From contig NZ_CP108086.1 in assembly GCF_036186745.1 (NCBI RefSeq), positions 6,138,001-6,202,000 of the forward strand: 64,000 nt of DNA. Reading direction: 5' to 3'. The position numbers and the translations under genes were made by a program. The notes beneath the pieces were generated by a model. The model was not told the DNA's origin. It saw only the letters and a program-made list of their open reading frames with translations, and did no database searches. Position 1 is the stretch's first letter, and each line of letters opens with the position of its first letter. Source of the stretch: Microbispora hainanensis. GTDB lineage: Bacteria > Actinomycetota > Actinomycetes > Streptosporangiales > Streptosporangiaceae. Shown one piece after another: positions 1 through 64,000 of this stretch.

Positions 1-1
1 C

Positions 2-817
2 ACCTTCACCGGCACCACAAGCGGCGCGAACTGGACGTTCCGCAACGCGTCCGGCGCCGTCATCGGCACGCTCACCAAACCGGCCACGAGCGACGTCTTC
101 GCGTGCGCCGGCGGCATGCAGCCGCCGAACCAGCCCGACCAGGCGGCCATCCTCGCGGTGGGCGCGCGGGTCTGCGCCGCGCTCAACCGCGCGACGCTCT
201 CGACGACCGGCCGGGTCATGTACGACACCCAGCCGACGACGGACGCCACGAAGTTCTACGGCCAGTCCGCGTCGAACCTGTTCAGCAAGACGATCCACGC
301 CCACTCGCTGAACGGCCTGGCCTACGGCTTCTCCTACGACGACGTCGGCGGGTTCGCCCCGGTCATCGACCAGCCCAACCCGTCGTCGGCCGGGATGACG
401 ATCGGGAGCTTCGGCGGGGGCACGGGCGGCCCGTCCGGCGCGAACATCATCGGCCCCGGCGGCAAGTGCGTCGACGTGGCGGGCGACGACACCGGCGGCA
501 ACGGCGCGGCGGTGCAGCTGTGGGACTGCCAGTCCTACGCCAAGGACCAGTTCTGGACCTGGAGCGGGCAGACGCTGCGCACCCTCGGCCGCTGCCTCGA
601 CGTGCGGTCGGGTGGCACCGCCAACGGCACCCCGCTGCAGCTCTACGACTGCAACAACACCGGCGCGCAGAACTGGGTGCTGCGGGCCGACGGGTCGATC
701 CAGAACCCCCAGTCGGGCCGGTGCGTCGACTCGCCCGGCGGTGCGACCGGCAACGGCACCCGCCTGCAGATCTACGACTGCAACGGCACCGCGGCCCAGC
801 GCTTCGTCATGCGGTGA
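2..817 (+). CDS. GH64-type beta-1,3-glucanase with C-terminal ricin-B lectin (CBM13) domain, 5' truncated
   Basis: Only the C-terminal ~271 residues are present; the start lies left of the window. The first ~130 residues resemble the end of GH64 (thaumatin-like) endo-beta-1,3-glucanases: a conserved Cys, then FYG...SK-IHAHSLNGLAYGFSYDDVGG. A Gly/Pro/Ser linker leads to a ricin-type beta-trefoil with three subdomains, each with a GxCxD start and a C-terminal QFW/QNW/QRF-type signature (alpha, beta, gamma repeats). Such enzymes are secreted and degrade fungal or plant beta-1,3-glucan, with the lectin domain binding the glycan. The signal peptide and catalytic residues are outside the window. 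The GH64 call rests on recognised motifs; the trefoil is certain from its repeats. Confidence 0.8.
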   Translation, partial: TFTGTTSGANWTFRNASGAVIGTLTKPATSDVFACAGGMQPPNQPDQAAILAVGARVCAALNRATLSTTGRVMYDTQPTTDATKFYGQSASNLFSKTIHAHSLNGLAYGFSYDDVGGFAPVIDQPNPSSAGMTIGSFGGGTGGPSGANIIGPGGKCVDVAGDDTGGNGAAVQLWDCQSYAKDQFWTWSGQTLRTLGRCLDVRSGGTANGTPLQLYDCNNTGAQNWVLRADGSIQNPQSGRCVDSPGGATGNGTRLQIYDCNGTAAQRFVMR

Positions 818-833
818 CCCGGCAGAGGTGAAA

Positions 834-864
834 GAGCGGCCCGGCGGCAACCGCCGGGCCGCTC
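834..864 (+). terminator. Strong hairpin after the glucanase gene
   Basis: A perfect 14-bp GC stem (834-847 with 851-864) closes a CAA loop, 17 bp after the stop codon. There is no U-tract, as is usual in high-GC actinobacteria. Confidence 0.75.
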
Positions 865-910
865 GCTCGTTCACGTCCTCGCCCGCAGCCCTTCCCCTCG
901 CGGCAAAAAT

Positions 911-938
911 TCGTTATAACAACCTAACGATGTAACGA
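911..938 (+). promoter_or_regulatory. AT-rich candidate operator/promoter of the sugar ABC operon
   Basis: An A+T island in GC-rich DNA holds TCGTTA (911-916), inverted TAACGA (925-930) and a second TAACGA (933-938), plus the palindrome GTTATAAC (913-920). It is 45 bp before the binding-protein gene. GntR/HutC proteins bind GT-n4-AC-type palindromes, so the GntR gene in this operon is the natural candidate regulator. That link is inferred. Confidence 0.45.
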
Positions 939-982
939 CGCCCGGTCGGCGGCGGCGTACAGCGGGGAGGAGGCAGACCCCC

Positions 983-2302
983 TTGAGAACTGTCGGAGCG
1001 ATCTCACTAGGTGCCGTGCTGGCGCTCGCGCTCGCCGGATGTGGCGGCTCAGCGGACAACGGAGCGGCCGGCGGACCGCAGACGATTTCATTCCTTACCC
1101 ACTGGGGACCCGAACAGGTGACGGCGCTCAAGGCCGCGGCCGCCGCGTTCCACACCAAGAACCCCGATGTCACGGTGGACATCCGGGCGGTCCCGTTCGC
1201 GAACCTGCTCAGCACGCTGAGGACGCAGGGCGCGAGCCCCAACGGCCCCACCATCGCGGGCATCTACGACCTCTGGCTGCCCGAACTGGTGCGGGACGGC
1301 CTGGCCGCCCCCGCCCCCTCGGACGTGGCCGCGGACGTCAAGGCCGCCTGGCCGGGCAACATGGTCGACGACGTCACCAAGCAGGGCCAGGTGCGCGGCT
1401 ATCCGAACGAGGTCGACCTCTACGCGCTCAACTACAACAAGAAGCTGTTCGCCGAGGCGGGCATCCCCGCGCCGCCCAAGACCTGGGACGAGCTGAAGGC
1501 CGACGCCGTTAAGCTGACCAAGCGCGACGGCGGCAAGGTGACGCAGCAGGGCTTCGGCGTGATCACGAGCTGGGCCTCGGGCGCCGTCCACCCCTGGCTG
1601 TCGCTGGTGGACTCCAACGGCGGGCAGCTGCTCGACGGCAGCACGCCCAAGCTGGACGACCCGAAGGTCGTGGCCGCCGCGCAGCTCTACGCCGACCTGA
1701 TCAAGAGCGGCGCCACCCAGCCGTCCATGAGCAGCGCCAACGCCAACACCACCGGGCCCTACCTCGACAACTTCGTCAACGGCAAGACCGGCATGATCAT
1801 CATGGCGAACTGGTGGCAGAGCGCGCTCAAGCAGGCCATGGGCGACCGCTACTCCGACGTCGGCGTGGCGCCGGTGCCGGTCGGTCCGGACGGCACGGCC
1901 TCGGCGGGGGTGTCCTACTCCTGGCTGACGATGGTGAACGGCAAGGCCTCGCCCGCCAAGCAGGACGCGGCGTGGAAGTTCCTCCAGTTCCTCAACGGAC
2001 CCGACAGCGGCAAGAGCGGCTCGTCCGCGATGGGCGACATCCTGATGTCGATGGGCATCCTGCCCAGCAGGACCAGCGACCTCACGGCGCACAAGGCCGA
2101 CCTGTCCGACCCGTTCATCGCGGCGTACGTCGCCGAGCTGCCGAACGCGAAGCCGTTCCCGACGGTGCTGGGCGGCGAGGCCATGAGCCAGGCCGTGCAG
2201 AAGCACATCGAGAACATCGTGTTCGGCAAGGAGACCGCGCAGCAGGCGATGACCGCGGCGCAGAGTGAGGTCGCCAGCATCCTGGCCAAGGCCGGGGCAT
2301 GA
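983..2302 (+). CDS. Sugar ABC transporter substrate-binding lipoprotein (family 1)
   Basis: 439 residues from a TTG start, preceded by a GGGGAGGAGG ribosome site. The N-terminus is a lipoprotein signal with lipobox LAGC and Cys20 as the lipidated residue. The rest has the family-1 solute-binding pattern: ISFLTHWGPEQ, then NGKTGMIIMANWWQSALKQ, and a C-terminal helix for contact with the permeases. It should capture an oligosaccharide or sugar outside the membrane and pass it to the two permeases encoded downstream. The neighbouring kinase and SIS protein suggest an amino sugar or its derivative, but the ligand cannot be read from sequence. No ATPase gene is in the operon; a shared MsiK-type ATPase elsewhere would be needed. 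Confidence 0.9.
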   Translation: MRTVGAISLGAVLALALAGCGGSADNGAAGGPQTISFLTHWGPEQVTALKAAAAAFHTKNPDVTVDIRAVPFANLLSTLRTQGASPNGPTIAGIYDLWLPELVRDGLAAPAPSDVAADVKAAWPGNMVDDVTKQGQVRGYPNEVDLYALNYNKKLFAEAGIPAPPKTWDELKADAVKLTKRDGGKVTQQGFGVITSWASGAVHPWLSLVDSNGGQLLDGSTPKLDDPKVVAAAQLYADLIKSGATQPSMSSANANTTGPYLDNFVNGKTGMIIMANWWQSALKQAMGDRYSDVGVAPVPVGPDGTASAGVSYSWLTMVNGKASPAKQDAAWKFLQFLNGPDSGKSGSSAMGDILMSMGILPSRTSDLTAHKADLSDPFIAAYVAELPNAKPFPTVLGGEAMSQAVQKHIENIVFGKETAQQAMTAAQSEVASILAKAGA

Positions 2303-3201
2303 CCGTTGCTCGGGGGCACGCCCGGCGAGGGGCGGCGATAGCCTTCCTCTCGCCGGCGATGGCGGTGATCGTCCTGTTCGTCGCCGTGCCGATCGCCCTG
2401 ACCTTCTGGATCAGCCTGCACGACTGGTCGATGTACACGCCGCTGACGCAGATGACGTGGCGGGGCCTGGGCAACTACGCCGACCTGCTGCACAGCGACG
2501 ACTTCCTGAACGCGCTCGGGAACACCCTGGTCTACGTCGTGCTCGTCCTGGTGACGACGGTTCCGCTGGCCCTGGCGCTCGGGATGCTGCTCTACTTCCC
2601 GAAGACGGCGGGCAAGGCGGTGGCGCGGGCCGCGCTGTTCTCGACCTACGTGATCCCCACGGTGGCCATCGCGATCGTCTGGGGTGCGCTCTACGCGCCC
2701 GACTACGGCCCGATCTCGCAGGCGCTCGGCGCCCTCGGGATCGACTCGCCCGCCTGGCTGAGCGACCCCGGGACCGCGCTGTTCTCCCTGGTGATCTTCC
2801 ACGTCTGGCAGATGACCGGCTACTACACGATCCTGGTCATCGCGGGGCTCACCCAGATCCCCGACGACGTGTACGAGGCGGCCCGCATCGACGGCGCCGG
2901 CTTCTGGCGGCAGACGTTCAGCGTCACGCTGCCCCTGCTCCGCCGTACGACGACGTTCATCGTGCTGATCGCCGCGATCAACGCGATCCAGGTCTTCGAC
3001 CCCGTCTACATCCTCACCCAGGGCGGGCCGGCCGAGAGCACCACGGTCCTGTCGTACGCGATCCAGCGGGCGGCGTTCCAGAACGGCATGGCGGGCCAGG
3101 CGAGCGCGATGGCCTTCAGCCTGCTGCTCGTGCTGGTGGCCGTCACGGGAGTCGTCCTCGCGGCCATGCGCAGGCGTACGGCGGCGGAGGGACGGTCATG
3201 A
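2299..3201 (+). CDS. Carbohydrate ABC transporter permease (MalF-like)
   Basis: 300 residues with six predicted hydrophobic helices and the cytoplasmic EAA loop (EAARIDGAGFWRQTFSVTLP, about residues 193-212) that docks on the ATPase. It overlaps the binding-protein gene by ATGA and the next permease by ATGA, so translation is coupled. It forms the MalF-type half of the heterodimeric membrane channel. Confidence 0.93.
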   Translation: MTVARGHARRGAAIAFLSPAMAVIVLFVAVPIALTFWISLHDWSMYTPLTQMTWRGLGNYADLLHSDDFLNALGNTLVYVVLVLVTTVPLALALGMLLYFPKTAGKAVARAALFSTYVIPTVAIAIVWGALYAPDYGPISQALGALGIDSPAWLSDPGTALFSLVIFHVWQMTGYYTILVIAGLTQIPDDVYEAARIDGAGFWRQTFSVTLPLLRRTTTFIVLIAAINAIQVFDPVYILTQGGPAESTTVLSYAIQRAAFQNGMAGQASAMAFSLLLVLVAVTGVVLAAMRRRTAAEGRS

Positions 3202-4022
3202 GGCGCACGGCACGCGCGGCCACGGCGCTCGCGCTCGGGCTGGTCATCCTGGTGCCGCTGTTCCCGCTCTACTGGATGGTGATCTCGGCGCTGAAGGGCC
3301 CGGAGGAGCTCCAGAAGGCGCCGCCGACCTGGTTCCCGTCGCACGTGACGTTCTCCGCGTTCGGCGAGGTCTTCCAGGCCGTCCCCTTCGGCAGCGCCTT
3401 CGCCAACAGCGTCCTGATCGCCGGGGTCTCCACGCTGTCGGTGCTGGTGACCAGCGTCATGGCGGGCTTCGTGTTCGCGAAGTATCGCTTCCGGGGCCGC
3501 GACCTGCTCTTCTGGTCGGTCGTCGCGACGATGTTCCTGCCGCCGATCGTGACCCTGGTGCCGCTGTACTGGCTGGTCTCCACGATGGGCCTGGCCGACT
3601 CCTACATGGGCGTGATGCTGCCCTGGCTGGCCAACGCCTTCGGCATCTTCCTGATGCGGCAGTTCATCGCGGACGTCCCCGACGAGCTGATCGAGGCCGC
3701 CCGCCTGGACGGCGCCTCGGAGGGGCGCATCGTCTGGCAGATCGTCACGCCGCTGCTGCGCCCGGCGCTGGTCAGCCTCGCGATCTTCGCCTTCGTCTTC
3801 TACTGGAACAACTTCCTGTGGCCGCTGTCGATCCTGCAGTCGGACGACAAGTTCCCCGTCGTCCTCGCGCTGAGCCGCCTGCTGTCCTACAGCACGAGCG
3901 TGCAGTACCAGAACGTGGTCATGGCCGGGGCGCTGATCGCCAGCGTGCCCACGATCGTGGTGTTCCTGCTCGCCCAGCGCGTGTTCGTCCAGAGCATCTC
4001 CCGGACGGGGGTGAAGGGATGA
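3198..4022 (+). CDS. Carbohydrate ABC transporter permease (MalG-like)
   Basis: 274 residues; the start at 3198 overlaps the previous stop (ATGA) and fits the MalG-type N-terminus RTARAATALALGLVILVPLF. Six hydrophobic segments and an EAA loop (EAARLDGASEGRIVWQIVTP, about residues 165-184) are visible. It is the partner of the upstream permease. Its stop overlaps the kinase start (ATGA). Confidence 0.93.
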   Translation: MRRTARAATALALGLVILVPLFPLYWMVISALKGPEELQKAPPTWFPSHVTFSAFGEVFQAVPFGSAFANSVLIAGVSTLSVLVTSVMAGFVFAKYRFRGRDLLFWSVVATMFLPPIVTLVPLYWLVSTMGLADSYMGVMLPWLANAFGIFLMRQFIADVPDELIEAARLDGASEGRIVWQIVTPLLRPALVSLAIFAFVFYWNNFLWPLSILQSDDKFPVVLALSRLLSYSTSVQYQNVVMAGALIASVPTIVVFLLAQRVFVQSISRTGVKG

Positions 4023-4885
4023 CGACGTACGTCGGCATCGACGTCGGCGGCACCTCCGTACGGGTCCTGGCCGAGACGCCGGACGGACGCGGCGAACTCG
4101 TCACGGCCCCGGTGGCCGGCTCCTACGACGCGTTCCTCGCCCAGGTGACCACGCTCTGCGCGGGAATCGCCCGGCCGGCCGGAGTCGGGATCGGCCTGCC
4201 GGGGACCTCCGGGGAGGACCGGCCGGTGTTCGTCCCCGCGCTGCCGTGGCTGGAGGGCCGCCCGCTGCGGGAGGACATGGAGGCCCGCCTCGGCGCGCCC
4301 GTACGGCTCGCCCTGGACGGCCACCTCACGCTGCTCGCCGAGGCCGCCGAAGGCGCGGCCAAGGGGGCCAGGTCCGCCGTGCTGCTGGCCGTCGGCACCG
4401 GCATCGGCGGCGCCCTCCTGATCGACGGCCGGATCTGGCGCGGCGTCCACGGCAGCGCCGGCTCGTGGGGCTGGCTGCCCGCCGACGTGCCGGACAGCCC
4501 TCTCGACGGCCCTGTTCACGGCCCTGTTCACGGCCCTGTTCACGGGTCGTTCGAGCGGGCCGCGTCCGGCTCGTCGCTGCGCGACGGCCCCGCCCTGATG
4601 GCGGCGGCCCGCGCGGGAGACGAGCGGGCGTGCGCCGCGCTCGACGCGTACGCCGCCCGCCTCGCCCGGGGAGTCGCGGCTGTCGCCAGCACGATCGATC
4701 CCGAGATCATTCTCATCGGCGGCGGGCTGGCCGACGCGATGGACGTCCTCGGCCCTCCGCTCCAGCGGCACGTCGCGAGGTTCGCCTCACCCGACGGCCG
4801 CCGGGTGCCGGTGCGGCCCGCCGCACTGGGCTCCCGGGCGGGCGTCGTGGGGGCACTCCTCATCGCCAGAACGGAGGAATGGTGA
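4019..4885 (+). CDS. ROK-family sugar kinase (zinc-less variant)
   Basis: 288 residues. The N-terminal phosphate-binding motif is DVGGTSVRV (Asp8-Gly-Gly-Thr12), the probable catalytic Asp is Asp100, and the second phosphate motif is VGTGIGGALL. It should phosphorylate the imported sugar, perhaps N-acetylglucosamine or N-acetylmannosamine, at the cytoplasmic face. The canonical ROK zinc cluster (CxCGxxGCxE) is absent; in its place is GSAGSWGWLP, a repeated Gly-Pro-Val-His stretch, then SFERAASGS. That pattern is seen in some actinobacterial ROK subfamilies. It is the fourth gene of the operon and overlaps both neighbours. A pure regulator is unlikely because no DNA-binding domain is present. 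Confidence 0.85.
   Translation: MTTYVGIDVGGTSVRVLAETPDGRGELVTAPVAGSYDAFLAQVTTLCAGIARPAGVGIGLPGTSGEDRPVFVPALPWLEGRPLREDMEARLGAPVRLALDGHLTLLAEAAEGAAKGARSAVLLAVGTGIGGALLIDGRIWRGVHGSAGSWGWLPADVPDSPLDGPVHGPVHGPVHGSFERAASGSSLRDGPALMAAARAGDERACAALDAYAARLARGVAAVASTIDPEIILIGGGLADAMDVLGPPLQRHVARFASPDGRRVPVRPAALGSRAGVVGALLIARTEEW
4508..4543 (+). repeat. Three exact 12-bp tandem copies inside the ROK kinase gene
   Basis: The unit GGCCCTGTTCAC is repeated three times and encodes Gly-Pro-Val-His x3. It keeps frame, so copy-number changes would lengthen or shorten the loop that replaces the usual zinc site. Confidence 0.9.
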
Positions 4886-5622
4886 TCGTGAAGGGGCTGG
4901 ACCCCACCTCGGGTGTCCCTCTCTATCTGCAGGTCGAACGGAGCCTCCAGCAGCGCGTCGACGCCGGCGAATGGGTGCCCGGCCAGCGCCTGCCGACCGA
5001 GGACGAGCTGGGCAAGGCGTACGGCGTGAGCCGCGTCACGGTCCGGCAGGCGGTGGCCCGGCTGGTCGACCGCGGGGTGCTGGTCAGGGAACAGGGCCGG
5101 GGCACCTTCGTCCGCGACACGAGCCTGACCGCCGGCGCGCGGTGGGTGACGTCGTTCACCGCCGAGCTCGCGCAGCTCGGCCACAGCGCGGGCTCGCGGG
5201 TGCTCGGCCAGTCGGTCGTCACGGCGGGCGAGGAGGACCTGCCCCCCGAGATGCAGCTGCCGCCGGACGCCCGGATGCTGCGGCTGCGCAGGCTCAGGAC
5301 CGACGGCACCCGGCCGGTGGGCGTGCAGACCGCGCTCCTCCCGCTCGACCGGTTCCCCGGTATCGACGACATCGACTTCACCGACCGGTCGCTCTACCAG
5401 ACCCTCAACGAGAAGTACGGGCTGGTCCCGCGCGAGGCCGTCGAGACCTTCACGGTCGGCGGCGTCCTCGACGAGGACGCCGCGACCCTCGGAGTGGCCG
5501 CGGGCGCGCACGCGTTCTACGTCGAACGCCTCACCTTCGACGCCCACGGCCCGTTCGAACACGTACGCAGCGTCATGCGCGGAGACCGATACCGCGTGCG
5601 GCTGGCGTTGCGGACCCCATGA
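4879..5622 (+). CDS. GntR/HutC-family regulator with UTRA ligand domain
   Basis: About 245 residues. Residues ~10-75 are a GntR winged helix (PLYLQVERSLQQRVDAGEW, then RLPTEDELGKAYGVSRVTVR), followed by a UTRA effector domain ending FYVERLTFDAHGPFEHVRSVMRGDRYRVRL. Family members sense phosphorylated sugars or similar metabolites. The start is uncertain: the ribosome site GGAGG (4873-4877) is too close to ATG 4879, and GTG 4882 or GTG 4888 (10 bp spacing) may be used. It overlaps the kinase gene, so it is made with the operon it probably represses through the AT-rich site near 911-938. Confidence 0.9.
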   Translation: MVIVKGLDPTSGVPLYLQVERSLQQRVDAGEWVPGQRLPTEDELGKAYGVSRVTVRQAVARLVDRGVLVREQGRGTFVRDTSLTAGARWVTSFTAELAQLGHSAGSRVLGQSVVTAGEEDLPPEMQLPPDARMLRLRRLRTDGTRPVGVQTALLPLDRFPGIDDIDFTDRSLYQTLNEKYGLVPREAVETFTVGGVLDEDAATLGVAAGAHAFYVERLTFDAHGPFEHVRSVMRGDRYRVRLALRTP

Positions 5623-5634
5623 AAGGAAACGTCC

Positions 5635-6393
5635 GTGAGTTACACCCGAACCTTGATGACCATCCTTGACCGGCTCGCCTCCACACAGGAGGAGGCGCTG
5701 GCGACCGTGGCCGAGCGCAGCGCGGACGCCATCCAGAACGGCGGCCTGATCCACCTGTTCGGCAGCGGCCACTCGGTGATCCCCACCATGGACGCCTTCC
5801 CCAGGTATGGCAGCTTCGCGGGCATCCACCCGCTCACCGATCCCCGGCTGATGTGGCACAACGTGCTGGGGCCGGGCGGCGTGCGCGAGCTGCTCTGGCT
5901 GGAGCGCACCGAGGGATACATCAAGCAGTATCTGGACCACGAGCCGCTCGCCCCCGGCGACGTGATGGTGGTCTACAGCCACGGCGGCAGGAACGCGGCG
6001 CCCGTCGAGGCGACCATGTACGCGGCCGAGCGCGGGCTGTTCACCGTCGCGGTCACCTCGGTGGCCAATCTGGAACGCCCGGCCGAGCACTCCAGCGGCA
6101 AGCGGATCGCGGAGATCTGCGACGTCACGATCGACACCGGCGTGCCGGTGCAGGACGCCATCATCGAGGTGGACGGCTGGGACCGTCCGACAGGGGGCGC
6201 CTCGACGGTGGTGGCCAGCGTGGTCAGCCACGAGATCGTGACCCGTACGGCCGCCGTGCTGGCCGGCCGGGGCGTCGTGGTGCCGACGTTCGTCTCCCCG
6301 ACCGTGCCCGGTGCGACCGTCTCGTCCAATGACGAGGTGTTCGCCGACCACCGGCGCCGCCTGCTCGCCGCCGAGGCCCGCGATCAGCGTTGA
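5635..6393 (+). CDS. SIS-domain sugar isomerase-like protein (UPF0309 type)
   Basis: 252 residues from GTG, with AAAGGA 8 bp upstream. The N-terminal motif LIHLFGSGHSVI and a later VVYSHGGRNAAPVEATMYA match the phosphosugar-binding SIS fold. Single-SIS proteins of this size handle phosphosugars as isomerases, deaminases or etherase-like enzymes; the exact reaction is unknown. As the last gene of the ABC/ROK/GntR operon it probably acts on the ROK product. A purely regulatory role cannot be excluded, since no fused DNA-binding domain exists but SIS proteins can act as sensors. Confidence 0.85.
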   Translation: MSYTRTLMTILDRLASTQEEALATVAERSADAIQNGGLIHLFGSGHSVIPTMDAFPRYGSFAGIHPLTDPRLMWHNVLGPGGVRELLWLERTEGYIKQYLDHEPLAPGDVMVVYSHGGRNAAPVEATMYAAERGLFTVAVTSVANLERPAEHSSGKRIAEICDVTIDTGVPVQDAIIEVDGWDRPTGGASTVVASVVSHEIVTRTAAVLAGRGVVVPTFVSPTVPGATVSSNDEVFADHRRRLLAAEARDQR

Positions 6394-6394
6394 G

Positions 6395-6472
6395 GTGACC
6401 CGGCGATGAAGTGACCCGGCGATGAAGTGACCGGGTGAGATGACCCGGGTGAGATGACCCGGATGAGATGAC
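6395..6472. repeat. Degenerate 14-16-bp tandem repeat between convergent genes
   Basis: Two 16-bp units (GTGACCCGGCGATGAA) are followed by three 14-bp variants (TGACCSGGRTGAGA type). They fill the gap between the SIS gene and the MocR gene. No coding sense is evident. Confidence 0.85.
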
Positions 6473-6492
6473 ACTGTGACCGGCGCCGTCGC

Positions 6493-7887
6493 TCATTCGA
6501 GCAGGTCGACCGCGTGCGCGAACTGGTCCACGGGCCGCCAGAACGGCAGCCGGATCCGGGAGCGCTGCGCGTTCGCGGGGGAGAAGGCCGGGCCTGCGGT
6601 GACCAGCACGCCTCTCCTGCGAGCGCGCTCGGCCAGAGCGACGGCGTCGGTCCCGGTGTCGATCCACAGCGCCGTGCCGCCGCTCGGCGGTGTCCACCGC
6701 CACGCCGGGCGGCGTTCGGCCAGGACCGCCACGGCGTCGGCGAGATGGGCCCGCAGGCGCCGCGTGCGCTCCCGCCGGGCCCGGTCCGCCTGCGTCAGCA
6801 GCTCGGCGGTCACCATCTGGTCGAGCACCGGAGCGGCCAGGTCCAGCGCCGCCTTGGCCTGCGTCAACCGCTTGATCATCGGGCGTTCCGCGCGTATCCA
6901 CCCGACCCGCAGCCCGCCCCACAGCAGCTTGGACGCGGTGCCGATCCGGATCACCAGGCCGGGGCCGGGCGGATCGGGCAGCGGCGGGCGCACCCCGCGG
7001 TCGTCGAGGACGAGGTCGGCGCAGGAACGGTCCTCGATCGTGAGCAGGCCGTGCCTGCCGACGATCTCGCTGAGCCGCTCCCTGGCCGCCGCGGGCAGGC
7101 TGATCCCCGTGGGGTTGTGCGCGGCGGGCTGGCAGTAGAGCAGAGCGGCCCGGCGCGCCACCCGGTCGAGGTGATCCAGGTCGAGGCCGTCCGCCCGCAC
7201 GGGCACCGCCGTCAGCCGCGCCCCCGCCGTACGGAACGCCTCGATGGCGCCGCGGTAGCCCGGCTCCTCGACCAGGACCTCGTCTCCCGGCGTCACCAGG
7301 GACGACGCGCACAACCAGACGGCCTGCTGGGAGCCGGAGGTGACGAGGATCTGATCCGCCTCCGTCGGCAGCCCCTGCGCGCGATACTGCTCGGCGACGA
7401 CCGCGCGCAGACGCGGCAGCCCCGCCGCGTAGTAGCCGTCGCCGGCGAGATAGACGTCGAGTTCGCATAGGTCGACCGCTGACACGGCCTCCCGCACCAG
7501 CGACAGGGCGGGCAGGGCGCCGCTGGACAGGTCGAGCTCGGCCAGGCGGCGGGTGCTGCCGAAGGACGCCAGCCGTCCGTCGACGACGTGGTCGCCGCCG
7601 CCCGCGCTGCGGTCGCGCCGGACCCGCGACCCGGATCCCTGCCGTGACGTGAGCCGCCCCCGCGCGGCCAGCTCCGCGTACGCCTGGGCGACGGTCCCGC
7701 GGGAGACCCCCAGCGCGGCGGCCAGCGCGCGCTGCGGCGGCAGCGCGGCCCCCTCGACCAGCACGTTGCCTGCGACCAGTTCGTCGAGCGCGTCCGCGAG
7801 GGCGTGCGGCAGCGGCATGTCGTCCGCCCGCCAGCCCCCGAGCAGGCGGGCCAACGCGGCACTGTCGACGTGTTCCGCGCGTGCCAT
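6493..7887 (-). CDS. MocR-type regulator (GntR winged helix fused to aminotransferase-like domain)
   Basis: 464 residues from ATG 7887, which has GGGGGAC upstream; an upstream ATG at 7959 would add 24 residues but lacks a ribosome site. Residues ~20-90 form a GntR winged helix (LPPQRALAAALGVSRGTVAQAYAELAARGRLT). The rest is a fold-type I PLP domain with HNPTG (257-261) and Lys320 in GTASK as the cofactor-binding lysine. Family members use PLP or a PLP-substrate adduct as effector, often to control vitamin B6, GABA or D-amino-acid genes. It is divergent from the Tm-1-like pair with a 113-bp gap, so it probably controls that pair and itself. Confidence 0.9.
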   Translation of the reverse strand: MARAEHVDSAALARLLGGWRADDMPLPHALADALDELVAGNVLVEGAALPPQRALAAALGVSRGTVAQAYAELAARGRLTSRQGSGSRVRRDRSAGGGDHVVDGRLASFGSTRRLAELDLSSGALPALSLVREAVSAVDLCELDVYLAGDGYYAAGLPRLRAVVAEQYRAQGLPTEADQILVTSGSQQAVWLCASSLVTPGDEVLVEEPGYRGAIEAFRTAGARLTAVPVRADGLDLDHLDRVARRAALLYCQPAAHNPTGISLPAAARERLSEIVGRHGLLTIEDRSCADLVLDDRGVRPPLPDPPGPGLVIRIGTASKLLWGGLRVGWIRAERPMIKRLTQAKAALDLAAPVLDQMVTAELLTQADRARRERTRRLRAHLADAVAVLAERRPAWRWTPPSGGTALWIDTGTDAVALAERARRRGVLVTAGPAFSPANAQRSRIRLPFWRPVDQFAHAVDLLE

Positions 7888-7908
7888 CTCACCGTCCCCC
7901 CTGTACGC

Positions 7909-7938
7909 GTGGACCAATTCTGCGTGATTGGCCTGGCC
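7909..7938. promoter_or_regulatory. Candidate MocR operator between divergent genes
   Basis: GGACCAATT and ATTGGCC form an inverted pair (CCAAT 7914-7918, ATTGG 7927-7931). Known MocR-family sites are often TGGACCAAT-like. It lies 22-51 bp upstream of the MocR ATG and 63-92 bp before the divergent gene. Confidence 0.5.
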
Positions 7939-8000
7939 GGTTCGGCCGCTGCCGGACATTCTCGACCGTACGGGCAGGTCGACGACGACAGGAGGCCGCG

Positions 8001-9242
8001 GTGGCGACGGTAGTGCTGCTGGGAACGCTGGACACCAAGACCGAGGAGTACCTCTGGGTCCGTGACCGGCTGCGAGAGGCGGGCTGCGACGTGCTCCTGG
8101 TGAACGTGGGCACCTTCGCCGCCGGGGCGGAGCACGCCGACGTCGGCGCGGACGAGGTGGCCCGGGCGGCGGGCGCCGACCTCGACGGGCTCCGCGCCGG
8201 CCGCGACCGCGGCGCCGCGATGGACACGATGGCGACCGGCGCCGCCGTGGTCGTCCGCCGGCTGTACGACGAGGGCCGCCTCGACGGCCTGCTCGCGATC
8301 GGCGGCTCCGGTGGCTCGTCGGTCGCGGCCCGGGCGCTGCAGACCCTGCCCGTCGGTGTGCCCAAGCTGCTGGTCTCGACCATGGCCTCGGGCGACGTCC
8401 GCCCGTACGTCGGAGACGTGGACGTCACGCTCATGTACTCCGTCGTGGACATCTCCGGCATCAACCGGCTCTCGCGGGCGGTGCTCGGCAATGCCGCCGC
8501 CGCCATGGCCGGGATGGCCCAGCGGTACGCCCGGGTCCGTGGCGAGACGGGGACCGGCGACGACCGGAAGCTGATCGGCGCGACGATGTTCGGGCTCACC
8601 ACGCCCGCCGTCGACGAGGCCCGCGACCACCTGACCGCCCTCGGATACGAGGTGCTGGTCTTCCACGCCACGGGGTCCGGCGGGCGGGCGATGGAGGCCC
8701 TCGCCGCCTCCGGCATGCTCGACGGCGTGCTCGACCTGACCACCACCGAGCTGGCCGACGATCTCGTCGGCGGCGTCCTCACCGCGGGACCGGACCGGCT
8801 GGAGGCGGCAGGGCGGGCCGGCATCCCGCAGGTGGTCAGCGTCGGCGCGCTCGACATGGTCAACTTCGGGCCCCGGGACACGGTGCCGGAGAAGTTCGCG
8901 GACCGGAAGTTCCTGGTGCACAACCCCACGGTCACCCTCATGCGGACGACCCGCGAGGAGATGGCCGAGCTGGGCGCCAGGATCGGCGGCAAGCTCGGCC
9001 GCGCCACCGGGCCGGTGGAGGTCTTCCTGCCGCTTAAGGGCGTCTCGGGGATCGACGTCGAAGGCGGGCCCTTCGCCGACCCCGACGCCGACGCCGCCTG
9101 CTTCACCGCGCTGCGGGACGCCCTGAAGGACACCGGCGTCCCCGTCCACGACGTGGACGCCGCCATCAACGACCCGGGATTCGGCCGGGCCGCGGCGGAA
9201 GCGCTGCACCGCCTCATCCGTGCGTCCGACTCCGCACGCTGA
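8001..9242 (+). CDS. Tm-1-like ATP-binding domain protein (UPF0261)
   Basis: 413 residues from GTG with AGGAGG 5 bp upstream. The N-terminus [21 protein letters not shown] is typical of UPF0261/Tm-1-like N domains, and [19 protein letters not shown] looks like a nucleotide- or phosphate-binding loop. The family is named for the plant Tm-1 protein, in which this domain and a TIM-barrel domain (encoded by the next gene here) are fused. The bacterial biochemical role is unknown. The adjacent MocR regulator hints at an amino-acid or PLP-linked substrate; that is inference. Confidence 0.85.
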
Positions 9243-9255
9243 ACTGGAGACTGAG

Positions 9256-10086
9256 ATGAACCGCGAGACAGCTCTCGAACGCCTGCGCGCCACCGTACGG
9301 GCCGGCCGGCCCATCATCGGCGCGGGCGCGGGCACCGGCCTGTCGGCCAAGGCCGCCGAGGCGGGCGGGGCCGACCTGCTCATCATCTACAACTCGGGCC
9401 GCTATCGCATGGCCGGTCGCGGGTCGCTCGCCGGGTTGCTGCCGTACGGCGACGCCAACGCGATCGTCGTCGACATGGCGAGGGAGGTCCTGCCGGTCGT
9501 CCGCGACACCCCCGTGCTGGCCGGGGTATGCGGCACCGACCCGTTCCGGCTCATGGGCCCGTTTCTCGACCAGCTCAAGGCGATGGGCTTCGCCGGCGTG
9601 CAGAACTTCCCCACCGTGGGGCTGTACGACGGCAAGTTCCGGCAGAACCTCGAAGAGACCGGGATGGGATACCGGCTGGAGGTGGAGATGATCAGGGAGG
9701 CGCGGCGGCGTGACCTGCTCACCGCCCCCTACGTCTTCGACGCGGAGCAGGCGGCGGCGATGACCGAGGCCGGAGCCGATGTTCTCGTGCCCCACGTCGG
9801 GCTGACCACGAGCGGCAGCATCGGCGCGGAGACCGCCCTCACCCTCGACGAGGCCGCCGCCGCGGTGCAGGAGATGCGCGACGCCGCCGTCGCGGTGAAC
9901 CCCGACGTCATCGTGCTGTGCCACGGCGGCCCCATCGCCGAGCCGCAGGACGCCCAGTTCGTGCTCGATCACACGAACGGGATCGCGGGTTTCTTCGGGG
10001 CGTCGTCGATGGAACGCCTGCCCACGGAGAAGGCGATCGCCGCCCAGGCGACCGAGTTCAAGAGCCTGCGGCTCGGTCCCGCCTGA
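9256..10086 (+). CDS. PEP-hydrolase-like TIM-barrel protein (Tm-1 C-domain family)
   Basis: 276 residues. The sequence carries the family signature [22 protein letters not shown], then [27 protein letters not shown] and [11 protein letters not shown], matching the phosphoenolpyruvate-hydrolase/Tm-1 TIM-barrel family. It starts 13 bp after the UPF0261 gene, so the two are co-expressed and probably act together as the two halves of a Tm-1-like protein. The substrate is unknown. The weak ribosome site (TGGAGA) suggests partial dependence on upstream translation. Confidence 0.85.
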
Positions 10087-10090
10087 CCCG

Positions 10091-10140
10091 GCCCTCACTC
10101 GGCCTCACTCGGCCTCATTCCGCTTCACTCGGTCTCACTC
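10091..10140. repeat. Five degenerate 10-bp tandem copies after the Tm-1-like pair
   Basis: The unit GGCCTCACTC occurs five times with 0-3 differences. It begins 4 bp after the stop codon and ends before a terminator-like hairpin. Confidence 0.85.
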
Positions 10141-10148
10141 CGCTCCCG

Positions 10149-10188
10149 GTCAGCGGGATTCGCCGGATCGCCGGCGGGTCCCGCTGAC
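10149..10188 (+). terminator. Hairpin after the Tm-1-like operon
   Basis: A 10-bp outer stem, GTCAGCGGGA (10149-10158) with TCCCGCTGAC (10179-10188), encloses a second inverted pair CCGG...CCGG. It separates the Tm-1-like unit from the next operon. Confidence 0.65.
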
Positions 10189-10238
10189 TAACGTCTGGAC
10201 AGCGTGCAGACCGGCGTGCAGACCGGTGTGGAGGACCG

Positions 10239-11183
10239 ATGACCGCCTACGAGGACTTCGCCGGACGGGAGATCCTTCCCCCGCAGGAGGGGCCCGACCC
10301 GGTGAACGCGCCCATGATCCGGCACTGGGCCGAGGCGATGGGCGACCGCAACCCGATCTACCTCGACGAGGACGCCGCCCGCGCGACCGGCCGCACCGGG
10401 ATCGTCGCGCCCGCGTCGATGACCCAGGCGTGGACGATGCGCGGGTACGCCCGGGCTCCCGATGGGGGAGGCGCCGGCGGAGCGCCGGGGGCCGAGGAGC
10501 TGTACGCGCTGCTGGAGAAGGACGGCTACACCTCGGTGGTGGCCACCGACTCGGAGTTCGAGTTCCACCGCGAGCTGGTGGTCGGCGACCGGGTGAGCGT
10601 CCGCGAGGTGGTGGAGTCGATCTCCCCGGAGAAGAGCACCGCGCTGGGCGCCGGCCGGTTCGTGACGACGGTCCGCACCTACACCGACCAGCACGGCGAG
10701 GTCGTCGCCGTCCAGCGCTGGCGCCTGCTGTGGTTCCGGCCGAAGGCGTCCTCCCCTGGCGAGCGGGCCCCGAAGGCGTCGCGGCCGCGGCCGGTGATCA
10801 ACCGCGACAACGCGTTCTGGTTCGAGGCGGCGCGCGAGCACCGGCTGGTGATCCAGCGCTGCGCCGGGTGCGGGACGCTGCGCCATCCGCCCGGCCCCTG
10901 CTGCCCGCACTGCGGCTCGTTCGAGTGGGACACCGCCGAGGCGTCGGGCCGCGGGCAGGTCTACAGCTTCGTGGTCAACCATCACCCCCGCCACCCGGCG
11001 TTCGGCTATCCGCTGATCGTCGCGCTCGTGGAGCTGGAGGAGGGCACACGGCTCGTCACCGACCTCATCGGCGTGGAGCCGGGGGAGGTCGAGATCGGCA
11101 TGCCCGTCGTCCTCGACTGGCTGGACGCCGATCCCGGCCTGTCGCTTCCCGTGTTCCGCCCGCAGCTCGGGGACGTGTCATGA
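10239..11183 (+). CDS. chsH2: ChsH2-like bifunctional MaoC dehydratase/DUF35 protein
   Basis: 314 residues (M. tuberculosis ChsH2 is ~311). The N-terminal half is a MaoC hot-dog fold; the C-terminal half is a DUF35 module with a rubredoxin-like zinc ribbon (CAGCGTLRHPPGPCCPHCGS) and an OB fold. In cholesterol degradation ChsH2 pairs with ChsH1 as the enoyl-CoA hydratase for the shortened side chain, while its DUF35 part binds the Ltp2 aldolase. The next two genes are exactly those partners in the same order. The cluster lacks the acyl-CoA dehydrogenase genes and Cyp125 of the mycobacterial igr operon, so the substrate may be another steroid or a different branched acyl-CoA. Confidence 0.82.
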   Translation: MTAYEDFAGREILPPQEGPDPVNAPMIRHWAEAMGDRNPIYLDEDAARATGRTGIVAPASMTQAWTMRGYARAPDGGGAGGAPGAEELYALLEKDGYTSVVATDSEFEFHRELVVGDRVSVREVVESISPEKSTALGAGRFVTTVRTYTDQHGEVVAVQRWRLLWFRPKASSPGERAPKASRPRPVINRDNAFWFEAAREHRLVIQRCAGCGTLRHPPGPCCPHCGSFEWDTAEASGRGQVYSFVVNHHPRHPAFGYPLIVALVELEEGTRLVTDLIGVEPGEVEIGMPVVLDWLDADPGLSLPVFRPQLGDVS

Positions 11184-11605
11184 ACGGGCGGACGTACGAG
11201 GAGGTGGCGGTGGGGGAGGAGCTGCCCGCGCTGCCGATCCCGCTGACCCGCACGCTCATCGTGGCGACCGCGATCGCCAGTCGCGACTACCAGGACGTCC
11301 ATCACGACCCCGGCCTCGCGGCCGAGCGCGGGTCGAAGGACATCTTCATGAACATCCTCACCACCAACGGCCTGGTCGACCGGTACGTCACGGAATGGGC
11401 GGGCCCGGCCGCCGTCGTCAAGGCCATCAAGATCCGGCTCGGCGTGCCCAACTACCCGGGCGACACGATGACACTGACCGGCACGGTCACCGCCAAGCAC
11501 GACGACGACCACCGGGTCGAGATCGCCGTACGCGGCGAGAACGGCCTGGGCGCCCACGTCACCGGCACCGTCGCCGTACGGCTTCCCGCGAAGGACGTGA
11601 CATGA
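11180..11605 (+). CDS. chsH1: ChsH1-like MaoC dehydratase subunit
   Basis: 141 residues; a single MaoC hot-dog domain. The motif SRDYQDVHHDPGLAAERGSKDIFMN holds the hydratase-type Asp/His pair that the N-terminal domain of ChsH2 lacks in characterised complexes. It overlaps both neighbours by ATGA, consistent with a stoichiometric heteromer. It is predicted to hydrate an alpha,beta-unsaturated acyl-CoA together with the ChsH2-like protein. Confidence 0.82.
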   Translation: MNGRTYEEVAVGEELPALPIPLTRTLIVATAIASRDYQDVHHDPGLAAERGSKDIFMNILTTNGLVDRYVTEWAGPAAVVKAIKIRLGVPNYPGDTMTLTGTVTAKHDDDHRVEIAVRGENGLGAHVTGTVAVRLPAKDVT

Positions 11606-12777
11606 GCGGCTTTTCGGGCGCGGCGGCGATCGCCGGCATCGGGGCCACCGAGTTCTCCAAGGACTCCGGCCGCAGCGAGCTCCGGCTCGCCTGCGAGGCC
11701 GTGCTCGCGGCTCTCGCCGACGCCGGCCTGAAGCCGTCCGACGTGGACGGGATGGTGACGTTCACCGCCGACACCAACGCCGAGATCCACGTCGCCCGTG
11801 CCACCGGCATGGGCGACCTGACGTTCTTCTCGCGCATCCCGCACGGCGGCGGCGCGGCCTGCGGCACCGTCCAGCAGGCGGCGCTGGCCGTCGCGTCCGG
11901 CGTCGCCGGCGTCGTGGTCTGCTACCGGGCCTTCAACGAGCGCTCCGGGTTGCGCTACGGCCTCGGCCAGGCGGGCGACCCGGCCGACACGGGGGCCGAG
12001 GGCGCGGCGTACGCGTGGCTCACCCCGTTCGGCCTGTCGACGCCCGCCCAGTGGGTGGCCATGTTCGCCCGCCGCTACATGCACGAGTACGGCGCGACCA
12101 GCGAGGACTTCGGCCGGGTGGCCGTGGTCGACAGGACGCACGCCGCGACCAATCCGGCGGCCTGGTTCTACCGGCGGCCCATCACGCTCGAAGACCACCA
12201 GGCGTCGCGCTGGATCGCCGAGCCGCTGCACCTGCTCGACTGCTGCCAGGAGACCGACGGCGGGCAGGCGCTGGTCGTGGTCTCGGCCGAGCGGGCGCGC
12301 GACCTGCGGCACCCGCCCGCCGTCATCCTCGGCGCGGCCCAGGGCTCCGGCGACGACCAGCACATGATGACGAGCTACTACCGTCCCCGCATCACCGGCA
12401 TCCCCGAGATGGGGCTGGTCGGGCGGCAGTTGTACGCGCAGAGCGGCCTCGGCCCCGCCGACATGGACGCGGCGATCCTGTACGACCACTTCACGCCGCT
12501 GGTGCTGCCGCAACTGGAGGAGCTGGGTTTCTGCGCCCCCGGCGAGGCCAAGGACTTCGTGGCCGAGGGCAACCTGGAGCTCGGCGGGCGGCTGCCGTTC
12601 AACACCCACGGCGGCCAGCTCGGCGAGGCGTACCTGCACGGCATGAACGGCATCGCCGAGGCGGTGCGGCTGGTGCGGGGCACCAGCGTCAACCAGCCCG
12701 AAGGCGTGCGCAACGTGATCGTGACCGCCGGCACCGGCGTGCCCACCAGCGGCCTGGTCCTCGGGACGGACCGGTGA
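11602..12777 (+). CDS. ltp2: Ltp2-like thiolase-fold aldolase/lipid-transfer protein
   Basis: 391 residues with the SCP-x/Ltp thiolase fold: IAGIGATEFSKDSGRSE at the start, GGAACGTVQQAALAVASG in the middle, and a C-terminal NTHGGQLGEAYLHGMNGIAEA segment. Ltp2 cleaves the 17-hydroxy-propionyl-CoA side chain of steroids by retro-aldol reaction and needs the DUF35 domain of ChsH2. It overlaps the MaoC gene by ATGA and ends the operon. The alternative is a generic 'lipid-transfer protein' acting on a non-steroid substrate. Confidence 0.8.
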   Translation: MSGFSGAAAIAGIGATEFSKDSGRSELRLACEAVLAALADAGLKPSDVDGMVTFTADTNAEIHVARATGMGDLTFFSRIPHGGGAACGTVQQAALAVASGVAGVVVCYRAFNERSGLRYGLGQAGDPADTGAEGAAYAWLTPFGLSTPAQWVAMFARRYMHEYGATSEDFGRVAVVDRTHAATNPAAWFYRRPITLEDHQASRWIAEPLHLLDCCQETDGGQALVVVSAERARDLRHPPAVILGAAQGSGDDQHMMTSYYRPRITGIPEMGLVGRQLYAQSGLGPADMDAAILYDHFTPLVLPQLEELGFCAPGEAKDFVAEGNLELGGRLPFNTHGGQLGEAYLHGMNGIAEAVRLVRGTSVNQPEGVRNVIVTAGTGVPTSGLVLGTDR

Positions 12778-12959
12778 ACACCCGCAGCCGGCCGCCCCGC
12801 GCTAAAGGATAGGGGCGCCGAAGTTCCACGAGGGAAATTCACTCCCGTCAGTTCCGCTTCGATGACGGCGATTTTCACGCGCAGTTCTTGCCCTGTTTTC
12901 GGCGGGCCCATATCCCGGGGGTGACGTGAGAGCGTTTCCCGAATGGTCAAAGCCGAATC

Positions 12960-12988
12960 TTGACCGGCGCGGAGCGCAAACCTAGCCT
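12960..12988 (+). promoter_or_regulatory. Candidate sigma-70 promoter of the condensation-domain gene
   Basis: TTGACC (12960-12965) and TAGCCT (12983-12988) are separated by 17 bp, about 50 bp before the ATG at 13039, which has AAAGGAG upstream. The rest of the 261-bp gap 12778-13038 shows no gene. Confidence 0.5.
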
Positions 12989-13038
12989 TCGTTGGAGCGT
13001 TTCCGGATCCACCCGCCCGCGTTCGATAAAGGAGAGCC

Positions 13039-14227
13039 ATGCGGCTTTCTGCGGACTTCGCCGCCGATCGTTCCGGAACGGCGGAGCTCGCATGGGGGCA
13101 GCGGGACATCTGGGAGGCCATCCAGAAGGTCGGGCCGGACAGCGCGCATTATTTCAACGTGCCCCGGCTCCTCGCCGTCCCGGGCGCGGGCGGCCCGCGC
13201 AGTCCCCGGGCCGTGGCGGCCGCCCTGGCGCAGGTGATGGGCCGGCACGACGCCCTGCGATCGCTCGTACGGCTCGGCGCGGAGGGGCCGTACCAGGAGG
13301 TGGCGGCGGCCGGGACCCTGCCGATCGAGACGGTCGAGGTGGCACGCGACGCCGCGGACGGCGCGGCGGCGGACCTCGTCGCCTGCCTGGCCGGCCGCTC
13401 GTTCGGCGACGGCGAGCAGCCGCTGCGCGCCGGTCTCGTCGTCTGCGACGGCGCCGCCACACATGTGGCGCTGGTGCTCAACCACGTCGTCGCGGACTGG
13501 CACGCGGCCGACGTCGTGGTTCGCGCAGTGGGAGACGCTGCTCCGCACACCGTGCCGTCCGCCATGTTCCCGGAAGCGGCCGGAGCGGGCGCGACGCCGC
13601 GATACGCGCGGGCCGTGCTGTCGTCGCCCCGGCTCAACCGCGCCGGCCAGGTGCTGGCCCGCCGCGCCGGCGTCAGCACCGCCACCGTCCTGCTCGTGGC
13701 GGTCGCCATGCTGCTGCGCGAGCTGACCGGCCACGAGGTGTGCGCGATCACCCCGATCGTGCACAACCGCTTCAACGACCGGAGCCGGGACCTGGTCACC
13801 AGCCTCAACCAGTTGGGGTTGTTCACCCTCGGGCCCTGCGAGAGCCTTCCCGAGACCCTCGTGAGCGCCTATCCGGCGGTTCTCGCGTCCTACCGGCGGG
13901 CCCGTTTCGACTCGCTGGCCCTGAACGCGATGATCGACCGGATGAGCGCCGACCGGGGGGTCCCCATGTTCCCGTCGTGCTGTTTCAACGACCTGCGCCC
14001 CGGCGAGGACCCGTGTGTCGGCGGCGGCGCGGACGGGGAGTCCGAGCTGGAGTGTCCCCGGCACCGACAAGCGCAGCTGCGACTTCTGCGTGGCCCTGAT
14101 GCGCTGGAAGGGCACGCTCGGGGTGGAGCTGAACGCCGACACCACCCGCCTGCCCGAGAGCGAGATGGCCGCGCTGCTGCACCGGCTGGAGTCCTTCGTG
14201 GTCGGCGCGGCTCAGTCGCTCTCGTAG
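13039..14227 (+). pseudogene. Stand-alone NRPS condensation-domain-like protein with a frameshift
   Basis: The frame from ATG 13039 encodes a chloramphenicol-acetyltransferase-like condensation fold (AWGQRDIWEAI, MGRHDALRSLVRL, LTSLNQLGLFTLGP). Homology-like sequence leaves this frame near 14030-14050 and resumes in the +1 frame as VPGTDKRSCDFCVALMRWKG, then a final helix ending at 14227. The original frame instead runs into Arg/Pro-rich nonsense. The catalytic HHxxxDG motif is degenerate (NHVVADW). It could be a decayed or sequencing-damaged gene; intact relatives would be ~395 residues. No adenylation or carrier domain lies nearby, so this is not an NRPS cluster. Confidence 0.7.
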
Positions 14228-14229
14228 CA

Positions 14230-14280
14230 CCGCCGCCTGATCCCGATCCGGTGGTAGGTGAAGGCCCAGCGGTCGGTGCC
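14230..14280 (-). pseudogene. Remnant of a second DUF222/HNH gene 3' end
   Basis: Positions 14250-14280 match 14345-14375, inside the intact HNH gene, at 30 of 31 bases. The one difference is silent; both copies encode GTDRWAFTYH on the minus strand. After the match the remnant reads on to a separate tail ending near 14230. It is a scrap of a paralogue or a partial duplication downstream of the intact gene; 14281-14312 holds nothing else. Confidence 0.7.
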
Positions 14281-14312
14281 CCCCGTGCGTCGCCCCTCCT
14301 CACTCCCCCGCC

Positions 14313-16667
14313 TCATTCCCGTAGTCGCCGGGCTGTTCCCAGGCGGTGGTAGGTGAAGGCCCAGCGGTCAGTGCCTACGTTGCGGCGGGTGTAGCGCTCG
14401 GGGTGCTGGTAGCGGTCGCGGTTGTGGAACTGGCAGGCCGGGCCGAGGAGCTTCAGGTCGGTCAGGCCGCCGGTGCTCCAGTTGTCGGCGTGGTCGATCT
14501 GGCACATGGTCGCCGGGAGTGGGCAGCCGTCGATCCAGCAGGTGGCGTACCGGGCGTAGATGGCCCGTCGTTGGGCGGGGGTGGCGAGGCGGACCTTGCG
14601 GCCCATGTCGAGGACCTGTCCCTCGGCGTTCATGACGATCCGCACCAGAGTGGAAGTGCGGGCGAGGCGGTGCACGCTGGAGACGGGCAGCACCTGCCCG
14701 GTCGCCGGCAACAACCCCGGCGCCATCCCCACCGACGCCCCCAGCGATGCCACCAGCGCTGGTCCGAGCAGTGCCCCGGGCAGCACGCCTGCCGACGCCC
14801 CCGGCGCTGCTCCCGGTGACGCGCCTTGCGTCGCTCCTTGCGCGGTCTCCGGTGTTCCTCGCCCGGCTCCCGGTGCTGTTCCCGATGCCCTCCCGGGTGG
14901 TGTCTCCGGCTCCGGTCCCGGCCCGCCGGGCGCCGTTCCCGATGGCCCCGGTGCCCCCGGTGCCTGCGTCGCACGCGAGCAGCGCGCCTGGCCGTCGCAC
15001 GGGCACGTGCCCTGGCCATGCCGGCAGTCCCCCGCAGGCCGGGGCCCGGCGTGGGTGTGACGTGGGGAGGCGTCCTCGGGAGGAGGGTCTGGCCGCGCCG
15101 CCTCCGAGGGCGCTATGTCGCAGTCGGCAGAGGCAGTGCTCGCGGTGTCGCGCAGCTCGCGCTCGCTGGGCCGCCGGTCACGGGCCTCGCACTCACCGGG
15201 CCGCCGCTCACCGGCCTCGCGCTCACCGACTCCATAGTCGCGAGACTCCATGTCGCGAAGTCCGGTCGTGGCATCGGTGGAGCCAGGGGCAGGGTCGATG
15301 GCGGAGTCGGCGGCAGGGGCGGTGGCGGGGGCGGTGGCGGGGGCGGCCTCGGCAGTGTCGAACTCGTCTGAGCCATCGGGGGCGTCGGTGCCGCCCGCAT
15401 CATCGTGGTCGCCCATTTCGCCCGAGACGGTGTCGTCACCCTGGCTCGGGTCCTCGGTGCTTCCGGTCTCATTGGGGGCGTAGCCGCCGGTGTCGTCGGC
15501 CTGGGCAGCGTCGAAGTCGTCGGGGTCGTCTGCGCCGCTCGCGTGACCGGGGCCGCTCATCGGGTCGGAGACGGTGTCGTCGGCCTCGCCGTCAGCAAGG
15601 TCGGCGGCGGGGTCGGCGTCGTCGTCGGGGGCAGAGTCGCTGGTGTCGGTGTTGTCGGGGTCGGTGGGGAGGGATTCGGCGCTGACCACGACGAGGAGCT
15701 CGGCGGTGATCTTCTGCTCCAGCAGGGCGATCAGCGCGTCGGCCTGACGTACCGTCAGCGGGCGGTCATCCCCCTGTGCCCTCAGCTTGGCGTACGCCTG
15801 CAACAAGGCCATCAACCGGGCGCCGGCCTCACGCGGCAGGTAGAACTCCCCTTCCACGCCGCCGCCCTTGCCCGGGCGGACCCGCAGGAACCGCCGCCCG
15901 TAATCGGCCCGCTCATCCCGCTCTTCCCCATCGGGGTCCAGCACCGCCCGCAGGTGGCGGCCGGCCTTGGCGACCTCCGCCGCCCCGGCCTTGCTGGCCA
16001 GGTCCACCAAGATCGGCTCCGCCAGGCCGGCCTGCTCGTCGGTTAGTCCGGCGACAGCGGCGCAGATGGCCTCCACCACCCCCGCCGCCAACTCACCCGC
16101 AGCGAACTTCTCCCGCACCTTGGGGAGGCGCGGCAGTTCCGCCCCCAACGTGAGCAGGCGGCCCGCACCGCCCACCGTCATCCCCCCACTGGTGCGCAGC
16201 CAGCAGCGGGTGGAGGCATGCCCATGCTGCCTGGCCTGCCCCGCACGATGCACCCGCCCCACCCGATCGGCCAGCGCACTCGTGATTCGGTCACGGGCGA
16301 ACAGCAACTCCTCCGCCTCGGCCAGGCAGGTATCCACGTCGTCGGGAAGCGGCGTCAGCGCCAGCTCTTGGGCCACCTCACGAACAGACCCCACCACCAC
16401 CCACGACGACCGGCCCTTGCCCTGACCGGCACCGGGGGCGTCATCGCTGGTGCTGCTATCGGCGTCGCCATCAGCGCCAGTGTCGCCCTCGTCCTCGGCA
16501 CGGCTCGCACGCTGCGGGGGCTCGAAGCCGATGATGGGGAAGGGCTCGTGGGCGGATGAACCGTCGGACGACCACAGCGGGGAATTGGCGGTCAACCGAT
16601 CCCACCAGCCGTCGTCGAAACTATTCGCACGACGAGGGCGATCAGGGTCTGGATTGAACAGATCCAT
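14313..16667 (-). CDS. DUF222 / HNH endonuclease-domain protein (13E12-type), copy A
   Basis: 784 residues. Residues ~90-330 are a DUF222 domain (ELALTPLPDDVDTCLAEAEE, CWLRTSGGMTVGGAGRLLTL, VRPGKGGGVEGEFYLPREAG). An Asp/Ala/Pro-rich low-complexity linker of ~330 residues follows. The C-terminal HNH module has CWIDGCPLPATMCQIDHAD, then LGPACQFHNRDRYQHP, with its zinc-type cysteines and catalytic histidine. Families of this kind occur in many near-identical copies in actinobacteria (REP13E12 in Mycobacterium tuberculosis, where one is a phage integration site). Biological function is unknown. A close paralogue in opposite orientation occupies 56276-59110; the folded domains are almost identical and the linkers diverge. 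Confidence 0.88.
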   Translation of the reverse strand: MDLFNPDPDRPRRANSFDDGWWDRLTANSPLWSSDGSSAHEPFPIIGFEPPQRASRAEDEGDTGADGDADSSTSDDAPGAGQGKGRSSWVVVGSVREVAQELALTPLPDDVDTCLAEAEELLFARDRITSALADRVGRVHRAGQARQHGHASTRCWLRTSGGMTVGGAGRLLTLGAELPRLPKVREKFAAGELAAGVVEAICAAVAGLTDEQAGLAEPILVDLASKAGAAEVAKAGRHLRAVLDPDGEERDERADYGRRFLRVRPGKGGGVEGEFYLPREAGARLMALLQAYAKLRAQGDDRPLTVRQADALIALLEQKITAELLVVVSAESLPTDPDNTDTSDSAPDDDADPAADLADGEADDTVSDPMSGPGHASGADDPDDFDAAQADDTGGYAPNETGSTEDPSQGDDTVSGEMGDHDDAGGTDAPDGSDEFDTAEAAPATAPATAPAADSAIDPAPGSTDATTGLRDMESRDYGVGEREAGERRPGECEARDRRPSERELRDTASTASADCDIAPSEAARPDPPPEDASPRHTHAGPRPAGDCRHGQGTCPCDGQARCSRATQAPGAPGPSGTAPGGPGPEPETPPGRASGTAPGAGRGTPETAQGATQGASPGAAPGASAGVLPGALLGPALVASLGASVGMAPGLLPATGQVLPVSSVHRLARTSTLVRIVMNAEGQVLDMGRKVRLATPAQRRAIYARYATCWIDGCPLPATMCQIDHADNWSTGGLTDLKLLGPACQFHNRDRYQHPERYTRRNVGTDRWAFTYHRLGTARRLRE

Positions 16668-16688
16668 CTCGCCCTCCTCAAGTCATTC

Positions 16689-16732
16689 GAAAACTTGTAT
16701 TAATTCTCTCACCTCTTTTCCGTGAGTGGCAA
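16689..16732 (-). promoter_or_regulatory. Conserved promoter of HNH copy A
   Basis: On the minus strand TTGCCA (16727-16732) and GAGAAT (16703-16708) are 18 bp apart. The 22 bases 16689-16710 are identical to 56233-56254 before copy B, so the promoter/leader was duplicated with the gene. Confidence 0.6.
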
Positions 16733-16874
16733 CTCGCCGAGGGGCTAAGTTGGAGCTTCAGGCGGGTCATGAAAGCCGCAAAGCGCGCCTGCGGGACATT
16801 CGCATAAGCACGTACGGGACATAAGGCGGCAGGCAGGAAATCGAGCAGGGCATGGACCGGCCCGAAAGGCTCGT

Positions 16875-16961
16875 AAGGCAGAAAAGGCAGAAAAGGCAGA
16901 AAAGGCAGAAAAGGCAGAAAAGGCAGAAAAGGCAGAAAAGGCAGAAAAGGCAGAAAAGGCC
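16875..16961. repeat. Nine-copy 9-bp tandem repeat in a 400-bp non-coding gap
   Basis: The unit GAAAAGGCA is repeated about nine times without change, then degenerates. The rest of 16733-17132 contains a second low-complexity stretch of CGTACGGCC/CGCATCCGCCTC units (17025-17100). A minus-strand open frame crosses both repeats but has only repeat composition, so I see no credible gene here. Confidence 0.85.
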
Positions 16962-17132
16962 GGACGAGCGCCGGGCGGGGGCGTTTCCATCCTGAAGTGT
17001 GCCGACGGACCCGGCCGCCGCCCCCGCATCCGCCTCCGCGTACGGCCCTGCGTACGGCCTCGCATCCGCCTCCGCGTACGGCCCCGCGTACCGCCCCGCG
17101 TGCGCGACTGGGTGAGGCTCATGGGCGCGGGA

Positions 17133-18113
17133 TCACCAGGCCCAGGACTCGGGGCCGGGGCCGCCGTTGCCGACAGGGGGGAACAGCTCCTCCAACCAGG
17201 CCAGGGTCTCTGCGGACAGCTCGGTGCGCAGCGCGGTCAGCGGCAGGTCGAGCTGCCCGGGGGTGCGCGGCCCGATGATCGGGGCGGTCACTCCGGGCCG
17301 CGACAGCAGCCAGGCGAGCGCGACCGTGGTGGGCTCCGCACCGATATCGGCGCAGAGCTTCTCGTATTCCTCGATCGCCGCCCGGTGCGGCTCGACCCGC
17401 TCGGGGGCGTGCAGGACGCTGCGACCGGCCGCGCCCTCGCGCTGCTTGCGCAGCGCCCCGGACAGCGCGCCGAAGTGCAGCGGCGAGTAGGGCAGGATCC
17501 CGATCCCCAGCTCGATCGCCGCGGGCAGCACCTCCAGCTCGACGTGCCGGGTGAGCAGGTTGTACTTGCACTGCTCGGAGACCAGGCCGAGGAAGTTCCT
17601 CCGGTCGGCCGCGGACTGGGCGCGGGCGAGGTGCCAGCCGGCGAAGTTGGACGACCCCACATATCGCACCTTGCCCTGGGCGACGAGCGTCTCCATGGCC
17701 TGCCAGATCTCCTCCCACGGCGTGTCCCGCTGCACGTGGTGCATCTGGTAAAGGTCGATCCAGTCGGTGCCCAGGCGGCGCAGCGACGCCTCGCAGGCGG
17801 CGATGATGTGCCGGGCCGACAGCCCGCCGTCGTTCGGCCAGTCGGTCATCGGGGCGTACACCTTCGTGGCCAGCACGATCCGGTCGCGGTGGCCGGTCTT
17901 GCCGAACCAGCGGCCGATGAAGCGCTCGCTCAGGCCGTCGCCGGTCTCGCTGCCGTACATGTTGGCGGTGTCGACGAAGTTGACGCCGTCGTCGTGCGCC
18001 CGGTCGAGGATCGCGTGGCTCTCGGCCTCGCCGATCTGCCAGCCGAAGTTCATGGTGCCGAGGCAGATCCGGCTGACGCGCAGGCCGGTCCGCCCCAAAC
18101 GGGTGTATTCCAT
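17133..18113 (-). CDS. Aldo/keto reductase
   Basis: 326 residues with the (beta/alpha)8 AKR signature and an intact catalytic tetrad: Asp48 and Tyr53 (FVDTANMYGS), Lys84 (LATKVY), His125 (LYQMHHVQRD). It is an NADPH-dependent cytoplasmic oxidoreductase of the type often annotated as a general stress or YajO/AKR11-like enzyme; the substrate is unknown. It is divergent from the ArsR-like gene with a 63-bp gap that contains a perfect 16-bp palindrome, so the two are probably co-controlled. Confidence 0.9.
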   Translation of the reverse strand: MEYTRLGRTGLRVSRICLGTMNFGWQIGEAESHAILDRAHDDGVNFVDTANMYGSETGDGLSERFIGRWFGKTGHRDRIVLATKVYAPMTDWPNDGGLSARHIIAACEASLRRLGTDWIDLYQMHHVQRDTPWEEIWQAMETLVAQGKVRYVGSSNFAGWHLARAQSAADRRNFLGLVSEQCKYNLLTRHVELEVLPAAIELGIGILPYSPLHFGALSGALRKQREGAAGRSVLHAPERVEPHRAAIEEYEKLCADIGAEPTTVALAWLLSRPGVTAPIIGPRTPGQLDLPLTALRTELSAETLAWLEELFPPVGNGGPGPESWAW

Positions 18114-18153
18114 GCGCCGACCGTAGGAACGCGGGGCCGCTGTCCGTTAACCG

Positions 18154-18169
18154 TTCGAGCATGCTCGAA
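18154..18169. promoter_or_regulatory. Perfect 16-bp palindromic operator between AKR and ArsR-like genes
   Basis: TTCGAGCATGCTCGAA reads the same on both strands. It lies 7 bp before the regulator GTG and 40 bp before the AKR start. The adjacent winged-helix protein is the likely ligand. Confidence 0.6.
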
Positions 18170-18176
18170 TGGACGG

Positions 18177-19154
18177 GTGATCCGGATCGAGCTCGCCCCC
18201 GCCGACCTGCTGCGGCTCAGGTTCGCGCACAGCCCGATGGCGGAGGTCGTGGCCAGTTGCCTCGCGCTGCGCTCCCGCTCGGCGCGCCTGGTCCCCGCGT
18301 CCTGGCGGGCCCGGGCCGAGCCGCTGCTGCGAGGACTGACCACGCTCCGTCCGCTGGTCCCGGGCCCCAGCGGTTACGTGCCGGACTTCCTCACCCCGGC
18401 GCCGCCCGTCACCCGCCCGACCCTGGAGCAGGAGCTGCGGGTGGTGGCGGCCACGCCGCTCGACCGGGTCGTGTCCGAGGTGGAACGGGCCTGGGCCGGG
18501 CACCGCGCGCCGCCGGAGATCGAGCGGTTCGCGACCGACCCGGCGGGCGCGCTGGCCGTGACGGTGCGGGAGATCCGGCGCTACTTCTCGACGGCGATCG
18601 CGCCGAGCTGGCCGCGGCTGCGCGCGCTCGCGGAGGGCGAGGTGACCCGCCGCGGGCTGCTGGCCGCCGAGCGCGGGCCGCGGGCGCTGCTGACGGATCT
18701 GCACCCGCGCCTCGACTGGGACGGCGGGGCGCTGCGGCTGGCGTACGACAAGGACGGCGAGTTCGGCCTGGACGGGCACCCGCTCACGCTGCTGCCGACC
18801 GGGTTCACCGGCCCGCACGTGTACACGATGACCGGCACCCCGTCGGGACGCGCCCTGTGGTACGCGCCGCGCGGCCACGGCCGGCTGTGGGACCCGCCCG
18901 CGCCGGCCGAACCGCCGGCGGCGCTGGCCGCCCTGCTCGGCCCGACCCGCGCGGCCGTGCTCGCCCTGCTGGCGGAACCGGCCGGCACGGGGGAGGTGGC
19001 CGCCGCCCTCCGGCTTGCCCCGGCGACCGCCTCGCACCACCTGACCACGCTCAGGGACGCCGGCCTGGTCACCGGCGAACGGGACGGCCGCCGCCTGCGT
19101 TACCGCCGCACCGGCCTCGGCGAACAGCTCGCCGGGGAGGACCAGGCGCCGTAG
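18177..19154 (+). CDS. ArsR-like winged-helix regulator with long N-terminal domain
   Basis: 325 residues from GTG. Residues ~245-315 are an ArsR-type helix-turn-helix (LGPTRAAVLALLAEPAGTGEVAAAL, APATASHHLTTLRDAGLVTGERDGRRLRYRRT). The first ~240 residues match the DUF5937-like domain common in actinobacterial regulators (IELAPADLLRLRFAHSPMAEVVAS); it has no metal-binding cysteines, so metal sensing is unlikely. It is probably an autoregulator that also controls the divergent AKR through the palindrome at 18154-18169. Confidence 0.85.
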   Translation: MIRIELAPADLLRLRFAHSPMAEVVASCLALRSRSARLVPASWRARAEPLLRGLTTLRPLVPGPSGYVPDFLTPAPPVTRPTLEQELRVVAATPLDRVVSEVERAWAGHRAPPEIERFATDPAGALAVTVREIRRYFSTAIAPSWPRLRALAEGEVTRRGLLAAERGPRALLTDLHPRLDWDGGALRLAYDKDGEFGLDGHPLTLLPTGFTGPHVYTMTGTPSGRALWYAPRGHGRLWDPPAPAEPPAALAALLGPTRAAVLALLAEPAGTGEVAAALRLAPATASHHLTTLRDAGLVTGERDGRRLRYRRTGLGEQLAGEDQAP

Positions 19155-19174
19155 ACGCGCTCTGAACGGGGATC

Positions 19175-19204
19175 TTGCCGAAACTATGTAGACCGGTCTA
19201 GTCT
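19175..19204 (+). promoter_or_regulatory. TetR promoter with operator in its spacer
   Basis: TTGCCG (19175-19180) and TAGTCT (19199-19204) flank the perfect 12-bp palindrome TAGACCGGTCTA (19189-19200), which resembles LmrA/YxaF-class TetR operators. Binding there would block the promoter of the TetR-MBL operon. Confidence 0.65.
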
Positions 19205-19211
19205 GATCGGC

Positions 19212-19820
19212 ATGACGCGAAGGAACGACACGCGCGAGCGGGTCCTGCGCACGGCCGCCGGGCTCTTCCAGCGGCAGGGCTACAACGCCACCGGCCTCAA
19301 CCAGGTGCTGGCGGAGAGCCGGGCGCCCAAGGGCTCGCTCTACTTCCACTTCCCCGACGGCAAGGAGCAGCTGGCCGCCGAGGCGGTGGCGATCGCGGGC
19401 GGTGAGCTGGGCGAGCGCATGGCCGCGGCCGTGGCCGCCGCTTCCGGCCCCGCCGAGGCAGTCGCCCGGATCGGCGATCTGCTCGCCCGCGACCTGGAGG
19501 AGTCGGGGTTCCAGGAGGGCTGCCCGGTGGCCACGGTCGCGCTGGAGGCCGCGGGCGACAGCGAGCCCATCAGGTCGGCCTGCGACACGACGTACGCCTC
19601 CTGGCTGCGCGGCCTGGCCGGCTATCTGCGCGGGCACGGCGTGGACGACCCCGAGGCGGTCGCCGACCTGGTGCTGTCGTCGCTGCAGGGAGCGCTCCTG
19701 CTCGCCCGTGTGCGCCGCGACACCGCCGTCATCCACTCGGTCACGCAACGGATCGGCGGCATGGTCGGGGGCATGGTCGCCGACGCCGCCGATGCCGCTG
19801 CGCGAAAGGACTCCGAATGA
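19212..19820 (+). CDS. TetR/AcrR-family regulator (LmrA/YxaF-like)
   Basis: 202 residues. The N-terminal helix-turn-helix reads RERVLRTAAGLFQRQGYNATGLNQVLAES, then PKGSLYFHFPDGKEQLAAEAV, typical of LmrA/YxaF-type TetR proteins. The C-terminal ligand domain contains EEGGFQEGCPVATVALE-like sequence with a Cys-Pro that is common in this group. It sits directly downstream of its own predicted operator and overlaps the metallo-hydrolase gene by ATGA, so both are probably induced by the same small molecule. Confidence 0.92.
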   Translation: MTRRNDTRERVLRTAAGLFQRQGYNATGLNQVLAESRAPKGSLYFHFPDGKEQLAAEAVAIAGGELGERMAAAVAAASGPAEAVARIGDLLARDLEESGFQEGCPVATVALEAAGDSEPIRSACDTTYASWLRGLAGYLRGHGVDDPEAVADLVLSSLQGALLLARVRRDTAVIHSVTQRIGGMVGGMVADAADAAARKDSE

Positions 19821-20632
19821 AGATCCATCACCTCAACTGCGGCTCGATGCGGAAGCTCGAGCCCATCGACGACGGCATGCCGTCCGCGCACGCGGTGGCG
19901 CACTGCCTGCTGGTCGAGACCGATCGCGACGGCCTGGTGCTCGTGGAGGCCGGGCTGGGGCTCGGCGACGTCCGCGACCCGGCGGGCTCGCTCGCCGCGG
20001 ACTGGACCGAGATGGTCGAGCCGGTGCTCGATCCGGCCGAGACCGCCGTGCGGCAGGTCGAGCGGCTCGGATACGCGCCCGCCGACGTGCGGCACGTCCT
20101 GCTGACCCACCTCGACGTCGACCACTCCGGCGGCCTGCCGGACTTCCCGGGCGCCCGGGTGCACGTCCTGGAGGACGAACTGACTGCGGCGCTCGCCGAG
20201 GCCCCCAGCAGGCGCTACCGGCCGGCGCACTGGGCCCATGGGCCCCATTGGGAGACGTACGGGACCGGCGCGGGCGAGGAGTGGTTCGGCTTCGGCGGCG
20301 TACGGCTGCCGCACGGGCTGCCGGCGGACTTCCTGCTGGTGCCGCTCGGCGGGCACACGGCCGGGCACGCGGCGGTGGCGGTGCGCGACGGCGGCCGGTG
20401 GCTGCTGCACGCGGGCGACGCGTACTTCTACCACGGCGAGCTGCGGGCGGACGAGCCGCAGCCGCACCCGCTGCTCGATTTCGTGCAGACCGGCTCGCAG
20501 GTCGACGCCGAGCTGCGGCTGCGCAACCGCGACCGGCTGCGCGCCCTGGTCCGCGACCACGCGGACGAGGTGGAGGTCTTCTCCGCCCACGATCCGTGGG
20601 AGCTGCGCCGTTTCACGTCCCCCGGCGAGTGA
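19817..20632 (+). CDS. MBL-fold metallo-hydrolase
   Basis: 271 residues with the metallo-beta-lactamase metal motif THLDVDHSGG, then GGHTAGHAAVAV (third histidine) and LLHAGDAYFYHGE (bridging Asp). It should be a cytoplasmic dinuclear-zinc hydrolase; related proteins act as lactonases or thioesterases. It is co-translated with the TetR regulator, which implies the substrate or a relative is the inducer, perhaps a lactone. No signal peptide. Confidence 0.88.
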   Translation: MKIHHLNCGSMRKLEPIDDGMPSAHAVAHCLLVETDRDGLVLVEAGLGLGDVRDPAGSLAADWTEMVEPVLDPAETAVRQVERLGYAPADVRHVLLTHLDVDHSGGLPDFPGARVHVLEDELTAALAEAPSRRYRPAHWAHGPHWETYGTGAGEEWFGFGGVRLPHGLPADFLLVPLGGHTAGHAAVAVRDGGRWLLHAGDAYFYHGELRADEPQPHPLLDFVQTGSQVDAELRLRNRDRLRALVRDHADEVEVFSAHDPWELRRFTSPGE

Positions 20633-20769
20633 GCCGGGCCGTCTAGATCCTTCGCATCCTCCGGCGTGCGGTAACCTCAACCGTCCTCATGCTGTTTGGG
20701 AGCACGGATGGCCTGCACGTACGACCGCATCACGACGACCCGCGCCCGCGCCGACAGGGGGACGCGGCG

Positions 20770-22380
20770 ATGAGCACCGCCACCAGCGCCGCCGCGAGTG
20801 AGGCGGCCAGGCGCCGCACGTTCGCGGTGATCAGCCACCCGGATGCGGGAAAGTCCACGATGACCGAGGCGCTGGCCCTGCACGCCTCGGCGATCACCCA
20901 GGCGGGAGCCGTGCACGGCAAGGCCGGGCGGCGGGGCGTGACGTCCGACTGGATGGAGATGGAGCGGGCCCGCGGCATCTCCATCACGTCGGCCGCGCTG
21001 CGCTTCGACTATCGCGGCCACGTGTTCAACCTGGTGGACACGCCCGGCCACGCGGACTTCTCCGAGGACACCTATCGCGTGCTGGCCGCGGTCGACTGCG
21101 CGGTCATGCTGCTCGACGCGGCCAAGGGCATGGAGCCGCAGACCATGAAGCTGTTCGAGGTCTGCCGCCACCGCCGCATCCCCGTCATCACGTTCGTGAA
21201 CAAGTGGGACCGGCCGGGCCGGGAGCCGCTGGAGCTGCTGGACGAGATCGAGGAGCGCACCGGGCTGCGTCCCACGCCGGTCACCTGGCCGATCGGCGCG
21301 GCCGGGAACTTCCACGGCGTGGTCGACCGGCTGCAGGGCCGCGCGGTCCGCTACACCCGCACGCCCGGCGGCGCGACCAAGGCGCTGGAGACCGAGCTGA
21401 CCCCCGAGCAGGCCGCCGCCGAGCTCGGGGCCGACTGGGTGCGCGCGGGGGAGGAGGCCGACCTGCTCGCCGCCATCGGGGCCGAGCACGACCAGAAGGC
21501 GTTCGAGGCGCACGAGTCCACGCCGGTGCTGTTCGGCGCGGCGCTGTCGAACTTCGGCGTGGCCCGGCTGCTGGACGTGCTCGTCGACCTCGCCCCCGCC
21601 CCGGCGCCCCGCCCGGACGTCGAGGGCGCGGACCGGCCGCTGGACGCGCCGTTCTCCGGCCTGGTCTTCAAGGTGCAGGCCAACATGGACCCCGCCCACC
21701 GCGACCGGATCGCGTTCGTCCGGGTCTGCTCCGGCCGGTTCGAGCGCGGCATGGTGCTTACCCACGCCGCCACCGGCCGTCCGTTCGCCACCAAGTACGC
21801 CCAGTCGGTGTTCGGCCAGGAGCGCGCCACCATCGACGAGGCGTACCCGGGAGACGTGGTCGGGCTGGTGAACGCCACCGCGCTGCGGCCCGGCGACACC
21901 CTCTATGAGGGGACGCCGGTGGAGTTTCCGCCCATCCCCAGCTTCGCCCCCGAGCACTTCGCCGTGGCCCGGTCGCGCAGCACCGCCAAGGCCAAGCAGT
22001 TCCGCCGCGGCATCGACCAGCTCGACGGCGAGGGCGTGATCCAGGTGCTCCGCTCCGACCTGCGCGGCGACCAGGCCCCGGTGCTCGCGGCGGTCGGGCC
22101 CATGCAGTTCGAGGTCGTGGAGCAGCGCCTGGCCACCGAGTTCGGCGCGGAGATCGTGCTCGACCGGCTGGAGTACGGCCTCGCCCTGCGCACCGACGCC
22201 GAGTCCGCGGAGGTGCTGCGGCGCCAGCGCGGCGCGGAGGTGCTGATCCGCAGCCGCGACCAGGCCCTGCTCGCCGTGTTCACCGATCAGTGGCGCATGC
22301 GCTCCATCCAGCGCGAGCACGAGGGCCTCACCCTCGAACCGCTGATCGCCGGCCAGGCCGTCCCCGGCACGTCCCCCTGA
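20770..22380 (+). CDS. prfC: Peptide chain release factor 3
   Basis: 536 residues, the usual RF3 length. The GTPase domain has SHPDAGKSTMTEAL (P-loop), RGISITSA (switch I), DTPGHADFSEDTYR (switch II) and NKWDR (NKxD). The remainder has the RF3-specific C-terminal fold (HFAVARSRSTAKAKQFRRGIDQLDGEGVIQV). RF3 recycles RF1/RF2 from the ribosome after termination. ATG 20770, with AGGGGGA upstream, gives the normal N-terminus; an earlier ATG (20689) would add 27 unusual residues. Confidence 0.95.
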   Translation: MSTATSAAASEAARRRTFAVISHPDAGKSTMTEALALHASAITQAGAVHGKAGRRGVTSDWMEMERARGISITSAALRFDYRGHVFNLVDTPGHADFSEDTYRVLAAVDCAVMLLDAAKGMEPQTMKLFEVCRHRRIPVITFVNKWDRPGREPLELLDEIEERTGLRPTPVTWPIGAAGNFHGVVDRLQGRAVRYTRTPGGATKALETELTPEQAAAELGADWVRAGEEADLLAAIGAEHDQKAFEAHESTPVLFGAALSNFGVARLLDVLVDLAPAPAPRPDVEGADRPLDAPFSGLVFKVQANMDPAHRDRIAFVRVCSGRFERGMVLTHAATGRPFATKYAQSVFGQERATIDEAYPGDVVGLVNATALRPGDTLYEGTPVEFPPIPSFAPEHFAVARSRSTAKAKQFRRGIDQLDGEGVIQVLRSDLRGDQAPVLAAVGPMQFEVVEQRLATEFGAEIVLDRLEYGLALRTDAESAEVLRRQRGAEVLIRSRDQALLAVFTDQWRMRSIQREHEGLTLEPLIAGQAVPGTSP

Positions 22381-22387
22381 CGTCCGC

Positions 22388-23650
22388 TCACGCCCCCAGG
22401 CGTACGGGAAGACGGGCGAGGCGCCAGGAGAAGGGCAGGAACTGCCGGTCGAGGTCCTGCGGGGCGACGGCCAGTTCGAGCGCCGGATAACGGCGCAGCA
22501 GGGCGCCGAAGGCCGCCTCGCCCTCCTGCCGGGCCAGCGCCGCGCCCAGGCAGTAGTGCAGGCCGTGGCCGAAGCCGACGTGGACCTCCTTGTGCCCGTC
22601 GGGCTCGCGGGTGACGTCGAGCCGGTCGGGGTCGTCGAAGCGCCGGGGGTCGTAGTTGGCCGACACCAGCACCGCCATCACCGGCTCGCCCCGGCGCACG
22701 GTCATGTCGCCGAACTCGACGTCCTCGGCGGCGTACCGGATCCGGGTGCCCTGGACGGGCCCGCACCAGCGCATCAGCTCGTGCACGGCGCGCGGTAGCA
22801 GCTCCGGGGCGGCCCGCAGCGCGGCGAGCTGGTCCGGGTGGGTCAGCAGGGCGGCGGTGCCGTTCCCGATCAGGTGGGCGGTGGTCTCGTGCCCGGCGAG
22901 GACGAGCGTGAGGACCATGGTGACCATCTCGGTGTCGGTGAGCCGGTCGCCGTCCTCGTCGTGGGCGCGGATCAGGCCGGTCAGCAGGTCTCCGGCGGGC
23001 TCGGCACGGCGGCGGGCGATCAGCTCCCGGATGTAGGTCACCATGTGCCGCAGCGGCTCGGCCATCGCTCCGGGCCTGAGTGAGACCAGGCTCCTGCCCC
23101 ACTCCCGCCACAGCGGGCGGTCCTCCTCGGGGATGCCGACCAGTTCGCAGATGACGGTGATCGGCAGGGGGTAGGCGAAATGCTCGATCAGGTCGGCGAC
23201 GCCGTCCTCGGCGTGGCCGGGCAGCCTGCCGAGGAGGTCCTCGGTGATCTCCTGGACCCGGGGCCGCAGCTCCGCCACCCGGCGTGCGGTGAAGGCGCGC
23301 GAGACGAGCCTGCGCAGCCGGAGGTGGTCGTCGCCGTCGGAGTCGAGGACGCTGTCGAGGATGTACGGGGCGTACTCGCGGGGAATGCCCCGGGCCTCGA
23401 TGAGCTGCTCGCGGATGTTGTGCACGTTCGCACCCGGCACGTTGGCCGGGTTGTTGACGAACCTGCGGTCGCCCAGCACGGTCTTGACGTCGTCATACCG
23501 CGTGACGAGCCAGACGGGGGAGTCCAGGCCGGGGAAGGAGCCGCGTACCATCGGGGCCTGCTCCCGCAGGCGCGAGTAGCCCTCGAACGGGTCGCGCACC
23601 AGATCCGCGCCGAACAGGTCGACGGGTCGTGCCGTGCCGGAAGTGCTCAT
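22388..23650 (-). CDS. Cytochrome P450 (CYP105/107-like)
   Basis: 420 residues. The I-helix oxygen motif is AGHETT, the K-helix pair is in HELMR, and the heme loop FGHGLHYCLGAALAR supplies Cys367 as axial ligand. It is a soluble class I bacterial P450 that needs a ferredoxin and reductase from elsewhere. It is 18 bp downstream of the MarR gene on the same strand, so the pair forms a small operon, consistent with an inducible detoxification or catabolic oxidation. Substrate unknown. Confidence 0.93.
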   Translation of the reverse strand: MSTSGTARPVDLFGADLVRDPFEGYSRLREQAPMVRGSFPGLDSPVWLVTRYDDVKTVLGDRRFVNNPANVPGANVHNIREQLIEARGIPREYAPYILDSVLDSDGDDHLRLRRLVSRAFTARRVAELRPRVQEITEDLLGRLPGHAEDGVADLIEHFAYPLPITVICELVGIPEEDRPLWREWGRSLVSLRPGAMAEPLRHMVTYIRELIARRRAEPAGDLLTGLIRAHDEDGDRLTDTEMVTMVLTLVLAGHETTAHLIGNGTAALLTHPDQLAALRAAPELLPRAVHELMRWCGPVQGTRIRYAAEDVEFGDMTVRRGEPVMAVLVSANYDPRRFDDPDRLDVTREPDGHKEVHVGFGHGLHYCLGAALARQEGEAAFGALLRRYPALELAVAPQDLDRQFLPFSWRLARLPVRLGA

Positions 23651-23668
23651 GCCTACCTCACTTCGATG

Positions 23669-24121
23669 TCAGTCCTCCAGGGAGGCCAGCAGCGACTCCA
23701 GGTCGCGCATCAGGCGGTCGGTGCGGGCCGGGCCGTACGCGGTGATGATCCCCCGCTGGTGCTCGGCGATGCCCGCCTCCAGGCGGGCGAGCAGGTCGCG
23801 GCCCCGGTCGGCGAGGAAGACCGCGACCTTGCGGCGGTCGGCCGGGTCGTGTCCCCGGTAGACGACCGCGCGGTCCACCAGCCGGTCGACCGCCTTGGTC
23901 AGCGTGGGGTGGGGCATCAGCGCGGCCTCTGCCAGGTCGCCCATCGAGTGCCCGCGCCCGTCCGCGAGCGCCTGCAGGATGCGCCACTGCTCGACGGTCA
24001 CGTCCTCGGTGGCGAGCACGGCGGCCAGGCCGCGGTTGACGCTGCGTTCTGCCCGGCTCAGCAGATAGGCGAGCGACGACCCGAGGCCGGTCACCTGTTC
24101 GGTGGGGGGATACTCGTGCAC
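23669..24121 (-). CDS. MarR-family regulator
   Basis: 150 residues from a GTG at 24121 (alternative GTG 24094). The winged helix reads VEQWRILQALADGRGHSMGDLAEAALMPHPTLTKAVDRLVDRAVVYRGHDPADRRKVAVFL, a full MarR DNA-binding domain flanked by dimerisation helices. It leads the P450 operon. Its start codon lies on the opposite strand of the hexamer GTGCAC that also contains the start of the divergent amide-sensor gene, so a single site here could control both directions. Confidence 0.88.
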   Translation of the reverse strand: MHEYPPTEQVTGLGSSLAYLLSRAERSVNRGLAAVLATEDVTVEQWRILQALADGRGHSMGDLAEAALMPHPTLTKAVDRLVDRAVVYRGHDPADRRKVAVFLADRGRDLLARLEAGIAEHQRGIITAYGPARTDRLMRDLESLLASLED

Positions 24122-25228
24122 GTGGCCGATCCTGTCACAGTCGTCATCGACTCTCTTGAGGCACACCTGCTGCCCGCGGACACGCTCCGGGTCGCGCTGG
24201 TGGTGCCGGTCTCCGGTGTGCTCGGTCTGCTCGGGCCCGGAGCGATCAACTGTGCCGTGCTGGCCGCCCGGGAGGTCAACGCCGCCGGGGGAGTGCTGGG
24301 CAGGCCGGTCGAGCTCGTGCTCGTCGACGGGGGCCGTGGTCCGGCCGCGGTCGCCTCGGAGGTGCGGAGCCTGGTGCTCTCCGGCGCCGTCCAGGCCGTC
24401 GTCGGCACGCACGCCAGCGACGTGCGCATCGCGGTCGAGCAGGCGCTCGGCGGCGCGGCCCCGTTCGTCTACACCCCGCCGTACGAGGGCGGCGCCCGGC
24501 GTCCGGGCGTCTACTATCTCGGCGAGCCGGCGTCGCTGCAGGTCGCCCCGGGGATCGACTGGCTGGTCGGGCACCGGAAGGCCCGGCGCTGGTTCCTGCT
24601 CGGCAACGACTACGTCTGGCCCCGCCTGGTGCACGCCTCGGCCCGCGGGCACCTGCGCGCCCGGTCCGCGACGGTCGTGGGGGAGCGGCTCGTCCCGCCC
24701 GGCACCGCCGCGACGGACCGGCTGCTCGAGGAGGTGGCCGCGGCGCGGCCGGACGCCGTGCTGCTCACGCTCATCGGCAGCGACCTGATCGCGTTCAACC
24801 GGGCCTTCGCCGCCAGCGGTCTCGGCTGCGCGCGGCTGTGCGGCGCGCTGGAGGAGCACGGGCTGCTCGCCGCGGGCGGCGACACGACCGGCGGGCTCTA
24901 CGCCGCGATGGGGTACTTCGGCGGCATCGTGACCGCCGCCAACTTCGCCCTGGCCGAGCGCTACACGGCGATGTTCGGCCCGGAGGCGCCGCTGCTGAAC
25001 GGGCATGGTCACGGCTGCTACGAGGGTGTGCTCATGCTGGCCGCCCTGGCCCGGCGCGCGGGCACGCTGGCGGTGCCCGCCGTGGAGGCGGTCGCCGACG
25101 GCACGACGATCGTCTCCGGGCGCGGCCCGCTCACGCTGGCCGAGGGGCGGGTGCGGCAGCGGGTGTACCTCGCCAGGGCCGACGGGCTGGACTTCGAGGT
25201 CGTCACGCCGTTTATGTACCCCATGTAA
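24116..25228 (+). CDS. AmiC/UrtA-type amide-sensing periplasmic-binding-fold protein, no signal peptide
   Basis: 370 residues from GTG 24116 (GGGGGGA 6 bp upstream; GTG 24122 is possible). The family pattern is LRVALVVPVSGVLGLLGPGAINCAVLAAREVNAAGGVLGRPVELVLVDGG, and a later MGYFGGIVTAANFALAERY, as in AmiC and the urea/amide-binding proteins. It has no signal peptide or lipobox, so it should stay in the cytoplasm like Pseudomonas AmiC, the sensor of short amides. It heads an operon with a permease and a formamidase/acetamidase, which supports amide sensing. No AmiR-type antiterminator is present; the divergent MarR could be the output. Confidence 0.75.
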   Translation: MHVADPVTVVIDSLEAHLLPADTLRVALVVPVSGVLGLLGPGAINCAVLAAREVNAAGGVLGRPVELVLVDGGRGPAAVASEVRSLVLSGAVQAVVGTHASDVRIAVEQALGGAAPFVYTPPYEGGARRPGVYYLGEPASLQVAPGIDWLVGHRKARRWFLLGNDYVWPRLVHASARGHLRARSATVVGERLVPPGTAATDRLLEEVAAARPDAVLLTLIGSDLIAFNRAFAASGLGCARLCGALEEHGLLAAGGDTTGGLYAAMGYFGGIVTAANFALAERYTAMFGPEAPLLNGHGHGCYEGVLMLAALARRAGTLAVPAVEAVADGTTIVSGRGPLTLAEGRVRQRVYLARADGLDFEVVTPFMYPM

Positions 25229-25311
25229 AACTTCCACTAGAAACCTTTTCGTTTTCAAGGATTGCCCCTATCGTACGGCTCTGCCCCCATGTGCGTTTAG
25301 GAGCGGGATCC

Positions 25312-26706
25312 ATGTCCTCCCCACAGCCAACGGCGCCCAGCGTCGAGCGCTTCGGTTACCAACAAGAGCTGCAGCGCTCGCTCAGCTTCGCCGACCTGCT
25401 CATCTACGGTTTGATCTTCATGGTGCCGATCGCGCCGTTCGGCATCTTCGGCAGCGTCTTCCAGTCGTCCGGCGGGATGGTGGCGCTCGCCTACGTGATC
25501 GGCATGGTCGCGATGGCGTTCACCGCCCAGTCGTACGCCCAGATGGCGCGGGCGTTCCCGATGGCGGGCTCGGTCTACACGTACGCGGGCCGGGGCATCG
25601 CCGCCCCGGTCGGCTTCCTCGCGGGCTGGGTGATCCTGCTCGACTACGTGCTGGTGCCGGCGCTGCTGTACCTCGTGGCGAGCTCGGCCATGACGTCGTT
25701 CGTGCCCGGCGTGCCGATCTGGGTGTGGCTGATCGCCTTCATCGTGCTCAACACGGTGGTCAACTACCTCGGCATCGAGATGACCGCCCGGATGAACAAG
25801 ATCATGCTGGTCGCCGAGCTGATCGTGCTCGCGATCTTCCTGATCGTCGGGATCGTCGCCCTGGCACAGGGCAAGGGCCACGGCGCCGCGCTCAGCCCGC
25901 TGTTCGACTCCTCCACGTTCTCCTGGCCGCTGGCGTTCGGAGCCGTGTCCGTGGCGGTGCTGTCGTTCCTCGGGTTCGACGGCATCTCGATGCTCGCCGA
26001 GGAGAGCCGCGAGAGCACCCGGCGCCTGGGCCGCTCGATGGTCTTCGCCCTCGTCCTGGCCGGCGCGCTGTTCGTCGCGCAGACCTGGGTGGCGGCGCTG
26101 CTCGCCCCCAACCGCGCCGAGCTCCTCGCCCACGGCGGCGACAACGCGTTCTACGACACCGCCGAGTACGCCGGAGGCCACTGGCTGAGCGTGCTCACGG
26201 CCGTCGCCACCGCCGTCGCCTGGGGGTTCGCGAACTCCCTGGTCGCCCAGGCGGCCACCTCCCGCCTGCTGTTCGCCATGGCCCGCGACCGCCAGCTCCC
26301 GGCGTTCCTCCGCAAGGTGCACCCCAAGCACAAGGTGCCGGTCAACGCCACGTTCCTGGTGGCCGCGGTGTCCCTGGCCCTCGGCCTGTACATGAGCACG
26401 CGCGACGACGGCATCGGGTTGCTCGGCTCGCTGGTCAACTTCGGCGCGATGACCGCGTTCCTCGCCCTGCACGTCTCGGTCGTCGTCCACTACGTCGTCC
26501 GCAACGGCAGCCGTGACTGGTGGCGGCACCTCGTGGCCCCCGCGATCGGCTTCCTCATCCTGCTCTACGTCGTGATCAACGCCAGCATCGCCGCCCAGGT
26601 GCTCGGATTCGTCTGGCTGGCGATCGGCGTCGTGATCCTCGCCGGCTCCTACATGATGGGCCGGCGCCCCACCCTGTCCGCCGTCACCCCGGAGGCCACC
26701 GAGTGA
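25312..26706 (+). CDS. APC-family amino acid/amine permease
   Basis: 464 residues with about 12 hydrophobic helices and the APC motif near the start (SFADLLIYGLIFMVPIAPFGIFG). Further conserved parts are AFPMAGSVYTYAGRG, and SFLGFDGISMLAEESRESTRR in the middle. It lies in the cytoplasmic membrane and would import an amine, amino acid or amide with protons. It begins 83 bp after the AmiC-like gene and overlaps the amidase by GTGA, so amide or amine uptake is the simplest role. Substrate unproven. Confidence 0.9.
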   Translation: MSSPQPTAPSVERFGYQQELQRSLSFADLLIYGLIFMVPIAPFGIFGSVFQSSGGMVALAYVIGMVAMAFTAQSYAQMARAFPMAGSVYTYAGRGIAAPVGFLAGWVILLDYVLVPALLYLVASSAMTSFVPGVPIWVWLIAFIVLNTVVNYLGIEMTARMNKIMLVAELIVLAIFLIVGIVALAQGKGHGAALSPLFDSSTFSWPLAFGAVSVAVLSFLGFDGISMLAEESRESTRRLGRSMVFALVLAGALFVAQTWVAALLAPNRAELLAHGGDNAFYDTAEYAGGHWLSVLTAVATAVAWGFANSLVAQAATSRLLFAMARDRQLPAFLRKVHPKHKVPVNATFLVAAVSLALGLYMSTRDDGIGLLGSLVNFGAMTAFLALHVSVVVHYVVRNGSRDWWRHLVAPAIGFLILLYVVINASIAAQVLGFVWLAIGVVILAGSYMMGRRPTLSAVTPEATE

Positions 26707-27710
26707 ACGTCGTGTCCTACCGTCCCCGTCCCGACGACCTGGCGTACACCTTCGGCGGTCGTCCGGCCGTCGAGTCCGTCGCCCCGGGCACGGTGCTCGA
26801 GCTGTACACCGAGGACTGCTTCGGCGGCCGGGTGCGCGGCCCCGGCGACCTTCCCTCGCAGGTCTGCGAGTTCCCCTACCTGAACCCGGTCACCGGCCCG
26901 TTCCACGTCGAGGGGGCCGAGCCCGGCGACACGCTGGCCCTCCACTTCGTCTCGATCGAGCCCGCCCGCGACTGGGCGGTCTCCACGACGTTCCCGCACT
27001 TCGGGGCGCTGACGAGCACGCACACCACCGCCACCCTCCAGCCGCCGCTGGAGGAGGTCGTGTGGATGTACGAGGTGGACGCCGGGAAGCGGACCGTGCG
27101 CTACCGCGCCCGGCGGGGCGACTTCGCCGTCGAGATGCCGCTCGACCCGATGCACGGGACCGTGGGCGTCGCCCCGGCCGCCGCCGAGGCGCGGATGACG
27201 ATCACCCCCGACGCCCACGGCGGCAACATGGACACCCCCGAGCTGCGTGCCGGGGTCACCGTCTATCTGGGCGTCAACGTGCCGGGCGCGCTGTTCGCCA
27301 TCGGCGACGGACACTGCCGGCAGGGCCACGGCGAGGTCTGCGGCACGGCCGTCGAGGCCGCGATGAACACCGTCGTCGCCGTCGAGCTGATCAAGGGCGT
27401 CGGCACGCCGTGGCCCCGGCTGGAGGACGACCACCACATCATGTCCACCGGCTCGGCCCGGCCGCTGGAGGACGCCTACCGCATCAGCCAGCACGACCTC
27501 GTCACCTGGACCTCCTCCCTCACCGGTCTCGACGAGCTGGACGCCTACCAGCTCGTCAGCCAGGGCGGGCAGGCCCCGGTCGGCAACGTCTGCGACACCA
27601 ACTACACGATGGTCGCCAAGCTGCCCAAGGCCTACCTGGGCGGCCCGGACGTGTACGGCTCCGCGCACGCCCGCCTGCGCGCCCTCGGCGAGGAGTACCT
27701 CGGCCGCTGA
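26703..27710 (+). CDS. Acetamidase/formamidase family protein (FmdA/AmdA)
   Basis: 335 residues from GTG (GTGA overlap with the permease). FmdA_AmdA features are visible: VLELYTEDCFGGRV, HFVSIEPARDW, a PHFGALTST segment, ITPDAHGGNMDTPELRAGVTVYLGVNVPGALFAIGDGH, and QGHGEVCGTAVEAAM. Such enzymes hydrolyse formamide or acetamide to ammonia and the acid, in the cytoplasm, with a bound metal. In this operon it would use amides brought in by the permease and sensed by the AmiC-like protein. Confidence 0.9.
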   Translation: MNVVSYRPRPDDLAYTFGGRPAVESVAPGTVLELYTEDCFGGRVRGPGDLPSQVCEFPYLNPVTGPFHVEGAEPGDTLALHFVSIEPARDWAVSTTFPHFGALTSTHTTATLQPPLEEVVWMYEVDAGKRTVRYRARRGDFAVEMPLDPMHGTVGVAPAAAEARMTITPDAHGGNMDTPELRAGVTVYLGVNVPGALFAIGDGHCRQGHGEVCGTAVEAAMNTVVAVELIKGVGTPWPRLEDDHHIMSTGSARPLEDAYRISQHDLVTWTSSLTGLDELDAYQLVSQGGQAPVGNVCDTNYTMVAKLPKAYLGGPDVYGSAHARLRALGEEYLGR

Positions 27711-27724
27711 GAGGTCGCCGAGGG

Positions 27725-28330
27725 TCACAGCCAGCCGTTGTGGCGGGCGACCCGTACGGCCTCCATGCGGTTGCGGGTGCCGGTCTTGGTGATGCACGCC
27801 GACAGGTGGTTGCGTACGGTGCTCTCCGACAGGTAGAGGCGGCGGGAGATGTCGGCGGCGGCCGAGCCGTCCGCGGCGGCGGCCAGCACCTCGCGCTCGC
27901 GCGGCGTCAGCGGGTTGGGCCCGGCGCTCAGGGCGGCGGTGGCCAGGGCGGGATCGACCACGATCTCGCCCGCCAGCACGCGCCTGATCGCCTGGGCCAG
28001 CTCGCCGACGGGCCGGTCCTTGACCACGAAGCCCCGGGCGCCCGCGTCGAGCGCCCGGCGCAGATAACCGGGCCGCCCGAACGTCGTGACGATGACCACC
28101 ACGCACTCCGGGAGGGCATCCCGCAGGTCCGCGGCGACGTCGAGACCACTGCCGCCGGGCATCTCGATGTCGAGCAGTGCCACGTCGGGCTCGACCCGCA
28201 GCGCGGCCGGCACGACCTCGCCCGCCGTGGAGACCTGCGCGACGACCTCGAAGTCGTCCTCCAGGTCGAGCAGCACGGTGAGCGCGTCGCGCATCATCGT
28301 CTGGTCCTCGGCGATCAGCACCCGGGTCAC
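27725..28330 (-). CDS. NarL/FixJ response regulator (DesR-like)
   Basis: 201 residues. Receiver domain with the acidic pair in IAEDQ and phospho-acceptor Asp54 (LLDIEMPGG), Thr/Lys switch residues (VTTFGR, VVKDRP). A C-terminal LuxR helix-turn-helix (LTPREREVLAAAADGSAAADISRRLYLSESTVRNHLSACITKTG) follows. It overlaps its kinase gene by ATGA. No membrane-lipid desaturase or ABC exporter lies next to it, so its targets are not visible here. Confidence 0.93.
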   Translation of the reverse strand: MTRVLIAEDQTMMRDALTVLLDLEDDFEVVAQVSTAGEVVPAALRVEPDVALLDIEMPGGSGLDVAADLRDALPECVVVIVTTFGRPGYLRRALDAGARGFVVKDRPVGELAQAIRRVLAGEIVVDPALATAALSAGPNPLTPREREVLAAAADGSAAADISRRLYLSESTVRNHLSACITKTGTRNRMEAVRVARHNGWL

Positions 28331-29484
28331 AGGCCGTCCTTCCGGTCGTCGTCGTCCACGCCCGCGTGCGGGATCTCGGCGGTGAGGACGAAGCCGCGCG
28401 GCGTGCGGGCCGTGGTCAGCCGCCCGCCCGCGACGGCCAGGCGCTCGCGCAGCCCGCGCAGGCCGCTGCCGTCCTTCCCGCCCATGCCGTCGTCACTGTC
28501 GTCGTCGGGGCCGTCGTCGCTGATCTCGACCAGCACCGGGTCGCGGTCGCGGCGCAGCGTGATGACGCAGCGCCGGGCGCCGGAGTGCCGCACGACGTTC
28601 GTGATCCCCTCACGGACGACCCAGCTCAGCAGCATGTCGGTCTCCCATGACAGCGCGGGCCCCGACTCCTTCACCACGCACTCGATGCCGGCCGCCTCCA
28701 GGGCCGCCCTGGCGCTGTCGAGTTCGAAGGCGAGGCTCGCGTCCCGATAGCCCGTGACCGCCTCGCGCACCTCGGTCAGCGCCTGCCGCCCGATGGTCTC
28801 GATGTCCGCGGCGTGCCGCACGGCCGCCTCGGTGTCGCGCGGGGCCAGCCGGCGTACGGCCTCGGCCTTGACGACGACCATCGAGAGCGTGTGGCCGAGC
28901 AGGTCGTGCAGGTCACGGGAGAAGCGCAGGCGCTCGGCCGAGACGGCGGCGACGGCGAGCGCCTCCCGGGTCCGGGCGAGCTCCGCGATCACCTCGCCCA
29001 TCCGGCGGAAGCCGTACGTCGTGATCCCGGCGAGGAAGGTGGTCAGCCCGGCGCCCCACAGCGCCTCGCCGACCGAGCTGTGCACCGGGACGACCGCGGC
29101 CAGCACGGCCGTGACGGCGACGAGCGCGGGCGCCGCCCTGACCGGGAGCACGAGCGCCACGGCCACGGCGAGCAGCGAGAACAGCGTCTGCCAGCCGTCC
29201 TCCCGGTAGGCCAGGGCCGCCGCCACCACGACCGCCGCGAGCAGCCCGACGAACGCCGCCGTCACCGGCCGTACGTCCGGGCGGTCCAGGCGGGTGGTCA
29301 GCACGGCTCCCGCGAACGACAGCCCCGCGGCGGCCACCAGGGTCCAGGCGGGCCACGCCGGCACCACCGACGCGGCGACCGCGGCCGGAGAGATCAGCAG
29401 CAGGGCGGTCAGCCCGAACGCGGCGACGAGCAACCGGCCCGGCAGCCGCACGGGCTTCGCCGCCGATTCCGTCATGGTCGCCAT
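28327..29484 (-). CDS. DesK-like sensor histidine kinase
   Basis: 385 residues from ATG 29484 (GGAAGG 8 bp upstream; ATG 29535 has none). Five or six membrane helices occupy residues ~10-150. A HisKA_3 domain follows with the phospho-His in RLRFSRDLHDLLGHTLSMVVVKAE (about residue 192), then a HATPase domain (ITNVVRHSGARRC, DDGPDDD, GSGLRGLRERLAVAGG). It phosphorylates the overlapping DesR-like regulator; DesK relatives sense membrane state. The stimulus here is unknown. Confidence 0.92.
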   Translation of the reverse strand: MATMTESAAKPVRLPGRLLVAAFGLTALLLISPAAVAASVVPAWPAWTLVAAAGLSFAGAVLTTRLDRPDVRPVTAAFVGLLAAVVVAAALAYREDGWQTLFSLLAVAVALVLPVRAAPALVAVTAVLAAVVPVHSSVGEALWGAGLTTFLAGITTYGFRRMGEVIAELARTREALAVAAVSAERLRFSRDLHDLLGHTLSMVVVKAEAVRRLAPRDTEAAVRHAADIETIGRQALTEVREAVTGYRDASLAFELDSARAALEAAGIECVVKESGPALSWETDMLLSWVVREGITNVVRHSGARRCVITLRRDRDPVLVEISDDGPDDDSDDGMGGKDGSGLRGLRERLAVAGGRLTTARTPRGFVLTAEIPHAGVDDDDRKDGL

Positions 29485-29537
29485 TATGGTCGCCTTCCGG
29501 CCGAACCGGACAAGGTCAGGCGGATCTTGGGTCACGC

Positions 29538-29582
29538 GGGCCTTCGGTCCCTGGGCCTCCGGTCCCTGGGTCTTCGGTCACA
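29538..29582. repeat. Three 15-bp tandem copies upstream of polX
   Basis: The unit GGGCCTYCGGTCCCT occurs three times with increasing drift between the DesK start and polX. No gene is visible in 29485-29651. Confidence 0.8.
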
Positions 29583-29651
29583 GCCGGTGGGGACCTCCGC
29601 ACCTGGAAGGGGCCCCGGGACACGTCGCAGCCTGGCCTGGGGGTGCCTGTG

Positions 29652-31370
29652 ATGAGACGCTGCAACGAGGAGGTCGCCGGGCTGCTGCAGGAGTACGCCG
29701 ACCTGATCGCGATCACCGGGGGCGACGCCTTCAAGGTGCGTGTCTACGAGAAGGCGGCCCGCTCGGTCGGCGGCTACGGCCGCGACATCGACGGCATGGA
29801 CGCGGCCGAGCTGCGGGCGATCCCGAACGTCGGCGAGTCGATCGCCGCCAAGATCGAGGAATACCTGCGGACCGGGTCGATCCACCGGCTAGAGGAGCTG
29901 CGGACGAAGATCCCCGCCGGGGTGCGCATGCTGACCACGATCCCCACGCTCGGGCCGAAGAAGGCCATGCTGCTCTATCAGGAGCGGGGGATCGACTCGA
30001 TCGAGAAGCTGGAGGACGCCATCCGCGCCGGTGACCTGCGCGGGTTGCACGGCTTCGGGCCGAAGACCGAGGAGAACCTGCTGCACGGCATCGAGGTGAT
30101 GCGCAAGACCGGCAGCCGGGTGCACATCGGCACCGCGATGGCGGTCGCCGAGGAGATCGTGCCCGCGCTGTCGGCCGTGCCGGGCTGCGAGCGGTGCGCG
30201 TACGCCGGGTCGCTGCGGCGGATGAAGGACACGATCGGCGACGTCGACGTGCTGGCCACGGCGAAGGACCCGGCCGCCCTGATGGCGGCCTTCACCACGC
30301 TGCCGTACGTCACCGAGGTGATCGCCCACGGCGACACGAAGAGCTCGGTCCGCACGACGGCGGGGCTGCAGGTCGACCTGCGGGTGGTGCCGAGGGACTC
30401 CTGGGGCGCCGCGCTGCAGTATTTCACCGGCTCGAAGGCGCACAACATCCGCACCCGGGAGATCGCCGTGCACCGCAAGCTGAAGCTGTCGGAGTACGGC
30501 GTGTTCGACGTGGCGACCGGCGAGAAGATCACCTCGGCCGACGAGGCGGAGGTGTACGGCATGCTCGGCCTGCCGTGGATCGAGCCGACGCTGCGCGAGG
30601 ACACCGGGGAGATCGAGGCCGCGCTCGCAGGGAAGCTGCCGAAGGTGGTGACCCTGGCCGACATCCGCGGCGACCTGCACACCCACACCGACCTGACCGA
30701 CGGGCTCGCGCCGCTGGAGGAGATGATCGAGGCGGCCGCGGCGCGCGGCTACGCCTACTATGCGGTGACCGACCACGCGCCCAACCTGTTCATGCAGCGG
30801 ATGACCGACGAGAAGGCGCTGGCCCAGCGCGAACGGCTCCGCCGCCTCGGCGCCGCCCGCCACGACATGACGCTGCTGCACGGGTGCGAGCTCAACATCG
30901 GCCCGGAGGGCGAGGTCGACTGGCCGCCGGAGTTCCTGGCCGGGTTCGACCTGTGCGTGGCCTCGGTGCACTCGCACTTCACCCAGCCGCCCGAGGAGAT
31001 GACCCGGCGGCTGATCCGGGCCTGCGAGAACCCGTACGTGAAGATCATCGGCCATCCGACGGCGCGGATCATCGGCAGGCGCGAGCCGGTGGACGCCGAC
31101 TGGACCAGGGTGTTCGACGCCTGCGTGCGCACCGGGACGGCGCTGGAGATCGACTCCTTCCCCGACCGGCTCGACCTGCCCTCCGACCTCGTCCGGCGGG
31201 CCGCCGACATGGGCGTGCTGTTCTCGATCGACAGCGACGCGCACGCCGTGCCGCACCTCGACGTGATGCGATACGGCGTCGGCACCGCGCAGCGCGGCTG
31301 GCTCACCCCCGACCGGGTAATCAACACGTGGCCACTGGATCGGCTGCGGGAGTTCCTCCGCCCGGGATGA
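29652..31370 (+). CDS. polX: DNA polymerase/3'-5' exonuclease PolX (with PHP domain)
   Basis: 572 residues, the standard bacterial PolX length. Helix-hairpin-helix elements (AIPNVGESIAAKI, TIPTLGPKKAM, LHGFGPKTEENL) precede the polymerase palm, with catalytic acidic residues in GDVDVLATA and VDLRVV. The C-terminal PHP domain keeps its metal ligands: DLHTHTDLTDG, VTDHAPN, HGCELNIG, SVHSHF, GHPTAR and DSDAHA. PolX fills gaps in base excision repair, and the PHP part is a 3'-5' exonuclease/AP-processing module. It is followed after 10 bp by a CysRS-like gene, an unusual partner. ATG 29652 was chosen over two earlier GTGs. Confidence 0.93.
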   Translation: MRRCNEEVAGLLQEYADLIAITGGDAFKVRVYEKAARSVGGYGRDIDGMDAAELRAIPNVGESIAAKIEEYLRTGSIHRLEELRTKIPAGVRMLTTIPTLGPKKAMLLYQERGIDSIEKLEDAIRAGDLRGLHGFGPKTEENLLHGIEVMRKTGSRVHIGTAMAVAEEIVPALSAVPGCERCAYAGSLRRMKDTIGDVDVLATAKDPAALMAAFTTLPYVTEVIAHGDTKSSVRTTAGLQVDLRVVPRDSWGAALQYFTGSKAHNIRTREIAVHRKLKLSEYGVFDVATGEKITSADEAEVYGMLGLPWIEPTLREDTGEIEAALAGKLPKVVTLADIRGDLHTHTDLTDGLAPLEEMIEAAAARGYAYYAVTDHAPNLFMQRMTDEKALAQRERLRRLGAARHDMTLLHGCELNIGPEGEVDWPPEFLAGFDLCVASVHSHFTQPPEEMTRRLIRACENPYVKIIGHPTARIIGRREPVDADWTRVFDACVRTGTALEIDSFPDRLDLPSDLVRRAADMGVLFSIDSDAHAVPHLDVMRYGVGTAQRGWLTPDRVINTWPLDRLREFLRPG

Positions 31371-31380
31371 AGGGGGTTTC

Positions 31381-32484
31381 ATGCTGACGATCGGCGGGCG
31401 GCCGCTGCCCGTGGTGGGCCGCGCCCGGATGTACGTGTGCGGGATCACGCCCTACGACACGACCCATCTCGGTCACGCGCGGACGTTCGTGTGGGCCGAC
31501 GTGGCGGTGCGGGTGCTGCGGCACGTGGGCGTGCCCGTCGAGGTCTGCCGCAACGTCACCGACGTGGACGACGTGCTGACCTCGGCGGCGCGCCGGGCCG
31601 GCCGCCCCTACGACAGCTTCGCCGCCGTGCAGCAGTTCTACTTCGACCGGGACATGGCCGCGTTGCGCGTGCACCCGGTGACGTACGAGCCGCGGGCGCA
31701 CACCTATGTGCCGCAGGTGGTGGCGCTCGCCCGTGCCCTGCTGGAGCTGGGCCACGCGTACGAGAGGGACGGCGCGGTGTACTTCCGCGGCGCGGGCGTG
31801 CGTGAGCGGGCCGGGCTCGGCCCCGAGGAGGCGGCCCGCCTCCTGGCGGAGTTCGGCGACGACCCGGCGGACGGCGACGACCCGGCGGACGTCGCGGTCT
31901 GGCGGCCGTCGGCGAAGGGCGAGCCGGGCTGGCCGAGCGAGTGGGGCGACGGGCGGCCCGGCTGGCACGCCGAGTGCGCGGCCATGGCGCTGACGACGTA
32001 CGGCCCCGCCCTCGACCTGCACGCGGGCGGCGCCGACCTGCGCTTCCCCCACCACGCCTACGAGGCCGCGATGGCCGAGGCGGTGACCGGTGTGCGGCCG
32101 TTCGCCCGCTCCTGGCTGCACGTGGGGGTGGTGCGGGTGGACGGCGCCAAGATGGCCAAGTCGGCGGGCAACCTCGTCCTCACCGCCGATCTCCTGCGGC
32201 ACCATCCGGCCGGCGCCGTACGCCTGCTGCTCCTCGGCCACCCGTGGGCGGACGACTGGGACTACCGCCCCGGCGACCTGGAGAAGGCCGAGGCCCGGCT
32301 GGAGCGTCTCCACCGTGCTGCCTCCCGCACCGCGGCCGGGCGGCCCGCGGCCTCCGGCACGGGCGAGCGGGCGGTGGTGCGCGCCCTGCTGGACGACCTC
32401 GACGTCGCGACCGCCCTGGAGATCGCCGAGGAGGAGGGCGGGCAGGCCGCCCGCACCGTGATCGCGGTGCTCGCGCTCGGCTGA
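31381..32484 (+). CDS. Truncated cysteinyl-tRNA synthetase-like protein (MshC/CysRS family)
   Basis: 367 residues, against ~460 for CysRS and ~410 for MshC. The class I catalytic core is present: MYVCGITPYDTTHLGHARTF (zinc Cys20 and HIGH-like HLGH 29-32), GWHAECAAMAL, PHHAYEA and KMAKS (257-261). The anticodon-binding domain of CysRS is missing, and the short C-terminus ends after a single helical stretch. The start resembles MshC, which ligates cysteine to glucosaminyl-inositol in mycothiol synthesis, yet the protein is shorter and sits behind polX. It may adenylate cysteine for an unknown acceptor, or be a second MshC. Confidence 0.75.
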   Translation: MLTIGGRPLPVVGRARMYVCGITPYDTTHLGHARTFVWADVAVRVLRHVGVPVEVCRNVTDVDDVLTSAARRAGRPYDSFAAVQQFYFDRDMAALRVHPVTYEPRAHTYVPQVVALARALLELGHAYERDGAVYFRGAGVRERAGLGPEEAARLLAEFGDDPADGDDPADVAVWRPSAKGEPGWPSEWGDGRPGWHAECAAMALTTYGPALDLHAGGADLRFPHHAYEAAMAEAVTGVRPFARSWLHVGVVRVDGAKMAKSAGNLVLTADLLRHHPAGAVRLLLLGHPWADDWDYRPGDLEKAEARLERLHRAASRTAAGRPAASGTGERAVVRALLDDLDVATALEIAEEEGGQAARTVIAVLALG

Positions 32485-32489
32485 TCCGC

Positions 32490-32559
32490 GCTGCCTGAAC
32501 TGCGCTGCCTGAGCTGGGCTGCCTGAGCTGGGCTGCCTGAGCTGGGCTGCCCGAACTAC
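32490..32559. repeat. Five 14-bp tandem copies between convergent genes
   Basis: The unit GCTGCCTGAGCTGG is exact in three central copies and degenerate in the outer two. It fills the gap between the CysRS-like gene and the MBL-rhodanese gene. Confidence 0.9.
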
Positions 32560-32567
32560 GCGGTGTT

Positions 32568-33908
32568 CTACGCGGCCGCGGCCCGGCCGTCGTACGCGTC
32601 GTGCACGGCCACCACGTCACGCCCGGCGGCGGCCAGGATCGAGGCGGCGATGGACGCGCGGTAGCCGCTCGCGCAGTGCGTCCACACCTCGCCGTCCGGC
32701 ACCTCGCCCAGCCGCGCGGGCAGCTCGTGCAGCGGGATGTGGATCGCCCCCGGGAGGTGCGACCCGCGCCACTCGATCTCACGGCGCACGTCCAGGACCA
32801 CGATCGGGCGGCTGCGGCGTACGGCGGCCAGGTCGGCGAACGTCGCCGACGGCATGGACGCGGGCTTGTCGTCGCCGGCCCACTCGGCGGGTCCTCCGGT
32901 GGCGGCCGCGGCAGGGCGGTCGATGCCGATCCGCGCCAGCTCACGCTGGGCCCGCGCGATGTCCCCGGGCGTTTCGCCCAGCAACGTCACCGGCGTCCCC
33001 CAGGGAAGGAGCCAGCCCAGGTAGACGGCGAGGTTGCCGTCCAGCCCGAAGTTGAGCGTCCCCGCCAGGTGGCCGGACGCGAAAGCCGTACGGGACCGCA
33101 GGTCCACCACCCACTCGCCTGCCCGCAGGCGGCGGTGCAGCTCGGCGGCGTCCGCGTGGCGCGGCGGCGACAGGTCGGGCGCGTCGGGCCCGGCCAGGTT
33201 GAGCGGGGCCATGTGCGCGTAGTACGCCGGATAGACGTCCAGCCCGGCCAGCAGCGCCTTCACGTACTCGTCCTCGCCGCGGGTCAGGACCGGGTTGACC
33301 CGCAGTTCCCTGCCGATGGTCGACTCGGTGACGTCCGACTGAGCGGCCGAGCAGAAGCTGCCGAACCCGTGGGTGGGGAAGACGCCGGTCTCGGCCGGCA
33401 GCTCGCGTGCCAGCCGGTGCGCCGAGGCGTGCTGGGCGCGCGCCAGGGCGCCGGTGTGCTCGGGGCCGAGCAGGTCGGGCCGCCCGGTCGTGCCGTGCAG
33501 CAGCGAGCCCCCGGTGAAGACGGCGGGCGGCCGGTCCGGGCACTCCAGCACGTACGACAGGTGGGTGAAGGTGTGGCCGGGGGTGGCGACGGCACGCAGG
33601 CGCGTGCGCGGGCCGATCTCGACCACGTCGCCGTCCTCGATCGGGCACCGGTCGAACTCCACGGGGTCGGCCGCGTTGACGTGGTAGTCCGCGCCGGTGG
33701 CCGAGGCGAGGGCGGGCCCGCCGGTCACGTAGTCGTTGTGCACGTGGGTCTCGAAGACGTGGCGGATCTCGACGCCGCGCCGCTCGGCCAGGCGGAGCAC
33801 CCGGTCGATGTCCCGCTGCGGGTCCACCACGAAGGCGACCTTCCCGTCGGTGACGAGGTAGCCGCGGTCGCCAAGGGAGGGGGTCTCGACGGGGATGATT
33901 TCGATCAT
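32568..33908 (-). CDS. MBL-fold/pseudo-rhodanese/rhodanese protein (CstB-like architecture)
   Basis: 446 residues. Residues 1-230 are a persulfide-dioxygenase-like MBL domain (THVHND 54-59, PGHTFTH 110-116). Residues ~250-340 form a rhodanese-like domain without catalytic Cys, and ~350-440 a rhodanese with active Cys412 (THCASGYRAS). The order and length equal those of CstB, a persulfide dioxygenase-sulfurtransferase. However, the metal-ligand Asp expected in TGD is replaced: FTGGSLL (131-137). So iron binding may be altered; this variant recurs in actinobacterial relatives as I remember them. Role: sulfane-sulfur handling, moderately sure. Confidence 0.8.
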   Translation of the reverse strand: MIEIIPVETPSLGDRGYLVTDGKVAFVVDPQRDIDRVLRLAERRGVEIRHVFETHVHNDYVTGGPALASATGADYHVNAADPVEFDRCPIEDGDVVEIGPRTRLRAVATPGHTFTHLSYVLECPDRPPAVFTGGSLLHGTTGRPDLLGPEHTGALARAQHASAHRLARELPAETGVFPTHGFGSFCSAAQSDVTESTIGRELRVNPVLTRGEDEYVKALLAGLDVYPAYYAHMAPLNLAGPDAPDLSPPRHADAAELHRRLRAGEWVVDLRSRTAFASGHLAGTLNFGLDGNLAVYLGWLLPWGTPVTLLGETPGDIARAQRELARIGIDRPAAAATGGPAEWAGDDKPASMPSATFADLAAVRRSRPIVVLDVRREIEWRGSHLPGAIHIPLHELPARLGEVPDGEVWTHCASGYRASIAASILAAAGRDVVAVHDAYDGRAAAA

Positions 33909-33974
33909 TCAGGTCCCTCCTCTGCTCGTGAGGCACCCGTACCCAGGGAGAAGGACTTCACCTCCTCCCAGGCG

Positions 33975-34367
33975 TCATGAGGCGTCCTCCGGGACCTCCT
34001 CCGAGACCTCCTCCGCGAGCACCCGCTGGGCGACGGCGAACGCGGCGTTGGCGGCCGGCACCCCGCAGTAGATCGCGGTCTGCAGCAGCACCTCCTTGAT
34101 CTCGACCGTCGTGAGCCCGTTGCGCCGCGCGGCCCGCACGTGCATGGCCAGCTCCTCCAGGTGCCCGCCCGCCACCAGGGCGGTGAGCGTGATGCAGCTG
34201 CGGGTCCGGCGGTCGAGCCCCGGCCGGGTCCAGATCTCCCCCCAGGCGTACCGGGTGATCAGGTTCTGGAAGTCCGCGGTGAACTCGGTGGTGCGCGCCC
34301 GCGCCCGGTCCACGTGCGCGTCGCCCAGCACCTCGCGGCGCACCCGCATGCCGTCGTCGTAGCTCAT
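33975..34367 (-). CDS. pcaC: 4-carboxymuconolactone decarboxylase
   Basis: 130 residues from ATG 34367 with GGAGGA upstream. It has the AhpD-like CMD fold: RREVLGDAHVDRA, then TRYAWGEIWTRPGLDRRTRS, and a C-terminal EIKEVLLQTAIYCGVPAANAAFAVA. It decarboxylates 4-carboxymuconolactone to the enol-lactone in the protocatechuate branch. Overlap by ATGA with pcaD shows coupled translation. In many actinobacteria PcaD and PcaC are fused as PcaL; here they are separate. Confidence 0.95.
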   Translation of the reverse strand: MSYDDGMRVRREVLGDAHVDRARARTTEFTADFQNLITRYAWGEIWTRPGLDRRTRSCITLTALVAGGHLEELAMHVRAARRNGLTTVEIKEVLLQTAIYCGVPAANAAFAVAQRVLAEEVSEEVPEDAS

Positions 34368-35131
34368 GCCGTCCTCCAGCGGGTGGTCAGGTGCTCGGTG
34401 ATCGCCGGGGTCGCGACGTCCGGGCGTTCGACGGTGGCCAGGTGGGCGGCCCCCGGCACGACCAGCAACTCGGTCTCCGGGATGCCCTCGGCCAGGACCT
34501 CCGCGTGCGACGGCGGGGTCGCCGGGTCGTCCGCTCCGGCGATCACCAGAGTGGGCGCGCGGACCTCGCCGAGCCGGTCGCGTACGTCGAAGACCGCCAG
34601 GGCGTCGCAGCACGCGGCGTATCCCTCGGGGTCCGCGCCGCGCAGCATGTCCAGGTAGCGCTCGGCGTCGGGGAATCCCGGAGTGAACCACCGGCCCCGC
34701 GTCGCCTCGATCAGGGGTTCGGTGCCCTCGGCGCGGACCAGCGCGGCGCGCTCGCGCCAGCTGTCCGCCGTGCCGAAGCGGGCGGAGGTGCAGCACAGGA
34801 CCAGGCTCGCGATCCGATCCGGCGCACGCAGCGCCAGAGCGGTCCCGACGGCCCCGCCCAGCGACACCCCGGCGTACGCCGCGGCCTCGACGCCGTGGCG
34901 GTCGAGCAGCGCCAGCACGCCGCCGGCGAGATCGTCCACGGTCAGATCACGCGTGAATCCGGACGCGGCCCGGGATCCGCCGTGGCAGGGCAGGTCGTAG
35001 CGGAGCACCCGCCAGGTGGACGTGAGCGCGGGAAGCTGCGGCTCCCACAGGCCGAGCGTCGTGCCCAGCGAGGGCCCGAGCACGACGACCGGGGCGTCCG
35101 GCGGCCCGTCGAATCGGTGGTTCAGGATCAT
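34364..35131 (-). CDS. pcaD: 3-oxoadipate enol-lactonase
   Basis: 255 residues from ATG 35131 (GAGGAAAG upstream). An alpha/beta hydrolase with nucleophile Ser in AGVSLGGAVG, the acid in VIAGADDPATPP and His in GAAHLATVERPD. It hydrolyses 3-oxoadipate enol-lactone to 3-oxoadipate, the end product of this operon. It overlaps pcaB and pcaC by ATGA each. Confidence 0.93.
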   Translation of the reverse strand: MILNHRFDGPPDAPVVVLGPSLGTTLGLWEPQLPALTSTWRVLRYDLPCHGGSRAASGFTRDLTVDDLAGGVLALLDRHGVEAAAYAGVSLGGAVGTALALRAPDRIASLVLCCTSARFGTADSWRERAALVRAEGTEPLIEATRGRWFTPGFPDAERYLDMLRGADPEGYAACCDALAVFDVRDRLGEVRAPTLVIAGADDPATPPSHAEVLAEGIPETELLVVPGAAHLATVERPDVATPAITEHLTTRWRTA

Positions 35132-36285
35132 CGGTCTTTCCTCGTGTACCATTCCAGCGCCCGGTCGACGAGCGCGGGCGCCTGCCCGACGCCGCCGTCC
35201 TCCCCGTGCTCGGCCAGCACGGCGCGCAGGTGATCGAGATTGTGCCGCATGCGCCCGGGGAAGACCTCCAGCCCCTCGGTCAGCTCGGCGGCCGTCTCCG
35301 CCGCACCGCCTGCCAGGCGCAGGCACTCGCGCAGCGGCTGCCACTCGGCGTGCCAGCTCCCGGCGGGCCGCTCGTGCTCGGCGACCCGCGCGGCGAGCAC
35401 GATCTGCGCGAGCGCGGGCGCCTGCAGCGCCGCCGACCTGATCATCGTGGCGAGCACCGGGTTGCGCTTGTGCGCCATCGCCGACGAACCGCCCCGGCCC
35501 GGCGCGGCGGGCTCGGCGACCTCGCCCACCTCGCTCTGCGCCAGCAGGATCACGTCGGTGGCGAGCTTGCCCAGCGCGCCCGTCACGGCGGCGAGCGCGC
35601 CGGCCAGGTCGGTCACCGGCGTGCGCAGCGTGTGCCAGGGCAGCACCGGCTCGGCCAGCCCGGTCTCGGCCGCGAACAGCGGCAGCAGGTCGAGCGCCCG
35701 CTCGCCGTACCCGGCCATGGTGCCGGCCGCGCCGCCGAGCTGCACCGGCAGCCGAACCGCCGCGAGGCGGTCGCGCGCGTCGCGGCAGCCGGCCAGCCAC
35801 CCGGCGGCCTTCAGCCCGAACGTGGTGGGCACGGCCTGCTGCCCGAGCGTGCGCCCCGCCATCGGGGTGTCCCGGTGATCGGCGGCCAGCCGGGCCAGCG
35901 CGGCGAGCACCCGATCGAGGTCGCGCAGGATCACCTCGCGGGCCCGCGCGGCGACCAGCATCGCCGCGGTGTCGAGGATGTCCTGGCTGGTGGCGCCGTG
36001 ATGCACCCAGGGCCCCGCCTCGCCGGCCGCGGCCCGCAGGTCCCTGACCAGCGGCACGACCGGGTTGCCCGCGTCCCTGGCGCGGCGGGCGAGATCGGCG
36101 GCGTCGTGACGGTCCTCACGCGCCGCCTCGGCGATCGCGGCGACGGCCCGCTCAGGGACGACGCCGAGACGGGCCTGCGCCCGCGCGAGGCACACCTCCG
36201 CCTCCAGCATCGCTCGCAGCCAGGCGTCGTCGCCGGTGACCGCCGCGACGTCCGTGCCCGCCCACACCGGGGAGAGCAACCCCAC
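35128..36285 (-). CDS. pcaB: 3-carboxy-cis,cis-muconate cycloisomerase
   Basis: 385 residues from GTG 36285 (TTG 36297 is a possible alternative). It belongs to the fumarase/aspartase superfamily: WVHHGATSQDILDTA, then the flexible catalytic loop GRGGSSAMAHKRNPVLA carrying the conserved Ser and Lys. It lactonises carboxymuconate, the product of the pcaHG ring-cleavage enzyme. Only one base separates it from pcaG; its last codons overlap pcaD. Confidence 0.95.
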   Translation of the reverse strand: MGLLSPVWAGTDVAAVTGDDAWLRAMLEAEVCLARAQARLGVVPERAVAAIAEAAREDRHDAADLARRARDAGNPVVPLVRDLRAAAGEAGPWVHHGATSQDILDTAAMLVAARAREVILRDLDRVLAALARLAADHRDTPMAGRTLGQQAVPTTFGLKAAGWLAGCRDARDRLAAVRLPVQLGGAAGTMAGYGERALDLLPLFAAETGLAEPVLPWHTLRTPVTDLAGALAAVTGALGKLATDVILLAQSEVGEVAEPAAPGRGGSSAMAHKRNPVLATMIRSAALQAPALAQIVLAARVAEHERPAGSWHAEWQPLRECLRLAGGAAETAAELTEGLEVFPGRMRHNLDHLRAVLAEHGEDGGVGQAPALVDRALEWYTRKDR

Positions 36286-36286
36286 A

Positions 36287-36778
36287 TCAGAACTCAAGAA
36301 AGACCGTCTCCCGCTCGCCCTGCAGCCGTACGTCGAACCGGTAGACGTCCTGCCCCTCCGGGCGGGCGAGCAACGTCGCGCGGCGGGCCGGGTCGAGGGA
36401 GCCGAGCAGGGGGTCGGGCGCGTCGGCGAAATAGACGCGGGTGCGCACCGGCTTGAGCAGGCCCCGCGCGAAGACCAGCAGCGCGGCGTACGGCCGGGAC
36501 GGCGGCGCGAGGCGGAACCGGTAGGAGCCGTCGGGCGCGGTGCCGCACCGCCCGAAGCCGGACGCCCCGGCGCCTTTCCGGCTGAGGGCGCCCCGCTCGC
36601 CGGGCTCTCCGGTCCACAGCTCCAGCAGGGCGTCGGGCACCGGCTCACCGGCCCCGTCGAGCACCACGCCGGTGATCGTGACCGCCCCCGGATGGCCCTC
36701 GGGGACGAGCTCCCAGTCGGCCGCGTACGGCAGGGCGAACCCGAAGAACGGCCCGACGGTCTGCGAGGGAGTGGTCAC
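36287..36778 (-). CDS. pcaG: Protocatechuate 3,4-dioxygenase, alpha subunit
   Basis: 163 residues from GTG 36778 (GTGA overlap with pcaH). The N-terminus TPSQTVGPFFGFALPY and the intradiol fold segment VTITGVVLDGAGEPVPDALLELW mark the alpha subunit, which lacks most iron ligands. It assembles with PcaH as the ring-cleaving (alpha-beta-Fe) complex. Earlier in-frame starts would intrude deeply into pcaH. Confidence 0.95.
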   Translation of the reverse strand: MTTPSQTVGPFFGFALPYAADWELVPEGHPGAVTITGVVLDGAGEPVPDALLELWTGEPGERGALSRKGAGASGFGRCGTAPDGSYRFRLAPPSRPYAALLVFARGLLKPVRTRVYFADAPDPLLGSLDPARRATLLARPEGQDVYRFDVRLQGERETVFLEF

Positions 36779-37443
36779 GCGTCCTCCATGGGGGTCTGGC
36801 CGAGCACGATGTCCCACCGGTAGCCGAGAGCCCACTCCGGCTCGGTCACGTCGAGGTCGAACGCGGCGACGAGCCGCTCACGGGCGGCCGGGTCCGGAAT
36901 GGACCGGAAGATCGGGTCGTAGGCGAACAGCGGGTCGCCCGGGAAGTACATCTGCGTCACCAGGCGCTGGGTGAACGCCGTGCCGAACACCGAGAAGTGG
37001 ATGTGCGCGGGCCGCCAGGCGTTGGGGTGGTTGCGCCAGGGATAGGCCCCCGGCTTGATCGTGACGAACCGGTAGCGGCCCTCGTCGTCGGTCAGGCACC
37101 GGCCCGCGCCGGTGAAGTTGGGGTCGAGCGGGGCCGGGTGCTGGTCGCGCTGGTGGGCGTACCGCCCGGCGGAGTTGGCCTGCCAGACCTCGACCAGGGT
37201 GCCGGGGATCGGCCGGCCCGCGGCGTCGAGGACGCGCCCGGTGACGATGATGCGCTCGCCGAGCGGCTCGCCCGCGTGGCCCGCGGTCAGATCGGCGTCG
37301 AGCGGATCCACCTCGCCGTGCCCGAAGACCGGGCCGGTGAGCTCGGCCGCCTCCGGGTCCTCCTTCATCTCCAGCGGCGGCCGGGACGGCGCCCGCAGGA
37401 CCGTGCTGGCGTAGTCCGGGTGCAGGTAAGGAGGATGTGTCAT
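36775..37443 (-). CDS. pcaH: Protocatechuate 3,4-dioxygenase, beta subunit
   Basis: 222 residues. It carries the Fe(III) site: the tyrosines in GRYRFVTIKPGAYPW and the histidines in NAWRPAHIHFSVFG. It cleaves protocatechuate between the hydroxyls to 3-carboxy-cis,cis-muconate. ATG 37443 overlaps the pobA stop, and GTG of pcaG overlaps its stop, so hydroxylase and dioxygenase subunits are made together. The ribosome site AGGAG lies in the pobA tail. Confidence 0.96.
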   Translation of the reverse strand: MTHPPYLHPDYASTVLRAPSRPPLEMKEDPEAAELTGPVFGHGEVDPLDADLTAGHAGEPLGERIIVTGRVLDAAGRPIPGTLVEVWQANSAGRYAHQRDQHPAPLDPNFTGAGRCLTDDEGRYRFVTIKPGAYPWRNHPNAWRPAHIHFSVFGTAFTQRLVTQMYFPGDPLFAYDPIFRSIPDPAARERLVAAFDLDVTEPEWALGYRWDIVLGQTPMEDA

Positions 37444-38630
37444 GGCTTCTCCTCTTGGTAGGGCAGGCCCACGTAGTTCTCCGCCAGCGTCGTCGCGGCC
37501 GCCTCGGAGGATGTCACGTAGTCGAGGTAGGAGGTCTGCAGCTTCCTGGCGTAGGCGTCGTCGGACTCGAACGTGTGCAGCAGCGTCGTCATCCACCACG
37601 AGAAGTGCTGGGCCCGCCACACCCGGGGCAGGCAGGCCTGTGAATAGCCGTCCAGCGCCTCCGTCGAGCCGTCGGCGAAGAACCGCGCCAGCGCCTCGGT
37701 CAGCACCCGCACGTCGGCCACCGCGAGGTTGAGCCCCTTCGCGCCGGTCGGCGGCACGATGTGGGCCGCGTCCCCGGCCAGGAACAGCCTGCCGTACTGC
37801 ATGGGCTCGGCCACGAAGCCGCGCATCGGCGTGATCCCCCGTTCGAGGATCTCCCCGGTGGCGAGGGTGAAACCGGGCACGGTCTCCAGCCGGGCCCGCA
37901 GCTCGGACCAGATCCGCTCGTCGGGCCACTCGGCGAGGTCCTCGTCGGGCGCGACCTGGAGGTAGAACCGGCTGATCTCCGGGGAGCGCATGCTGTGCAG
38001 CGCGAAGCCGCGCTCGGTCCGCGCGTAGATCAGCTCTTCCGACGACGGCTTCACCCTCGCGAGGATGCCGAGCCAGGCGAAGGGGTAGTCGCGCTGATAT
38101 TCGGTCAGCACGCCCTCGGGGATCGACGGCCGGGACACCCCGTGGAAGCCGTCGCACCCGGCGATCACGTCGCAGTCCAGCCGCTCGCCCGCGCCGTCCG
38201 CCCCGGTGAAGGTGAGGTATGGCCGGTCGGTGCCGATGTCGTGCACCGCCACGTCGTCCACCTCGAAGCGGATGTCGCCCCCGGCCGCCAGGCGCGCGGC
38301 GATCAGGTCCTTGACGACCTCCTGCTGGCCGTACACGGTGATGCAGCGACCGGGCACCAGCCGCTCGAAGGCGATGCGGTGGCCCGCTCCGCCGTACCGC
38401 AGCTCGATGCCGTGGTGGGGCAGGCCCTCCCGCCGCATCCGTTCGCCCACCCCCGCCTCGATGAGGGTGTCGACCGTGCCCTGTTCGAGCACTCCCGCCC
38501 GCACCCGCCGCTCGACGTACTCCCTGCTGCGGCGTTCGAGCACGACGGACTCGATCCCGCGCAGATGGAGCAGATGGGAGAGCAGCAGGCCGGCCGGCCC
38601 GGCTCCGATGATCCCGACCTGAGTTCGCAT
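37440..38630 (-). CDS. pobA: 4-hydroxybenzoate 3-monooxygenase
   Basis: 396 residues, the usual PobA length. FAD motifs are visible: GAGPAG (residues 9-14), the DG-type stretch CDVIAGCDGFHGVSR and RLFLAGDAAHIVPPTGAKGLNLAVADV. It hydroxylates 4-hydroxybenzoate to protocatechuate with NAD(P)H and O2, feeding pcaHG. It is the first gene of the operon and diverges from the IclR gene across 70 bp. Confidence 0.96.
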   Translation of the reverse strand: MRTQVGIIGAGPAGLLLSHLLHLRGIESVVLERRSREYVERRVRAGVLEQGTVDTLIEAGVGERMRREGLPHHGIELRYGGAGHRIAFERLVPGRCITVYGQQEVVKDLIAARLAAGGDIRFEVDDVAVHDIGTDRPYLTFTGADGAGERLDCDVIAGCDGFHGVSRPSIPEGVLTEYQRDYPFAWLGILARVKPSSEELIYARTERGFALHSMRSPEISRFYLQVAPDEDLAEWPDERIWSELRARLETVPGFTLATGEILERGITPMRGFVAEPMQYGRLFLAGDAAHIVPPTGAKGLNLAVADVRVLTEALARFFADGSTEALDGYSQACLPRVWRAQHFSWWMTTLLHTFESDDAYARKLQTSYLDYVTSSEAAATTLAENYVGLPYQEEKP

Positions 38631-38673
38631 GGCTAAAGCATCGGGAAGCAGCCGCCGTCTCGCGTAGGCTTTG

Positions 38674-38690
38674 CTTCTACTGAGTGGAAG
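38674..38690. promoter_or_regulatory. Imperfect 17-bp palindrome between pobA and the IclR gene
   Basis: CTTCTACTGAGTGGAAG matches its own reverse complement at 14 of 16 paired positions. It is 43 bp upstream of pobA and 10 bp before the IclR start, where an IclR-family protein could control both. Confidence 0.6.
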
Positions 38691-38700
38691 AGGGAGTCAT

Positions 38701-39465
38701 ATGGCCGGCGGCGCACGCGATCCGGGGCGTTCCGTGACGTCCCGGGTGCTGGCCATCCTCGGCGCCTTCGACGCCCACCACCCGCGGCTCACGCTGACGG
38801 AGATCGCCGAACGGACCGGCATGGCGCTGAGCACCGTCCACCGGCTCGCCGGGGAGCTGGAGGAGTGGCGCGCCCTGCGCCGCGGCGCCGACGGGCGCTA
38901 CCAGATCGGCCGCCGCCTGTGGGAGCTCGGGCAGCTCGCTCCCGACCCGCTGCAGGAGGTGGCGCACCCCTGGCTGCAGGAGCTGTTCGGCGGCACCGGG
39001 GAGAACGTCCACCTCGCGGTGCGCGACGGGCTCGAAGTGCTCTACGTCGACAAGGTGTACGGCAAGCGGGCCGTGCCGATCGTGTCGCGGACCGGTACGC
39101 GTCTGCCCATGCACCCGACCGGCGTCGGCAAGGCGCTGCTCGCCTACGAACCGGGCTGGTTCGTCGGCTCCTACCTGTCGAGGCCGCTGGAGCGGCCGAC
39201 CCCCCACACCATCACCGAGCCGGGCCGGCTGGCCCGCGAGCTGACCCAGGTGCGCGCCCAGGGGTACGCCACGACGCACGAGGAGATGACGCTCGGCTCC
39301 TGCTCGGCGGCCGCGCCGGTGCTGGTCGGCGACCGGCCCGTCGCGGCCGTCGGCATCGTGGTCTCCTCCAGACGGGTGCGCGAGCTGCCCCGCCTGGTCG
39401 ATCCGCTGCTGGCCGTCGCGGCCGGCATCGCCGGAGACTACCGGGCCGCCCTGGCCCGCCCGTAA
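38701..39465 (+). CDS. IclR-family regulator (PcaR/PobR-like)
   Basis: 254 residues. An N-terminal winged helix (SVTSRVLAILGAFDAHHPRLTLTEIAERTGMALSTVHRLAGELEEW) is followed by an IclR effector domain (GENVHLAVRDGLEVLYVDKVYG, HPTGVGKALLAYEP, RAQGYATTHEEM). It is divergent from the 4-hydroxybenzoate operon, so it most likely responds to 4-hydroxybenzoate, protocatechuate or oxoadipate. ATG 38701 (AGAGGGA upstream) is preferred to the ATG at 38671. Confidence 0.92.
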   Translation: MAGGARDPGRSVTSRVLAILGAFDAHHPRLTLTEIAERTGMALSTVHRLAGELEEWRALRRGADGRYQIGRRLWELGQLAPDPLQEVAHPWLQELFGGTGENVHLAVRDGLEVLYVDKVYGKRAVPIVSRTGTRLPMHPTGVGKALLAYEPGWFVGSYLSRPLERPTPHTITEPGRLARELTQVRAQGYATTHEEMTLGSCSAAAPVLVGDRPVAAVGIVVSSRRVRELPRLVDPLLAVAAGIAGDYRAALARP

Positions 39466-39500
39466 GATCGTCGCAAAGCGAAAAGGCGAGGGGATCGCGG

Positions 39501-40304
39501 GTGAGCCGGGACGAGGAAGCGCTGAAGGCCATCGACTTCTCCACGCCGAGCGTGGCGCGGATCTACGACTGGTGGCTGGGCGGCAAGGACAACTTCGCGG
39601 TCGACAGGGCCGCCGCCGAGAAGCTGCTCGAACTGGTCGGCCCCGACGGCCGCCTGGTGATCAGGCAGAACCGCGACTTCCTCGGCCGCGCCGTCCGCTT
39701 CCTCGGCGAGTCGGGCATCCGGCAGTTCCTCGACATCGGCACCGGCATCCCCACGCAGGGCAACGTCCACGAGGTCGCCCACGAGGTCGATCCCGAGGCG
39801 ACCGTCGTCTACGTCGACAACGACCCCGTCGTCGCCGCGCACGGCCAGGCGCTGCTCACCGGCAGTGGCCGTACGGGCGTGGTGCAGGCCGACATGCGCG
39901 ACCCGGACCGGATCGTCGAGAGCCCGATCACCAAGAAGCTGATCGATTTCAGCAAGCCGGTGGCCGTGCTGTTCGTCGCCGTGCTCCACTTCGTGGACGA
40001 CGACGACGCCGAGCGGGTGGTGTCCTACTTCCGCGAGCGCATGGCCCCCGGCAGCTATCTCGTGATCTCCCACGGCACCCAGGGCCGCCTGAGCGACGAC
40101 ACGATCACCGAGGCCCGGGAGGTGTACGAGAAGTCGACGGCCGCGCTGCGCGACCGCACGCCCGAGCACATCGCCCGGTTCTTCACGGGATTCGAGGTGG
40201 TGGAGCCGGGGCTGGTCGACGTGGCCGACTGGCGCAACGACAGCGACCTCGTCCGGCACAGCAGGGGCGGCTACGTCCTCGGCGGTGTGGGCCGGCTGGC
40301 CTGA
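39501..40304 (+). CDS. SAM-dependent methyltransferase (DUF574 type)
   Basis: 267 residues from GTG with CGAGGGG upstream. The family hallmark is at the N-terminus: DFSTPSVARIYDWWLGGKDNFAVDRAAAEK. The SAM motif is FLDIGTGIPTQGNVHEVAHEVDPEATVVYVDNDPVV. Many copies of this family occur in filamentous actinobacteria; substrates are not known. Its 3' end overlaps the convergent OsmC gene by 34 bp. Confidence 0.93.
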   Translation: MSRDEEALKAIDFSTPSVARIYDWWLGGKDNFAVDRAAAEKLLELVGPDGRLVIRQNRDFLGRAVRFLGESGIRQFLDIGTGIPTQGNVHEVAHEVDPEATVVYVDNDPVVAAHGQALLTGSGRTGVVQADMRDPDRIVESPITKKLIDFSKPVAVLFVAVLHFVDDDDAERVVSYFRERMAPGSYLVISHGTQGRLSDDTITEAREVYEKSTAALRDRTPEHIARFFTGFEVVEPGLVDVADWRNDSDLVRHSRGGYVLGGVGRLA

Positions 40305-40729
40305 GCGACGGGGTTCTCGGGCACGGACCGGCGGACCTCGAACGTGACCCGCGGCGGCACCCGCAGCGTGGTGCAGACGGCGCAGTGCTCCAGCACCGAA
40401 AGGAGCGAGGCGCGCAGCCCCTCGGGCAGCCCCGGGGCGTCCACCGACAGCTCGATGCGGTCGATCCGCCCGGGGCAGACGCCGAGGCCGTACCGCGCGG
40501 TGACGCCCACCCCGGCGGGCAGCTGCCGCTGGCGCAGGTAGCGCTCGGCACAGCAGGCGACGCCGGCCGCCACGCTGCCCACGAACAGCTCGGCCGGAGT
40601 GGGGCCGGTGTCGCTCCCGCCGACGTCCGGCGGCCGGTCGGCGCGGACCACGTGGCGCCGGATCCGTACGTCGAACCGGTCGGCTCCGCGCCAGGCGACC
40701 TGGATGACGCCGTCGCGCGGCTCACTCAT
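40271..40729 (-). CDS. OsmC/Ohr-family protein
   Basis: 152 residues. The OsmC fold has its two redox cysteines, in GVACCAERYLRQR and LEHCAVCTTLRVPP. Family members reduce organic hydroperoxides or bind related thiol compounds. It shares 34 bp at its 3' end with the methyltransferase on the other strand, and its promoter region is shared with the divergent sensor kinase. Confidence 0.88.
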   Translation of the reverse strand: MSEPRDGVIQVAWRGADRFDVRIRRHVVRADRPPDVGGSDTGPTPAELFVGSVAAGVACCAERYLRQRQLPAGVGVTARYGLGVCPGRIDRIELSVDAPGLPEGLRASLLSVLEHCAVCTTLRVPPRVTFEVRRSVPENPVAQASRPTPPRT

Positions 40730-40905
40730 GACGCACCCCCGCGTCGATTCGCCTCAATCCGAGTATGTCCGTGACCGACGGCGGGTAGGCGCATACGCAC
40801 CGTAAGAAGCCGGTCGCGACCTGGCAAAGAGCGCGAGTCCGGAGTGTCCGGTTTGCGAGACTCCAAGTGTGGGGGGCATGCGTGGCGCCCACGAGGGAGC
40901 GGACC

Positions 40906-42585
40906 ATGATCCCGCAGACGCACCTGGACGGGCTGCTGGCCGAACTGCACACGAGGCTGCAGGCGGTCCTGTCGACGCGTGACCGGGCCCACGCGCTGCT
41001 GGAGGCGGTCGTCTCGGTGGGCGGCAACCTCGATCTCGAGACCGTGCTGCACCGGATCGCCGAGACCGCCGCCACGCTGGCCGACGCCCGATATGCCGCG
41101 CTCGGCGTGATCGGCGAGGACAACACCCTCGCCCGCTTCGTCCCCGCCGGGCTGAGCGAGGAGGAGATCGCCCGCATCGAGCACTGGCCCCACGGCCTGG
41201 GCCTGCTCGGCCTGCTGATCAAGGAACCCCGGCCGCTGCGGCTGGCCCGCATCCGCGACCACCCCGCGTCGTACGGCTTCCCGCCGGGACACCCGCCGAT
41301 GACGGGCTTCCTCGGCGTGCCCGTACGGGTCCGGGGCCGGCTGTTCGGCAACCTCTACCTGACCGAGAAGCGCGGGGGAGGGGAGTTCGACGAGGACGAC
41401 GAGGCGATCATCGTGGCCTTCGCCAGCGCCGCCGGGGTGGCGATCGAGAACGCCCGCCTGTACGAGGACACCCGCCGCAGGGAGACCTGGCTCCAGGCGT
41501 CGGCGGAGATCACCAGGAGCCTGCTGTCCGGCGCGCGGACGCCGCGGGTGCTGACCCTGATCGCCCGCCGCGCCCGGCGGATGGCCGGCGCGGACACGGC
41601 GGCGATCCTGCTGCCCGAGGACGACGGCCGGACGCTGCGGGTCGCGATCGCGGACGGCGTGCCCGGCCCGCCCCGGCCGCACCGCCTGCCCGTCGAGGGC
41701 TCGCTGGCCGGGCAGGCGTTCGCCCACGCGGAACCCCGCGTGATCACCGATCTCGGCGACACCGACCTCCTCACCGCGGGCGCGGAGACGGGAGCGGCCT
41801 GCGCCGTGCCGCTCGGCGCCCCCGGAGAGGTGCGCGGAGTGCTGTCGCTCGGCAGGCGGCCCGGCCGCGTCCCGTTCAGCCAGGCGGAGGTCTGCATGGT
41901 CCACTCCTTCGCCGGGCACGCGGCGGTCGCGCTGGAACTGGACGAGGCGCGCAGGGACGCCGAACGGCTCGTCCTGCTGGAAGACCGCGACCGCATCGCC
42001 AAGGACCTGCACGACGTCGTCATCCAGCGGCTGTTCGCGATCGCCATGACGCTCACGGGCGCCACGCGGCTGGTGGACCACCCCGAGGCGGCCGCGCGGC
42101 TGCGGACCGCGATCGACGAGCTCGACGGCACGATCCGGCAGATCCGCACCACGATCTTCGCCCTGCGCACCCCGGCCGGCGCCCCCGGGCTGCGCGCCCG
42201 GCTCGTCGAGCTGGTCGAGGGCGCCCGGGAGCCCCTCGGCTTCCTGCCGGCCCTGCGCATGGACGGGCAGCTCGACACCCGCGTGCCCGCCCCCGTCGGG
42301 GAACACCTGCTGGCCGTGGCGCGGGAGGCGATCTCCAACGTGGTGCGGCACGCCCACGCCACCCGCGCCGCCGTCACCGTCTGCCTCGACCACGACCGGC
42401 TGACCCTGCTCGTGGAGGACGACGGGGTCGGCATCCCGCCGCGGGGACGCCGCAGCGGCCTGCGCAACCTGTGCGACCGCGCCGAGAGCCTGGGCGGGTC
42501 GTGCGCCGCCGGGCCCGGCGCCGCCGGGGGAACACGCCTGTGCTGGAGCGTCCCGTTGCCGTCACCACCCTGCTCGACACGCTGA
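40906..42585 (+). CDS. GAF-domain sensor histidine kinase (DosS/DevS-like)
   Basis: 559 residues. Two GAF domains (about 50-200 and 220-350) are followed by HisKA_3 with phospho-His369 (DRDRIAKDLHDVVIQRLFAIAMTLTGA) and a HATPase domain (VAREAISNVVRHAHATRAAVTV, VEDDGVGIP, RSGLRNLCDRAESLGG). The first GAF (LADARYAALGVIGEDNTLARFVPAGLSEEEIARIEHWPHG) is the DosS/DosT type, which in mycobacteria binds heme and senses O2/NO. It lies 16 bp before a Usp gene. No response regulator is adjacent, so it is orphaned in this window. Confidence 0.9.
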   Translation: MIPQTHLDGLLAELHTRLQAVLSTRDRAHALLEAVVSVGGNLDLETVLHRIAETAATLADARYAALGVIGEDNTLARFVPAGLSEEEIARIEHWPHGLGLLGLLIKEPRPLRLARIRDHPASYGFPPGHPPMTGFLGVPVRVRGRLFGNLYLTEKRGGGEFDEDDEAIIVAFASAAGVAIENARLYEDTRRRETWLQASAEITRSLLSGARTPRVLTLIARRARRMAGADTAAILLPEDDGRTLRVAIADGVPGPPRPHRLPVEGSLAGQAFAHAEPRVITDLGDTDLLTAGAETGAACAVPLGAPGEVRGVLSLGRRPGRVPFSQAEVCMVHSFAGHAAVALELDEARRDAERLVLLEDRDRIAKDLHDVVIQRLFAIAMTLTGATRLVDHPEAAARLRTAIDELDGTIRQIRTTIFALRTPAGAPGLRARLVELVEGAREPLGFLPALRMDGQLDTRVPAPVGEHLLAVAREAISNVVRHAHATRAAVTVCLDHDRLTLLVEDDGVGIPPRGRRSGLRNLCDRAESLGGSCAAGPGAAGGTRLCWSVPLPSPPCSTR

Positions 42586-42601
42586 GGGAGGGCACTACGC
42601 C

Positions 42602-43492
42602 ATGACCGAGCAGCCGATCAGTGATCCGGGCGTCGATCCGGGCGTCGATCCGGTCGTCGTCGGCACCGACGGGTCCGCCGGGGCGACCCGGGCGGTGGAG
42701 TGGGCGGCCGACGACGCCGCCCTGCGGGGCCTGCCCCTGCGGGTGGTCCACGCCGTCGAGCGCCTGCCGTACGACGGCCCGCGCTATCCGATCCCCGACA
42801 GCTACGACAGGATGGCGCCCACCGGGGAGCAGATCCTCGCCCACGCCGAGTGGGTCGCCCGGGACCGGCGCCCCGGCCTCGACGTGACGACGGTGCTCGT
42901 CGAGGGGCGTCCCGGCCGCGTCCTGCGCGACCAGGCCGCCCGCGCCGCCGAAGTGGTGCTCGGCAGCCATGGCGCGGGCGGCTTCCCCGGCATGCTGCTC
43001 GGCTCGGTGGGCAACCACGTCGCCGGGCACGTGGCCGTGCCGGTCGTCGTCGTACGGCCGGCGCCCCCGGAGGCGGGGGCCGAGATCGTGGTGGGGTTCG
43101 ACTGCTCGAAGGAGTCCGGGCCCGCCCTGACGTACGCCTTCGAGGAGGCGCGGCTGCGCGGTCACCGGGTGCGGATCGTCTGCGCCTGGGAGCCGCCGGT
43201 GCCGTACGGGCCCGTGATCTCGATGGACCTGGACGCCATGCGGCGGGCCGCGGAGGACTACGCGCGCGGCGAGCTGGAGCCGCTGCAGAGCGGATACGCC
43301 GACGTCAAGACCGAGCTGGACATGGTCCACGACCATCCGGTCTCCGCGCTCATCAAGGCGTCGTCGCGGGCCGTCCTGCTCGTGGTCGGCTCCCACGGCC
43401 GCAACGCCTTCACCGCGGCCGTGCTCGGCTCGGTCAGCCGCGCCGTGCTGGGCCACGCGCACTGCCCGGTCGCCGTGGTGAAGGCGCGCTGA
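42602..43492 (+). CDS. Universal stress protein with tandem Usp domains
   Basis: 296 residues, two UspA domains. Each has a start strand (DPVVVGTDGSAGATRAVEWAA; GAEIVVGFDCSKESGPALTYAF) and an ATP-binding glycine motif (VVLGSHGAGGFPGMLLGSVGNHV; LLVVGSHGRNAFTAAVLGSVSRAVL). Double-Usp proteins bind ATP and are typical DosR-regulon members in mycobacteria. It follows the DosS-like kinase gene closely, so both are probably co-transcribed. A small DPGV repeat lies at the N-terminus. Confidence 0.92.
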   Translation: MTEQPISDPGVDPGVDPVVVGTDGSAGATRAVEWAADDAALRGLPLRVVHAVERLPYDGPRYPIPDSYDRMAPTGEQILAHAEWVARDRRPGLDVTTVLVEGRPGRVLRDQAARAAEVVLGSHGAGGFPGMLLGSVGNHVAGHVAVPVVVVRPAPPEAGAEIVVGFDCSKESGPALTYAFEEARLRGHRVRIVCAWEPPVPYGPVISMDLDAMRRAAEDYARGELEPLQSGYADVKTELDMVHDHPVSALIKASSRAVLLVVGSHGRNAFTAAVLGSVSRAVLGHAHCPVAVVKAR

Positions 43493-44056
43493 TCATCGGG
43501 GGAGCAGGCGGGCCGGCCGCACCCCGGGGACGGTCCGCTCCAGCAGGTCGGCCACGTGCTCGGGGCCCTGGCCCTCGGGACCCCGCAGGTCGATCTCGCC
43601 GTCGCGCACGACCACCTCCCAGGGCGCGTCGGAGGGGTAGCGCTCGCGCAGGGCGGCCAGGACGGCCTCGCGCAGCTCCTCGTCCGACCTGGCCAGCAGC
43701 GCCAGCAGGTCGCGGCGGCTGATCATCCCGACGACCCGCTCGTCGCGCAGCACGGGCAGGCTCTTGATCCGCTTCGCGACCATGAGGTCCGTCAGCACCC
43801 GCACGTCCGTGGTCTCCTCGACCGTGCTCACCTGGCGCGACATGACGCCCTCCACGGTGCGGGGCGCCGCGTCGCCCGGCGCGAACGCGCCGCACAGCAG
43901 GTCGATCTCGCTGACCATGCCGACCAGCTCGTCGTACTCCCCGAGCACGGGGGCGGCCGTGATGTCGTGGCCGTACAGCACCCGGATCGCCCGCCGCACG
44001 GAGTCGTCGGGGCGCAACGTGATCGCCGGGCTGCTCATGACCTCACCGGCCAGCAT
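43493..44056 (-). CDS. CBS-domain pair protein with BON-like tail
   Basis: 187 residues from ATG 44056 (GGGGGGT upstream; ATG 44089 would add 11). Two CBS motifs (AGEVMSSPAITLRPDDSVRRAIRVLYGHDITAAPVL; VEGVMSRQVSTVEETTDVRVLTDLMVAKRIKSLPVL) bind adenine nucleotides. A C-terminal ~60 residues resembles a BON domain (LREAVLAALRERYPSDAPWEVVV). Function as a nucleotide-sensing stress protein is likely. Its stop touches the Usp stop from the other strand. Confidence 0.88.
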   Translation of the reverse strand: MLAGEVMSSPAITLRPDDSVRRAIRVLYGHDITAAPVLGEYDELVGMVSEIDLLCGAFAPGDAAPRTVEGVMSRQVSTVEETTDVRVLTDLMVAKRIKSLPVLRDERVVGMISRRDLLALLARSDEELREAVLAALRERYPSDAPWEVVVRDGEIDLRGPEGQGPEHVADLLERTVPGVRPARLLPR

Positions 44057-44139
44057 GGCCCACCCCCCGTCTGTCGCCGTCGTGGTCATTCCACCGCCGC
44101 CCCGGCCGTACGGGCAGGTGCCGGAGGTCCCCGGCGGTC

Positions 44140-44153
44140 GGGTCTTTGGGCCC
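44140..44153 (+). promoter_or_regulatory. DosR-like box upstream of the second CBS gene
   Basis: GGGTCTTTGGGCCC agrees at 12 of 14 positions with the actinobacterial DosR-type motif GGGACTTTCGGCCC that I recall. It lies 52 bp before the ATG at 44205, between the two divergent CBS genes. Confidence 0.5.
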
Positions 44154-44204
44154 GTGCGGCGCCCCCGCCCACGTGGTCGGATGGAGATGGCGCAGGGAGG
44201 AACG

Positions 44205-44711
44205 ATGACCGTAGAAGGCATGACCGCCGCCGACGTGATGAGCAGGGTGCTCGTGACCGTGAAGCCGGACGAGTCCCCGCTCATGGCCTGGGAACTCATG
44301 CGCCGCGGGTCGATGCACCATCTGCCCGTCGTGGACTCCGGCTCCCGCATCCTCGGCGTGCTCACGCGGGAGGACATCGCGGCGCACTGGTCCGGCGGTC
44401 CCGCGGAGCAGTCGAGCAGCCAGGTGCGCCAGTTGCTGAGCGGGCGCAGATGCCCGCACGTGTCGCCCGACACGCCGCTCTCCTCGGTGGCGGCCGTGAT
44501 GCTGGAGTCGGGCGTGGACGTCGTCCCGGTCATCGGAGCCTGCGGCACCCTGCAGGGCCTCGTCACCGTGACCGACCTGCTCGTGGCGGTGGCCGGCAGA
44601 CGGGGGGCCGCGCCCCCGCACGAGGAGGTGTCGGCCGGGATGTTCCGCCTGGAGCCGGTGCTGCCGCCCAAACCCTCCCGTACGGCGGAGGACCAGCGGC
44701 AGGGGCCGTGA
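44205..44711 (+). CDS. CBS-domain pair protein
   Basis: 168 residues with GGGAGGA upstream. Two CBS motifs (TAADVMSRVLVTVKPDESPLMAWELMRRGSMHHLPVVD and VRQLLSGRRCPHVSPDTPLSSVAAVMLESGVDVVPVI). It diverges from the other CBS gene; both flank a DosR-like box. A role in sensing adenylate energy state under low oxygen or starvation is plausible by analogy with mycobacterial Hrp1-type CBS proteins. Confidence 0.88.
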   Translation: MTVEGMTAADVMSRVLVTVKPDESPLMAWELMRRGSMHHLPVVDSGSRILGVLTREDIAAHWSGGPAEQSSSQVRQLLSGRRCPHVSPDTPLSSVAAVMLESGVDVVPVIGACGTLQGLVTVTDLLVAVAGRRGAAPPHEEVSAGMFRLEPVLPPKPSRTAEDQRQGP

Positions 44712-44754
44712 CCCCCGGTCGTGGGTTCCCCCGGATCACGTGCAGAATAAGGTC

Positions 44755-44784
44755 ATGTTCCGCACGGTGGTGATCATCAAGTGA
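44755..44784 (+). CDS. Nine-codon leader ORF or gene remnant before the MBL gene
   Basis: ATG 44755 opens a 9-residue frame, MFRTVVIIK, whose stop overlaps the next GTG start (GTGA). The sequence resembles the last residues of MDR-type alcohol dehydrogenases (RTVVVxx), such as the mycothiol-dependent formaldehyde dehydrogenase that often precedes this MBL gene. It may be a coupling leader or a scar of a lost adh gene. Confidence 0.35.
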   Translation: MFRTVVIIK

Positions 44785-45410
44785 GTGCCCGTATCGACCA
44801 TGCCGTCACGTCGGGCACCTTCAGCCTGGACGGCCAGACCTTCGACGTCGACAACAACGTCTGGGTGCTCGGCGACGACGCCGAGTGCGTGGTGTTCGAC
44901 GCGCCCCACGACGTCAAGGCGATCACCGACGTGATCGCGGGCCGGCGCGTCCTGGCCATCCTCGCCACCCACGCCCACGACGACCATGTGCGGGTCGCGC
45001 CGGACCTGTCGGAGGCCACCGGGGCGCCCGTCCTGCTGCACCCGGCCGACCTGCCGGTCTGGCGGCTCACCCACCCCCACCGCGAGCCCGACGGCGAGCT
45101 GTCCGACGGGCAGGTCATCGAGGTCGCCGGCACCCGCCTCGAAGTGCTCCACACTCCCGGGCACTCGCCCGGCGCCTGCTGCTTCTACGCGCCCGAGCTG
45201 GGCGTCGTCTTCACCGGCGACACCCTGTTCCAGGGTGGTCCCGGCGCGACCGGCCGCTCGTTCTCCGACTTCGGCGTGATCATCGACTCGATCCGCGACC
45301 GCCTGCTGACCCTGCCGCCCGAGACCGTCGTCCACACCGGCCACGGCGACAGCACGACGATCGGCGCCGAGCTGCCGCACCTCGACGAGTGGATCCGCCG
45401 GGGCCACTGA
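44781..45410 (+). CDS. Small MBL-fold hydrolase (partner of mycothiol-dependent formaldehyde dehydrogenase)
   Basis: 209 residues. Metal motif THAHDDH, then HTPGHSPGACCF, FTGDTLFQGGPGATGR and HTGHGDST, as in glyoxalase II-type thioesterases. The N-terminus IDHAVTSGTFSLDGQTFDVDNNVWVLGDDAECVVFDAPHD is the form usually found next to the mycothiol-linked formaldehyde dehydrogenase gene, which suggests hydrolysis of S-acyl-mycothiol. Here that dehydrogenase is absent, leaving only the short frame upstream. GTG 44781 has no strong ribosome site, so translation may depend on the leader. Confidence 0.85.
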   Translation: MSARIDHAVTSGTFSLDGQTFDVDNNVWVLGDDAECVVFDAPHDVKAITDVIAGRRVLAILATHAHDDHVRVAPDLSEATGAPVLLHPADLPVWRLTHPHREPDGELSDGQVIEVAGTRLEVLHTPGHSPGACCFYAPELGVVFTGDTLFQGGPGATGRSFSDFGVIIDSIRDRLLTLPPETVVHTGHGDSTTIGAELPHLDEWIRRGH

Positions 45411-45515
45411 CCCCAGGCATCGCGCGGGTCTTGACGATCACGCGCCTCGCGGCCGACACTCACGAGACCGATTCACTCCGCCCCCGTGGTTCACGAGGGT
45501 GGCGTGGGTCTCGAA

Positions 45516-45527
45516 GTTAGCGCTAAC
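45516..45527. promoter_or_regulatory. LacI-type operator upstream of GH43
   Basis: The perfect palindrome GTTAGCGCTAAC lies 38 bp before the GH43 ATG. It is one of four matching sites in the 45-56 kb glycan locus. A possible promoter (TTGACG 45431-45436 with GACACT 45455-45460) is upstream, so a bound repressor would block elongation. Confidence 0.75.
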
Positions 45528-45564
45528 GAGGCCGAGGGGCGCGAGCCGCCGGCCGGGAGAGACG

Positions 45565-47835
45565 ATGCACAGCACCCCCCGACGACGCCTCCCACGCCTC
45601 CCTCGCCTCGCTCTCGCGGCCGCCGCCGCGCTGTCCCTGGTCGCGGGCCCGATCGTCACCCCGGCGCACGCGGCCGGCCCCTACTTCGCCGGTGAGGTGG
45701 ACGACCACGACCACGCGCTGCCGGCGGCCGAGGTGCTCCAGGCCTCCGGCAGCACGGCGGCCGTCAGCGCGGTCACGCTGCCCGAGCTCAAGGTCCCGGC
45801 GATCGTGGACGGCGGGAACGACAGGATCGTCCTGCCGGTGAAGGAGGGCACCGACCTCACCCGGCTCGCGCCCGAGCTCACCCTGGTCCCGGGAGCGAGC
45901 GTCAAACCCGCCTCCGGCACCGCACGCGACCTGTCCGAGCCGGTCACCTACACCGTCACCGGCGGCGACGGCGCGCGGCGGACGTGGACGGTCGAGGCGC
46001 GGGTGATGAAGAGCCCGGTGCTCCCCGGCCTGTACGCCGACCCGAACATCACCGTGTTCGGCGACACGTTCTACATGTATCCGACGACCGACGGCTTCGC
46101 CGGATGGAGCGGCACGCAGTTCCACGCGTTCTCGTCCAAGGACCTGGTCCACTGGACCGACCACGGCGTCGTCCTCGACCTCGGACCCGACGTGACCTGG
46201 GCCGACAACAGCGCCTGGGCCCCGACGATCGCCGAGCGGAACGGCAAGTACTACTTCTACTTCAGCGGCGGCATGGCCACCGGCAACACCGCCAAACACC
46301 TCGGCGTCGCCGTGTCCGACTCGCCGGCGGGGCCGTTCAAAGACGCCCTGGGCAGGCCGCTGGTGGCGGCCGGGACCTACAGCGGCCAGATGATCGACTC
46401 CGACGTGTTCGTCGACGACGACGGCCAGGCGTACCTCTACTGGGGCAACGGCAACTCCTACCAGGTGCCGCTGAACGACGACATGGTGTCGTTCGACCCC
46501 GCCAAGGTGAGGACGTACAAGCCGAGCGGCTACAACGAGGGCTCGTTCGTCTTCAAACGCGGCGGGATCTACTACTTCATGTGGTCGGAGAACGACACGC
46601 GCGACGAGAACTACCAGGTCGCGTACGCCACCGGCGCCTCGCCGCTCGGCCCGTGGACCGAACAGGGCGTGATCCTGCGGAAGGACCTGTCCCTCGGGAT
46701 CAAGGGCACCGGCCACCACTCGGTCGTACGGGTGCCCGGCACCGACGACTGGTACATCGCCTATCACCGCTTCGCCATCCCCGGCGGCGACGGCACCCAC
46801 CGGGAGACCACGATCGACCGGATGGAGTTCGACGCGAACGGCCTGATCGAGAAGGTCGTGCCGACGCTGGAGAGCGTCGATCCGGTGTCGGTCGCGAACG
46901 CCGGGCCGGACGCCGAGGGCCGCGAGGGGTCCCCGATCCGGCTGGCCGGATCGGCCACCGGCGCGGCCAAGTGGAGCTACACGCCCGGCGAGGACGCCGG
47001 CTCCGGCGCGACCTGCTCCTTCTCGGACTCCGGCGCCGCCGAGACCGCCGTCACCTGCGACGACGACGGGACCTACACGGTCACGCTGACCTCCGGCCGC
47101 AGCCGCGACACCGCGAAGGTGACCGTCGCCAACGCCGCCCCCGAGGCCGGGGACGTCGTGACGCCTGCCAAGCCGGTCGAGGCCGGCACGCGCGTGACCC
47201 TCACGGTCCCGGTCACCGACCGGGGGGCGAACGACGTGCTCACCTGCACGGTGGACTGGAAGGACGGGACCACCGCGTCCGGCACGGTCGGCGACGGGAC
47301 CTGCACGGCGCGGCACACCTACAAGAGGCCGGGCGTGAACGAGCCCGTCGTCACCGTCGCCGACGACGACGGCGCGACCACCACCGCGACCGGCCGTCCG
47401 GTGGTCGTGTACGACCGTGGCTCCGGCTTCGTCACCGGCGGCGGCTGGATCGACTCGCCCGCGGGCGCCTACCGCGCCAACCCCGCGCTGACCGGCCGGG
47501 CCACCTTCGGGATCGTGGCCAAGTACGTGAAGCACACGGCGGTGCCGATCGGGGCGACGACGTTCTCGTTCCAGGCCGGGCCCCTGGACTTCCGGTCCAC
47601 GGCGTACGACTGGCTCGTGGTGTCGGGCGGGGAGATCCGCTATCGCGGCATCGGGACGGTCGGCGGCGCGGGGCGCTACGGCTTCGAGGTCGTCGCCCGC
47701 GACGGCGACACCCGGGACGGGGACGGCGTCGACCGCTTCGCCGTCCGGATCTGGGACGAGCGGACCGGCGACGTGATCTACCAGAACGGAGCCGGTGACG
47801 CGGCCAACGGCAGCGTCGTCGTCCACGCGAAGTAA
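45565..47835 (+). CDS. Secreted GH43-family glycosidase with PKD-like C-terminal region
   Basis: 756 residues from ATG 45565 (GGGAGA upstream). A Sec signal peptide spans residues 1-36 (Arg-rich, Ala/Leu core, cut after PAHA). The five-blade GH43 propeller follows: catalytic base Asp159 (LYADPN), pKa-modulating Asp280 (IDSDVF) and acid Glu325 (YNEGSF). After ~residue 440 come Ig/PKD-like beta segments (SVANAGPDAEGREGSPIRLAGSA...) and a final beta domain. GH43 enzymes act on arabinan, arabinoxylan or arabinogalactan outside the cell. The LacI-type operator just upstream and the GH51 gene nearby support arabinose-containing substrates. Confidence 0.9.
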   Translation: MHSTPRRRLPRLPRLALAAAAALSLVAGPIVTPAHAAGPYFAGEVDDHDHALPAAEVLQASGSTAAVSAVTLPELKVPAIVDGGNDRIVLPVKEGTDLTRLAPELTLVPGASVKPASGTARDLSEPVTYTVTGGDGARRTWTVEARVMKSPVLPGLYADPNITVFGDTFYMYPTTDGFAGWSGTQFHAFSSKDLVHWTDHGVVLDLGPDVTWADNSAWAPTIAERNGKYYFYFSGGMATGNTAKHLGVAVSDSPAGPFKDALGRPLVAAGTYSGQMIDSDVFVDDDGQAYLYWGNGNSYQVPLNDDMVSFDPAKVRTYKPSGYNEGSFVFKRGGIYYFMWSENDTRDENYQVAYATGASPLGPWTEQGVILRKDLSLGIKGTGHHSVVRVPGTDDWYIAYHRFAIPGGDGTHRETTIDRMEFDANGLIEKVVPTLESVDPVSVANAGPDAEGREGSPIRLAGSATGAAKWSYTPGEDAGSGATCSFSDSGAAETAVTCDDDGTYTVTLTSGRSRDTAKVTVANAAPEAGDVVTPAKPVEAGTRVTLTVPVTDRGANDVLTCTVDWKDGTTASGTVGDGTCTARHTYKRPGVNEPVVTVADDDGATTTATGRPVVVYDRGSGFVTGGGWIDSPAGAYRANPALTGRATFGIVAKYVKHTAVPIGATTFSFQAGPLDFRSTAYDWLVVSGGEIRYRGIGTVGGAGRYGFEVVARDGDTRDGDGVDRFAVRIWDERTGDVIYQNGAGDAANGSVVVHAK

Positions 47836-47839
47836 CGTC

Positions 47840-48685
47840 CTATGGCGCGACCCGGACGCCGGTGACGGCGAAGCGCTCGACCTCCGCCACGTGGCCGCCG
47901 GTGCTTGCGACGAGGGTGAGCGTGCTGCCCGGGGCCGCCTGGAAGGTCACGGTGGCGGACCAGAGGGCGTCCTCCCCTCCGGCCGAGGCACAGCAGCTCT
48001 CGCCGAGGGGGCGGGCGCTGCCGGTCGAGCGCACCTGCACCCGGATGCTCTCGTCCACTCCGGTGATCGTGCCGCCCACCTTGACGGGGGATGAAACGAG
48101 GGCGCCGTACCGGGGAGTGGTGAGGGAGAAGGTGGTGTCGTCGGTGCCCACCACCTCCCACGGCGCGTCCGGCCCGGTGCCGAACCTGACGAGGTGGACG
48201 ACGGCGGCGATGCCCGGCCGCCCGCCGCCCTCGCCGCGGACGCCGACGGAGACGCGCGCGTCCGCACCGGTCACCGTACGCTCGACCACCTGGTCGACAC
48301 CGGTGAACCCGAGGAACCCCTGGGTGAAGGACAGCGCGGTCCGCTCGGCGTCCAGGTGCCAGGGCTGGTGGCCGCCCGAGCGGTAGCTCTCCTGCCAGTC
48401 CCGCGCCTGTTTCTCCTCGGCGAAGGGCCACAACGGCTGGTAACGGCCCGCCACGAGGGAGCCCGCGGATGGGGTCGGGGTGGCGGCCGGGCCGCTCTGC
48501 AGGGCGGTCGCCGTGCCGGTCGCCGTGCCGGTCGCCGTGCCGGTCGCCGTGCCGGTCCCTGGGCTGGTTCCCGGGCCGGTTCCGGGGGTGGTTCCGCACG
48601 CGCCCGCCGGCAGGCCGAGCGCGGCCAGCACGGCGAGCGCCCACCCGGCCCGGCCCGCCCGGCCGCCTGTCACGCCGCGAGTCAC
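47840..48685 (-). CDS. Secreted or lipid-anchored protein with Gly/Thr linker and Gmad2-like Ig domain
   Basis: 281 residues from GTG 48685 (GGGAG upstream; ATGs at 48727 or 48748 would extend it). A hydrophobic signal (WALAVLAALGLPAGAC) ends at a cysteine, a weak lipobox. Then comes a Gly-Thr-Ala linker made by a 12-bp DNA repeat. The C-terminal ~100 residues (LTTPRYGALVSSPVKVGGTITGVDESIRVQV...) have the Gmad2/spore-germination Ig-like pattern. Probably a cell-surface accessory protein; no enzymatic motif was seen. It converges on the GH43 gene with 4 bp between stops. Confidence 0.7.
   Translation of the reverse strand: MTRGVTGGRAGRAGWALAVLAALGLPAGACGTTPGTGPGTSPGTGTATGTATGTATGTATALQSGPAATPTPSAGSLVAGRYQPLWPFAEEKQARDWQESYRSGGHQPWHLDAERTALSFTQGFLGFTGVDQVVERTVTGADARVSVGVRGEGGGRPGIAAVVHLVRFGTGPDAPWEVVGTDDTTFSLTTPRYGALVSSPVKVGGTITGVDESIRVQVRSTGSARPLGESCCASAGGEDALWSATVTFQAAPGSTLTLVASTGGHVAEVERFAVTGVRVAP
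48507..48554. repeat. Four exact 12-bp tandem copies in the lipoprotein linker
   Basis: The unit GTCGCCGTGCCG is repeated four times and encodes a Gly-Thr-Ala-Thr linker on the minus strand. Copy-number change would alter linker length in frame. Confidence 0.9.
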
Positions 48686-48819
48686 GATGCGCGCTCCCGC
48701 CACCAGAGGTTTCGTTGACGAGAGCATGCCCAGCCCGATGCCGGGCATTCGCGGTGTGCCCGTCGCGCTGGGGGCGATGTCCGGGCGGGCCGTACGCGGA
48801 GGACGCCTACGGTTTCCAT

Positions 48820-49371
48820 GTGAATGTGAAACTCCGCCTTGCGCCTGTAACCCCCGCCAACGTCGAGACGGCTATTGCTGTGAAGGTTCGCCCCGAGCAG
48901 GAGCGCTTCGTCTCGCCTGTGGCGAAGTCACTGGCCGAGGCCTACGTGCATCGGGAAGTGGCGTGGCCGCGCCTCATCCTCGACGGCGACCGTCCGGTGG
49001 GCTTCCTCATGCCTTTCCTGGACATCGACTGGGACGGCAAGGGGATCGACTTCCGATCCGGCTTGTGGCGGCTCAACGTGGCGGCCGGCGAACAGGGGCG
49101 CGGAGTCGGGCGCTTCGCCGTCGAATCCGTGGCCGCCGAAATCAGGCGTCGTGGCGGCACGCAGATGTACGTCACGTGGGAGCCGGGAGAGGGTGGGCCG
49201 GAGGGCTTCTACCGGAAGCTTGGGTTCCAGCTCACAGGTGAGGATAGCGGGGGACAGACGGTCGGGGTTCTGGATCTGACGACCTGCTCGCAGGGCCACG
49301 GCTACAAGACCGCGCGTGGCGGCACCTGCCCCAGGGCCGGGGACGGTATTCCCTGGGGTGGGTCGTCATGA
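48820..49371 (+). CDS. GNAT-family N-acetyltransferase (BltD/SpeG-like)
   Basis: 183 residues from GTG 48820. Acetyl-CoA motif A is RLNVAAGEQGRGVGRFAVESVAAEI; the N-terminus VKLRLAPVTPANVETAIAVKVRPEQERFVSPVAKSLAEAYVH is like spermidine/amine acetyltransferases. After the fold ends (VGVLDLTT) there is a 27-residue tail rich in Gly, Cys and Lys with no known motif. The start is not fixed: GGAGGA is 16 bp away. Substrate unknown; likely an amine. Confidence 0.8.
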   Translation: MNVKLRLAPVTPANVETAIAVKVRPEQERFVSPVAKSLAEAYVHREVAWPRLILDGDRPVGFLMPFLDIDWDGKGIDFRSGLWRLNVAAGEQGRGVGRFAVESVAAEIRRRGGTQMYVTWEPGEGGPEGFYRKLGFQLTGEDSGGQTVGVLDLTTCSQGHGYKTARGGTCPRAGDGIPWGGSS

Positions 49372-49384
49372 CGCCGCCCGGTGA

Positions 49385-49466
49385 CTGTTAGCGATAACAG
49401 CATGCGTCTCAATAGCCGAGTTTTCCGGACCGAAATCTTGACCGAACACCATGCGAACGCTAACAA
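49385..49466 (+). promoter_or_regulatory. Paired LacI-type operators and promoter of GH51
   Basis: CTGTTAGCGATAACAG (49385-49400) and a weaker TGCGAACGCTAACA (49452-49465, 11/14 match to TGTTAGCGCTAACA) are 66 bp apart centre to centre. Between them lies TTGACC (49438-49443), with TAACAA (49461-49466) 17 bp on as -10; the second operator covers the -10. A looping repressor is plausible. Confidence 0.65.
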
Positions 49467-49504
49467 TCGCCCCGCGAGCCCCTGTCCGGTGAAGGAGATC
49501 CCGC

Positions 49505-51013
49505 GTGCTCCAGGCACAACTGACCATCGACCCCGCCCATCGGGTGGCCCCCGTACGGCGCCGCACGTTCGGCACGTTCGTCGAGCACCTCGGCCGCTGT
49601 GTCTACACCGGCATCTACGAGCCGGGCCACCCCACGGCGGACGAGAACGGGTTCCGCGGCGACGTGCTCGCGCTCACCCGCGAGCTGGGCGTGACCACCG
49701 TGCGCTATCCCGGCGGCAACTTCGTCTCCGGCTACCGCTGGGAGGACGGCATCGGCCCGCGCGAGCGGCGCCCCCGGCGGCTCGATCTCGCCTGGCACAG
49801 CACCGAGACCAACGAGATCGGGATCGACGAGTTCATGCGGTGGTCCCGCCTGGCGGGGCTGGAGCCGATGATGGCGGTCAACCTCGGCACCCGTGGCGTG
49901 CAGGAGGCCGTCGACCTGCTCGAATACTGCAACATCCCGTCCGGCACCACTCTGTCGGACCTGCGCATCGCCAACGGCACCAAGGACCCCCACGACATCC
50001 GCATGTGGTGCCTGGGCAACGAGATGGACGGCCCCTGGCAGATCGGGCACAAGACCGCCCACGAGTACGGCAGGATCGCCGCCGAGACCGCCCGGGCCAT
50101 GCGCATGGTCGACCCCAGTCTGGAACTGGTGGCCTGCGGCAGCTCCGGCTCCTCCATGCCGACCTTCGGCACCTGGGAGGCGACCGTCCTGGAGGAGACC
50201 TACGACCTGGTCGACCACATCTCCTGTCACGCCTACTACGAGGAGAAGGACGGCGACCTCGCCGGCTTCCTGGCCTGCGCGAGCGACATGGAGCACTTCA
50301 TCTCCACGGTCGTCTCCACCGCCGACCAGGTGGGGGCCAGGCTCGGCTCCAGCAAGAAGATCTCCGTCTCCTTCGACGAGTGGAACGTCTGGTACCTGAG
50401 CCGCGTCAAGGCGGCCGAGCCCGGGCAGGACTGGCCGGTCGCGCCGCCGCTCCTGGAGGACCACTACCACCTCGCCGACGCCGTGGCCTTCGGCAGCCTG
50501 CTCATCACACTGCTGCGGCACAGCGACCGGGTCGCGGCGGCCTGCCTAGCCCAGCTCGTCAACGTGATCGCGCCCATCATGACCGAGCCCGGCGGCCGGG
50601 CCTGGCGGCAGACCACCTTCCACCCGTTCGCGCAGGCGGCGCGGCTCGCCAAGGGCGACGTCGTACGCGTCGAGCCCGTCTGCCCGACGTACGAGACGGC
50701 CGAGTTCGGCGCGGTGCCCGTGCTCCACGCGGTCGCCACCCGGGACGAGACGGAGACGACGCTGTTCGTGGTGAACAGGTCGACGGACGAGCCGGTGGAG
50801 CTGGAGCTCGACGCGAGGGCGCTGGTCTCGGGCACCGGCGCCGTGCGGATCGCCGAGGCGACGACGCTCACCCACGAGGACGTCTACGCCCGCAACACCG
50901 CCGACGACCCCGATCGGGTGGCGCCCCGCCCCAACACGAACCACCAGAGCGATCCGCTCCGGATCGTGCTGCCGCCGGTCTCCTGGAACGTGATCAGGCT
51001 GACGAGGTCCTGA
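49505..51013 (+). CDS. GH51 alpha-L-arabinofuranosidase
   Basis: 502 residues from GTG with AAGGAGA upstream. The TIM barrel holds the acid/base Glu173 (LGNEMDGPW) and nucleophile Glu292 (SFDEWNVW). Typical family segments are RTFGTFVEHLGRCVYTGIYEPGHP and RYPGGNFVSGYRWEDGIG. No signal peptide, so it removes arabinose from imported oligosaccharides inside the cell. Paired LacI-type operators precede it. It is a likely intracellular partner of the secreted GH43. Confidence 0.95.
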   Translation: MLQAQLTIDPAHRVAPVRRRTFGTFVEHLGRCVYTGIYEPGHPTADENGFRGDVLALTRELGVTTVRYPGGNFVSGYRWEDGIGPRERRPRRLDLAWHSTETNEIGIDEFMRWSRLAGLEPMMAVNLGTRGVQEAVDLLEYCNIPSGTTLSDLRIANGTKDPHDIRMWCLGNEMDGPWQIGHKTAHEYGRIAAETARAMRMVDPSLELVACGSSGSSMPTFGTWEATVLEETYDLVDHISCHAYYEEKDGDLAGFLACASDMEHFISTVVSTADQVGARLGSSKKISVSFDEWNVWYLSRVKAAEPGQDWPVAPPLLEDHYHLADAVAFGSLLITLLRHSDRVAAACLAQLVNVIAPIMTEPGGRAWRQTTFHPFAQAARLAKGDVVRVEPVCPTYETAEFGAVPVLHAVATRDETETTLFVVNRSTDEPVELELDARALVSGTGAVRIAEATTLTHEDVYARNTADDPDRVAPRPNTNHQSDPLRIVLPPVSWNVIRLTRS

Positions 51014-51019
51014 ACTCCT

Positions 51020-51038
51020 CCCGCGCGCGGCGCGCGGG
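51020..51038 (+). terminator. GC hairpin after GH51
   Basis: An 8-bp stem, CCCGCGCG (51020-51027) with CGCGCGGG (51031-51038), closes a CGG loop seven bases after the stop codon. Confidence 0.6.
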
Positions 51039-51056
51039 CGGAAGTCCCTCGGCTTG

Positions 51057-51070
51057 AGGACTTTCGTCTG
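51057..51070 (+). promoter_or_regulatory. Possible DosR-like box upstream of a Usp gene
   Basis: AGGACTTTCGTCTG shares 10 of 14 positions with GGGACTTTCGGCCC, including the whole GGACTTTCG core. It is 96 bp before the Usp start. Weaker than the box at 44140. Confidence 0.35.
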
Positions 51071-51165
51071 CTGCGCCGCGGGCAGCGGAGACGGTGCGAT
51101 GGTGCCCGGGAGGATCAACCCCCGCGCGCGTCCGCGTACCGCTTGAAGCACAGGAGGAGACGTAC

Positions 51166-52041
51166 ATGGCCGGACAGATCGTCGTCGCCGTCGACGGATC
51201 GAGCCCAGCGACGGCGGCACTGGAGTGGGCGGCGGACGACGCGCGGCGCCGGGGGGCCACCTTGAAGATCGTCCACGTGCGCGAGCCGTGGGCGCACGAA
51301 TACCCGTTCCACGCCGTCGAGGGCTTCGCCCAGTCCTACAGCGAGTTCTGCGAAGGCGTGCTCGCGGCGGCCGCCGCCCGCGCCCGGGAGCTCGCCCCCG
51401 GCCTTGAGGTGACCACGGAGCTCGCCGAGGGCACGGTGGTCGAGACCCTGCGCGCCGCATCGGCCGGCGCCGACGCCCTCGTGGTCGGCAGCCGGGGGAT
51501 GGGCGGCTTCTCCGGCCTGATCCTCGGCTCCGTCGGCCTCGGCCTCGCCGGTCACGCGGAGGTCCCCGTCGTCGTGGTACGCAAACCGCACCGGGAGGAA
51601 TACCACGAGGTCGTCGTCGGCTTCGACGGATCCCCGCACTCGGAGGCGGCCCTGGAGTTCGCCTTCGAGGAGGCCCGGGCGCGGCGCGGGCGGGTGCACG
51701 CGGTGTACGCCTGGGAGATGCCGGCGTTCTCCCCCTTCGCCGTCGGCTATGGAACGGCGCTGCAGGAGATCTACGACAACGAGTGCCGGGCGGCGCGGCT
51801 GCGGCTCGCACCGTGGCGCGACAAGCACCCGGACGTCCCGCTGGTCGAGTCGGCGGTCTGCGGCCACCCGGCCCCGGCGCTGGCCGACGCCTCGCTGGTC
51901 GCCGACCTCGTGGTCGTCGGCTCCCGCGGGCTGGGCGGGGTGCGCGGCGCGCTCATCGGCTCGGTCAGCCATGCCGTACTGCACCGCGCGCACTGCCCCG
52001 TCGCGGTCGTACGGCCCCGCGACGGCGAGGGCCGGCAATGA
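51166..52041 (+). CDS. Universal stress protein with tandem Usp domains (second copy)
   Basis: 291 residues with AGGAGGA upstream. Two Usp domains, each with an ATP-type motif: LVVGSRGMGGFSGLILGSVGLGLAGHAEVPVVVVRKPH and LVVVGSRGLGGVRGALIGSVSHAVLHRAHCPVAVVRP. It is related to the Usp at 42602 but not a recent duplicate. Placed between two glycoside hydrolase genes, it shows no link to them except position. Confidence 0.92.
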   Translation: MAGQIVVAVDGSSPATAALEWAADDARRRGATLKIVHVREPWAHEYPFHAVEGFAQSYSEFCEGVLAAAAARARELAPGLEVTTELAEGTVVETLRAASAGADALVVGSRGMGGFSGLILGSVGLGLAGHAEVPVVVVRKPHREEYHEVVVGFDGSPHSEAALEFAFEEARARRGRVHAVYAWEMPAFSPFAVGYGTALQEIYDNECRAARLRLAPWRDKHPDVPLVESAVCGHPAPALADASLVADLVVVGSRGLGGVRGALIGSVSHAVLHRAHCPVAVVRPRDGEGRQ

Positions 52042-52068
52042 AACGCATTCGGTGCGCGGGGATCCGCA

Positions 52069-52095
52069 GGGCGGCAGCAGGATCCGCTGCCGCCC
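52069..52095. terminator. Bidirectional hairpin between convergent Usp and GH95 genes
   Basis: A perfect 10-bp stem, GGGCGGCAGC (52069-52078) with GCTGCCGCCC (52086-52095), encloses a 7-base loop in an 85-bp gap between two stop codons. Confidence 0.75.
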
Positions 52096-52126
52096 CTGGC
52101 ACTCCCTTCCGTCCTGCCCGGCTCGG

Positions 52127-54979
52127 TCACACGGCGATGATCGTCCACTGGTTGTTGGGGCTGCTGTTCGGCGTCCACATGCCGACGGCGGAGCCGGTGG
52201 CGGTGTAGCCCATGCCGTCGAGGGCGGTGCCGGTGCCGCGGTTGACGATCTGATAGCGGCCGTTGCCGAGATCGTTCAGGCGCCACTGCTGGTTGTTGCC
52301 GCCGTTCCAGGGGGCCTGCCTGGCGTTGGCGCCGTTGGCGGAGTTGCCCCAGCTGTCGGCCACCATGCCGTTGGTGCGGTTGACGATCCGATACCAGCCG
52401 CCGCCCAGGTCGACGAGCTGCCACTGGAGGTTGGTGCTGCCGTCCCAGTTCCACTGCTTGAGGTTCGACCCCGAGGCCACGTTGCCGCCGCTGTCGAGCA
52501 CCAGGCCGGTGGCGGCGTTGGCGATCCGCACATAACCGGTGGGGGTGCTGCCGCCGCCGGACCCGGTCAGACGGTAGGTGCGGCCGGCCTGGCCGGGTAG
52601 CGCGATGACGTCGGCCTCGGGTTTGGTGACGGAGACGGCGGCGCCGGTCTCGGCGTCGACCACCTGGTAGGTGCCGGTGAAGCTCCGGTTGCGCACGTTG
52701 ACCGTGCCGGTGCGGTCGAATTTCACGAGGATCTCGGTGGTCCCGTTGGAACTCCAGGTAGCGCTCACGGTGTAGCCGCCGCGGCCCCGCAGGCCCTGCA
52801 CCTTCCCGTTCGGCCACGCCGAGGGCAGCGCGGGCAGCACGTGCAGCTCGCCGGTGTGGCTCTGCAGCAGCATCTCCGCGATGCCAGAGGTGGCGCCGAA
52901 GTTGCCGTCGATCTGGAACGGCGGATGCAGGTCGAACATATTCGGCGCGAGCCGGTCGGTCCTCACCAGGAGCCCGATCAGGTTGCGTGCCCGGTCGCCC
53001 TCCTCCATCCGCGCCCAGTAGTTGATCTTCCAGGCCAGCGACCAGCCGGTGCCGTCGTCGCCGCGCAGTTCGAGGGTCCGCCGCGCGGCGTTGTAGAGCG
53101 TGGGGGTGCCGCGCTTGGTGATCTGGTTGCTGGGGTGCAGGCCGTACAGGTGGGAGATGTGCCGGTGGTTCTGCTCGGTTTCTACCCAGTCGTACAGCCA
53201 CTCCTGGATGTTGCCGCGCGAGCCGACCTTCATCGGAGGAAGCCGGTCCCTGGCGGCGAGGACCTGCGCCCGGAAGCTCGCGTCCGTGCCGAGGACCTCG
53301 CCGGCCTTGGCACAGCCGTTGAACAGGTCGCGCAGGATCTGGTTGTCCATCGTCGGGCCGGCGCACACGCTGACACCCGAGTGGTGGGCCAGCTCCGGGG
53401 AGTTCGAGGGGTTCGTGACCAGATAACCCAGGCTCGGCTCCTGCACGAGCGTGTCGAGGAAGAACTGCGCCGCGCCCTTCATCGCCGGGTAGTTCTGCCG
53501 GAGGAAGTCGACGTCGCCGGTGAACAGGTAGTGGTCCCAGATCATGGTGGCCAGCCACGCGCCGCCGGTCTGCCACATGCCCCAGAACGCGCCGTCGACG
53601 ACCGAGCTGCCGCGCCACGCGTCGGTGTTGTGATGGGTGACCCAGCCGCCGGCGTTGTACTGGACCTGAGCCGTGCGGGCGCCGGTGACCGTGAGGTCGT
53701 TGATCATTCTGAACACCGGCTCGTAGCACTCCGACAGGTTCGTCGTGTCGGCGGGCCAGTAGTTCATCGGCAGATTCGCGTTCAGCGTGTACTTGGAATC
53801 CCACGACGGGCTGAGGGAGTCGTTCCAGATGCCCTGGAGGTTGGCCGGCTGGGTCCCCGGCCGTGAGGAGGAGATCAGCAGGTAGCGGCCGAACTGGAAC
53901 AGCAGCACCGAGAACTGCGGATCATTGGTGTTCGCGTGCTGCGCGATCCGCACGTCCGTCGGCTGGTCGGCCGCCGAGGTGCGGCCGAGGTCGAGTGTGG
54001 TGCGCCCGAACAGCCGCTGGTAGTCGGCGACGTGACGGGCGCGCAGGTCGTCGTACGTCCTGCCGTTGGCGGCGTTGAGATAGCCTCGCGCGATGCCCTG
54101 GTAGTCACCGCTGGTGTCCCTGTAGTTCACGTAGCTGGAGCCGATGGAGATCAGCACGGTCACGCTGTCGGCGTTGCGAACCTGGAGCGTGCCGCCGGAG
54201 CTGCTGACCGTGCCGCCGTTGGCGACGGCCCGGGCCAGCGCCAGGAATCTGACCTTGCCCGCCAGACCTCGCTGGTCGCCGGACACGCCGTCGAGCGCCA
54301 CCGTCGTGCCGTCCGGGCTGGAGCGCGTGGTCCGCTGCGGGCTGTCGAACGTCGCGGAGAACGTGATCGAGCCGCCCCTGTCGGCGGTGAGGCGGATGGC
54401 GATCACCTGGTCCGGCGCGCTCGCGAACACCTCACGCCGGTAGCGCACGCCGTTCTGCAGGTACGTCGTGGTCGTGGTGGCGGTGGTCAGATCCAGGACC
54501 CGGCTGTAGTCCGAGACCCCGCTGCTGCTGCCGAAGGCGAGCCGCAGGTTGCCGACGGTCTGGTACGCCAGCTGGGCCGAGGGGTTGCCCAGCATGTTCT
54601 GGTCGATGAGACTCTGGGCCTGGCTCCACTGGTTCTGGAAGACCAGTTGCCGGATCTGCCCGAGAGCCCCCGCGCCCCTCGTGTTGCTCTGGTCGTACGG
54701 CCCGCCTGCCCAGATGGTGTCCTCGTTGAGCTGTAACCGCTCGGTGTCGACGTTGCCGAACACCATCGCGCCCAGCCGGCCGTTGCCGATCGGTAGTGCG
54801 CGCAGCCAGTCGGTGCCGGCGCTCTCGTCGTACCAGAGGGCCAGGTCGTTGGCGGCGCTCACCTCGGGAGGGACCGCCACCGCGGCCCGGGCGGCCGCCG
54901 TCCACTGGAACGGCGCCAGCGCGGCGCCGGCTCCGACCGCGCCGAATCGCAGCACTTGCCGTCGGGTGAAGTCAGACAA
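52127..54979 (-). CDS. Tat-exported GH95 alpha-L-fucosidase/alpha-L-galactosidase with ricin-type lectin domain
   Basis: 950 residues from a TTG start with GGAGAG 6 bp upstream. The N-terminus [22 protein letters not shown] is a twin-arginine signal. Residues ~40-770 are a GH95 enzyme: [99 protein letters not shown]. Residues ~805-950 are a ricin-type trefoil (three QW repeats). GH95 removes terminal alpha-1,2-L-fucose or alpha-L-galactose from plant xyloglucan or arabinogalactan. A LacI-type operator lies 565 bp upstream. Confidence 0.93.
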
Positions 54980-55016
54980 TTCAGCTCTCCAAGTCCATGG
55001 GGGTCAGTGACACTCG

Positions 55017-55026
55017 GAATCGATTC
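55017..55026. promoter_or_regulatory. GAATCGATTC palindrome upstream of GH95
   Basis: A perfect 10-bp palindrome with flanking TCG...GA symmetry, 38 bp before the GH95 start codon. AATCGATT-centred sites are used by some LacI-family sugar regulators, so a second control site is possible. Confidence 0.4.
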
Positions 55027-56211
55027 GACTGGGGATGGCAGAGGTGAGGGAACCGGAAGGTGACCGACCGGCGCGTGCGCCCGTGCCTCCATGACTTCGG
55101 GCAAAGGGAAGCGCGGAGGCATTCAGCGCTGGACGCCATGCTTGCGGGAAAGGGAGCGCACACCATGAGGGCGTCGCGAACGGCGGCTCTCCGCCCCGCG
55201 CACCACCACCGGACAACGGGAGACCGCCTCGGGGCTCAGTGTGAAAAACCCGGCGAATTGTGTCAAGAGCAGGATTCCGCCGGTTCGGCGTCGCATAAAT
55301 CGCCCCCGATCCCGGATCCGCCTTGCAGCCGGTCTGATCGGGGAACGCAGTCATCGGATGAAAGTTTCATGCGCCGTGCTCGCCCGTGAGTGCCGAGATT
55401 CCCTGATGTGGCCCTTGGGCCGAGTTCCTCGTTTGAGTGTGCGTATCGCGCCACTTGACACCATGCCCACGCCTGGGCTTTGCTCCGCTCCACCACCACC
55501 GGCCGATCTCTCGATGTGGAGGAGGGCGAAGACGAGCTCGAAATGTTAGCGCTAACACGATCTGGCGTGTGCTGGGGCCGGCGCGAATGGCCGGGCGACG
55601 ACCGGCGCATTGGGAACAGGTCCCGCCTGCCCCGAACCCGGCTCGAACGCCTGAGGTAAGGCGCGGGCGGCACGGTCCGCATTCCATTCGAACGCCACCG
55701 GAATCGCATCTCGCGCGGGAAATCCCTGCGCTCGGCTCCGATGTCGCGTTTGCGGTTGGAATGGCGGATTATTCAGCGTTGCTGAATCCTCTCATCTATT
55801 TGCCGGTCGCCGCCTCTCCTGACATGGGAAAGATGTGGATCCCGTCAAGTGAGAGCGTTGTGGCGACCGTTTCGTTTTTGTTCCCAATATTCGTGCCGAT
55901 CTATCGGTAATGGTGCAAACGCCGGTTCTTGTTCGGTATGCCTCGGAGCGAGATCGGCGGTGTGTTCGTCGTGGGCTCCCTCGGCGCGATCCTGGACAGC
56001 CTCGACGGACCACCTCAAACGGGGCATCTCTGTGGCCGCCGCCGTCGCCGTCTTCGTAGCCGCCTTCGCGGTCGTCTCCGGGGTCGTCTCCGGGGTCGCC
56101 TTCAGGGGCGTCGGCCGCATCTCTTGGCGTGGGCTCGCCCGCCCGCGGCGAACCCTGCCGCGACCAGGAAGGTCTCCCTAATCTGTGATCCCAAGAGATT
56201 GCTAGTTGATC
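55027..56211. other. Non-coding stretch upstream of GH95 and HNH copy B
   Basis: About 1.2 kb without a credible gene. Open frames on both strands lack start/ribosome sites and family motifs, and the base composition is less GC-biased than the flanking genes. The only strong element is the LacI-type operator at 55544-55557. Lost genes or a long regulatory region are both possible. Confidence 0.6.
55544..55557. promoter_or_regulatory. LacI-type operator in the gap upstream of GH95
   Basis: TGTTAGCGCTAACA is a perfect 14-bp palindrome, the best of the four sites. It is 565 bp from the GH95 start, unusually distant, with no intervening gene visible. Confidence 0.7.
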
Positions 56212-56254
56212 TTGAACTAGCCTCAAGGGCGCGAGAGAATTAATACAAGTTTTC
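56212..56254 (+). promoter_or_regulatory. Conserved promoter of HNH copy B
   Basis: TTGAAC (56212-56217) and GAGAAT (56235-56240) are 17 bp apart. Bases 56233-56254 are identical to the 22 bases upstream of copy A, including the -10 box. Confidence 0.6.
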
Positions 56255-56275
56255 TAATCTCTTGATGGGGGTGTC

Positions 56276-59110
56276 ATGGATCTGTTCGACATCGATACCG
56301 AGCGCACCCCTCATTCGAACACCCCTGACGACGGCTGGTGGGACCGTCTGATCGCCAATTCGCCGCTGTGGTCGTCCGACGGTTCATCCGCCCGCGATCC
56401 CTTCCCGATCATCAACTTCGAGCCCCGGCGGCCCGCCGACGCACCCGGAACCGCAAGCACGGATGCCTCGGAGGCGGACGCCCCAGGCGCCGAGACCACG
56501 GACGTCCCAGGCACCGATACCGACAGCGCAGACGCCACGCGTAGGGATGCCGCCGGTGCGAATGCCGTTGGAATGGACGGCGCTGGCGCGGATACCGCGT
56601 GTGGAGCTGTCGACGGCGCAGAGGCAGACAACGCGGACGCCACGCGTGGGACTGCCACCGGTACGAATGCCGCTGGCATGAGCGGTGCTGGCACGGACAG
56701 CGTTGACGCGAACGCCGCGCGTTGGGCCGCCGACAGTGCGGGATCTGACGCCGATGCCGCCCGTGGAGGGGATGCTGATGGTGCGGCTGCCGCTGGCGCG
56801 GCTGCCGCCGGTGCCGTGCGCGGGGCTTGTGATGGTGCGGCTGCCGCTGGCGCGAATGGCCCTGACGCGGGTGCCGCCCGTGGAGATGCCGCTGGCGCGG
56901 ATGGCGCTGGCTTTGGTGCCGCGCGTGGTGCTGCCGATGGCGCGGGCGCTGCTGGCACGAACGGCACCGGCGCGGATGGTCCTGGCGCGGCCGGCCCGAG
57001 TGCGGGTGCGGGTGCTTCCGACGGTGCGGGTGGGGGTGCTTCCGGCGGTGTGGGTGGGCGTGATCGTGGCCGTGGTCGGGGTCGGGGTGGTGTGCGGTCG
57101 TCGTGGGTGGTGGTGGGGTCGGTTCGTGAGGTGGCCCAAGAGCTGGCGCTGACGCCGCTTCCCGATGACGTGGATGTGTGCCTGGCCGAGGCGGAGGAGT
57201 TGCTGTTCGCCCGGGATCGGATCACCTGCGCGCTGGCCGATCGGGTGGGGCGGGTGCATCGTGCGGGGCAGGCCAGGCAGCATGGGCATGCCTCCACCCG
57301 GTGCTGGTTGCGCACCAGTGGGGGGATGACGGTGGGTGGTGCGGGCCGCCTGCTCACGTTGGGGGCGGAACTGCAGCGCCTCCCCAAGGTGCGGGAGAAG
57401 TTCGCCACGGGTGAGTTGGCGGCGGGGGTGGTGGAGGCCATCTGCGCCGCTGTGGCCGGACTATCGGATGAGCAGGCCGGCCTGGCGGAGCCGATCTTGG
57501 TGGACCTTGCGGGCAAGGCCGGGGCGGCGGAGGTCGCCAAGGCCGGCCGCCATCTGCGGGCGGTGCTGGACCCCGATGGGGAAGAGCGGGATGAGCGGGC
57601 CGATTACGGGCGGCGGTTCCTGCGGGTCCGCCCGGGCAAGGGCGGCGGCGTGGAAGGGGAGTTCTACCTGCCGCGTGAGGCCGGCGCCCGGTTGATGGCG
57701 TTGTTGCAGGCGTACGCCAAGCTGAGGGCGCAGGGGGATGACCGCCCGCTGACGGTACGTCAGGCGGACGCGCTGATCGCCCTGCTGGAGCAGAAGATCG
57801 TCACCGAGCTCCTCGTCGTGGTCAGCGCCGAATCCCTCCCCACCGACCCCGAAACCACCGACCCCACCGCCGACGACCCATACCCCGCCGACCCGGCCAC
57901 CGCCGACGACGTCAGCCACTACTTGGCGGACCTCGGCGACAGCGCCCCCAGCGACTACGCTCCCGACCCCGCCGGAAGCTCCGAGGCCCCGAGCGAGGCT
58001 GTTGCCACCGGCGACTGCGACAGCGACGCCGGAAGCGCCGACGACCCCACCGGGGCCGAGGGCGCCACCTCCGGCGTGATGGGCGACCCCGGCGCTGCGG
58101 GCGGCACCGACTGTCCCGACGCCGACAACACTGGCGCCCCTGCGCCCGCCGAAGCCGACGAGTTCGACACTGCCGAGGCCGAGGCAGGTGCCGGTACGGG
58201 TAGCGATGCCGGTGAGCGGCGGCCCGGCGAGTGCGAGCTGCGCGACACTGCAAGCATCGCCTCCGCCGAGGGCGGAGAGACCGTCAGCACCAGCTCTGCC
58301 GAGCGCCACGAGACCGCGCCCGCCACAGGCGGCGACGGCGACCGCGCTGCGGTCCAGTCTGGAGCACCGCACGCCACGCGGGCCGGGTCAGCATGCCTCG
58401 CCGCCGGTGGCGGGCATTCGCACACAGCACCTTCGGACACAGCGTCTTCAGGCGCGGCGGCTTGGGATGCGCCGCCGTCGGAGGCAGCACCCTCGGAGGC
58501 AGCGCGGCCGGATCCTCCTCCCGAGGACGCCTACGCACGTCACACCCACGCCGGGCCTGGGCCTGCGGGGGACTACCGGCATGGCCAGGACATACCGGGA
58601 ACGCTGGGGACGGCGCTGGGAGCGTCGGCAGGCGGGCCGCCCGGGGTGTTGTCGCTTGGTGCGTCGTTGGGGATGGCGCCGGGGACCGCGCCAGGGTTGT
58701 TGCTGGCGACCGGGCAGGTGCTGCCCGTCTCCAGCGTGCACCGCCTCGCCCGCACCAGCACGTTGGTCCGGATCGTCATGAACGCCGACGGGCAGGTCCT
58801 GGACATGGGCCGCAAGGTCCGCCTGGCGACTCCTGCCCAGCGCCGGGCCATCTTCGCCCGGTATGCCACGTGCTGGGTCGACGGCTGCCCGCTCCCAGCG
58901 ACCATGTGCCAGATCGACCACGCCGACAACTGGAGCACCGGCGGCCTCACCGACCTGAAGCTCCTCGGTCCGGCCTGCCAGTTCCACAACCGCGACCGCT
59001 ACCAGCACCCCGACCGCTACACCCGCCGCAAAGAAGGCGAAGACCGCTGGGCCTTCACCTACCACCGCCTGGGCAGAATCCGGCGCGTGTCAAGCGAATC
59101 TACAACGTAA
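56276..59110 (+). CDS. DUF222 / HNH endonuclease-domain protein (13E12-type), copy B
   Basis: 944 residues. The first ~40 residues (TPDDGWWDRLIANSPLWSSDGSSARDPFPII) match copy A. About 210 residues of Ala/Asp/Gly/Thr-rich degenerate repeats follow (GADxAGA-type), then a DUF222 domain almost identical to copy A. A diverged acidic linker precedes the HNH module (CWVDGCPLPATMCQIDHADNWSTGG, LGPACQFHNRDRYQHP). The N-terminal repeat is absent from copy A, so it is an expansion in this copy or a deletion in the other. Function unknown; nuclease chemistry is inferred from the HNH residues only. Confidence 0.88.
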   Translation: MDLFDIDTERTPHSNTPDDGWWDRLIANSPLWSSDGSSARDPFPIINFEPRRPADAPGTASTDASEADAPGAETTDVPGTDTDSADATRRDAAGANAVGMDGAGADTACGAVDGAEADNADATRGTATGTNAAGMSGAGTDSVDANAARWAADSAGSDADAARGGDADGAAAAGAAAAGAVRGACDGAAAAGANGPDAGAARGDAAGADGAGFGAARGAADGAGAAGTNGTGADGPGAAGPSAGAGASDGAGGGASGGVGGRDRGRGRGRGGVRSSWVVVGSVREVAQELALTPLPDDVDVCLAEAEELLFARDRITCALADRVGRVHRAGQARQHGHASTRCWLRTSGGMTVGGAGRLLTLGAELQRLPKVREKFATGELAAGVVEAICAAVAGLSDEQAGLAEPILVDLAGKAGAAEVAKAGRHLRAVLDPDGEERDERADYGRRFLRVRPGKGGGVEGEFYLPREAGARLMALLQAYAKLRAQGDDRPLTVRQADALIALLEQKIVTELLVVVSAESLPTDPETTDPTADDPYPADPATADDVSHYLADLGDSAPSDYAPDPAGSSEAPSEAVATGDCDSDAGSADDPTGAEGATSGVMGDPGAAGGTDCPDADNTGAPAPAEADEFDTAEAEAGAGTGSDAGERRPGECELRDTASIASAEGGETVSTSSAERHETAPATGGDGDRAAVQSGAPHATRAGSACLAAGGGHSHTAPSDTASSGAAAWDAPPSEAAPSEAARPDPPPEDAYARHTHAGPGPAGDYRHGQDIPGTLGTALGASAGGPPGVLSLGASLGMAPGTAPGLLLATGQVLPVSSVHRLARTSTLVRIVMNADGQVLDMGRKVRLATPAQRRAIFARYATCWVDGCPLPATMCQIDHADNWSTGGLTDLKLLGPACQFHNRDRYQHPDRYTRRKEGEDRWAFTYHRLGRIRRVSSESTT

Positions 59111-59123
59111 AGGCGGAAGGGTG

Positions 59124-59543
59124 TCACCGCTCGGTCGCGTCGAGCACGGGCTTGATGTCGATCACAGGTGTGCCGTCGATGGCCTCCAGTGGATGCACGC
59201 GCAGGCCCCGTGCGGGGTCGGTCTCCAGGACCGTGACCCGGTGCAGGCCGATGGGGTTGGGGCGGTCGGGGGAGCGGGTGGCGAACACGCCGGCCAGCGG
59301 GTTGCTCGTCTCCCCGCGCGGGTGGACCCGCAGGGTTTCGCGGTCGGCCTGGTGGAACCAGGTGAGGACGAGCACCTCGTCGCCCGTTGTCATCCCGTCG
59401 AGGGCCTCCCCGACTGCGGGATCGATCTCCAGCCAGGCGTCCGGCGCGCCCTCACGCCCCTGCCGGGGAGCTTCGGTGCGATCGGTAAGCGTGGAGCGTA
59501 CGACTCCGACGGGCCGCAGCGTGAACGACATGGGTTCGCTCAT
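59124..59543 (-). CDS. trmO: TrmO/TsaA-family tRNA methyltransferase (UPF0066)
   Basis: 139 residues from ATG 59543 with AAGGAG upstream. The YaeB/TrmO signature is visible: LRPVGVVRSTLTDR, VLVLTWFHQADRE, RGETSNPLAGVFATRSPDRPNPIGLHRVTVLE. E. coli TrmO N6-methylates t6A37 in tRNA; the protein here has only the short beta-barrel domain, as in many actinobacteria. It is convergent with HNH copy B and divergent from the YceI gene with only 28 bp between start codons. Confidence 0.88.
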   Translation of the reverse strand: MSEPMSFTLRPVGVVRSTLTDRTEAPRQGREGAPDAWLEIDPAVGEALDGMTTGDEVLVLTWFHQADRETLRVHPRGETSNPLAGVFATRSPDRPNPIGLHRVTVLETDPARGLRVHPLEAIDGTPVIDIKPVLDATER

Positions 59544-59571
59544 GATCCATCTCCTTCTGGGGGGGGATCGG

Positions 59572-60189
59572 ATGCCCACCATGTCATCCGGCACCGACAT
59601 CCCCGGCCCGTTCCGTGGGAATGCCCACGAAATGGACGTCGAGGCGGGCACGTACGCGTTGGGGCCGAGGTCCGGCCGGCTCCTGGTCCTCACCGGGCGC
59701 GCCGGGCTGGGCGCCAAGGCCGGGCACGATCTGACGATCGAGGTGACCCGGTGGCGGGGCGAGGCCGTGGTGACGCCGGACGACCCGGCGGGCTGCCGGG
59801 TGACGCTGGAGGCCGAGGTGGCCTCGATGCGGGTCAGGGAGGGCACGGGCGGGGTCAAGCCGCTCACCGACTCCGACCGGGTAGAGATCGAGAAGAACAT
59901 GCGCGAGAAGGTCCTCAAGGCGGATCGACACCCTCTGGTCACGTTCCGCTCGACCCGCGTCGAGGGGGATCCCGACGCGTTCCACATCGACGGGGATCTG
60001 ACCATCGCAGGCGTCACGCGGCCGGTCACGGTGTACGGCGCGATCGAGGAGGGACGGGCCCGCGGCCGGGCCACCGTTGTGCAGTCCGAGTGGGGCATCC
60101 GCCCCTACACCGCGTTTTTCGGAGCGCTCAAGCTGCGCGACGAGGTCGAGGTCATCTTCGACGTACGGCTGGGGGAGGGGCGGGGCTGA
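59572..60189 (+). CDS. YceI-family protein
   Basis: 205 residues from ATG 59572 (GGGGGGA upstream; ATG 59581 also possible). A lipocalin-like YceI barrel: VEAGTYALGPRSGRLLVLTGRAGLGAKAGHDLTIEVTRWRGEAVV, then IEKNMREKVLKADRHPLVTFRSTRVEG and DLTIAGVTRPVTV. Family members bind isoprenoid-type lipids. There is no signal peptide, so it should be cytoplasmic, unlike E. coli YceI. Confidence 0.88.
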   Translation: MPTMSSGTDIPGPFRGNAHEMDVEAGTYALGPRSGRLLVLTGRAGLGAKAGHDLTIEVTRWRGEAVVTPDDPAGCRVTLEAEVASMRVREGTGGVKPLTDSDRVEIEKNMREKVLKADRHPLVTFRSTRVEGDPDAFHIDGDLTIAGVTRPVTVYGAIEEGRARGRATVVQSEWGIRPYTAFFGALKLRDEVEVIFDVRLGEGRG

Positions 60190-60219
60190 CCTGTGCGCAG
60201 GTTGGGGCACCATGGATGC

Positions 60220-61065
60220 GTGACTGTGGCACACGACGCGGGTATTGCCGAGCGGTTGGGACTGCTGACCGATCTCGTGGCCGACGGCGAGGTGGTGATC
60301 CTCAGCGGGGCCGGTCTGTCGACCGAGTCGGGGATCCCGGACTACCGCGGTGAGACCGGGCGCAGGCGCAGGGCCGAGCCGATGACCTACCAGACGTTCG
60401 TGAGCAGCGCCCCCGCCCGCAGGCGTTATTGGGCACGCAGCCACCTGGGGTGGCGTCACATCGTGGACGCCGCGCCCAACGCCGGGCACCGGGCGGTCGC
60501 CGAGCTGCAGCGTCGCGGCCTGGTCGCGGGGGTCATCACGCAGAACGTCGACGGCCTGCACCAGGCGGCGGGCGCGCGCGAGGTCGTCGAACTGCACGGC
60601 AGCCTGCACCGGGTGCGCTGCCTGGGCTGCGGCCAGCGCAGCTCGCGGGAGGCGCTCGACCGGCGCCTGCGGGCCGCCAACCCCGGCTGGCAGGCCAGCT
60701 CGGAGATGATCAACCCGGACGGCGACGCCGTCCTGGACGCGGACGAGATCGAGACGTTCCGCACCGTGGACTGCGGGGGCTGCGGCGGCGTGCTCAAGCC
60801 CGACGTGGTGTTCTTCGGCGAGAACGTGCCGCCGTCACGGGTCAAGGAGTGCTACGCGCTGACCGAGCGGGCCGGTCTGCTGCTCGTCCTGGGATCCTCG
60901 CTGACCGTCATGTCGGGTTACCGGTTCGTCCGGCGCGCCGCCGCCCGTTCGATTCCCGTCGCGATCATCAACCAGGGGCCGACCCGGGGCGACGGGGAGG
61001 CGCTGATGACCTTCGACGCCCCGCTCGGCACGACCCTCACCACCCTCCTGCGCAACCTCTCCTAG
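60220..61065 (+). CDS. Sir2-family NAD-dependent protein deacylase
   Basis: 281 residues from GTG 60220 (GTG 60193 adds nine). NAD site [16 protein letters not shown], catalytic His in [23 protein letters not shown], zinc cysteines CLGCG and CGGCGG, then [13 protein letters not shown] and [14 protein letters not shown]. It removes acyl groups from lysines with NAD+. It may regulate metabolic enzymes such as acyl-CoA synthetases. No neighbour suggests a specific target. Confidence 0.92.
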
Positions 61066-61074
61066 CAGCCTCTC

Positions 61075-61944
61075 CTAGGCGTGCACGTGCGCCGGGTCAT
61101 CGGGATGGTGGTGCGGGTGCTGGGCGGCGCCCACCCGGTGCTCGTGGCCCGGCAACGGCACCCGGTAGAGACAGGTGTCGCAGTTCATCCGGATGTCGCC
61201 GCGCAGCGCCTCGTGGTAGCGCTCCAGCACGAGGCCGGCCAGCGCGGGCGCGGGCCCGATCACGTCGGCGCAGCGCACCTCGACCTCGGGGTGCGCCGCG
61301 GCCCACTCCCGTGCCTGCTCGGCCGTACGGTCCGGGAGCACGCCGCTGAACAGGAAGTAGGGCAGGACGACGATCCGGCGGGCGCCGAGCAGCCGGGCCC
61401 GTTCGAGCGCGGCCGGCACGCCGGGATCGGCGAGGCTGATGAACGCGGGCTCGACTCCGGCCAGGCCGCGTCCCTCCCACAGCAGCCGGGCCACCTTGAC
61501 GTGTTCGGCGTTCGCGTCGGGGTCGGAGGAGCCGCGGCCGACGAGCACGACGGTGGTCTCCGGGCGCTCGGACGGGTCGAGCACCGCGTCGAGCCGCTCG
61601 TCGAGCAACTGGAGCAGGGTGGGGTGCGGCCCGAGCGGCCTGCCGTACGCGTAGCCGAGGCCGGGGTGGCGGAGCGCCTCCCGGCGCAGCGCGGCGGGCA
61701 CGTCGCCCTTGGCGTGCCCGGCCGCGACCAGCACGAGCGGAACCACGCCGAGCCTCGTGTGCCCGGCCCTGGTCAGCGTCGCGACCGCCTCACGCAGCGG
61801 CGGGTAGGACAGTTCGATGAACCCGCCGGCGACCGGGACGGGGGACAGGGCGGCCACCTCCTCGACCAGCAGGTGGAAGCCGCGGACTCCGGCCGGGTCC
61901 CGCGTGCCGTGGCCGACGAGGAGCAGCGCCGGCGAGCCGGTCAT
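61075..61944 (-). CDS. cbiX: CbiX-type sirohydrochlorin (cobalt) chelatase with Cys/His-rich tail
   Basis: 289 residues from ATG 61944 (GGGAGGA upstream). Two CbiX halves: LLLVGHGTRDPAGVRGF (His for metal insertion), ELSYPPLREAV, VVPLVLVAAGHAKGDVPAAL, VVLVGRGSSDPDANA, VLPYFLFSGVLPDRTAEQ. The tail has MNCDTCLYRVPLPGHEHR, then a histidine-rich end (HPHHHPDDPAHVHA), suited to holding cobalt. It inserts Co2+ into sirohydrochlorin early in B12 synthesis. It overlaps cobH by ATGA and is the last gene of the cluster. Confidence 0.92.
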   Translation of the reverse strand: MTGSPALLLVGHGTRDPAGVRGFHLLVEEVAALSPVPVAGGFIELSYPPLREAVATLTRAGHTRLGVVPLVLVAAGHAKGDVPAALRREALRHPGLGYAYGRPLGPHPTLLQLLDERLDAVLDPSERPETTVVLVGRGSSDPDANAEHVKVARLLWEGRGLAGVEPAFISLADPGVPAALERARLLGARRIVVLPYFLFSGVLPDRTAEQAREWAAAHPEVEVRCADVIGPAPALAGLVLERYHEALRGDIRMNCDTCLYRVPLPGHEHRVGAAQHPHHHPDDPAHVHA

Positions 61945-62528
61945 AGTGGATCCTCCCGATCTTCTGAGGCGTACAGAAGTGCGTTGACGGCGGCGGCGGC
62001 GACCGCCGAACCGCCCTTCTCGCCGCGGTTGCTGACCGCGGGCAGTCCCGACGCGCGCAGGGCGGCCTTGCTCTCGGCCGCGCCGACGAACCCGACGGGC
62101 AGGCCGACGACGAGCGCGGGGCGGACGCCGAGGCGCAGGATCTCCTCCAGCGCGGTGGGAGCGTTGCCCACGGCCCACACCGCCCCCGGGCCCACCTCGT
62201 CGTACGCCAGGTGGACGGCGGCGGCGCTGCGGGTCAGGCCGTCCCGCGCGACGGCCCGGCGTACGTGGCAGACGGGGGCGACGGCGGTGATCCCGGCCGC
62301 GACCATCTCGACGTCGGTGACCACGGGGGCGCCGGCGCGCAGGGCGTCCGCGGCCCGCCGCAGGTCCTCCTCGGCGGAGACGACGAGGTCGGCCAGGTAG
62401 CCGAGGTCGGCGCTCGCGTGGATGACCCGCTCGGTCACGGCGCGGGTCAGCGGCGGCAGCCCGGAGGTGTCGGCCCGGGAGCGCAGGATCTCGTACGACC
62501 TCGCCTCGATGGGGTGCACGATCCTCAT
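61941..62528 (-). CDS. cobH: Precorrin-8X methylmutase
   Basis: 195 residues. It keeps the signature PIEARSYEILRSR, catalytic His37 (RVIHASADLGY), VVTDVEMVAAGI, GNAPTALEEIL and GLPVGFVGAAESKAALR. It moves the methyl group from C11 to C12 to give hydrogenobyrinic/cobyrinic acid. It overlaps cbiX and the transporter gene by four bases each, so all three are co-translated. Confidence 0.95.
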   Translation of the reverse strand: MRIVHPIEARSYEILRSRADTSGLPPLTRAVTERVIHASADLGYLADLVVSAEEDLRRAADALRAGAPVVTDVEMVAAGITAVAPVCHVRRAVARDGLTRSAAAVHLAYDEVGPGAVWAVGNAPTALEEILRLGVRPALVVGLPVGFVGAAESKAALRASGLPAVSNRGEKGGSAVAAAAVNALLYASEDREDPL

Positions 62529-63631
62529 TCGGCGTACCTCCGGCCGAGCCCGGACAGCCGCCACACGATGGCGGCGCCCGCCCAGACGACGGCGAATGCG
62601 GCGACGATGACGTAGCCGAGCATCTCGAAGTGCTCGGCGAGCGACGCGTACGCCGCGAGAGGTCCGCGGAGTCCCCCGAGCCCACCGGTCCCGGCTGCCT
62701 CGGTCAGCAGCCCGGCGAGGTAGACGCTCGCGATGAAGGCGGCCACGACGACGGTCATCCCGGTCGTCGCCGCGTTGTAGTAGAGCCGCCGGGCGGGGCT
62801 GCGGTGCGCCCAGGAGTAGGCGCGCGACATCAGCAGGCTGTCGGCGGTGTCGCAGGCGGTCATCCCGGCCGCGAACAGCAGGGGCAGGGTCAGCACCGCG
62901 AGGGCGGGCAGCCCGCCCTGCGCCGCCGTGCCTGCCGACAGCGCGAGCAACGTGACCTCGCTGGCGGTCTCCAGGCCGAGCCCGAACAGGATGCCGACGG
63001 GATACATGTGCCACGACGACCGGATCAGCCCGCGCGCCCGGCGGCCGAGCATCCGGTTGAGCAGGCCGCGGTTGAGCAGCAGCACCTCCAGCTCGTTCCG
63101 GTCGAGCGTGCCGCGTGTCATCCGGCGCCACAGGCCGATCACCCCGGCGAGGACGAGAGCGTTGAGGACGGCGACGAGCAGCAGGAACGACATGGCGACC
63201 ACCTGGGACACCAGGCCGCCGACGTGCCGGAGTTCCTCGACGCCGTCCCCGGCCGCCGCCGCTCCCGCGGCGGCCGCGACGATCATGGCGAGCACCAGGA
63301 CGACGGTCGAGTGGCCCAGGGCGAAGAAGAAGCCGACGCCGACGGGACGGCGGCCCCGCTGCATCATGAGCCGGGTCGTGTCGTCGATGGCGGCGATGTG
63401 GTCGGCGTCGAAGGCGTGGCGGACGCCGAGGCTGTAGGCGAGCGTCCCGGCGCCCGCGAACGCCCCGGCCCCGGCCAGGCCGTTCGCGTAGTAGAGGTAG
63501 AGCGCCCAGCCCGCGATGTGCAGGGCGGCGACGACGGCGACGATGCCGCCGATCCTGGCCCGTTCGCGGGGCGTCCAGGCCCCGTGGGATTCGACACTGT
63601 GGGTTTCGACACTGTGGGTTTCGACACTCAC
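62525..63631 (-). CDS. NicO/HoxN-type nickel/cobalt transporter
   Basis: 368 residues from GTG 63631 (GTGA overlap with the ferredoxin). Eight hydrophobic helices; helix II has the metal-selective RHAFDADHIAAIDDTTR motif. Other landmarks are FFFALGHSTVV, FGLGLETASE and LFAAGMTACDTADS. Inside a B12 operon it most likely imports Co2+ for the chelatase. The N-terminus carries a small VETHS repeat produced by a 15-bp DNA repeat. Confidence 0.93.
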   Translation of the reverse strand: MSVETHSVETHSVESHGAWTPRERARIGGIVAVVAALHIAGWALYLYYANGLAGAGAFAGAGTLAYSLGVRHAFDADHIAAIDDTTRLMMQRGRRPVGVGFFFALGHSTVVLVLAMIVAAAAGAAAAGDGVEELRHVGGLVSQVVAMSFLLLVAVLNALVLAGVIGLWRRMTRGTLDRNELEVLLLNRGLLNRMLGRRARGLIRSSWHMYPVGILFGLGLETASEVTLLALSAGTAAQGGLPALAVLTLPLLFAAGMTACDTADSLLMSRAYSWAHRSPARRLYYNAATTGMTVVVAAFIASVYLAGLLTEAAGTGGLGGLRGPLAAYASLAEHFEMLGYVIVAAFAVVWAGAAIVWRLSGLGRRYAE

Positions 63632-63858
63632 GCCCGCACCTCCAGTACGGCGTCGACGGGGCATACCTCGGCGCACTCGCCGCAGCGGGTGCACCGGCTG
63701 TCGAGCACGACGAGCGAAGCGCCGGGCCGGCTGTCGGGCCGATCACCGGGCCGATCACCGGGCCGGCCACTGGGACGGATCGCGTGCTCGGGACAGGTGA
63801 GCAGGCAGGCGCCGCATCCGGCGCACGCCTCGGTTACTAGGTAGGCGAGGGCTGCCAC
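63628..63858 (-). CDS. 2[4Fe-4S] ferredoxin
   Basis: 76 residues from GTG with GAGGGGG upstream. Two cluster motifs: [12 protein letters not shown] and [12 protein letters not shown], separated by a 30-residue insert containing Gly-Asp-Arg-Pro repeats. It likely supplies electrons to a B12-pathway enzyme, perhaps the precorrin-3B step or a cobalt reductase. It overlaps the cobJ 3' end by 22 bp and the transporter start. Confidence 0.9.
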
Positions 63859-64000
63859 GCGTACCCCCTCGGCGTCACGAAGCGGCCCGCCACGACCCTG
63901 CTGGACGTGGCGCCGACGATCACGAGACTGCGCATGGTCACGGCGGACACGTCGAGCCGGCCGAGCGTGGTCAGCGTGACGCTCTCCCCGGGGCGGGTCG
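63837..64000 (-). CDS. cobJ: Precorrin-3B C17-methyltransferase, C-terminal end only
   Basis: The last ~54 residues are in the window; the rest lies beyond 64000. The frame reads [20 protein letters not shown], then [27 protein letters not shown], the typical CobJ/CbiH tail. It ends in the ferredoxin coding region (22-bp overlap). Confidence 0.85.

Follow-up and report, generated by a model that had tools for sequence, protein, structure and literature searches.

A candidate AraQ-like arabinose repressor and its predicted operators before arabinoxylan-degrading genes of Microbispora

Introduction

The closest known system to that described here is AraQ of bifidobacteria, a LacI-family regulator with the published consensus TGTGAGCGCTCACA, homologs of which adjoin ara operons in other actinobacteria (PMC4746261, PMC5928203). 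In the accessible portions of the 2016 AraQ paper, one of these two sources, no distant sites were found in Actinomycetales genomes having homologs. Arabinose-linked LacI regulators as such are already known, in related bacteria for arabinose uptake and breakdown only.

Operators of the CelR type read TGGGAGCGCTCCCA. Near-matches to that sequence are printed for CelR-type sites in the accessible text of PMC3377646. These cellulase regulators of actinobacteria (CelR/CebR) resemble the system studied here in that they are LacI-family proteins whose palindromic sites, with CG at the centre, stand upstream of numerous hydrolases as well as an ABC transporter. The same text gives a TGAAANTTTCA / GAAA(G/C)TTTC motif for Actinospica and Catenulispora, which in Actinospica is found upstream of cellulase genes and of five xylanase and five GH54 genes (PMC3377646). 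BxlR of Streptomyces, also a LacI-family protein linked to hemicellulose genes, has the motif CGAANNTTTCG (PMC12772271).

Here we analyzed 64 kb of Microbispora hainanensis DNA (GCF_036186745.1, NZ_CP108086.1, positions 6,138,001-6,202,000, forward strand), hereafter called the window. The system resembles AraQ, as described in the accessible parts of its literature, in LacI-family membership, ara neighbourhood, predicted autoregulation and control of araBDA, and in the use of a 14-base palindrome with a central CG. Set beside the published consensus, the sites here are mostly TGTTAGCGCTAACA, with T at position 4 of most half-sites, or, near the ara genes, hybrids with a TGTGAGCG half; and whereas the bifidobacterial regulon extended to glycolysis, that of Microbispora would have extended to arabinoxylan enzymes. 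AraQ is likened here to the candidate repressor, LacI-1, by published description.

Results

Operator-like sites in the window and in the genome

Scanning the 64 kb for TGTTAGCGCTAACA at up to three mismatches gave exactly four matches, as compared with 0.36 expected from shuffled sequence (n = 100, mean 0.36, maximum 3, with none of the 100 reaching four). This agreed with a first-pass annotation of the window, which had noted four sites built on one motif before genes for GH43, GH51 and GH95 enzymes and no further copy; a fifth copy was absent from the window at this threshold.

Table 1. Features of the window and of the lacI gene pair; mismatches refer to TGTTAGCGCTAACA.
Feature	Position	Strand	Remarks
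Operator-like palindrome AGTTAGCGCTAACG	45515..45528		50 bp before GH43 start codon; 2 mismatches
GH43 enzyme	45565..47835	+	Pfam; PKD domain
Distal operator-like palindrome TGTTAGCGATAACA	49386..49399		before GH51; 1 mismatch
Promoter TTGACC-17-TAACAA of GH51	49438..49466	+	promoter scan; -35 49438-49443, -10 49461-49466
Proximal operator-like site TGCGAACGCTAACA	49452..49465		over spacer and -10 of GH51 promoter; 3 mismatches
GH51-type alpha-L-arabinofuranosidase	49505..51013	+	Alpha-L-AF_C domain
GH95 enzyme with ricin-type lectin domains	52127..54979	-	Pfam
Leader homologous to relatives' cutinase leader	55079..55557	-	sequence comparison
Promoter TTGACA-17-CACACT	55238..55266	-	common to relatives' cutinase leader
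Second palindrome TGAAAGTTTCA	55359..55369		185 bp from operator, start to start
Perfect operator-like palindrome TGTTAGCGCTAACA	55544..55557		0 mismatches; 565 bp before GH95 start
LacI-1	G000:C1:8762855-8763871		likely repressor; 2.57 Mb from window; motif upstream
LacI-2	G000:C1:8764286-8765281		paralog adjoining LacI-1, 55% identical; 2-mismatch site before gene

At up to two mismatches the whole genome contained 35 sites, as against 6 for the reversed pattern, which was used as a control for the counts only; a degenerate form of the motif matched 38 times, as against once when reversed. The motif was thus not equally frequent at random sites; equal frequency is what the first-pass annotation had named as speaking against its reading. 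Over the 70 half-sites of the 35 sites, position 2 was G and position 7 was C in all, position 5 was A in 68, position 4 was T in 60 and G in 9, and position 3 was T in 66 and G in 2, a uniformity that is partly built in because the sites were picked by consensus likeness. Having such a position 3, the sites do not conform to TGGGAGCGCTCCCA; nor are they CGAANNTTTCG as given for BxlR in the accessible part of its source, which instead resembles the separate TGAAANTTTCA element discussed below. Eleven exact genomic sites consist of TGTTAGCG/CTAACA, and TGTTAACG/CTCACA hybrids are frequent among the sites by LacI-1 and araB. The strings TGTTAGCGCTAACA and GTTAGCGCTAAC had no published occurrence, and a Streptosporangiaceae LacI regulon no report, in the literature that we could search outside subscription journals.

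Most of the copies precede glycoside hydrolase, transporter and ara genes, as had been predicted for such a scan: 32 of the 35 make up 28 regions with hemicellulase-type (GH10, GH43, GH51, GH54, GH62, GH127 and esterases), carbohydrate-binding, sugar-transport, araBDA or lacI genes, and profile models for araA, araD and araB exceeded their cut-offs. Because of this entire gene set, the target glycan is most simply arabinoxylan, which corrects the earlier proposal of a glycan with arabinose and fucose/galactose. Three sites fit poorly (4035995, 4206806 and 8338093). The genes behind the sites in L239 and L241 had ricin-type lectin domains as their only Pfam assignment, and a site stands before the gene itself or before its operon in only 7 of 13 GH43 genes.

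The distance from operator to start codon was 300-570 bp at several sites. Our promoter rule recovered no sigma-70-like promoter for 19 of the 35 site-gene pairs; for 7 pairs the best one was located 157-345 bp beyond the operator, an arrangement that fits poorly with simple repression. We also considered the operator half-site as a general -10 element, which was rejected since a TTGAC-like -35 stood at the right spacing in only 5 of 74 pairs (37 sites, both strands), including those of GH51, the LacI-1 gene and a GH54 gene (L033); we regard a rise at offsets 21-24 in this analysis as artefactual, caused by TTAACA within some of the sites.

Conservation and co-occurrence with LacI-1 homologs

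All 15 genomes of the genus Microbispora carried 23-48 sites each, with 0-2 for the reversed pattern. In genome G016, 22 zero-mismatch sites were found in 17 regions, 16 of which hold a homolog of a protein that is site-linked in the present genome, some of these matching by a common domain only and all being counted without a control set. Among 296 sampled genomes the exact motif was present in 34, all of them belonging to the 122 having a LacI-1 homolog (E <= 1e-60, a set that includes LacI-2-like paralogs; Fisher 3.6e-15 with kinship ignored), as compared with two genomes for the reversed pattern. In genomes of at least 5.0 Mb, counted by hand, the corresponding figures were 31 of 74 with the homolog vs 0 of 49 without.

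The candidate repressor

None of the 37 LacI-type HTH proteins of the genome (150 of 198 first-look candidates scored) is encoded in the window, as had been noted on first inspection. The expectation that the motif would instead precede one lacI gene was borne out at LacI-1, which shares a 19-kb stretch with araBDA and sugar ABC genes; operators precede both araBDA, the araB operator overlapping the start called for this gene, and the gene for LacI-1 itself. The protein, of 339 aa, has LacI, Peripla_BP_3 and Peripla_BP_1 domains above cut-off.

Of 80 loci with related proteins, 55 had the motif within 450 bp upstream (up to one mismatch to TGTKARCGYTMACA), as compared with 0 of 80 in each of the gene-body and reversed controls. 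A site anywhere in the locus was seen in 76 (reversed pattern, 0 of 80), and ara or sugar-transporter genes were found within 4 kb in 75, with ara genes in 43. In 16 of the 25 loci lacking an upstream site, the gene is placed between GguAB-like and araB genes, and these are perhaps operon-internal.

E. coli LacI, whose half-site TGTGAGCG is also present here, is among the closest solved relatives of LacI-1. Its C-terminal helix has a role in tetramerisation. LacI-1 aligns to LacI residues 2-330, with the alignment ending two residues before its own C-terminus, and unlike LacI it therefore lacks a C-terminal tetramer helix.

The GH43 and GH51 loci

The GH43 site has the 12-base core GTTAGCGCTAAC exact at 45516-45527, and its position is occupied, in other letters, in all five other genus genomes having the gene. 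The Laminin_G_3 domain seen in orthologs is for the most part missing from the enzyme, and inspection by eye suggests a putative signal peptide.

We take the Alpha-L-AF_C domain to be what links the next enzyme to GH51. Its promoter is well kept among the genus genes, own included (TTGACC in 14 of 14, GCTAACAAT in 13 of 14), and the weak proximal site passed threshold in 12 of 14, being better conserved than the distal site (7 of 14). The two sites are indeed 66 bp apart, with the proximal one over TAACAA, as first annotated. Looping between them, which had been suggested from this arrangement, is however unlikely as judged from sequence and was dropped as the leading idea: a LacI-type loop is not expected from a protein without the tetramer helix, the distal site is infrequent, and the spacings (65-67 and 99 bp) correspond to 6.2-6.4 and 9.4 turns, taking 10.5 bp per turn. 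Because of the overlap between the -10 and the conserved proximal site, a repressor dimer would instead compete directly with RNA polymerase.

The GH95 locus and a second palindrome

In 6 of 11 other genomes fetched, the operator and leader found upstream of GH95 precede a PETase/cutinase-like CBM2 gene that is located before GH95. Here the leader on the GH95 side was devoid of a cutinase reading frame, and the strain has apparently lost that gene, whereby its operator, second palindrome and promoter would have come to stand directly before GH95. As to the first-pass annotation of GH95 as a target, the perfect site before the gene was confirmed, but because the site belongs to the cutinase gene in six relatives, original membership of GH95 in the regulon is doubtful. 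A frame on the + strand (56276-59110, DUF222) was disfavoured as target because it is towards GH95 that the conserved leader extends.

The operator may even be a relic of the lost gene that exerts no control of GH95, a reading to which we give somewhat less than an even chance. In addition to its place before the relatives' cutinase gene, only 2 of the 12 close orthologs of GH95, counting the own gene, have the site within 900 bp, and the operator stands about 290 bp away from the best predicted promoter; on the other hand, operator, second palindrome and promoter are intact and face GH95 with no gene between, and the sibling G297 keeps the same operator and leader.

The second palindrome contains the window's only exact TGAAANTTTCA, and the promoter resembles those that GH10 and GH62 genes have at other genomic loci. 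Counting the fetched loci and the window, TGAAANTTTCA was found 159-274 bp from the nearest AraQ-like operator in eight places. It is the same palindrome as that of Actinospica and Catenulispora, for which the accessible text of PMC3377646 makes no mention of a pairing with AraQ-like operators.

Discussion

We propose, with considerable confidence, that the predicted operators are used by a single autoregulated, AraQ-like arabinose repressor of the LacI family, LacI-1, which blocks transcription until released by arabinose. In the absence of arabinose, LacI-1 would occupy the promoters of araBDA, the sugar transporters and its own gene, and also those of 23 regions whose products degrade polysaccharides or bind carbohydrates and are for the most part of arabinoxylan type, the GH43 and GH51 genes of the window being included; arabinose or a product thereof would then release it. 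The binding by LacI-1, the repression and the identity of the effector are what we infer here. Very probably, as judged from the sequence comparisons, one arabinose-linked repressor serves about two dozen arabinoxylan-digesting gene regions in Microbispora. The one-repressor control suggested by the first-pass annotation is in this sense well supported, through the shared LacI-type operator and the single lacI gene with the motif, although some details, such as the original membership of GH95, are not.

It could be argued that the hydrolase operators are read by LacI-2, alone or together with LacI-1, which would then be reserved for the ara genes. LacI-2 is indeed a 55% identical neighbour with a site before its own gene, and the hybrids by LacI-1 and araB differ from the exact TGTTAGCG/CTAACA sites. 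However, the recognition residues differ (GVSAMTVSRVL in LacI-2 vs GVSHQTVSRVL in LacI-1), and the motif is widespread before LacI-1-type genes whereas a close LacI-2 relative (69%) occurred in only 1 of the 80 loci with 4-kb flanks, 6 further loci giving weaker matches (35-50%); we thus find this explanation rather improbable. Even less likely would be that each cluster is read by its own neighbouring LacI protein with no single master repressor, as could be imagined from sites a few kb from other LacI genes (L016, L017, L029 and L034), since those proteins differ in the recognition helix while the sites are nearly uniform. That the sites should be chance palindromes is hardly credible: one of the 35 lies within a coding region and two others have no fitting neighbour, but the excess over the reversed counts, the conservation and the gene content all argue against it.

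More tentatively, and with the odds somewhat against the proposal as a whole, the arabinose repressor may be the arabinoxylan master in Microbispora, with a regulon that grew partly by copying of a promoter cassette and with two regulators jointly reading arabinose and xylan/cellulose signals; the AraQ-like protein may then act from 157-345 bp upstream. Such a cassette would consist of an AraQ-like operator, a TGAAANTTTCA-like palindrome about 190-220 bp further on, and a TTGACA-17/18-CA(G/C)ACT promoter with leader. This arrangement precedes the non-homologous genes of three GH10 enzymes, one GH62 enzyme, the relatives' cutinase and, by deletion, GH95.

What appears new is the spread of an AraQ-like regulon to arabinoxylan enzymes, partly on common promoter segments with TGAAANTTTCA. 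This gives a concrete candidate repressor for the arabinoxylan enzymes of Microbispora, in a regulon that would have grown in another direction than that of bifidobacterial AraQ. With common promoter segments before unrelated enzymes, the route of expansion, promoter copying vs point mutation, may be directly readable, and the missing cutinase gene would exemplify how a deletion can put one gene under the operator of another. Knowledge of the repressor may also be of practical use in production of xylanases and arabinofuranosidases.

RESULTS

Operator-like sites in the window and genome

The first-pass annotation had described four LacI-type sites before three glycoside hydrolase genes in the window and no further copy, and a motif search found exactly these four against 0.36 expected, with none of 100 shuffles giving at least four. 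The gene assignments were confirmed, for GH43 and GH95 by Pfam and for GH51 by its Alpha-L-AF_C domain. Throughout the 8.80-Mb chromosome, TGTTAGCGCTAACA was present in 35 copies at up to 2 mismatches (11 exact), compared with 6 copies genome-wide, none exact, for the reversed pattern used as control; the degenerate form TGTKARCGYTMACA gave 38 versus 1 at up to 1 mismatch. The motif is thus not equally frequent at random, the outcome that would have spoken against a regulon, and most sites adjoin carbohydrate genes. With positions assigned by our own gene caller, 33 of the 35 sites were intergenic; 4/6 reversed-pattern sites lay within GC3-rich open frames.

The 35 sites group into 31 regions, 28 of which (32 sites) adjoin carbohydrate-related or lacI genes by Pfam. 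The hydrolases concerned are GH62 (2), GH43, PF09206 proteins (4; which we take to be GH54), GH10 (3), GH5, GH51, GH95 and GH127 with GH27. Further neighbours are esterase-like or GDSL proteins with CBM2 or ricin-type domains, proteins with carbohydrate-binding domains in which no catalytic Pfam match was found (loci L018, L026, L028), sugar-binding proteins, araBDA and two lacI genes. As only 7/13 GH43 genes have a site upstream or heading an apparent operon, some hemicellulase genes fall outside the set.

Coordinates of sites and neighbouring features
Feature	Position	Remark
Window
GH43 site	45515-45528	
GH43 gene	45565-47835	most of N-terminal domain (~200 aa) missing; only its end, PYFAGEVDD, left
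GH51 distal site	49386-49399	
GH51 proximal site	49452-49465	
Cutinase-CBM2 leader	55079-55557	PETase-like gene absent here; now ahead of GH95
TGAAANTTTCA, exact	55359-55369	185 bp from GH95 operator
GH95 site	55544-55557	
944-aa frame, DUF222	56276-59110	adjoins GH95 operator; weak codon bias in own gene caller
Own genome (G000:C1)
GH43 match	1605073-1605849	internal TAG; perhaps pseudogene
Site	4035995	fits poorly; MarR/aldo-keto reductase pair
Site	4206806	fits poorly; within gene
Site	8338093	fits poorly; 2 mismatches, before Peripla_BP_4 protein
Pairs of related palindromes	7093510/7093631, 8671811/8671934	spacing 121-123 bp; TGTGAACGTGCACA with TGTGAACGTTCCCA or TGTGAACGCTCCCA; probably of another LacI regulator
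Site	8754020	overlaps called araB start
Site	8762797	between LacI-1 and sugar-binding protein gene
LacI-1	8762855-8763871	
Sites upstream of LacI-1	8763901, 8764027	

Candidate repressor

A lacI gene preceded by the motif had been anticipated, and among the 37 LacI-type HTH genes of the genome it was found in LacI-1, 99% identical to a Microbispora siamensis protein, a match that points to the genus Microbispora. The same 19-kb stretch holds L-arabinose isomerase, L-ribulose-5-phosphate 4-epimerase and ribulokinase genes with a site of their own. Among the best 80 of 573 LacI-1 relatives, to which a few genomes contribute two loci, a site lay within 450 bp upstream in 55/80 loci (gene-body and reversed controls, 0/80 each) and anywhere in the locus in 76/80 (reversed, 0/80); 16 of the 25 loci lacking an upstream site sit between GguAB-like and araB genes, and ara or sugar-transport genes were found within 4 kb in 75/80.

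The exact motif occurred in 34 of 296 genomes of the class (reversed pattern, 2), all among the 122 having a LacI-1 homolog at E <= 1e-60, paralogs included (Fisher 3.6e-15, kinship ignored). By hand count of genomes of at least 5.0 Mb, it was present in 31/74 with such a homolog versus 0/49 without. LacI-1 relatives also occur in the myxobacteria Hyalangium and Sorangium (L124 and L149; 64% and 61% identity among the matches listed), with TGTGAGCG-type sites upstream, perhaps through horizontal transfer.

The neighbouring paralog LacI-2, 55% identical to LacI-1, might read the hydrolase operators in place of LacI-1 or together with it; we consider this improbable, since its recognition residues are AM, whereas LacI-1 has HQ, a pair common to 78/80 of the relatives analyzed (best 80 of 573).

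The origin of the GH95 site allows two readings. A site was present within 900 bp upstream in 2/12 close orthologs. When upstream DNA was fetched from 11 other genomes, six had the same operator and leader before a PETase-like CBM2 gene, itself located between leader and GH95. In two others a site precedes a gene encoding ricin-type lectin domains, two had no site upstream of GH95, and the sibling G297 was arranged like our genome. A close cutinase homolog (81-91%) is located elsewhere in four further genus genomes (G298, G299, G301, G303) and was not found in our genome, where the best match was 45% identical. The simplest reading is that the cutinase gene was deleted here, leaving its operator and promoter before GH95; its insertion in the other genomes is less likely.

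Promoters and conserved site positions

Among 14 GH51 genes of 80-100% identity, own included, the promoter elements TTGACC and GCTAACAAT were kept in 14/14 and 13/14. The weak proximal site, overlapping this promoter, was better conserved than the distal one (12/14 versus 7/14), and direct occlusion of the promoter by the repressor is therefore likely. The GH43 gene, present in 6/15 genus genomes, has its site ~50 bp before the start codon in our genome and in 5/5 others bearing it, with letters varying (TGTGAGCGCTAACG, TGTTAACGCTAACA, others) and position kept. The N-terminal domain largely missing from our GH43 is present in these five, and was Laminin_G_3 in the one ortholog scanned.

A promoter TTGACA-17/18-CA(G/C)ACT, 213-345 bp after the operator, is common to GH10 (3), GH62 (L036) and GH95; in the L025 esterase and L026 pairs a promoter follows at 185 and 157 bp, and for 19/35 site-gene pairs no promoter was found by our rule. 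Flanking DNA is alike between unrelated genes (GH10b-GH62b, 77% over 168 bp; GH95-GH62b, 77% over 119 bp; GH10b-GH95, 80% over 117 bp), with no matches in one set of shuffled sequences.

Regulon loci totalling 225 kb held eight exact copies of the second palindrome, TGAAANTTTCA (seven near an operator, one ~1.1 kb off); the window held one, as did 112 kb from other loci, and its reverse had no exact copy in any of these. In eight places (the window and L016, L019, L021, L030, L031, L034, L038) it starts 159-274 bp from the start of the nearest operator. At up to 2 mismatches, 31 matches versus 3 reversed lay upstream of 29 site-gene pairs, partly non-independent since some regions are common to divergent genes. 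The available text of PMC3377646 reports this same motif before xylanase and GH54 genes of Actinospica.

DISCUSSION

The sites are very probably operators, as predicted from sequence, and their repressor an AraQ-like arabinose regulator with a regulon extended to arabinoxylan enzymes; the likeness to AraQ, the LacI-family arabinose regulator of bifidobacteria, is meant as one in way of working. Repression would be the mode of action, judging by the site geometry at GH51 and LacI-1. Distant operators may work by other means; activation from AraQ sites upstream of -35 was proposed in 2018, according to the available text of PMC5928203.

Each of the 15 genus genomes has between 23 and 48 sites (reversed pattern, 0-2). 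In G016, the one other genome followed up, with 22 zero-mismatch sites, 16/17 regions contain a homolog of a site-linked protein of our genome, part of them matched by shared domain only and counted without a control set. Because exact copies number 7-14 in each of five genus genomes and 0-5 in the remainder of the 296-genome sample, the spread of sites seems characteristic of this genus, whereas regulons of AraQ homologs in other Actinomycetales are, in the available text of PMC4746261, reported as local.
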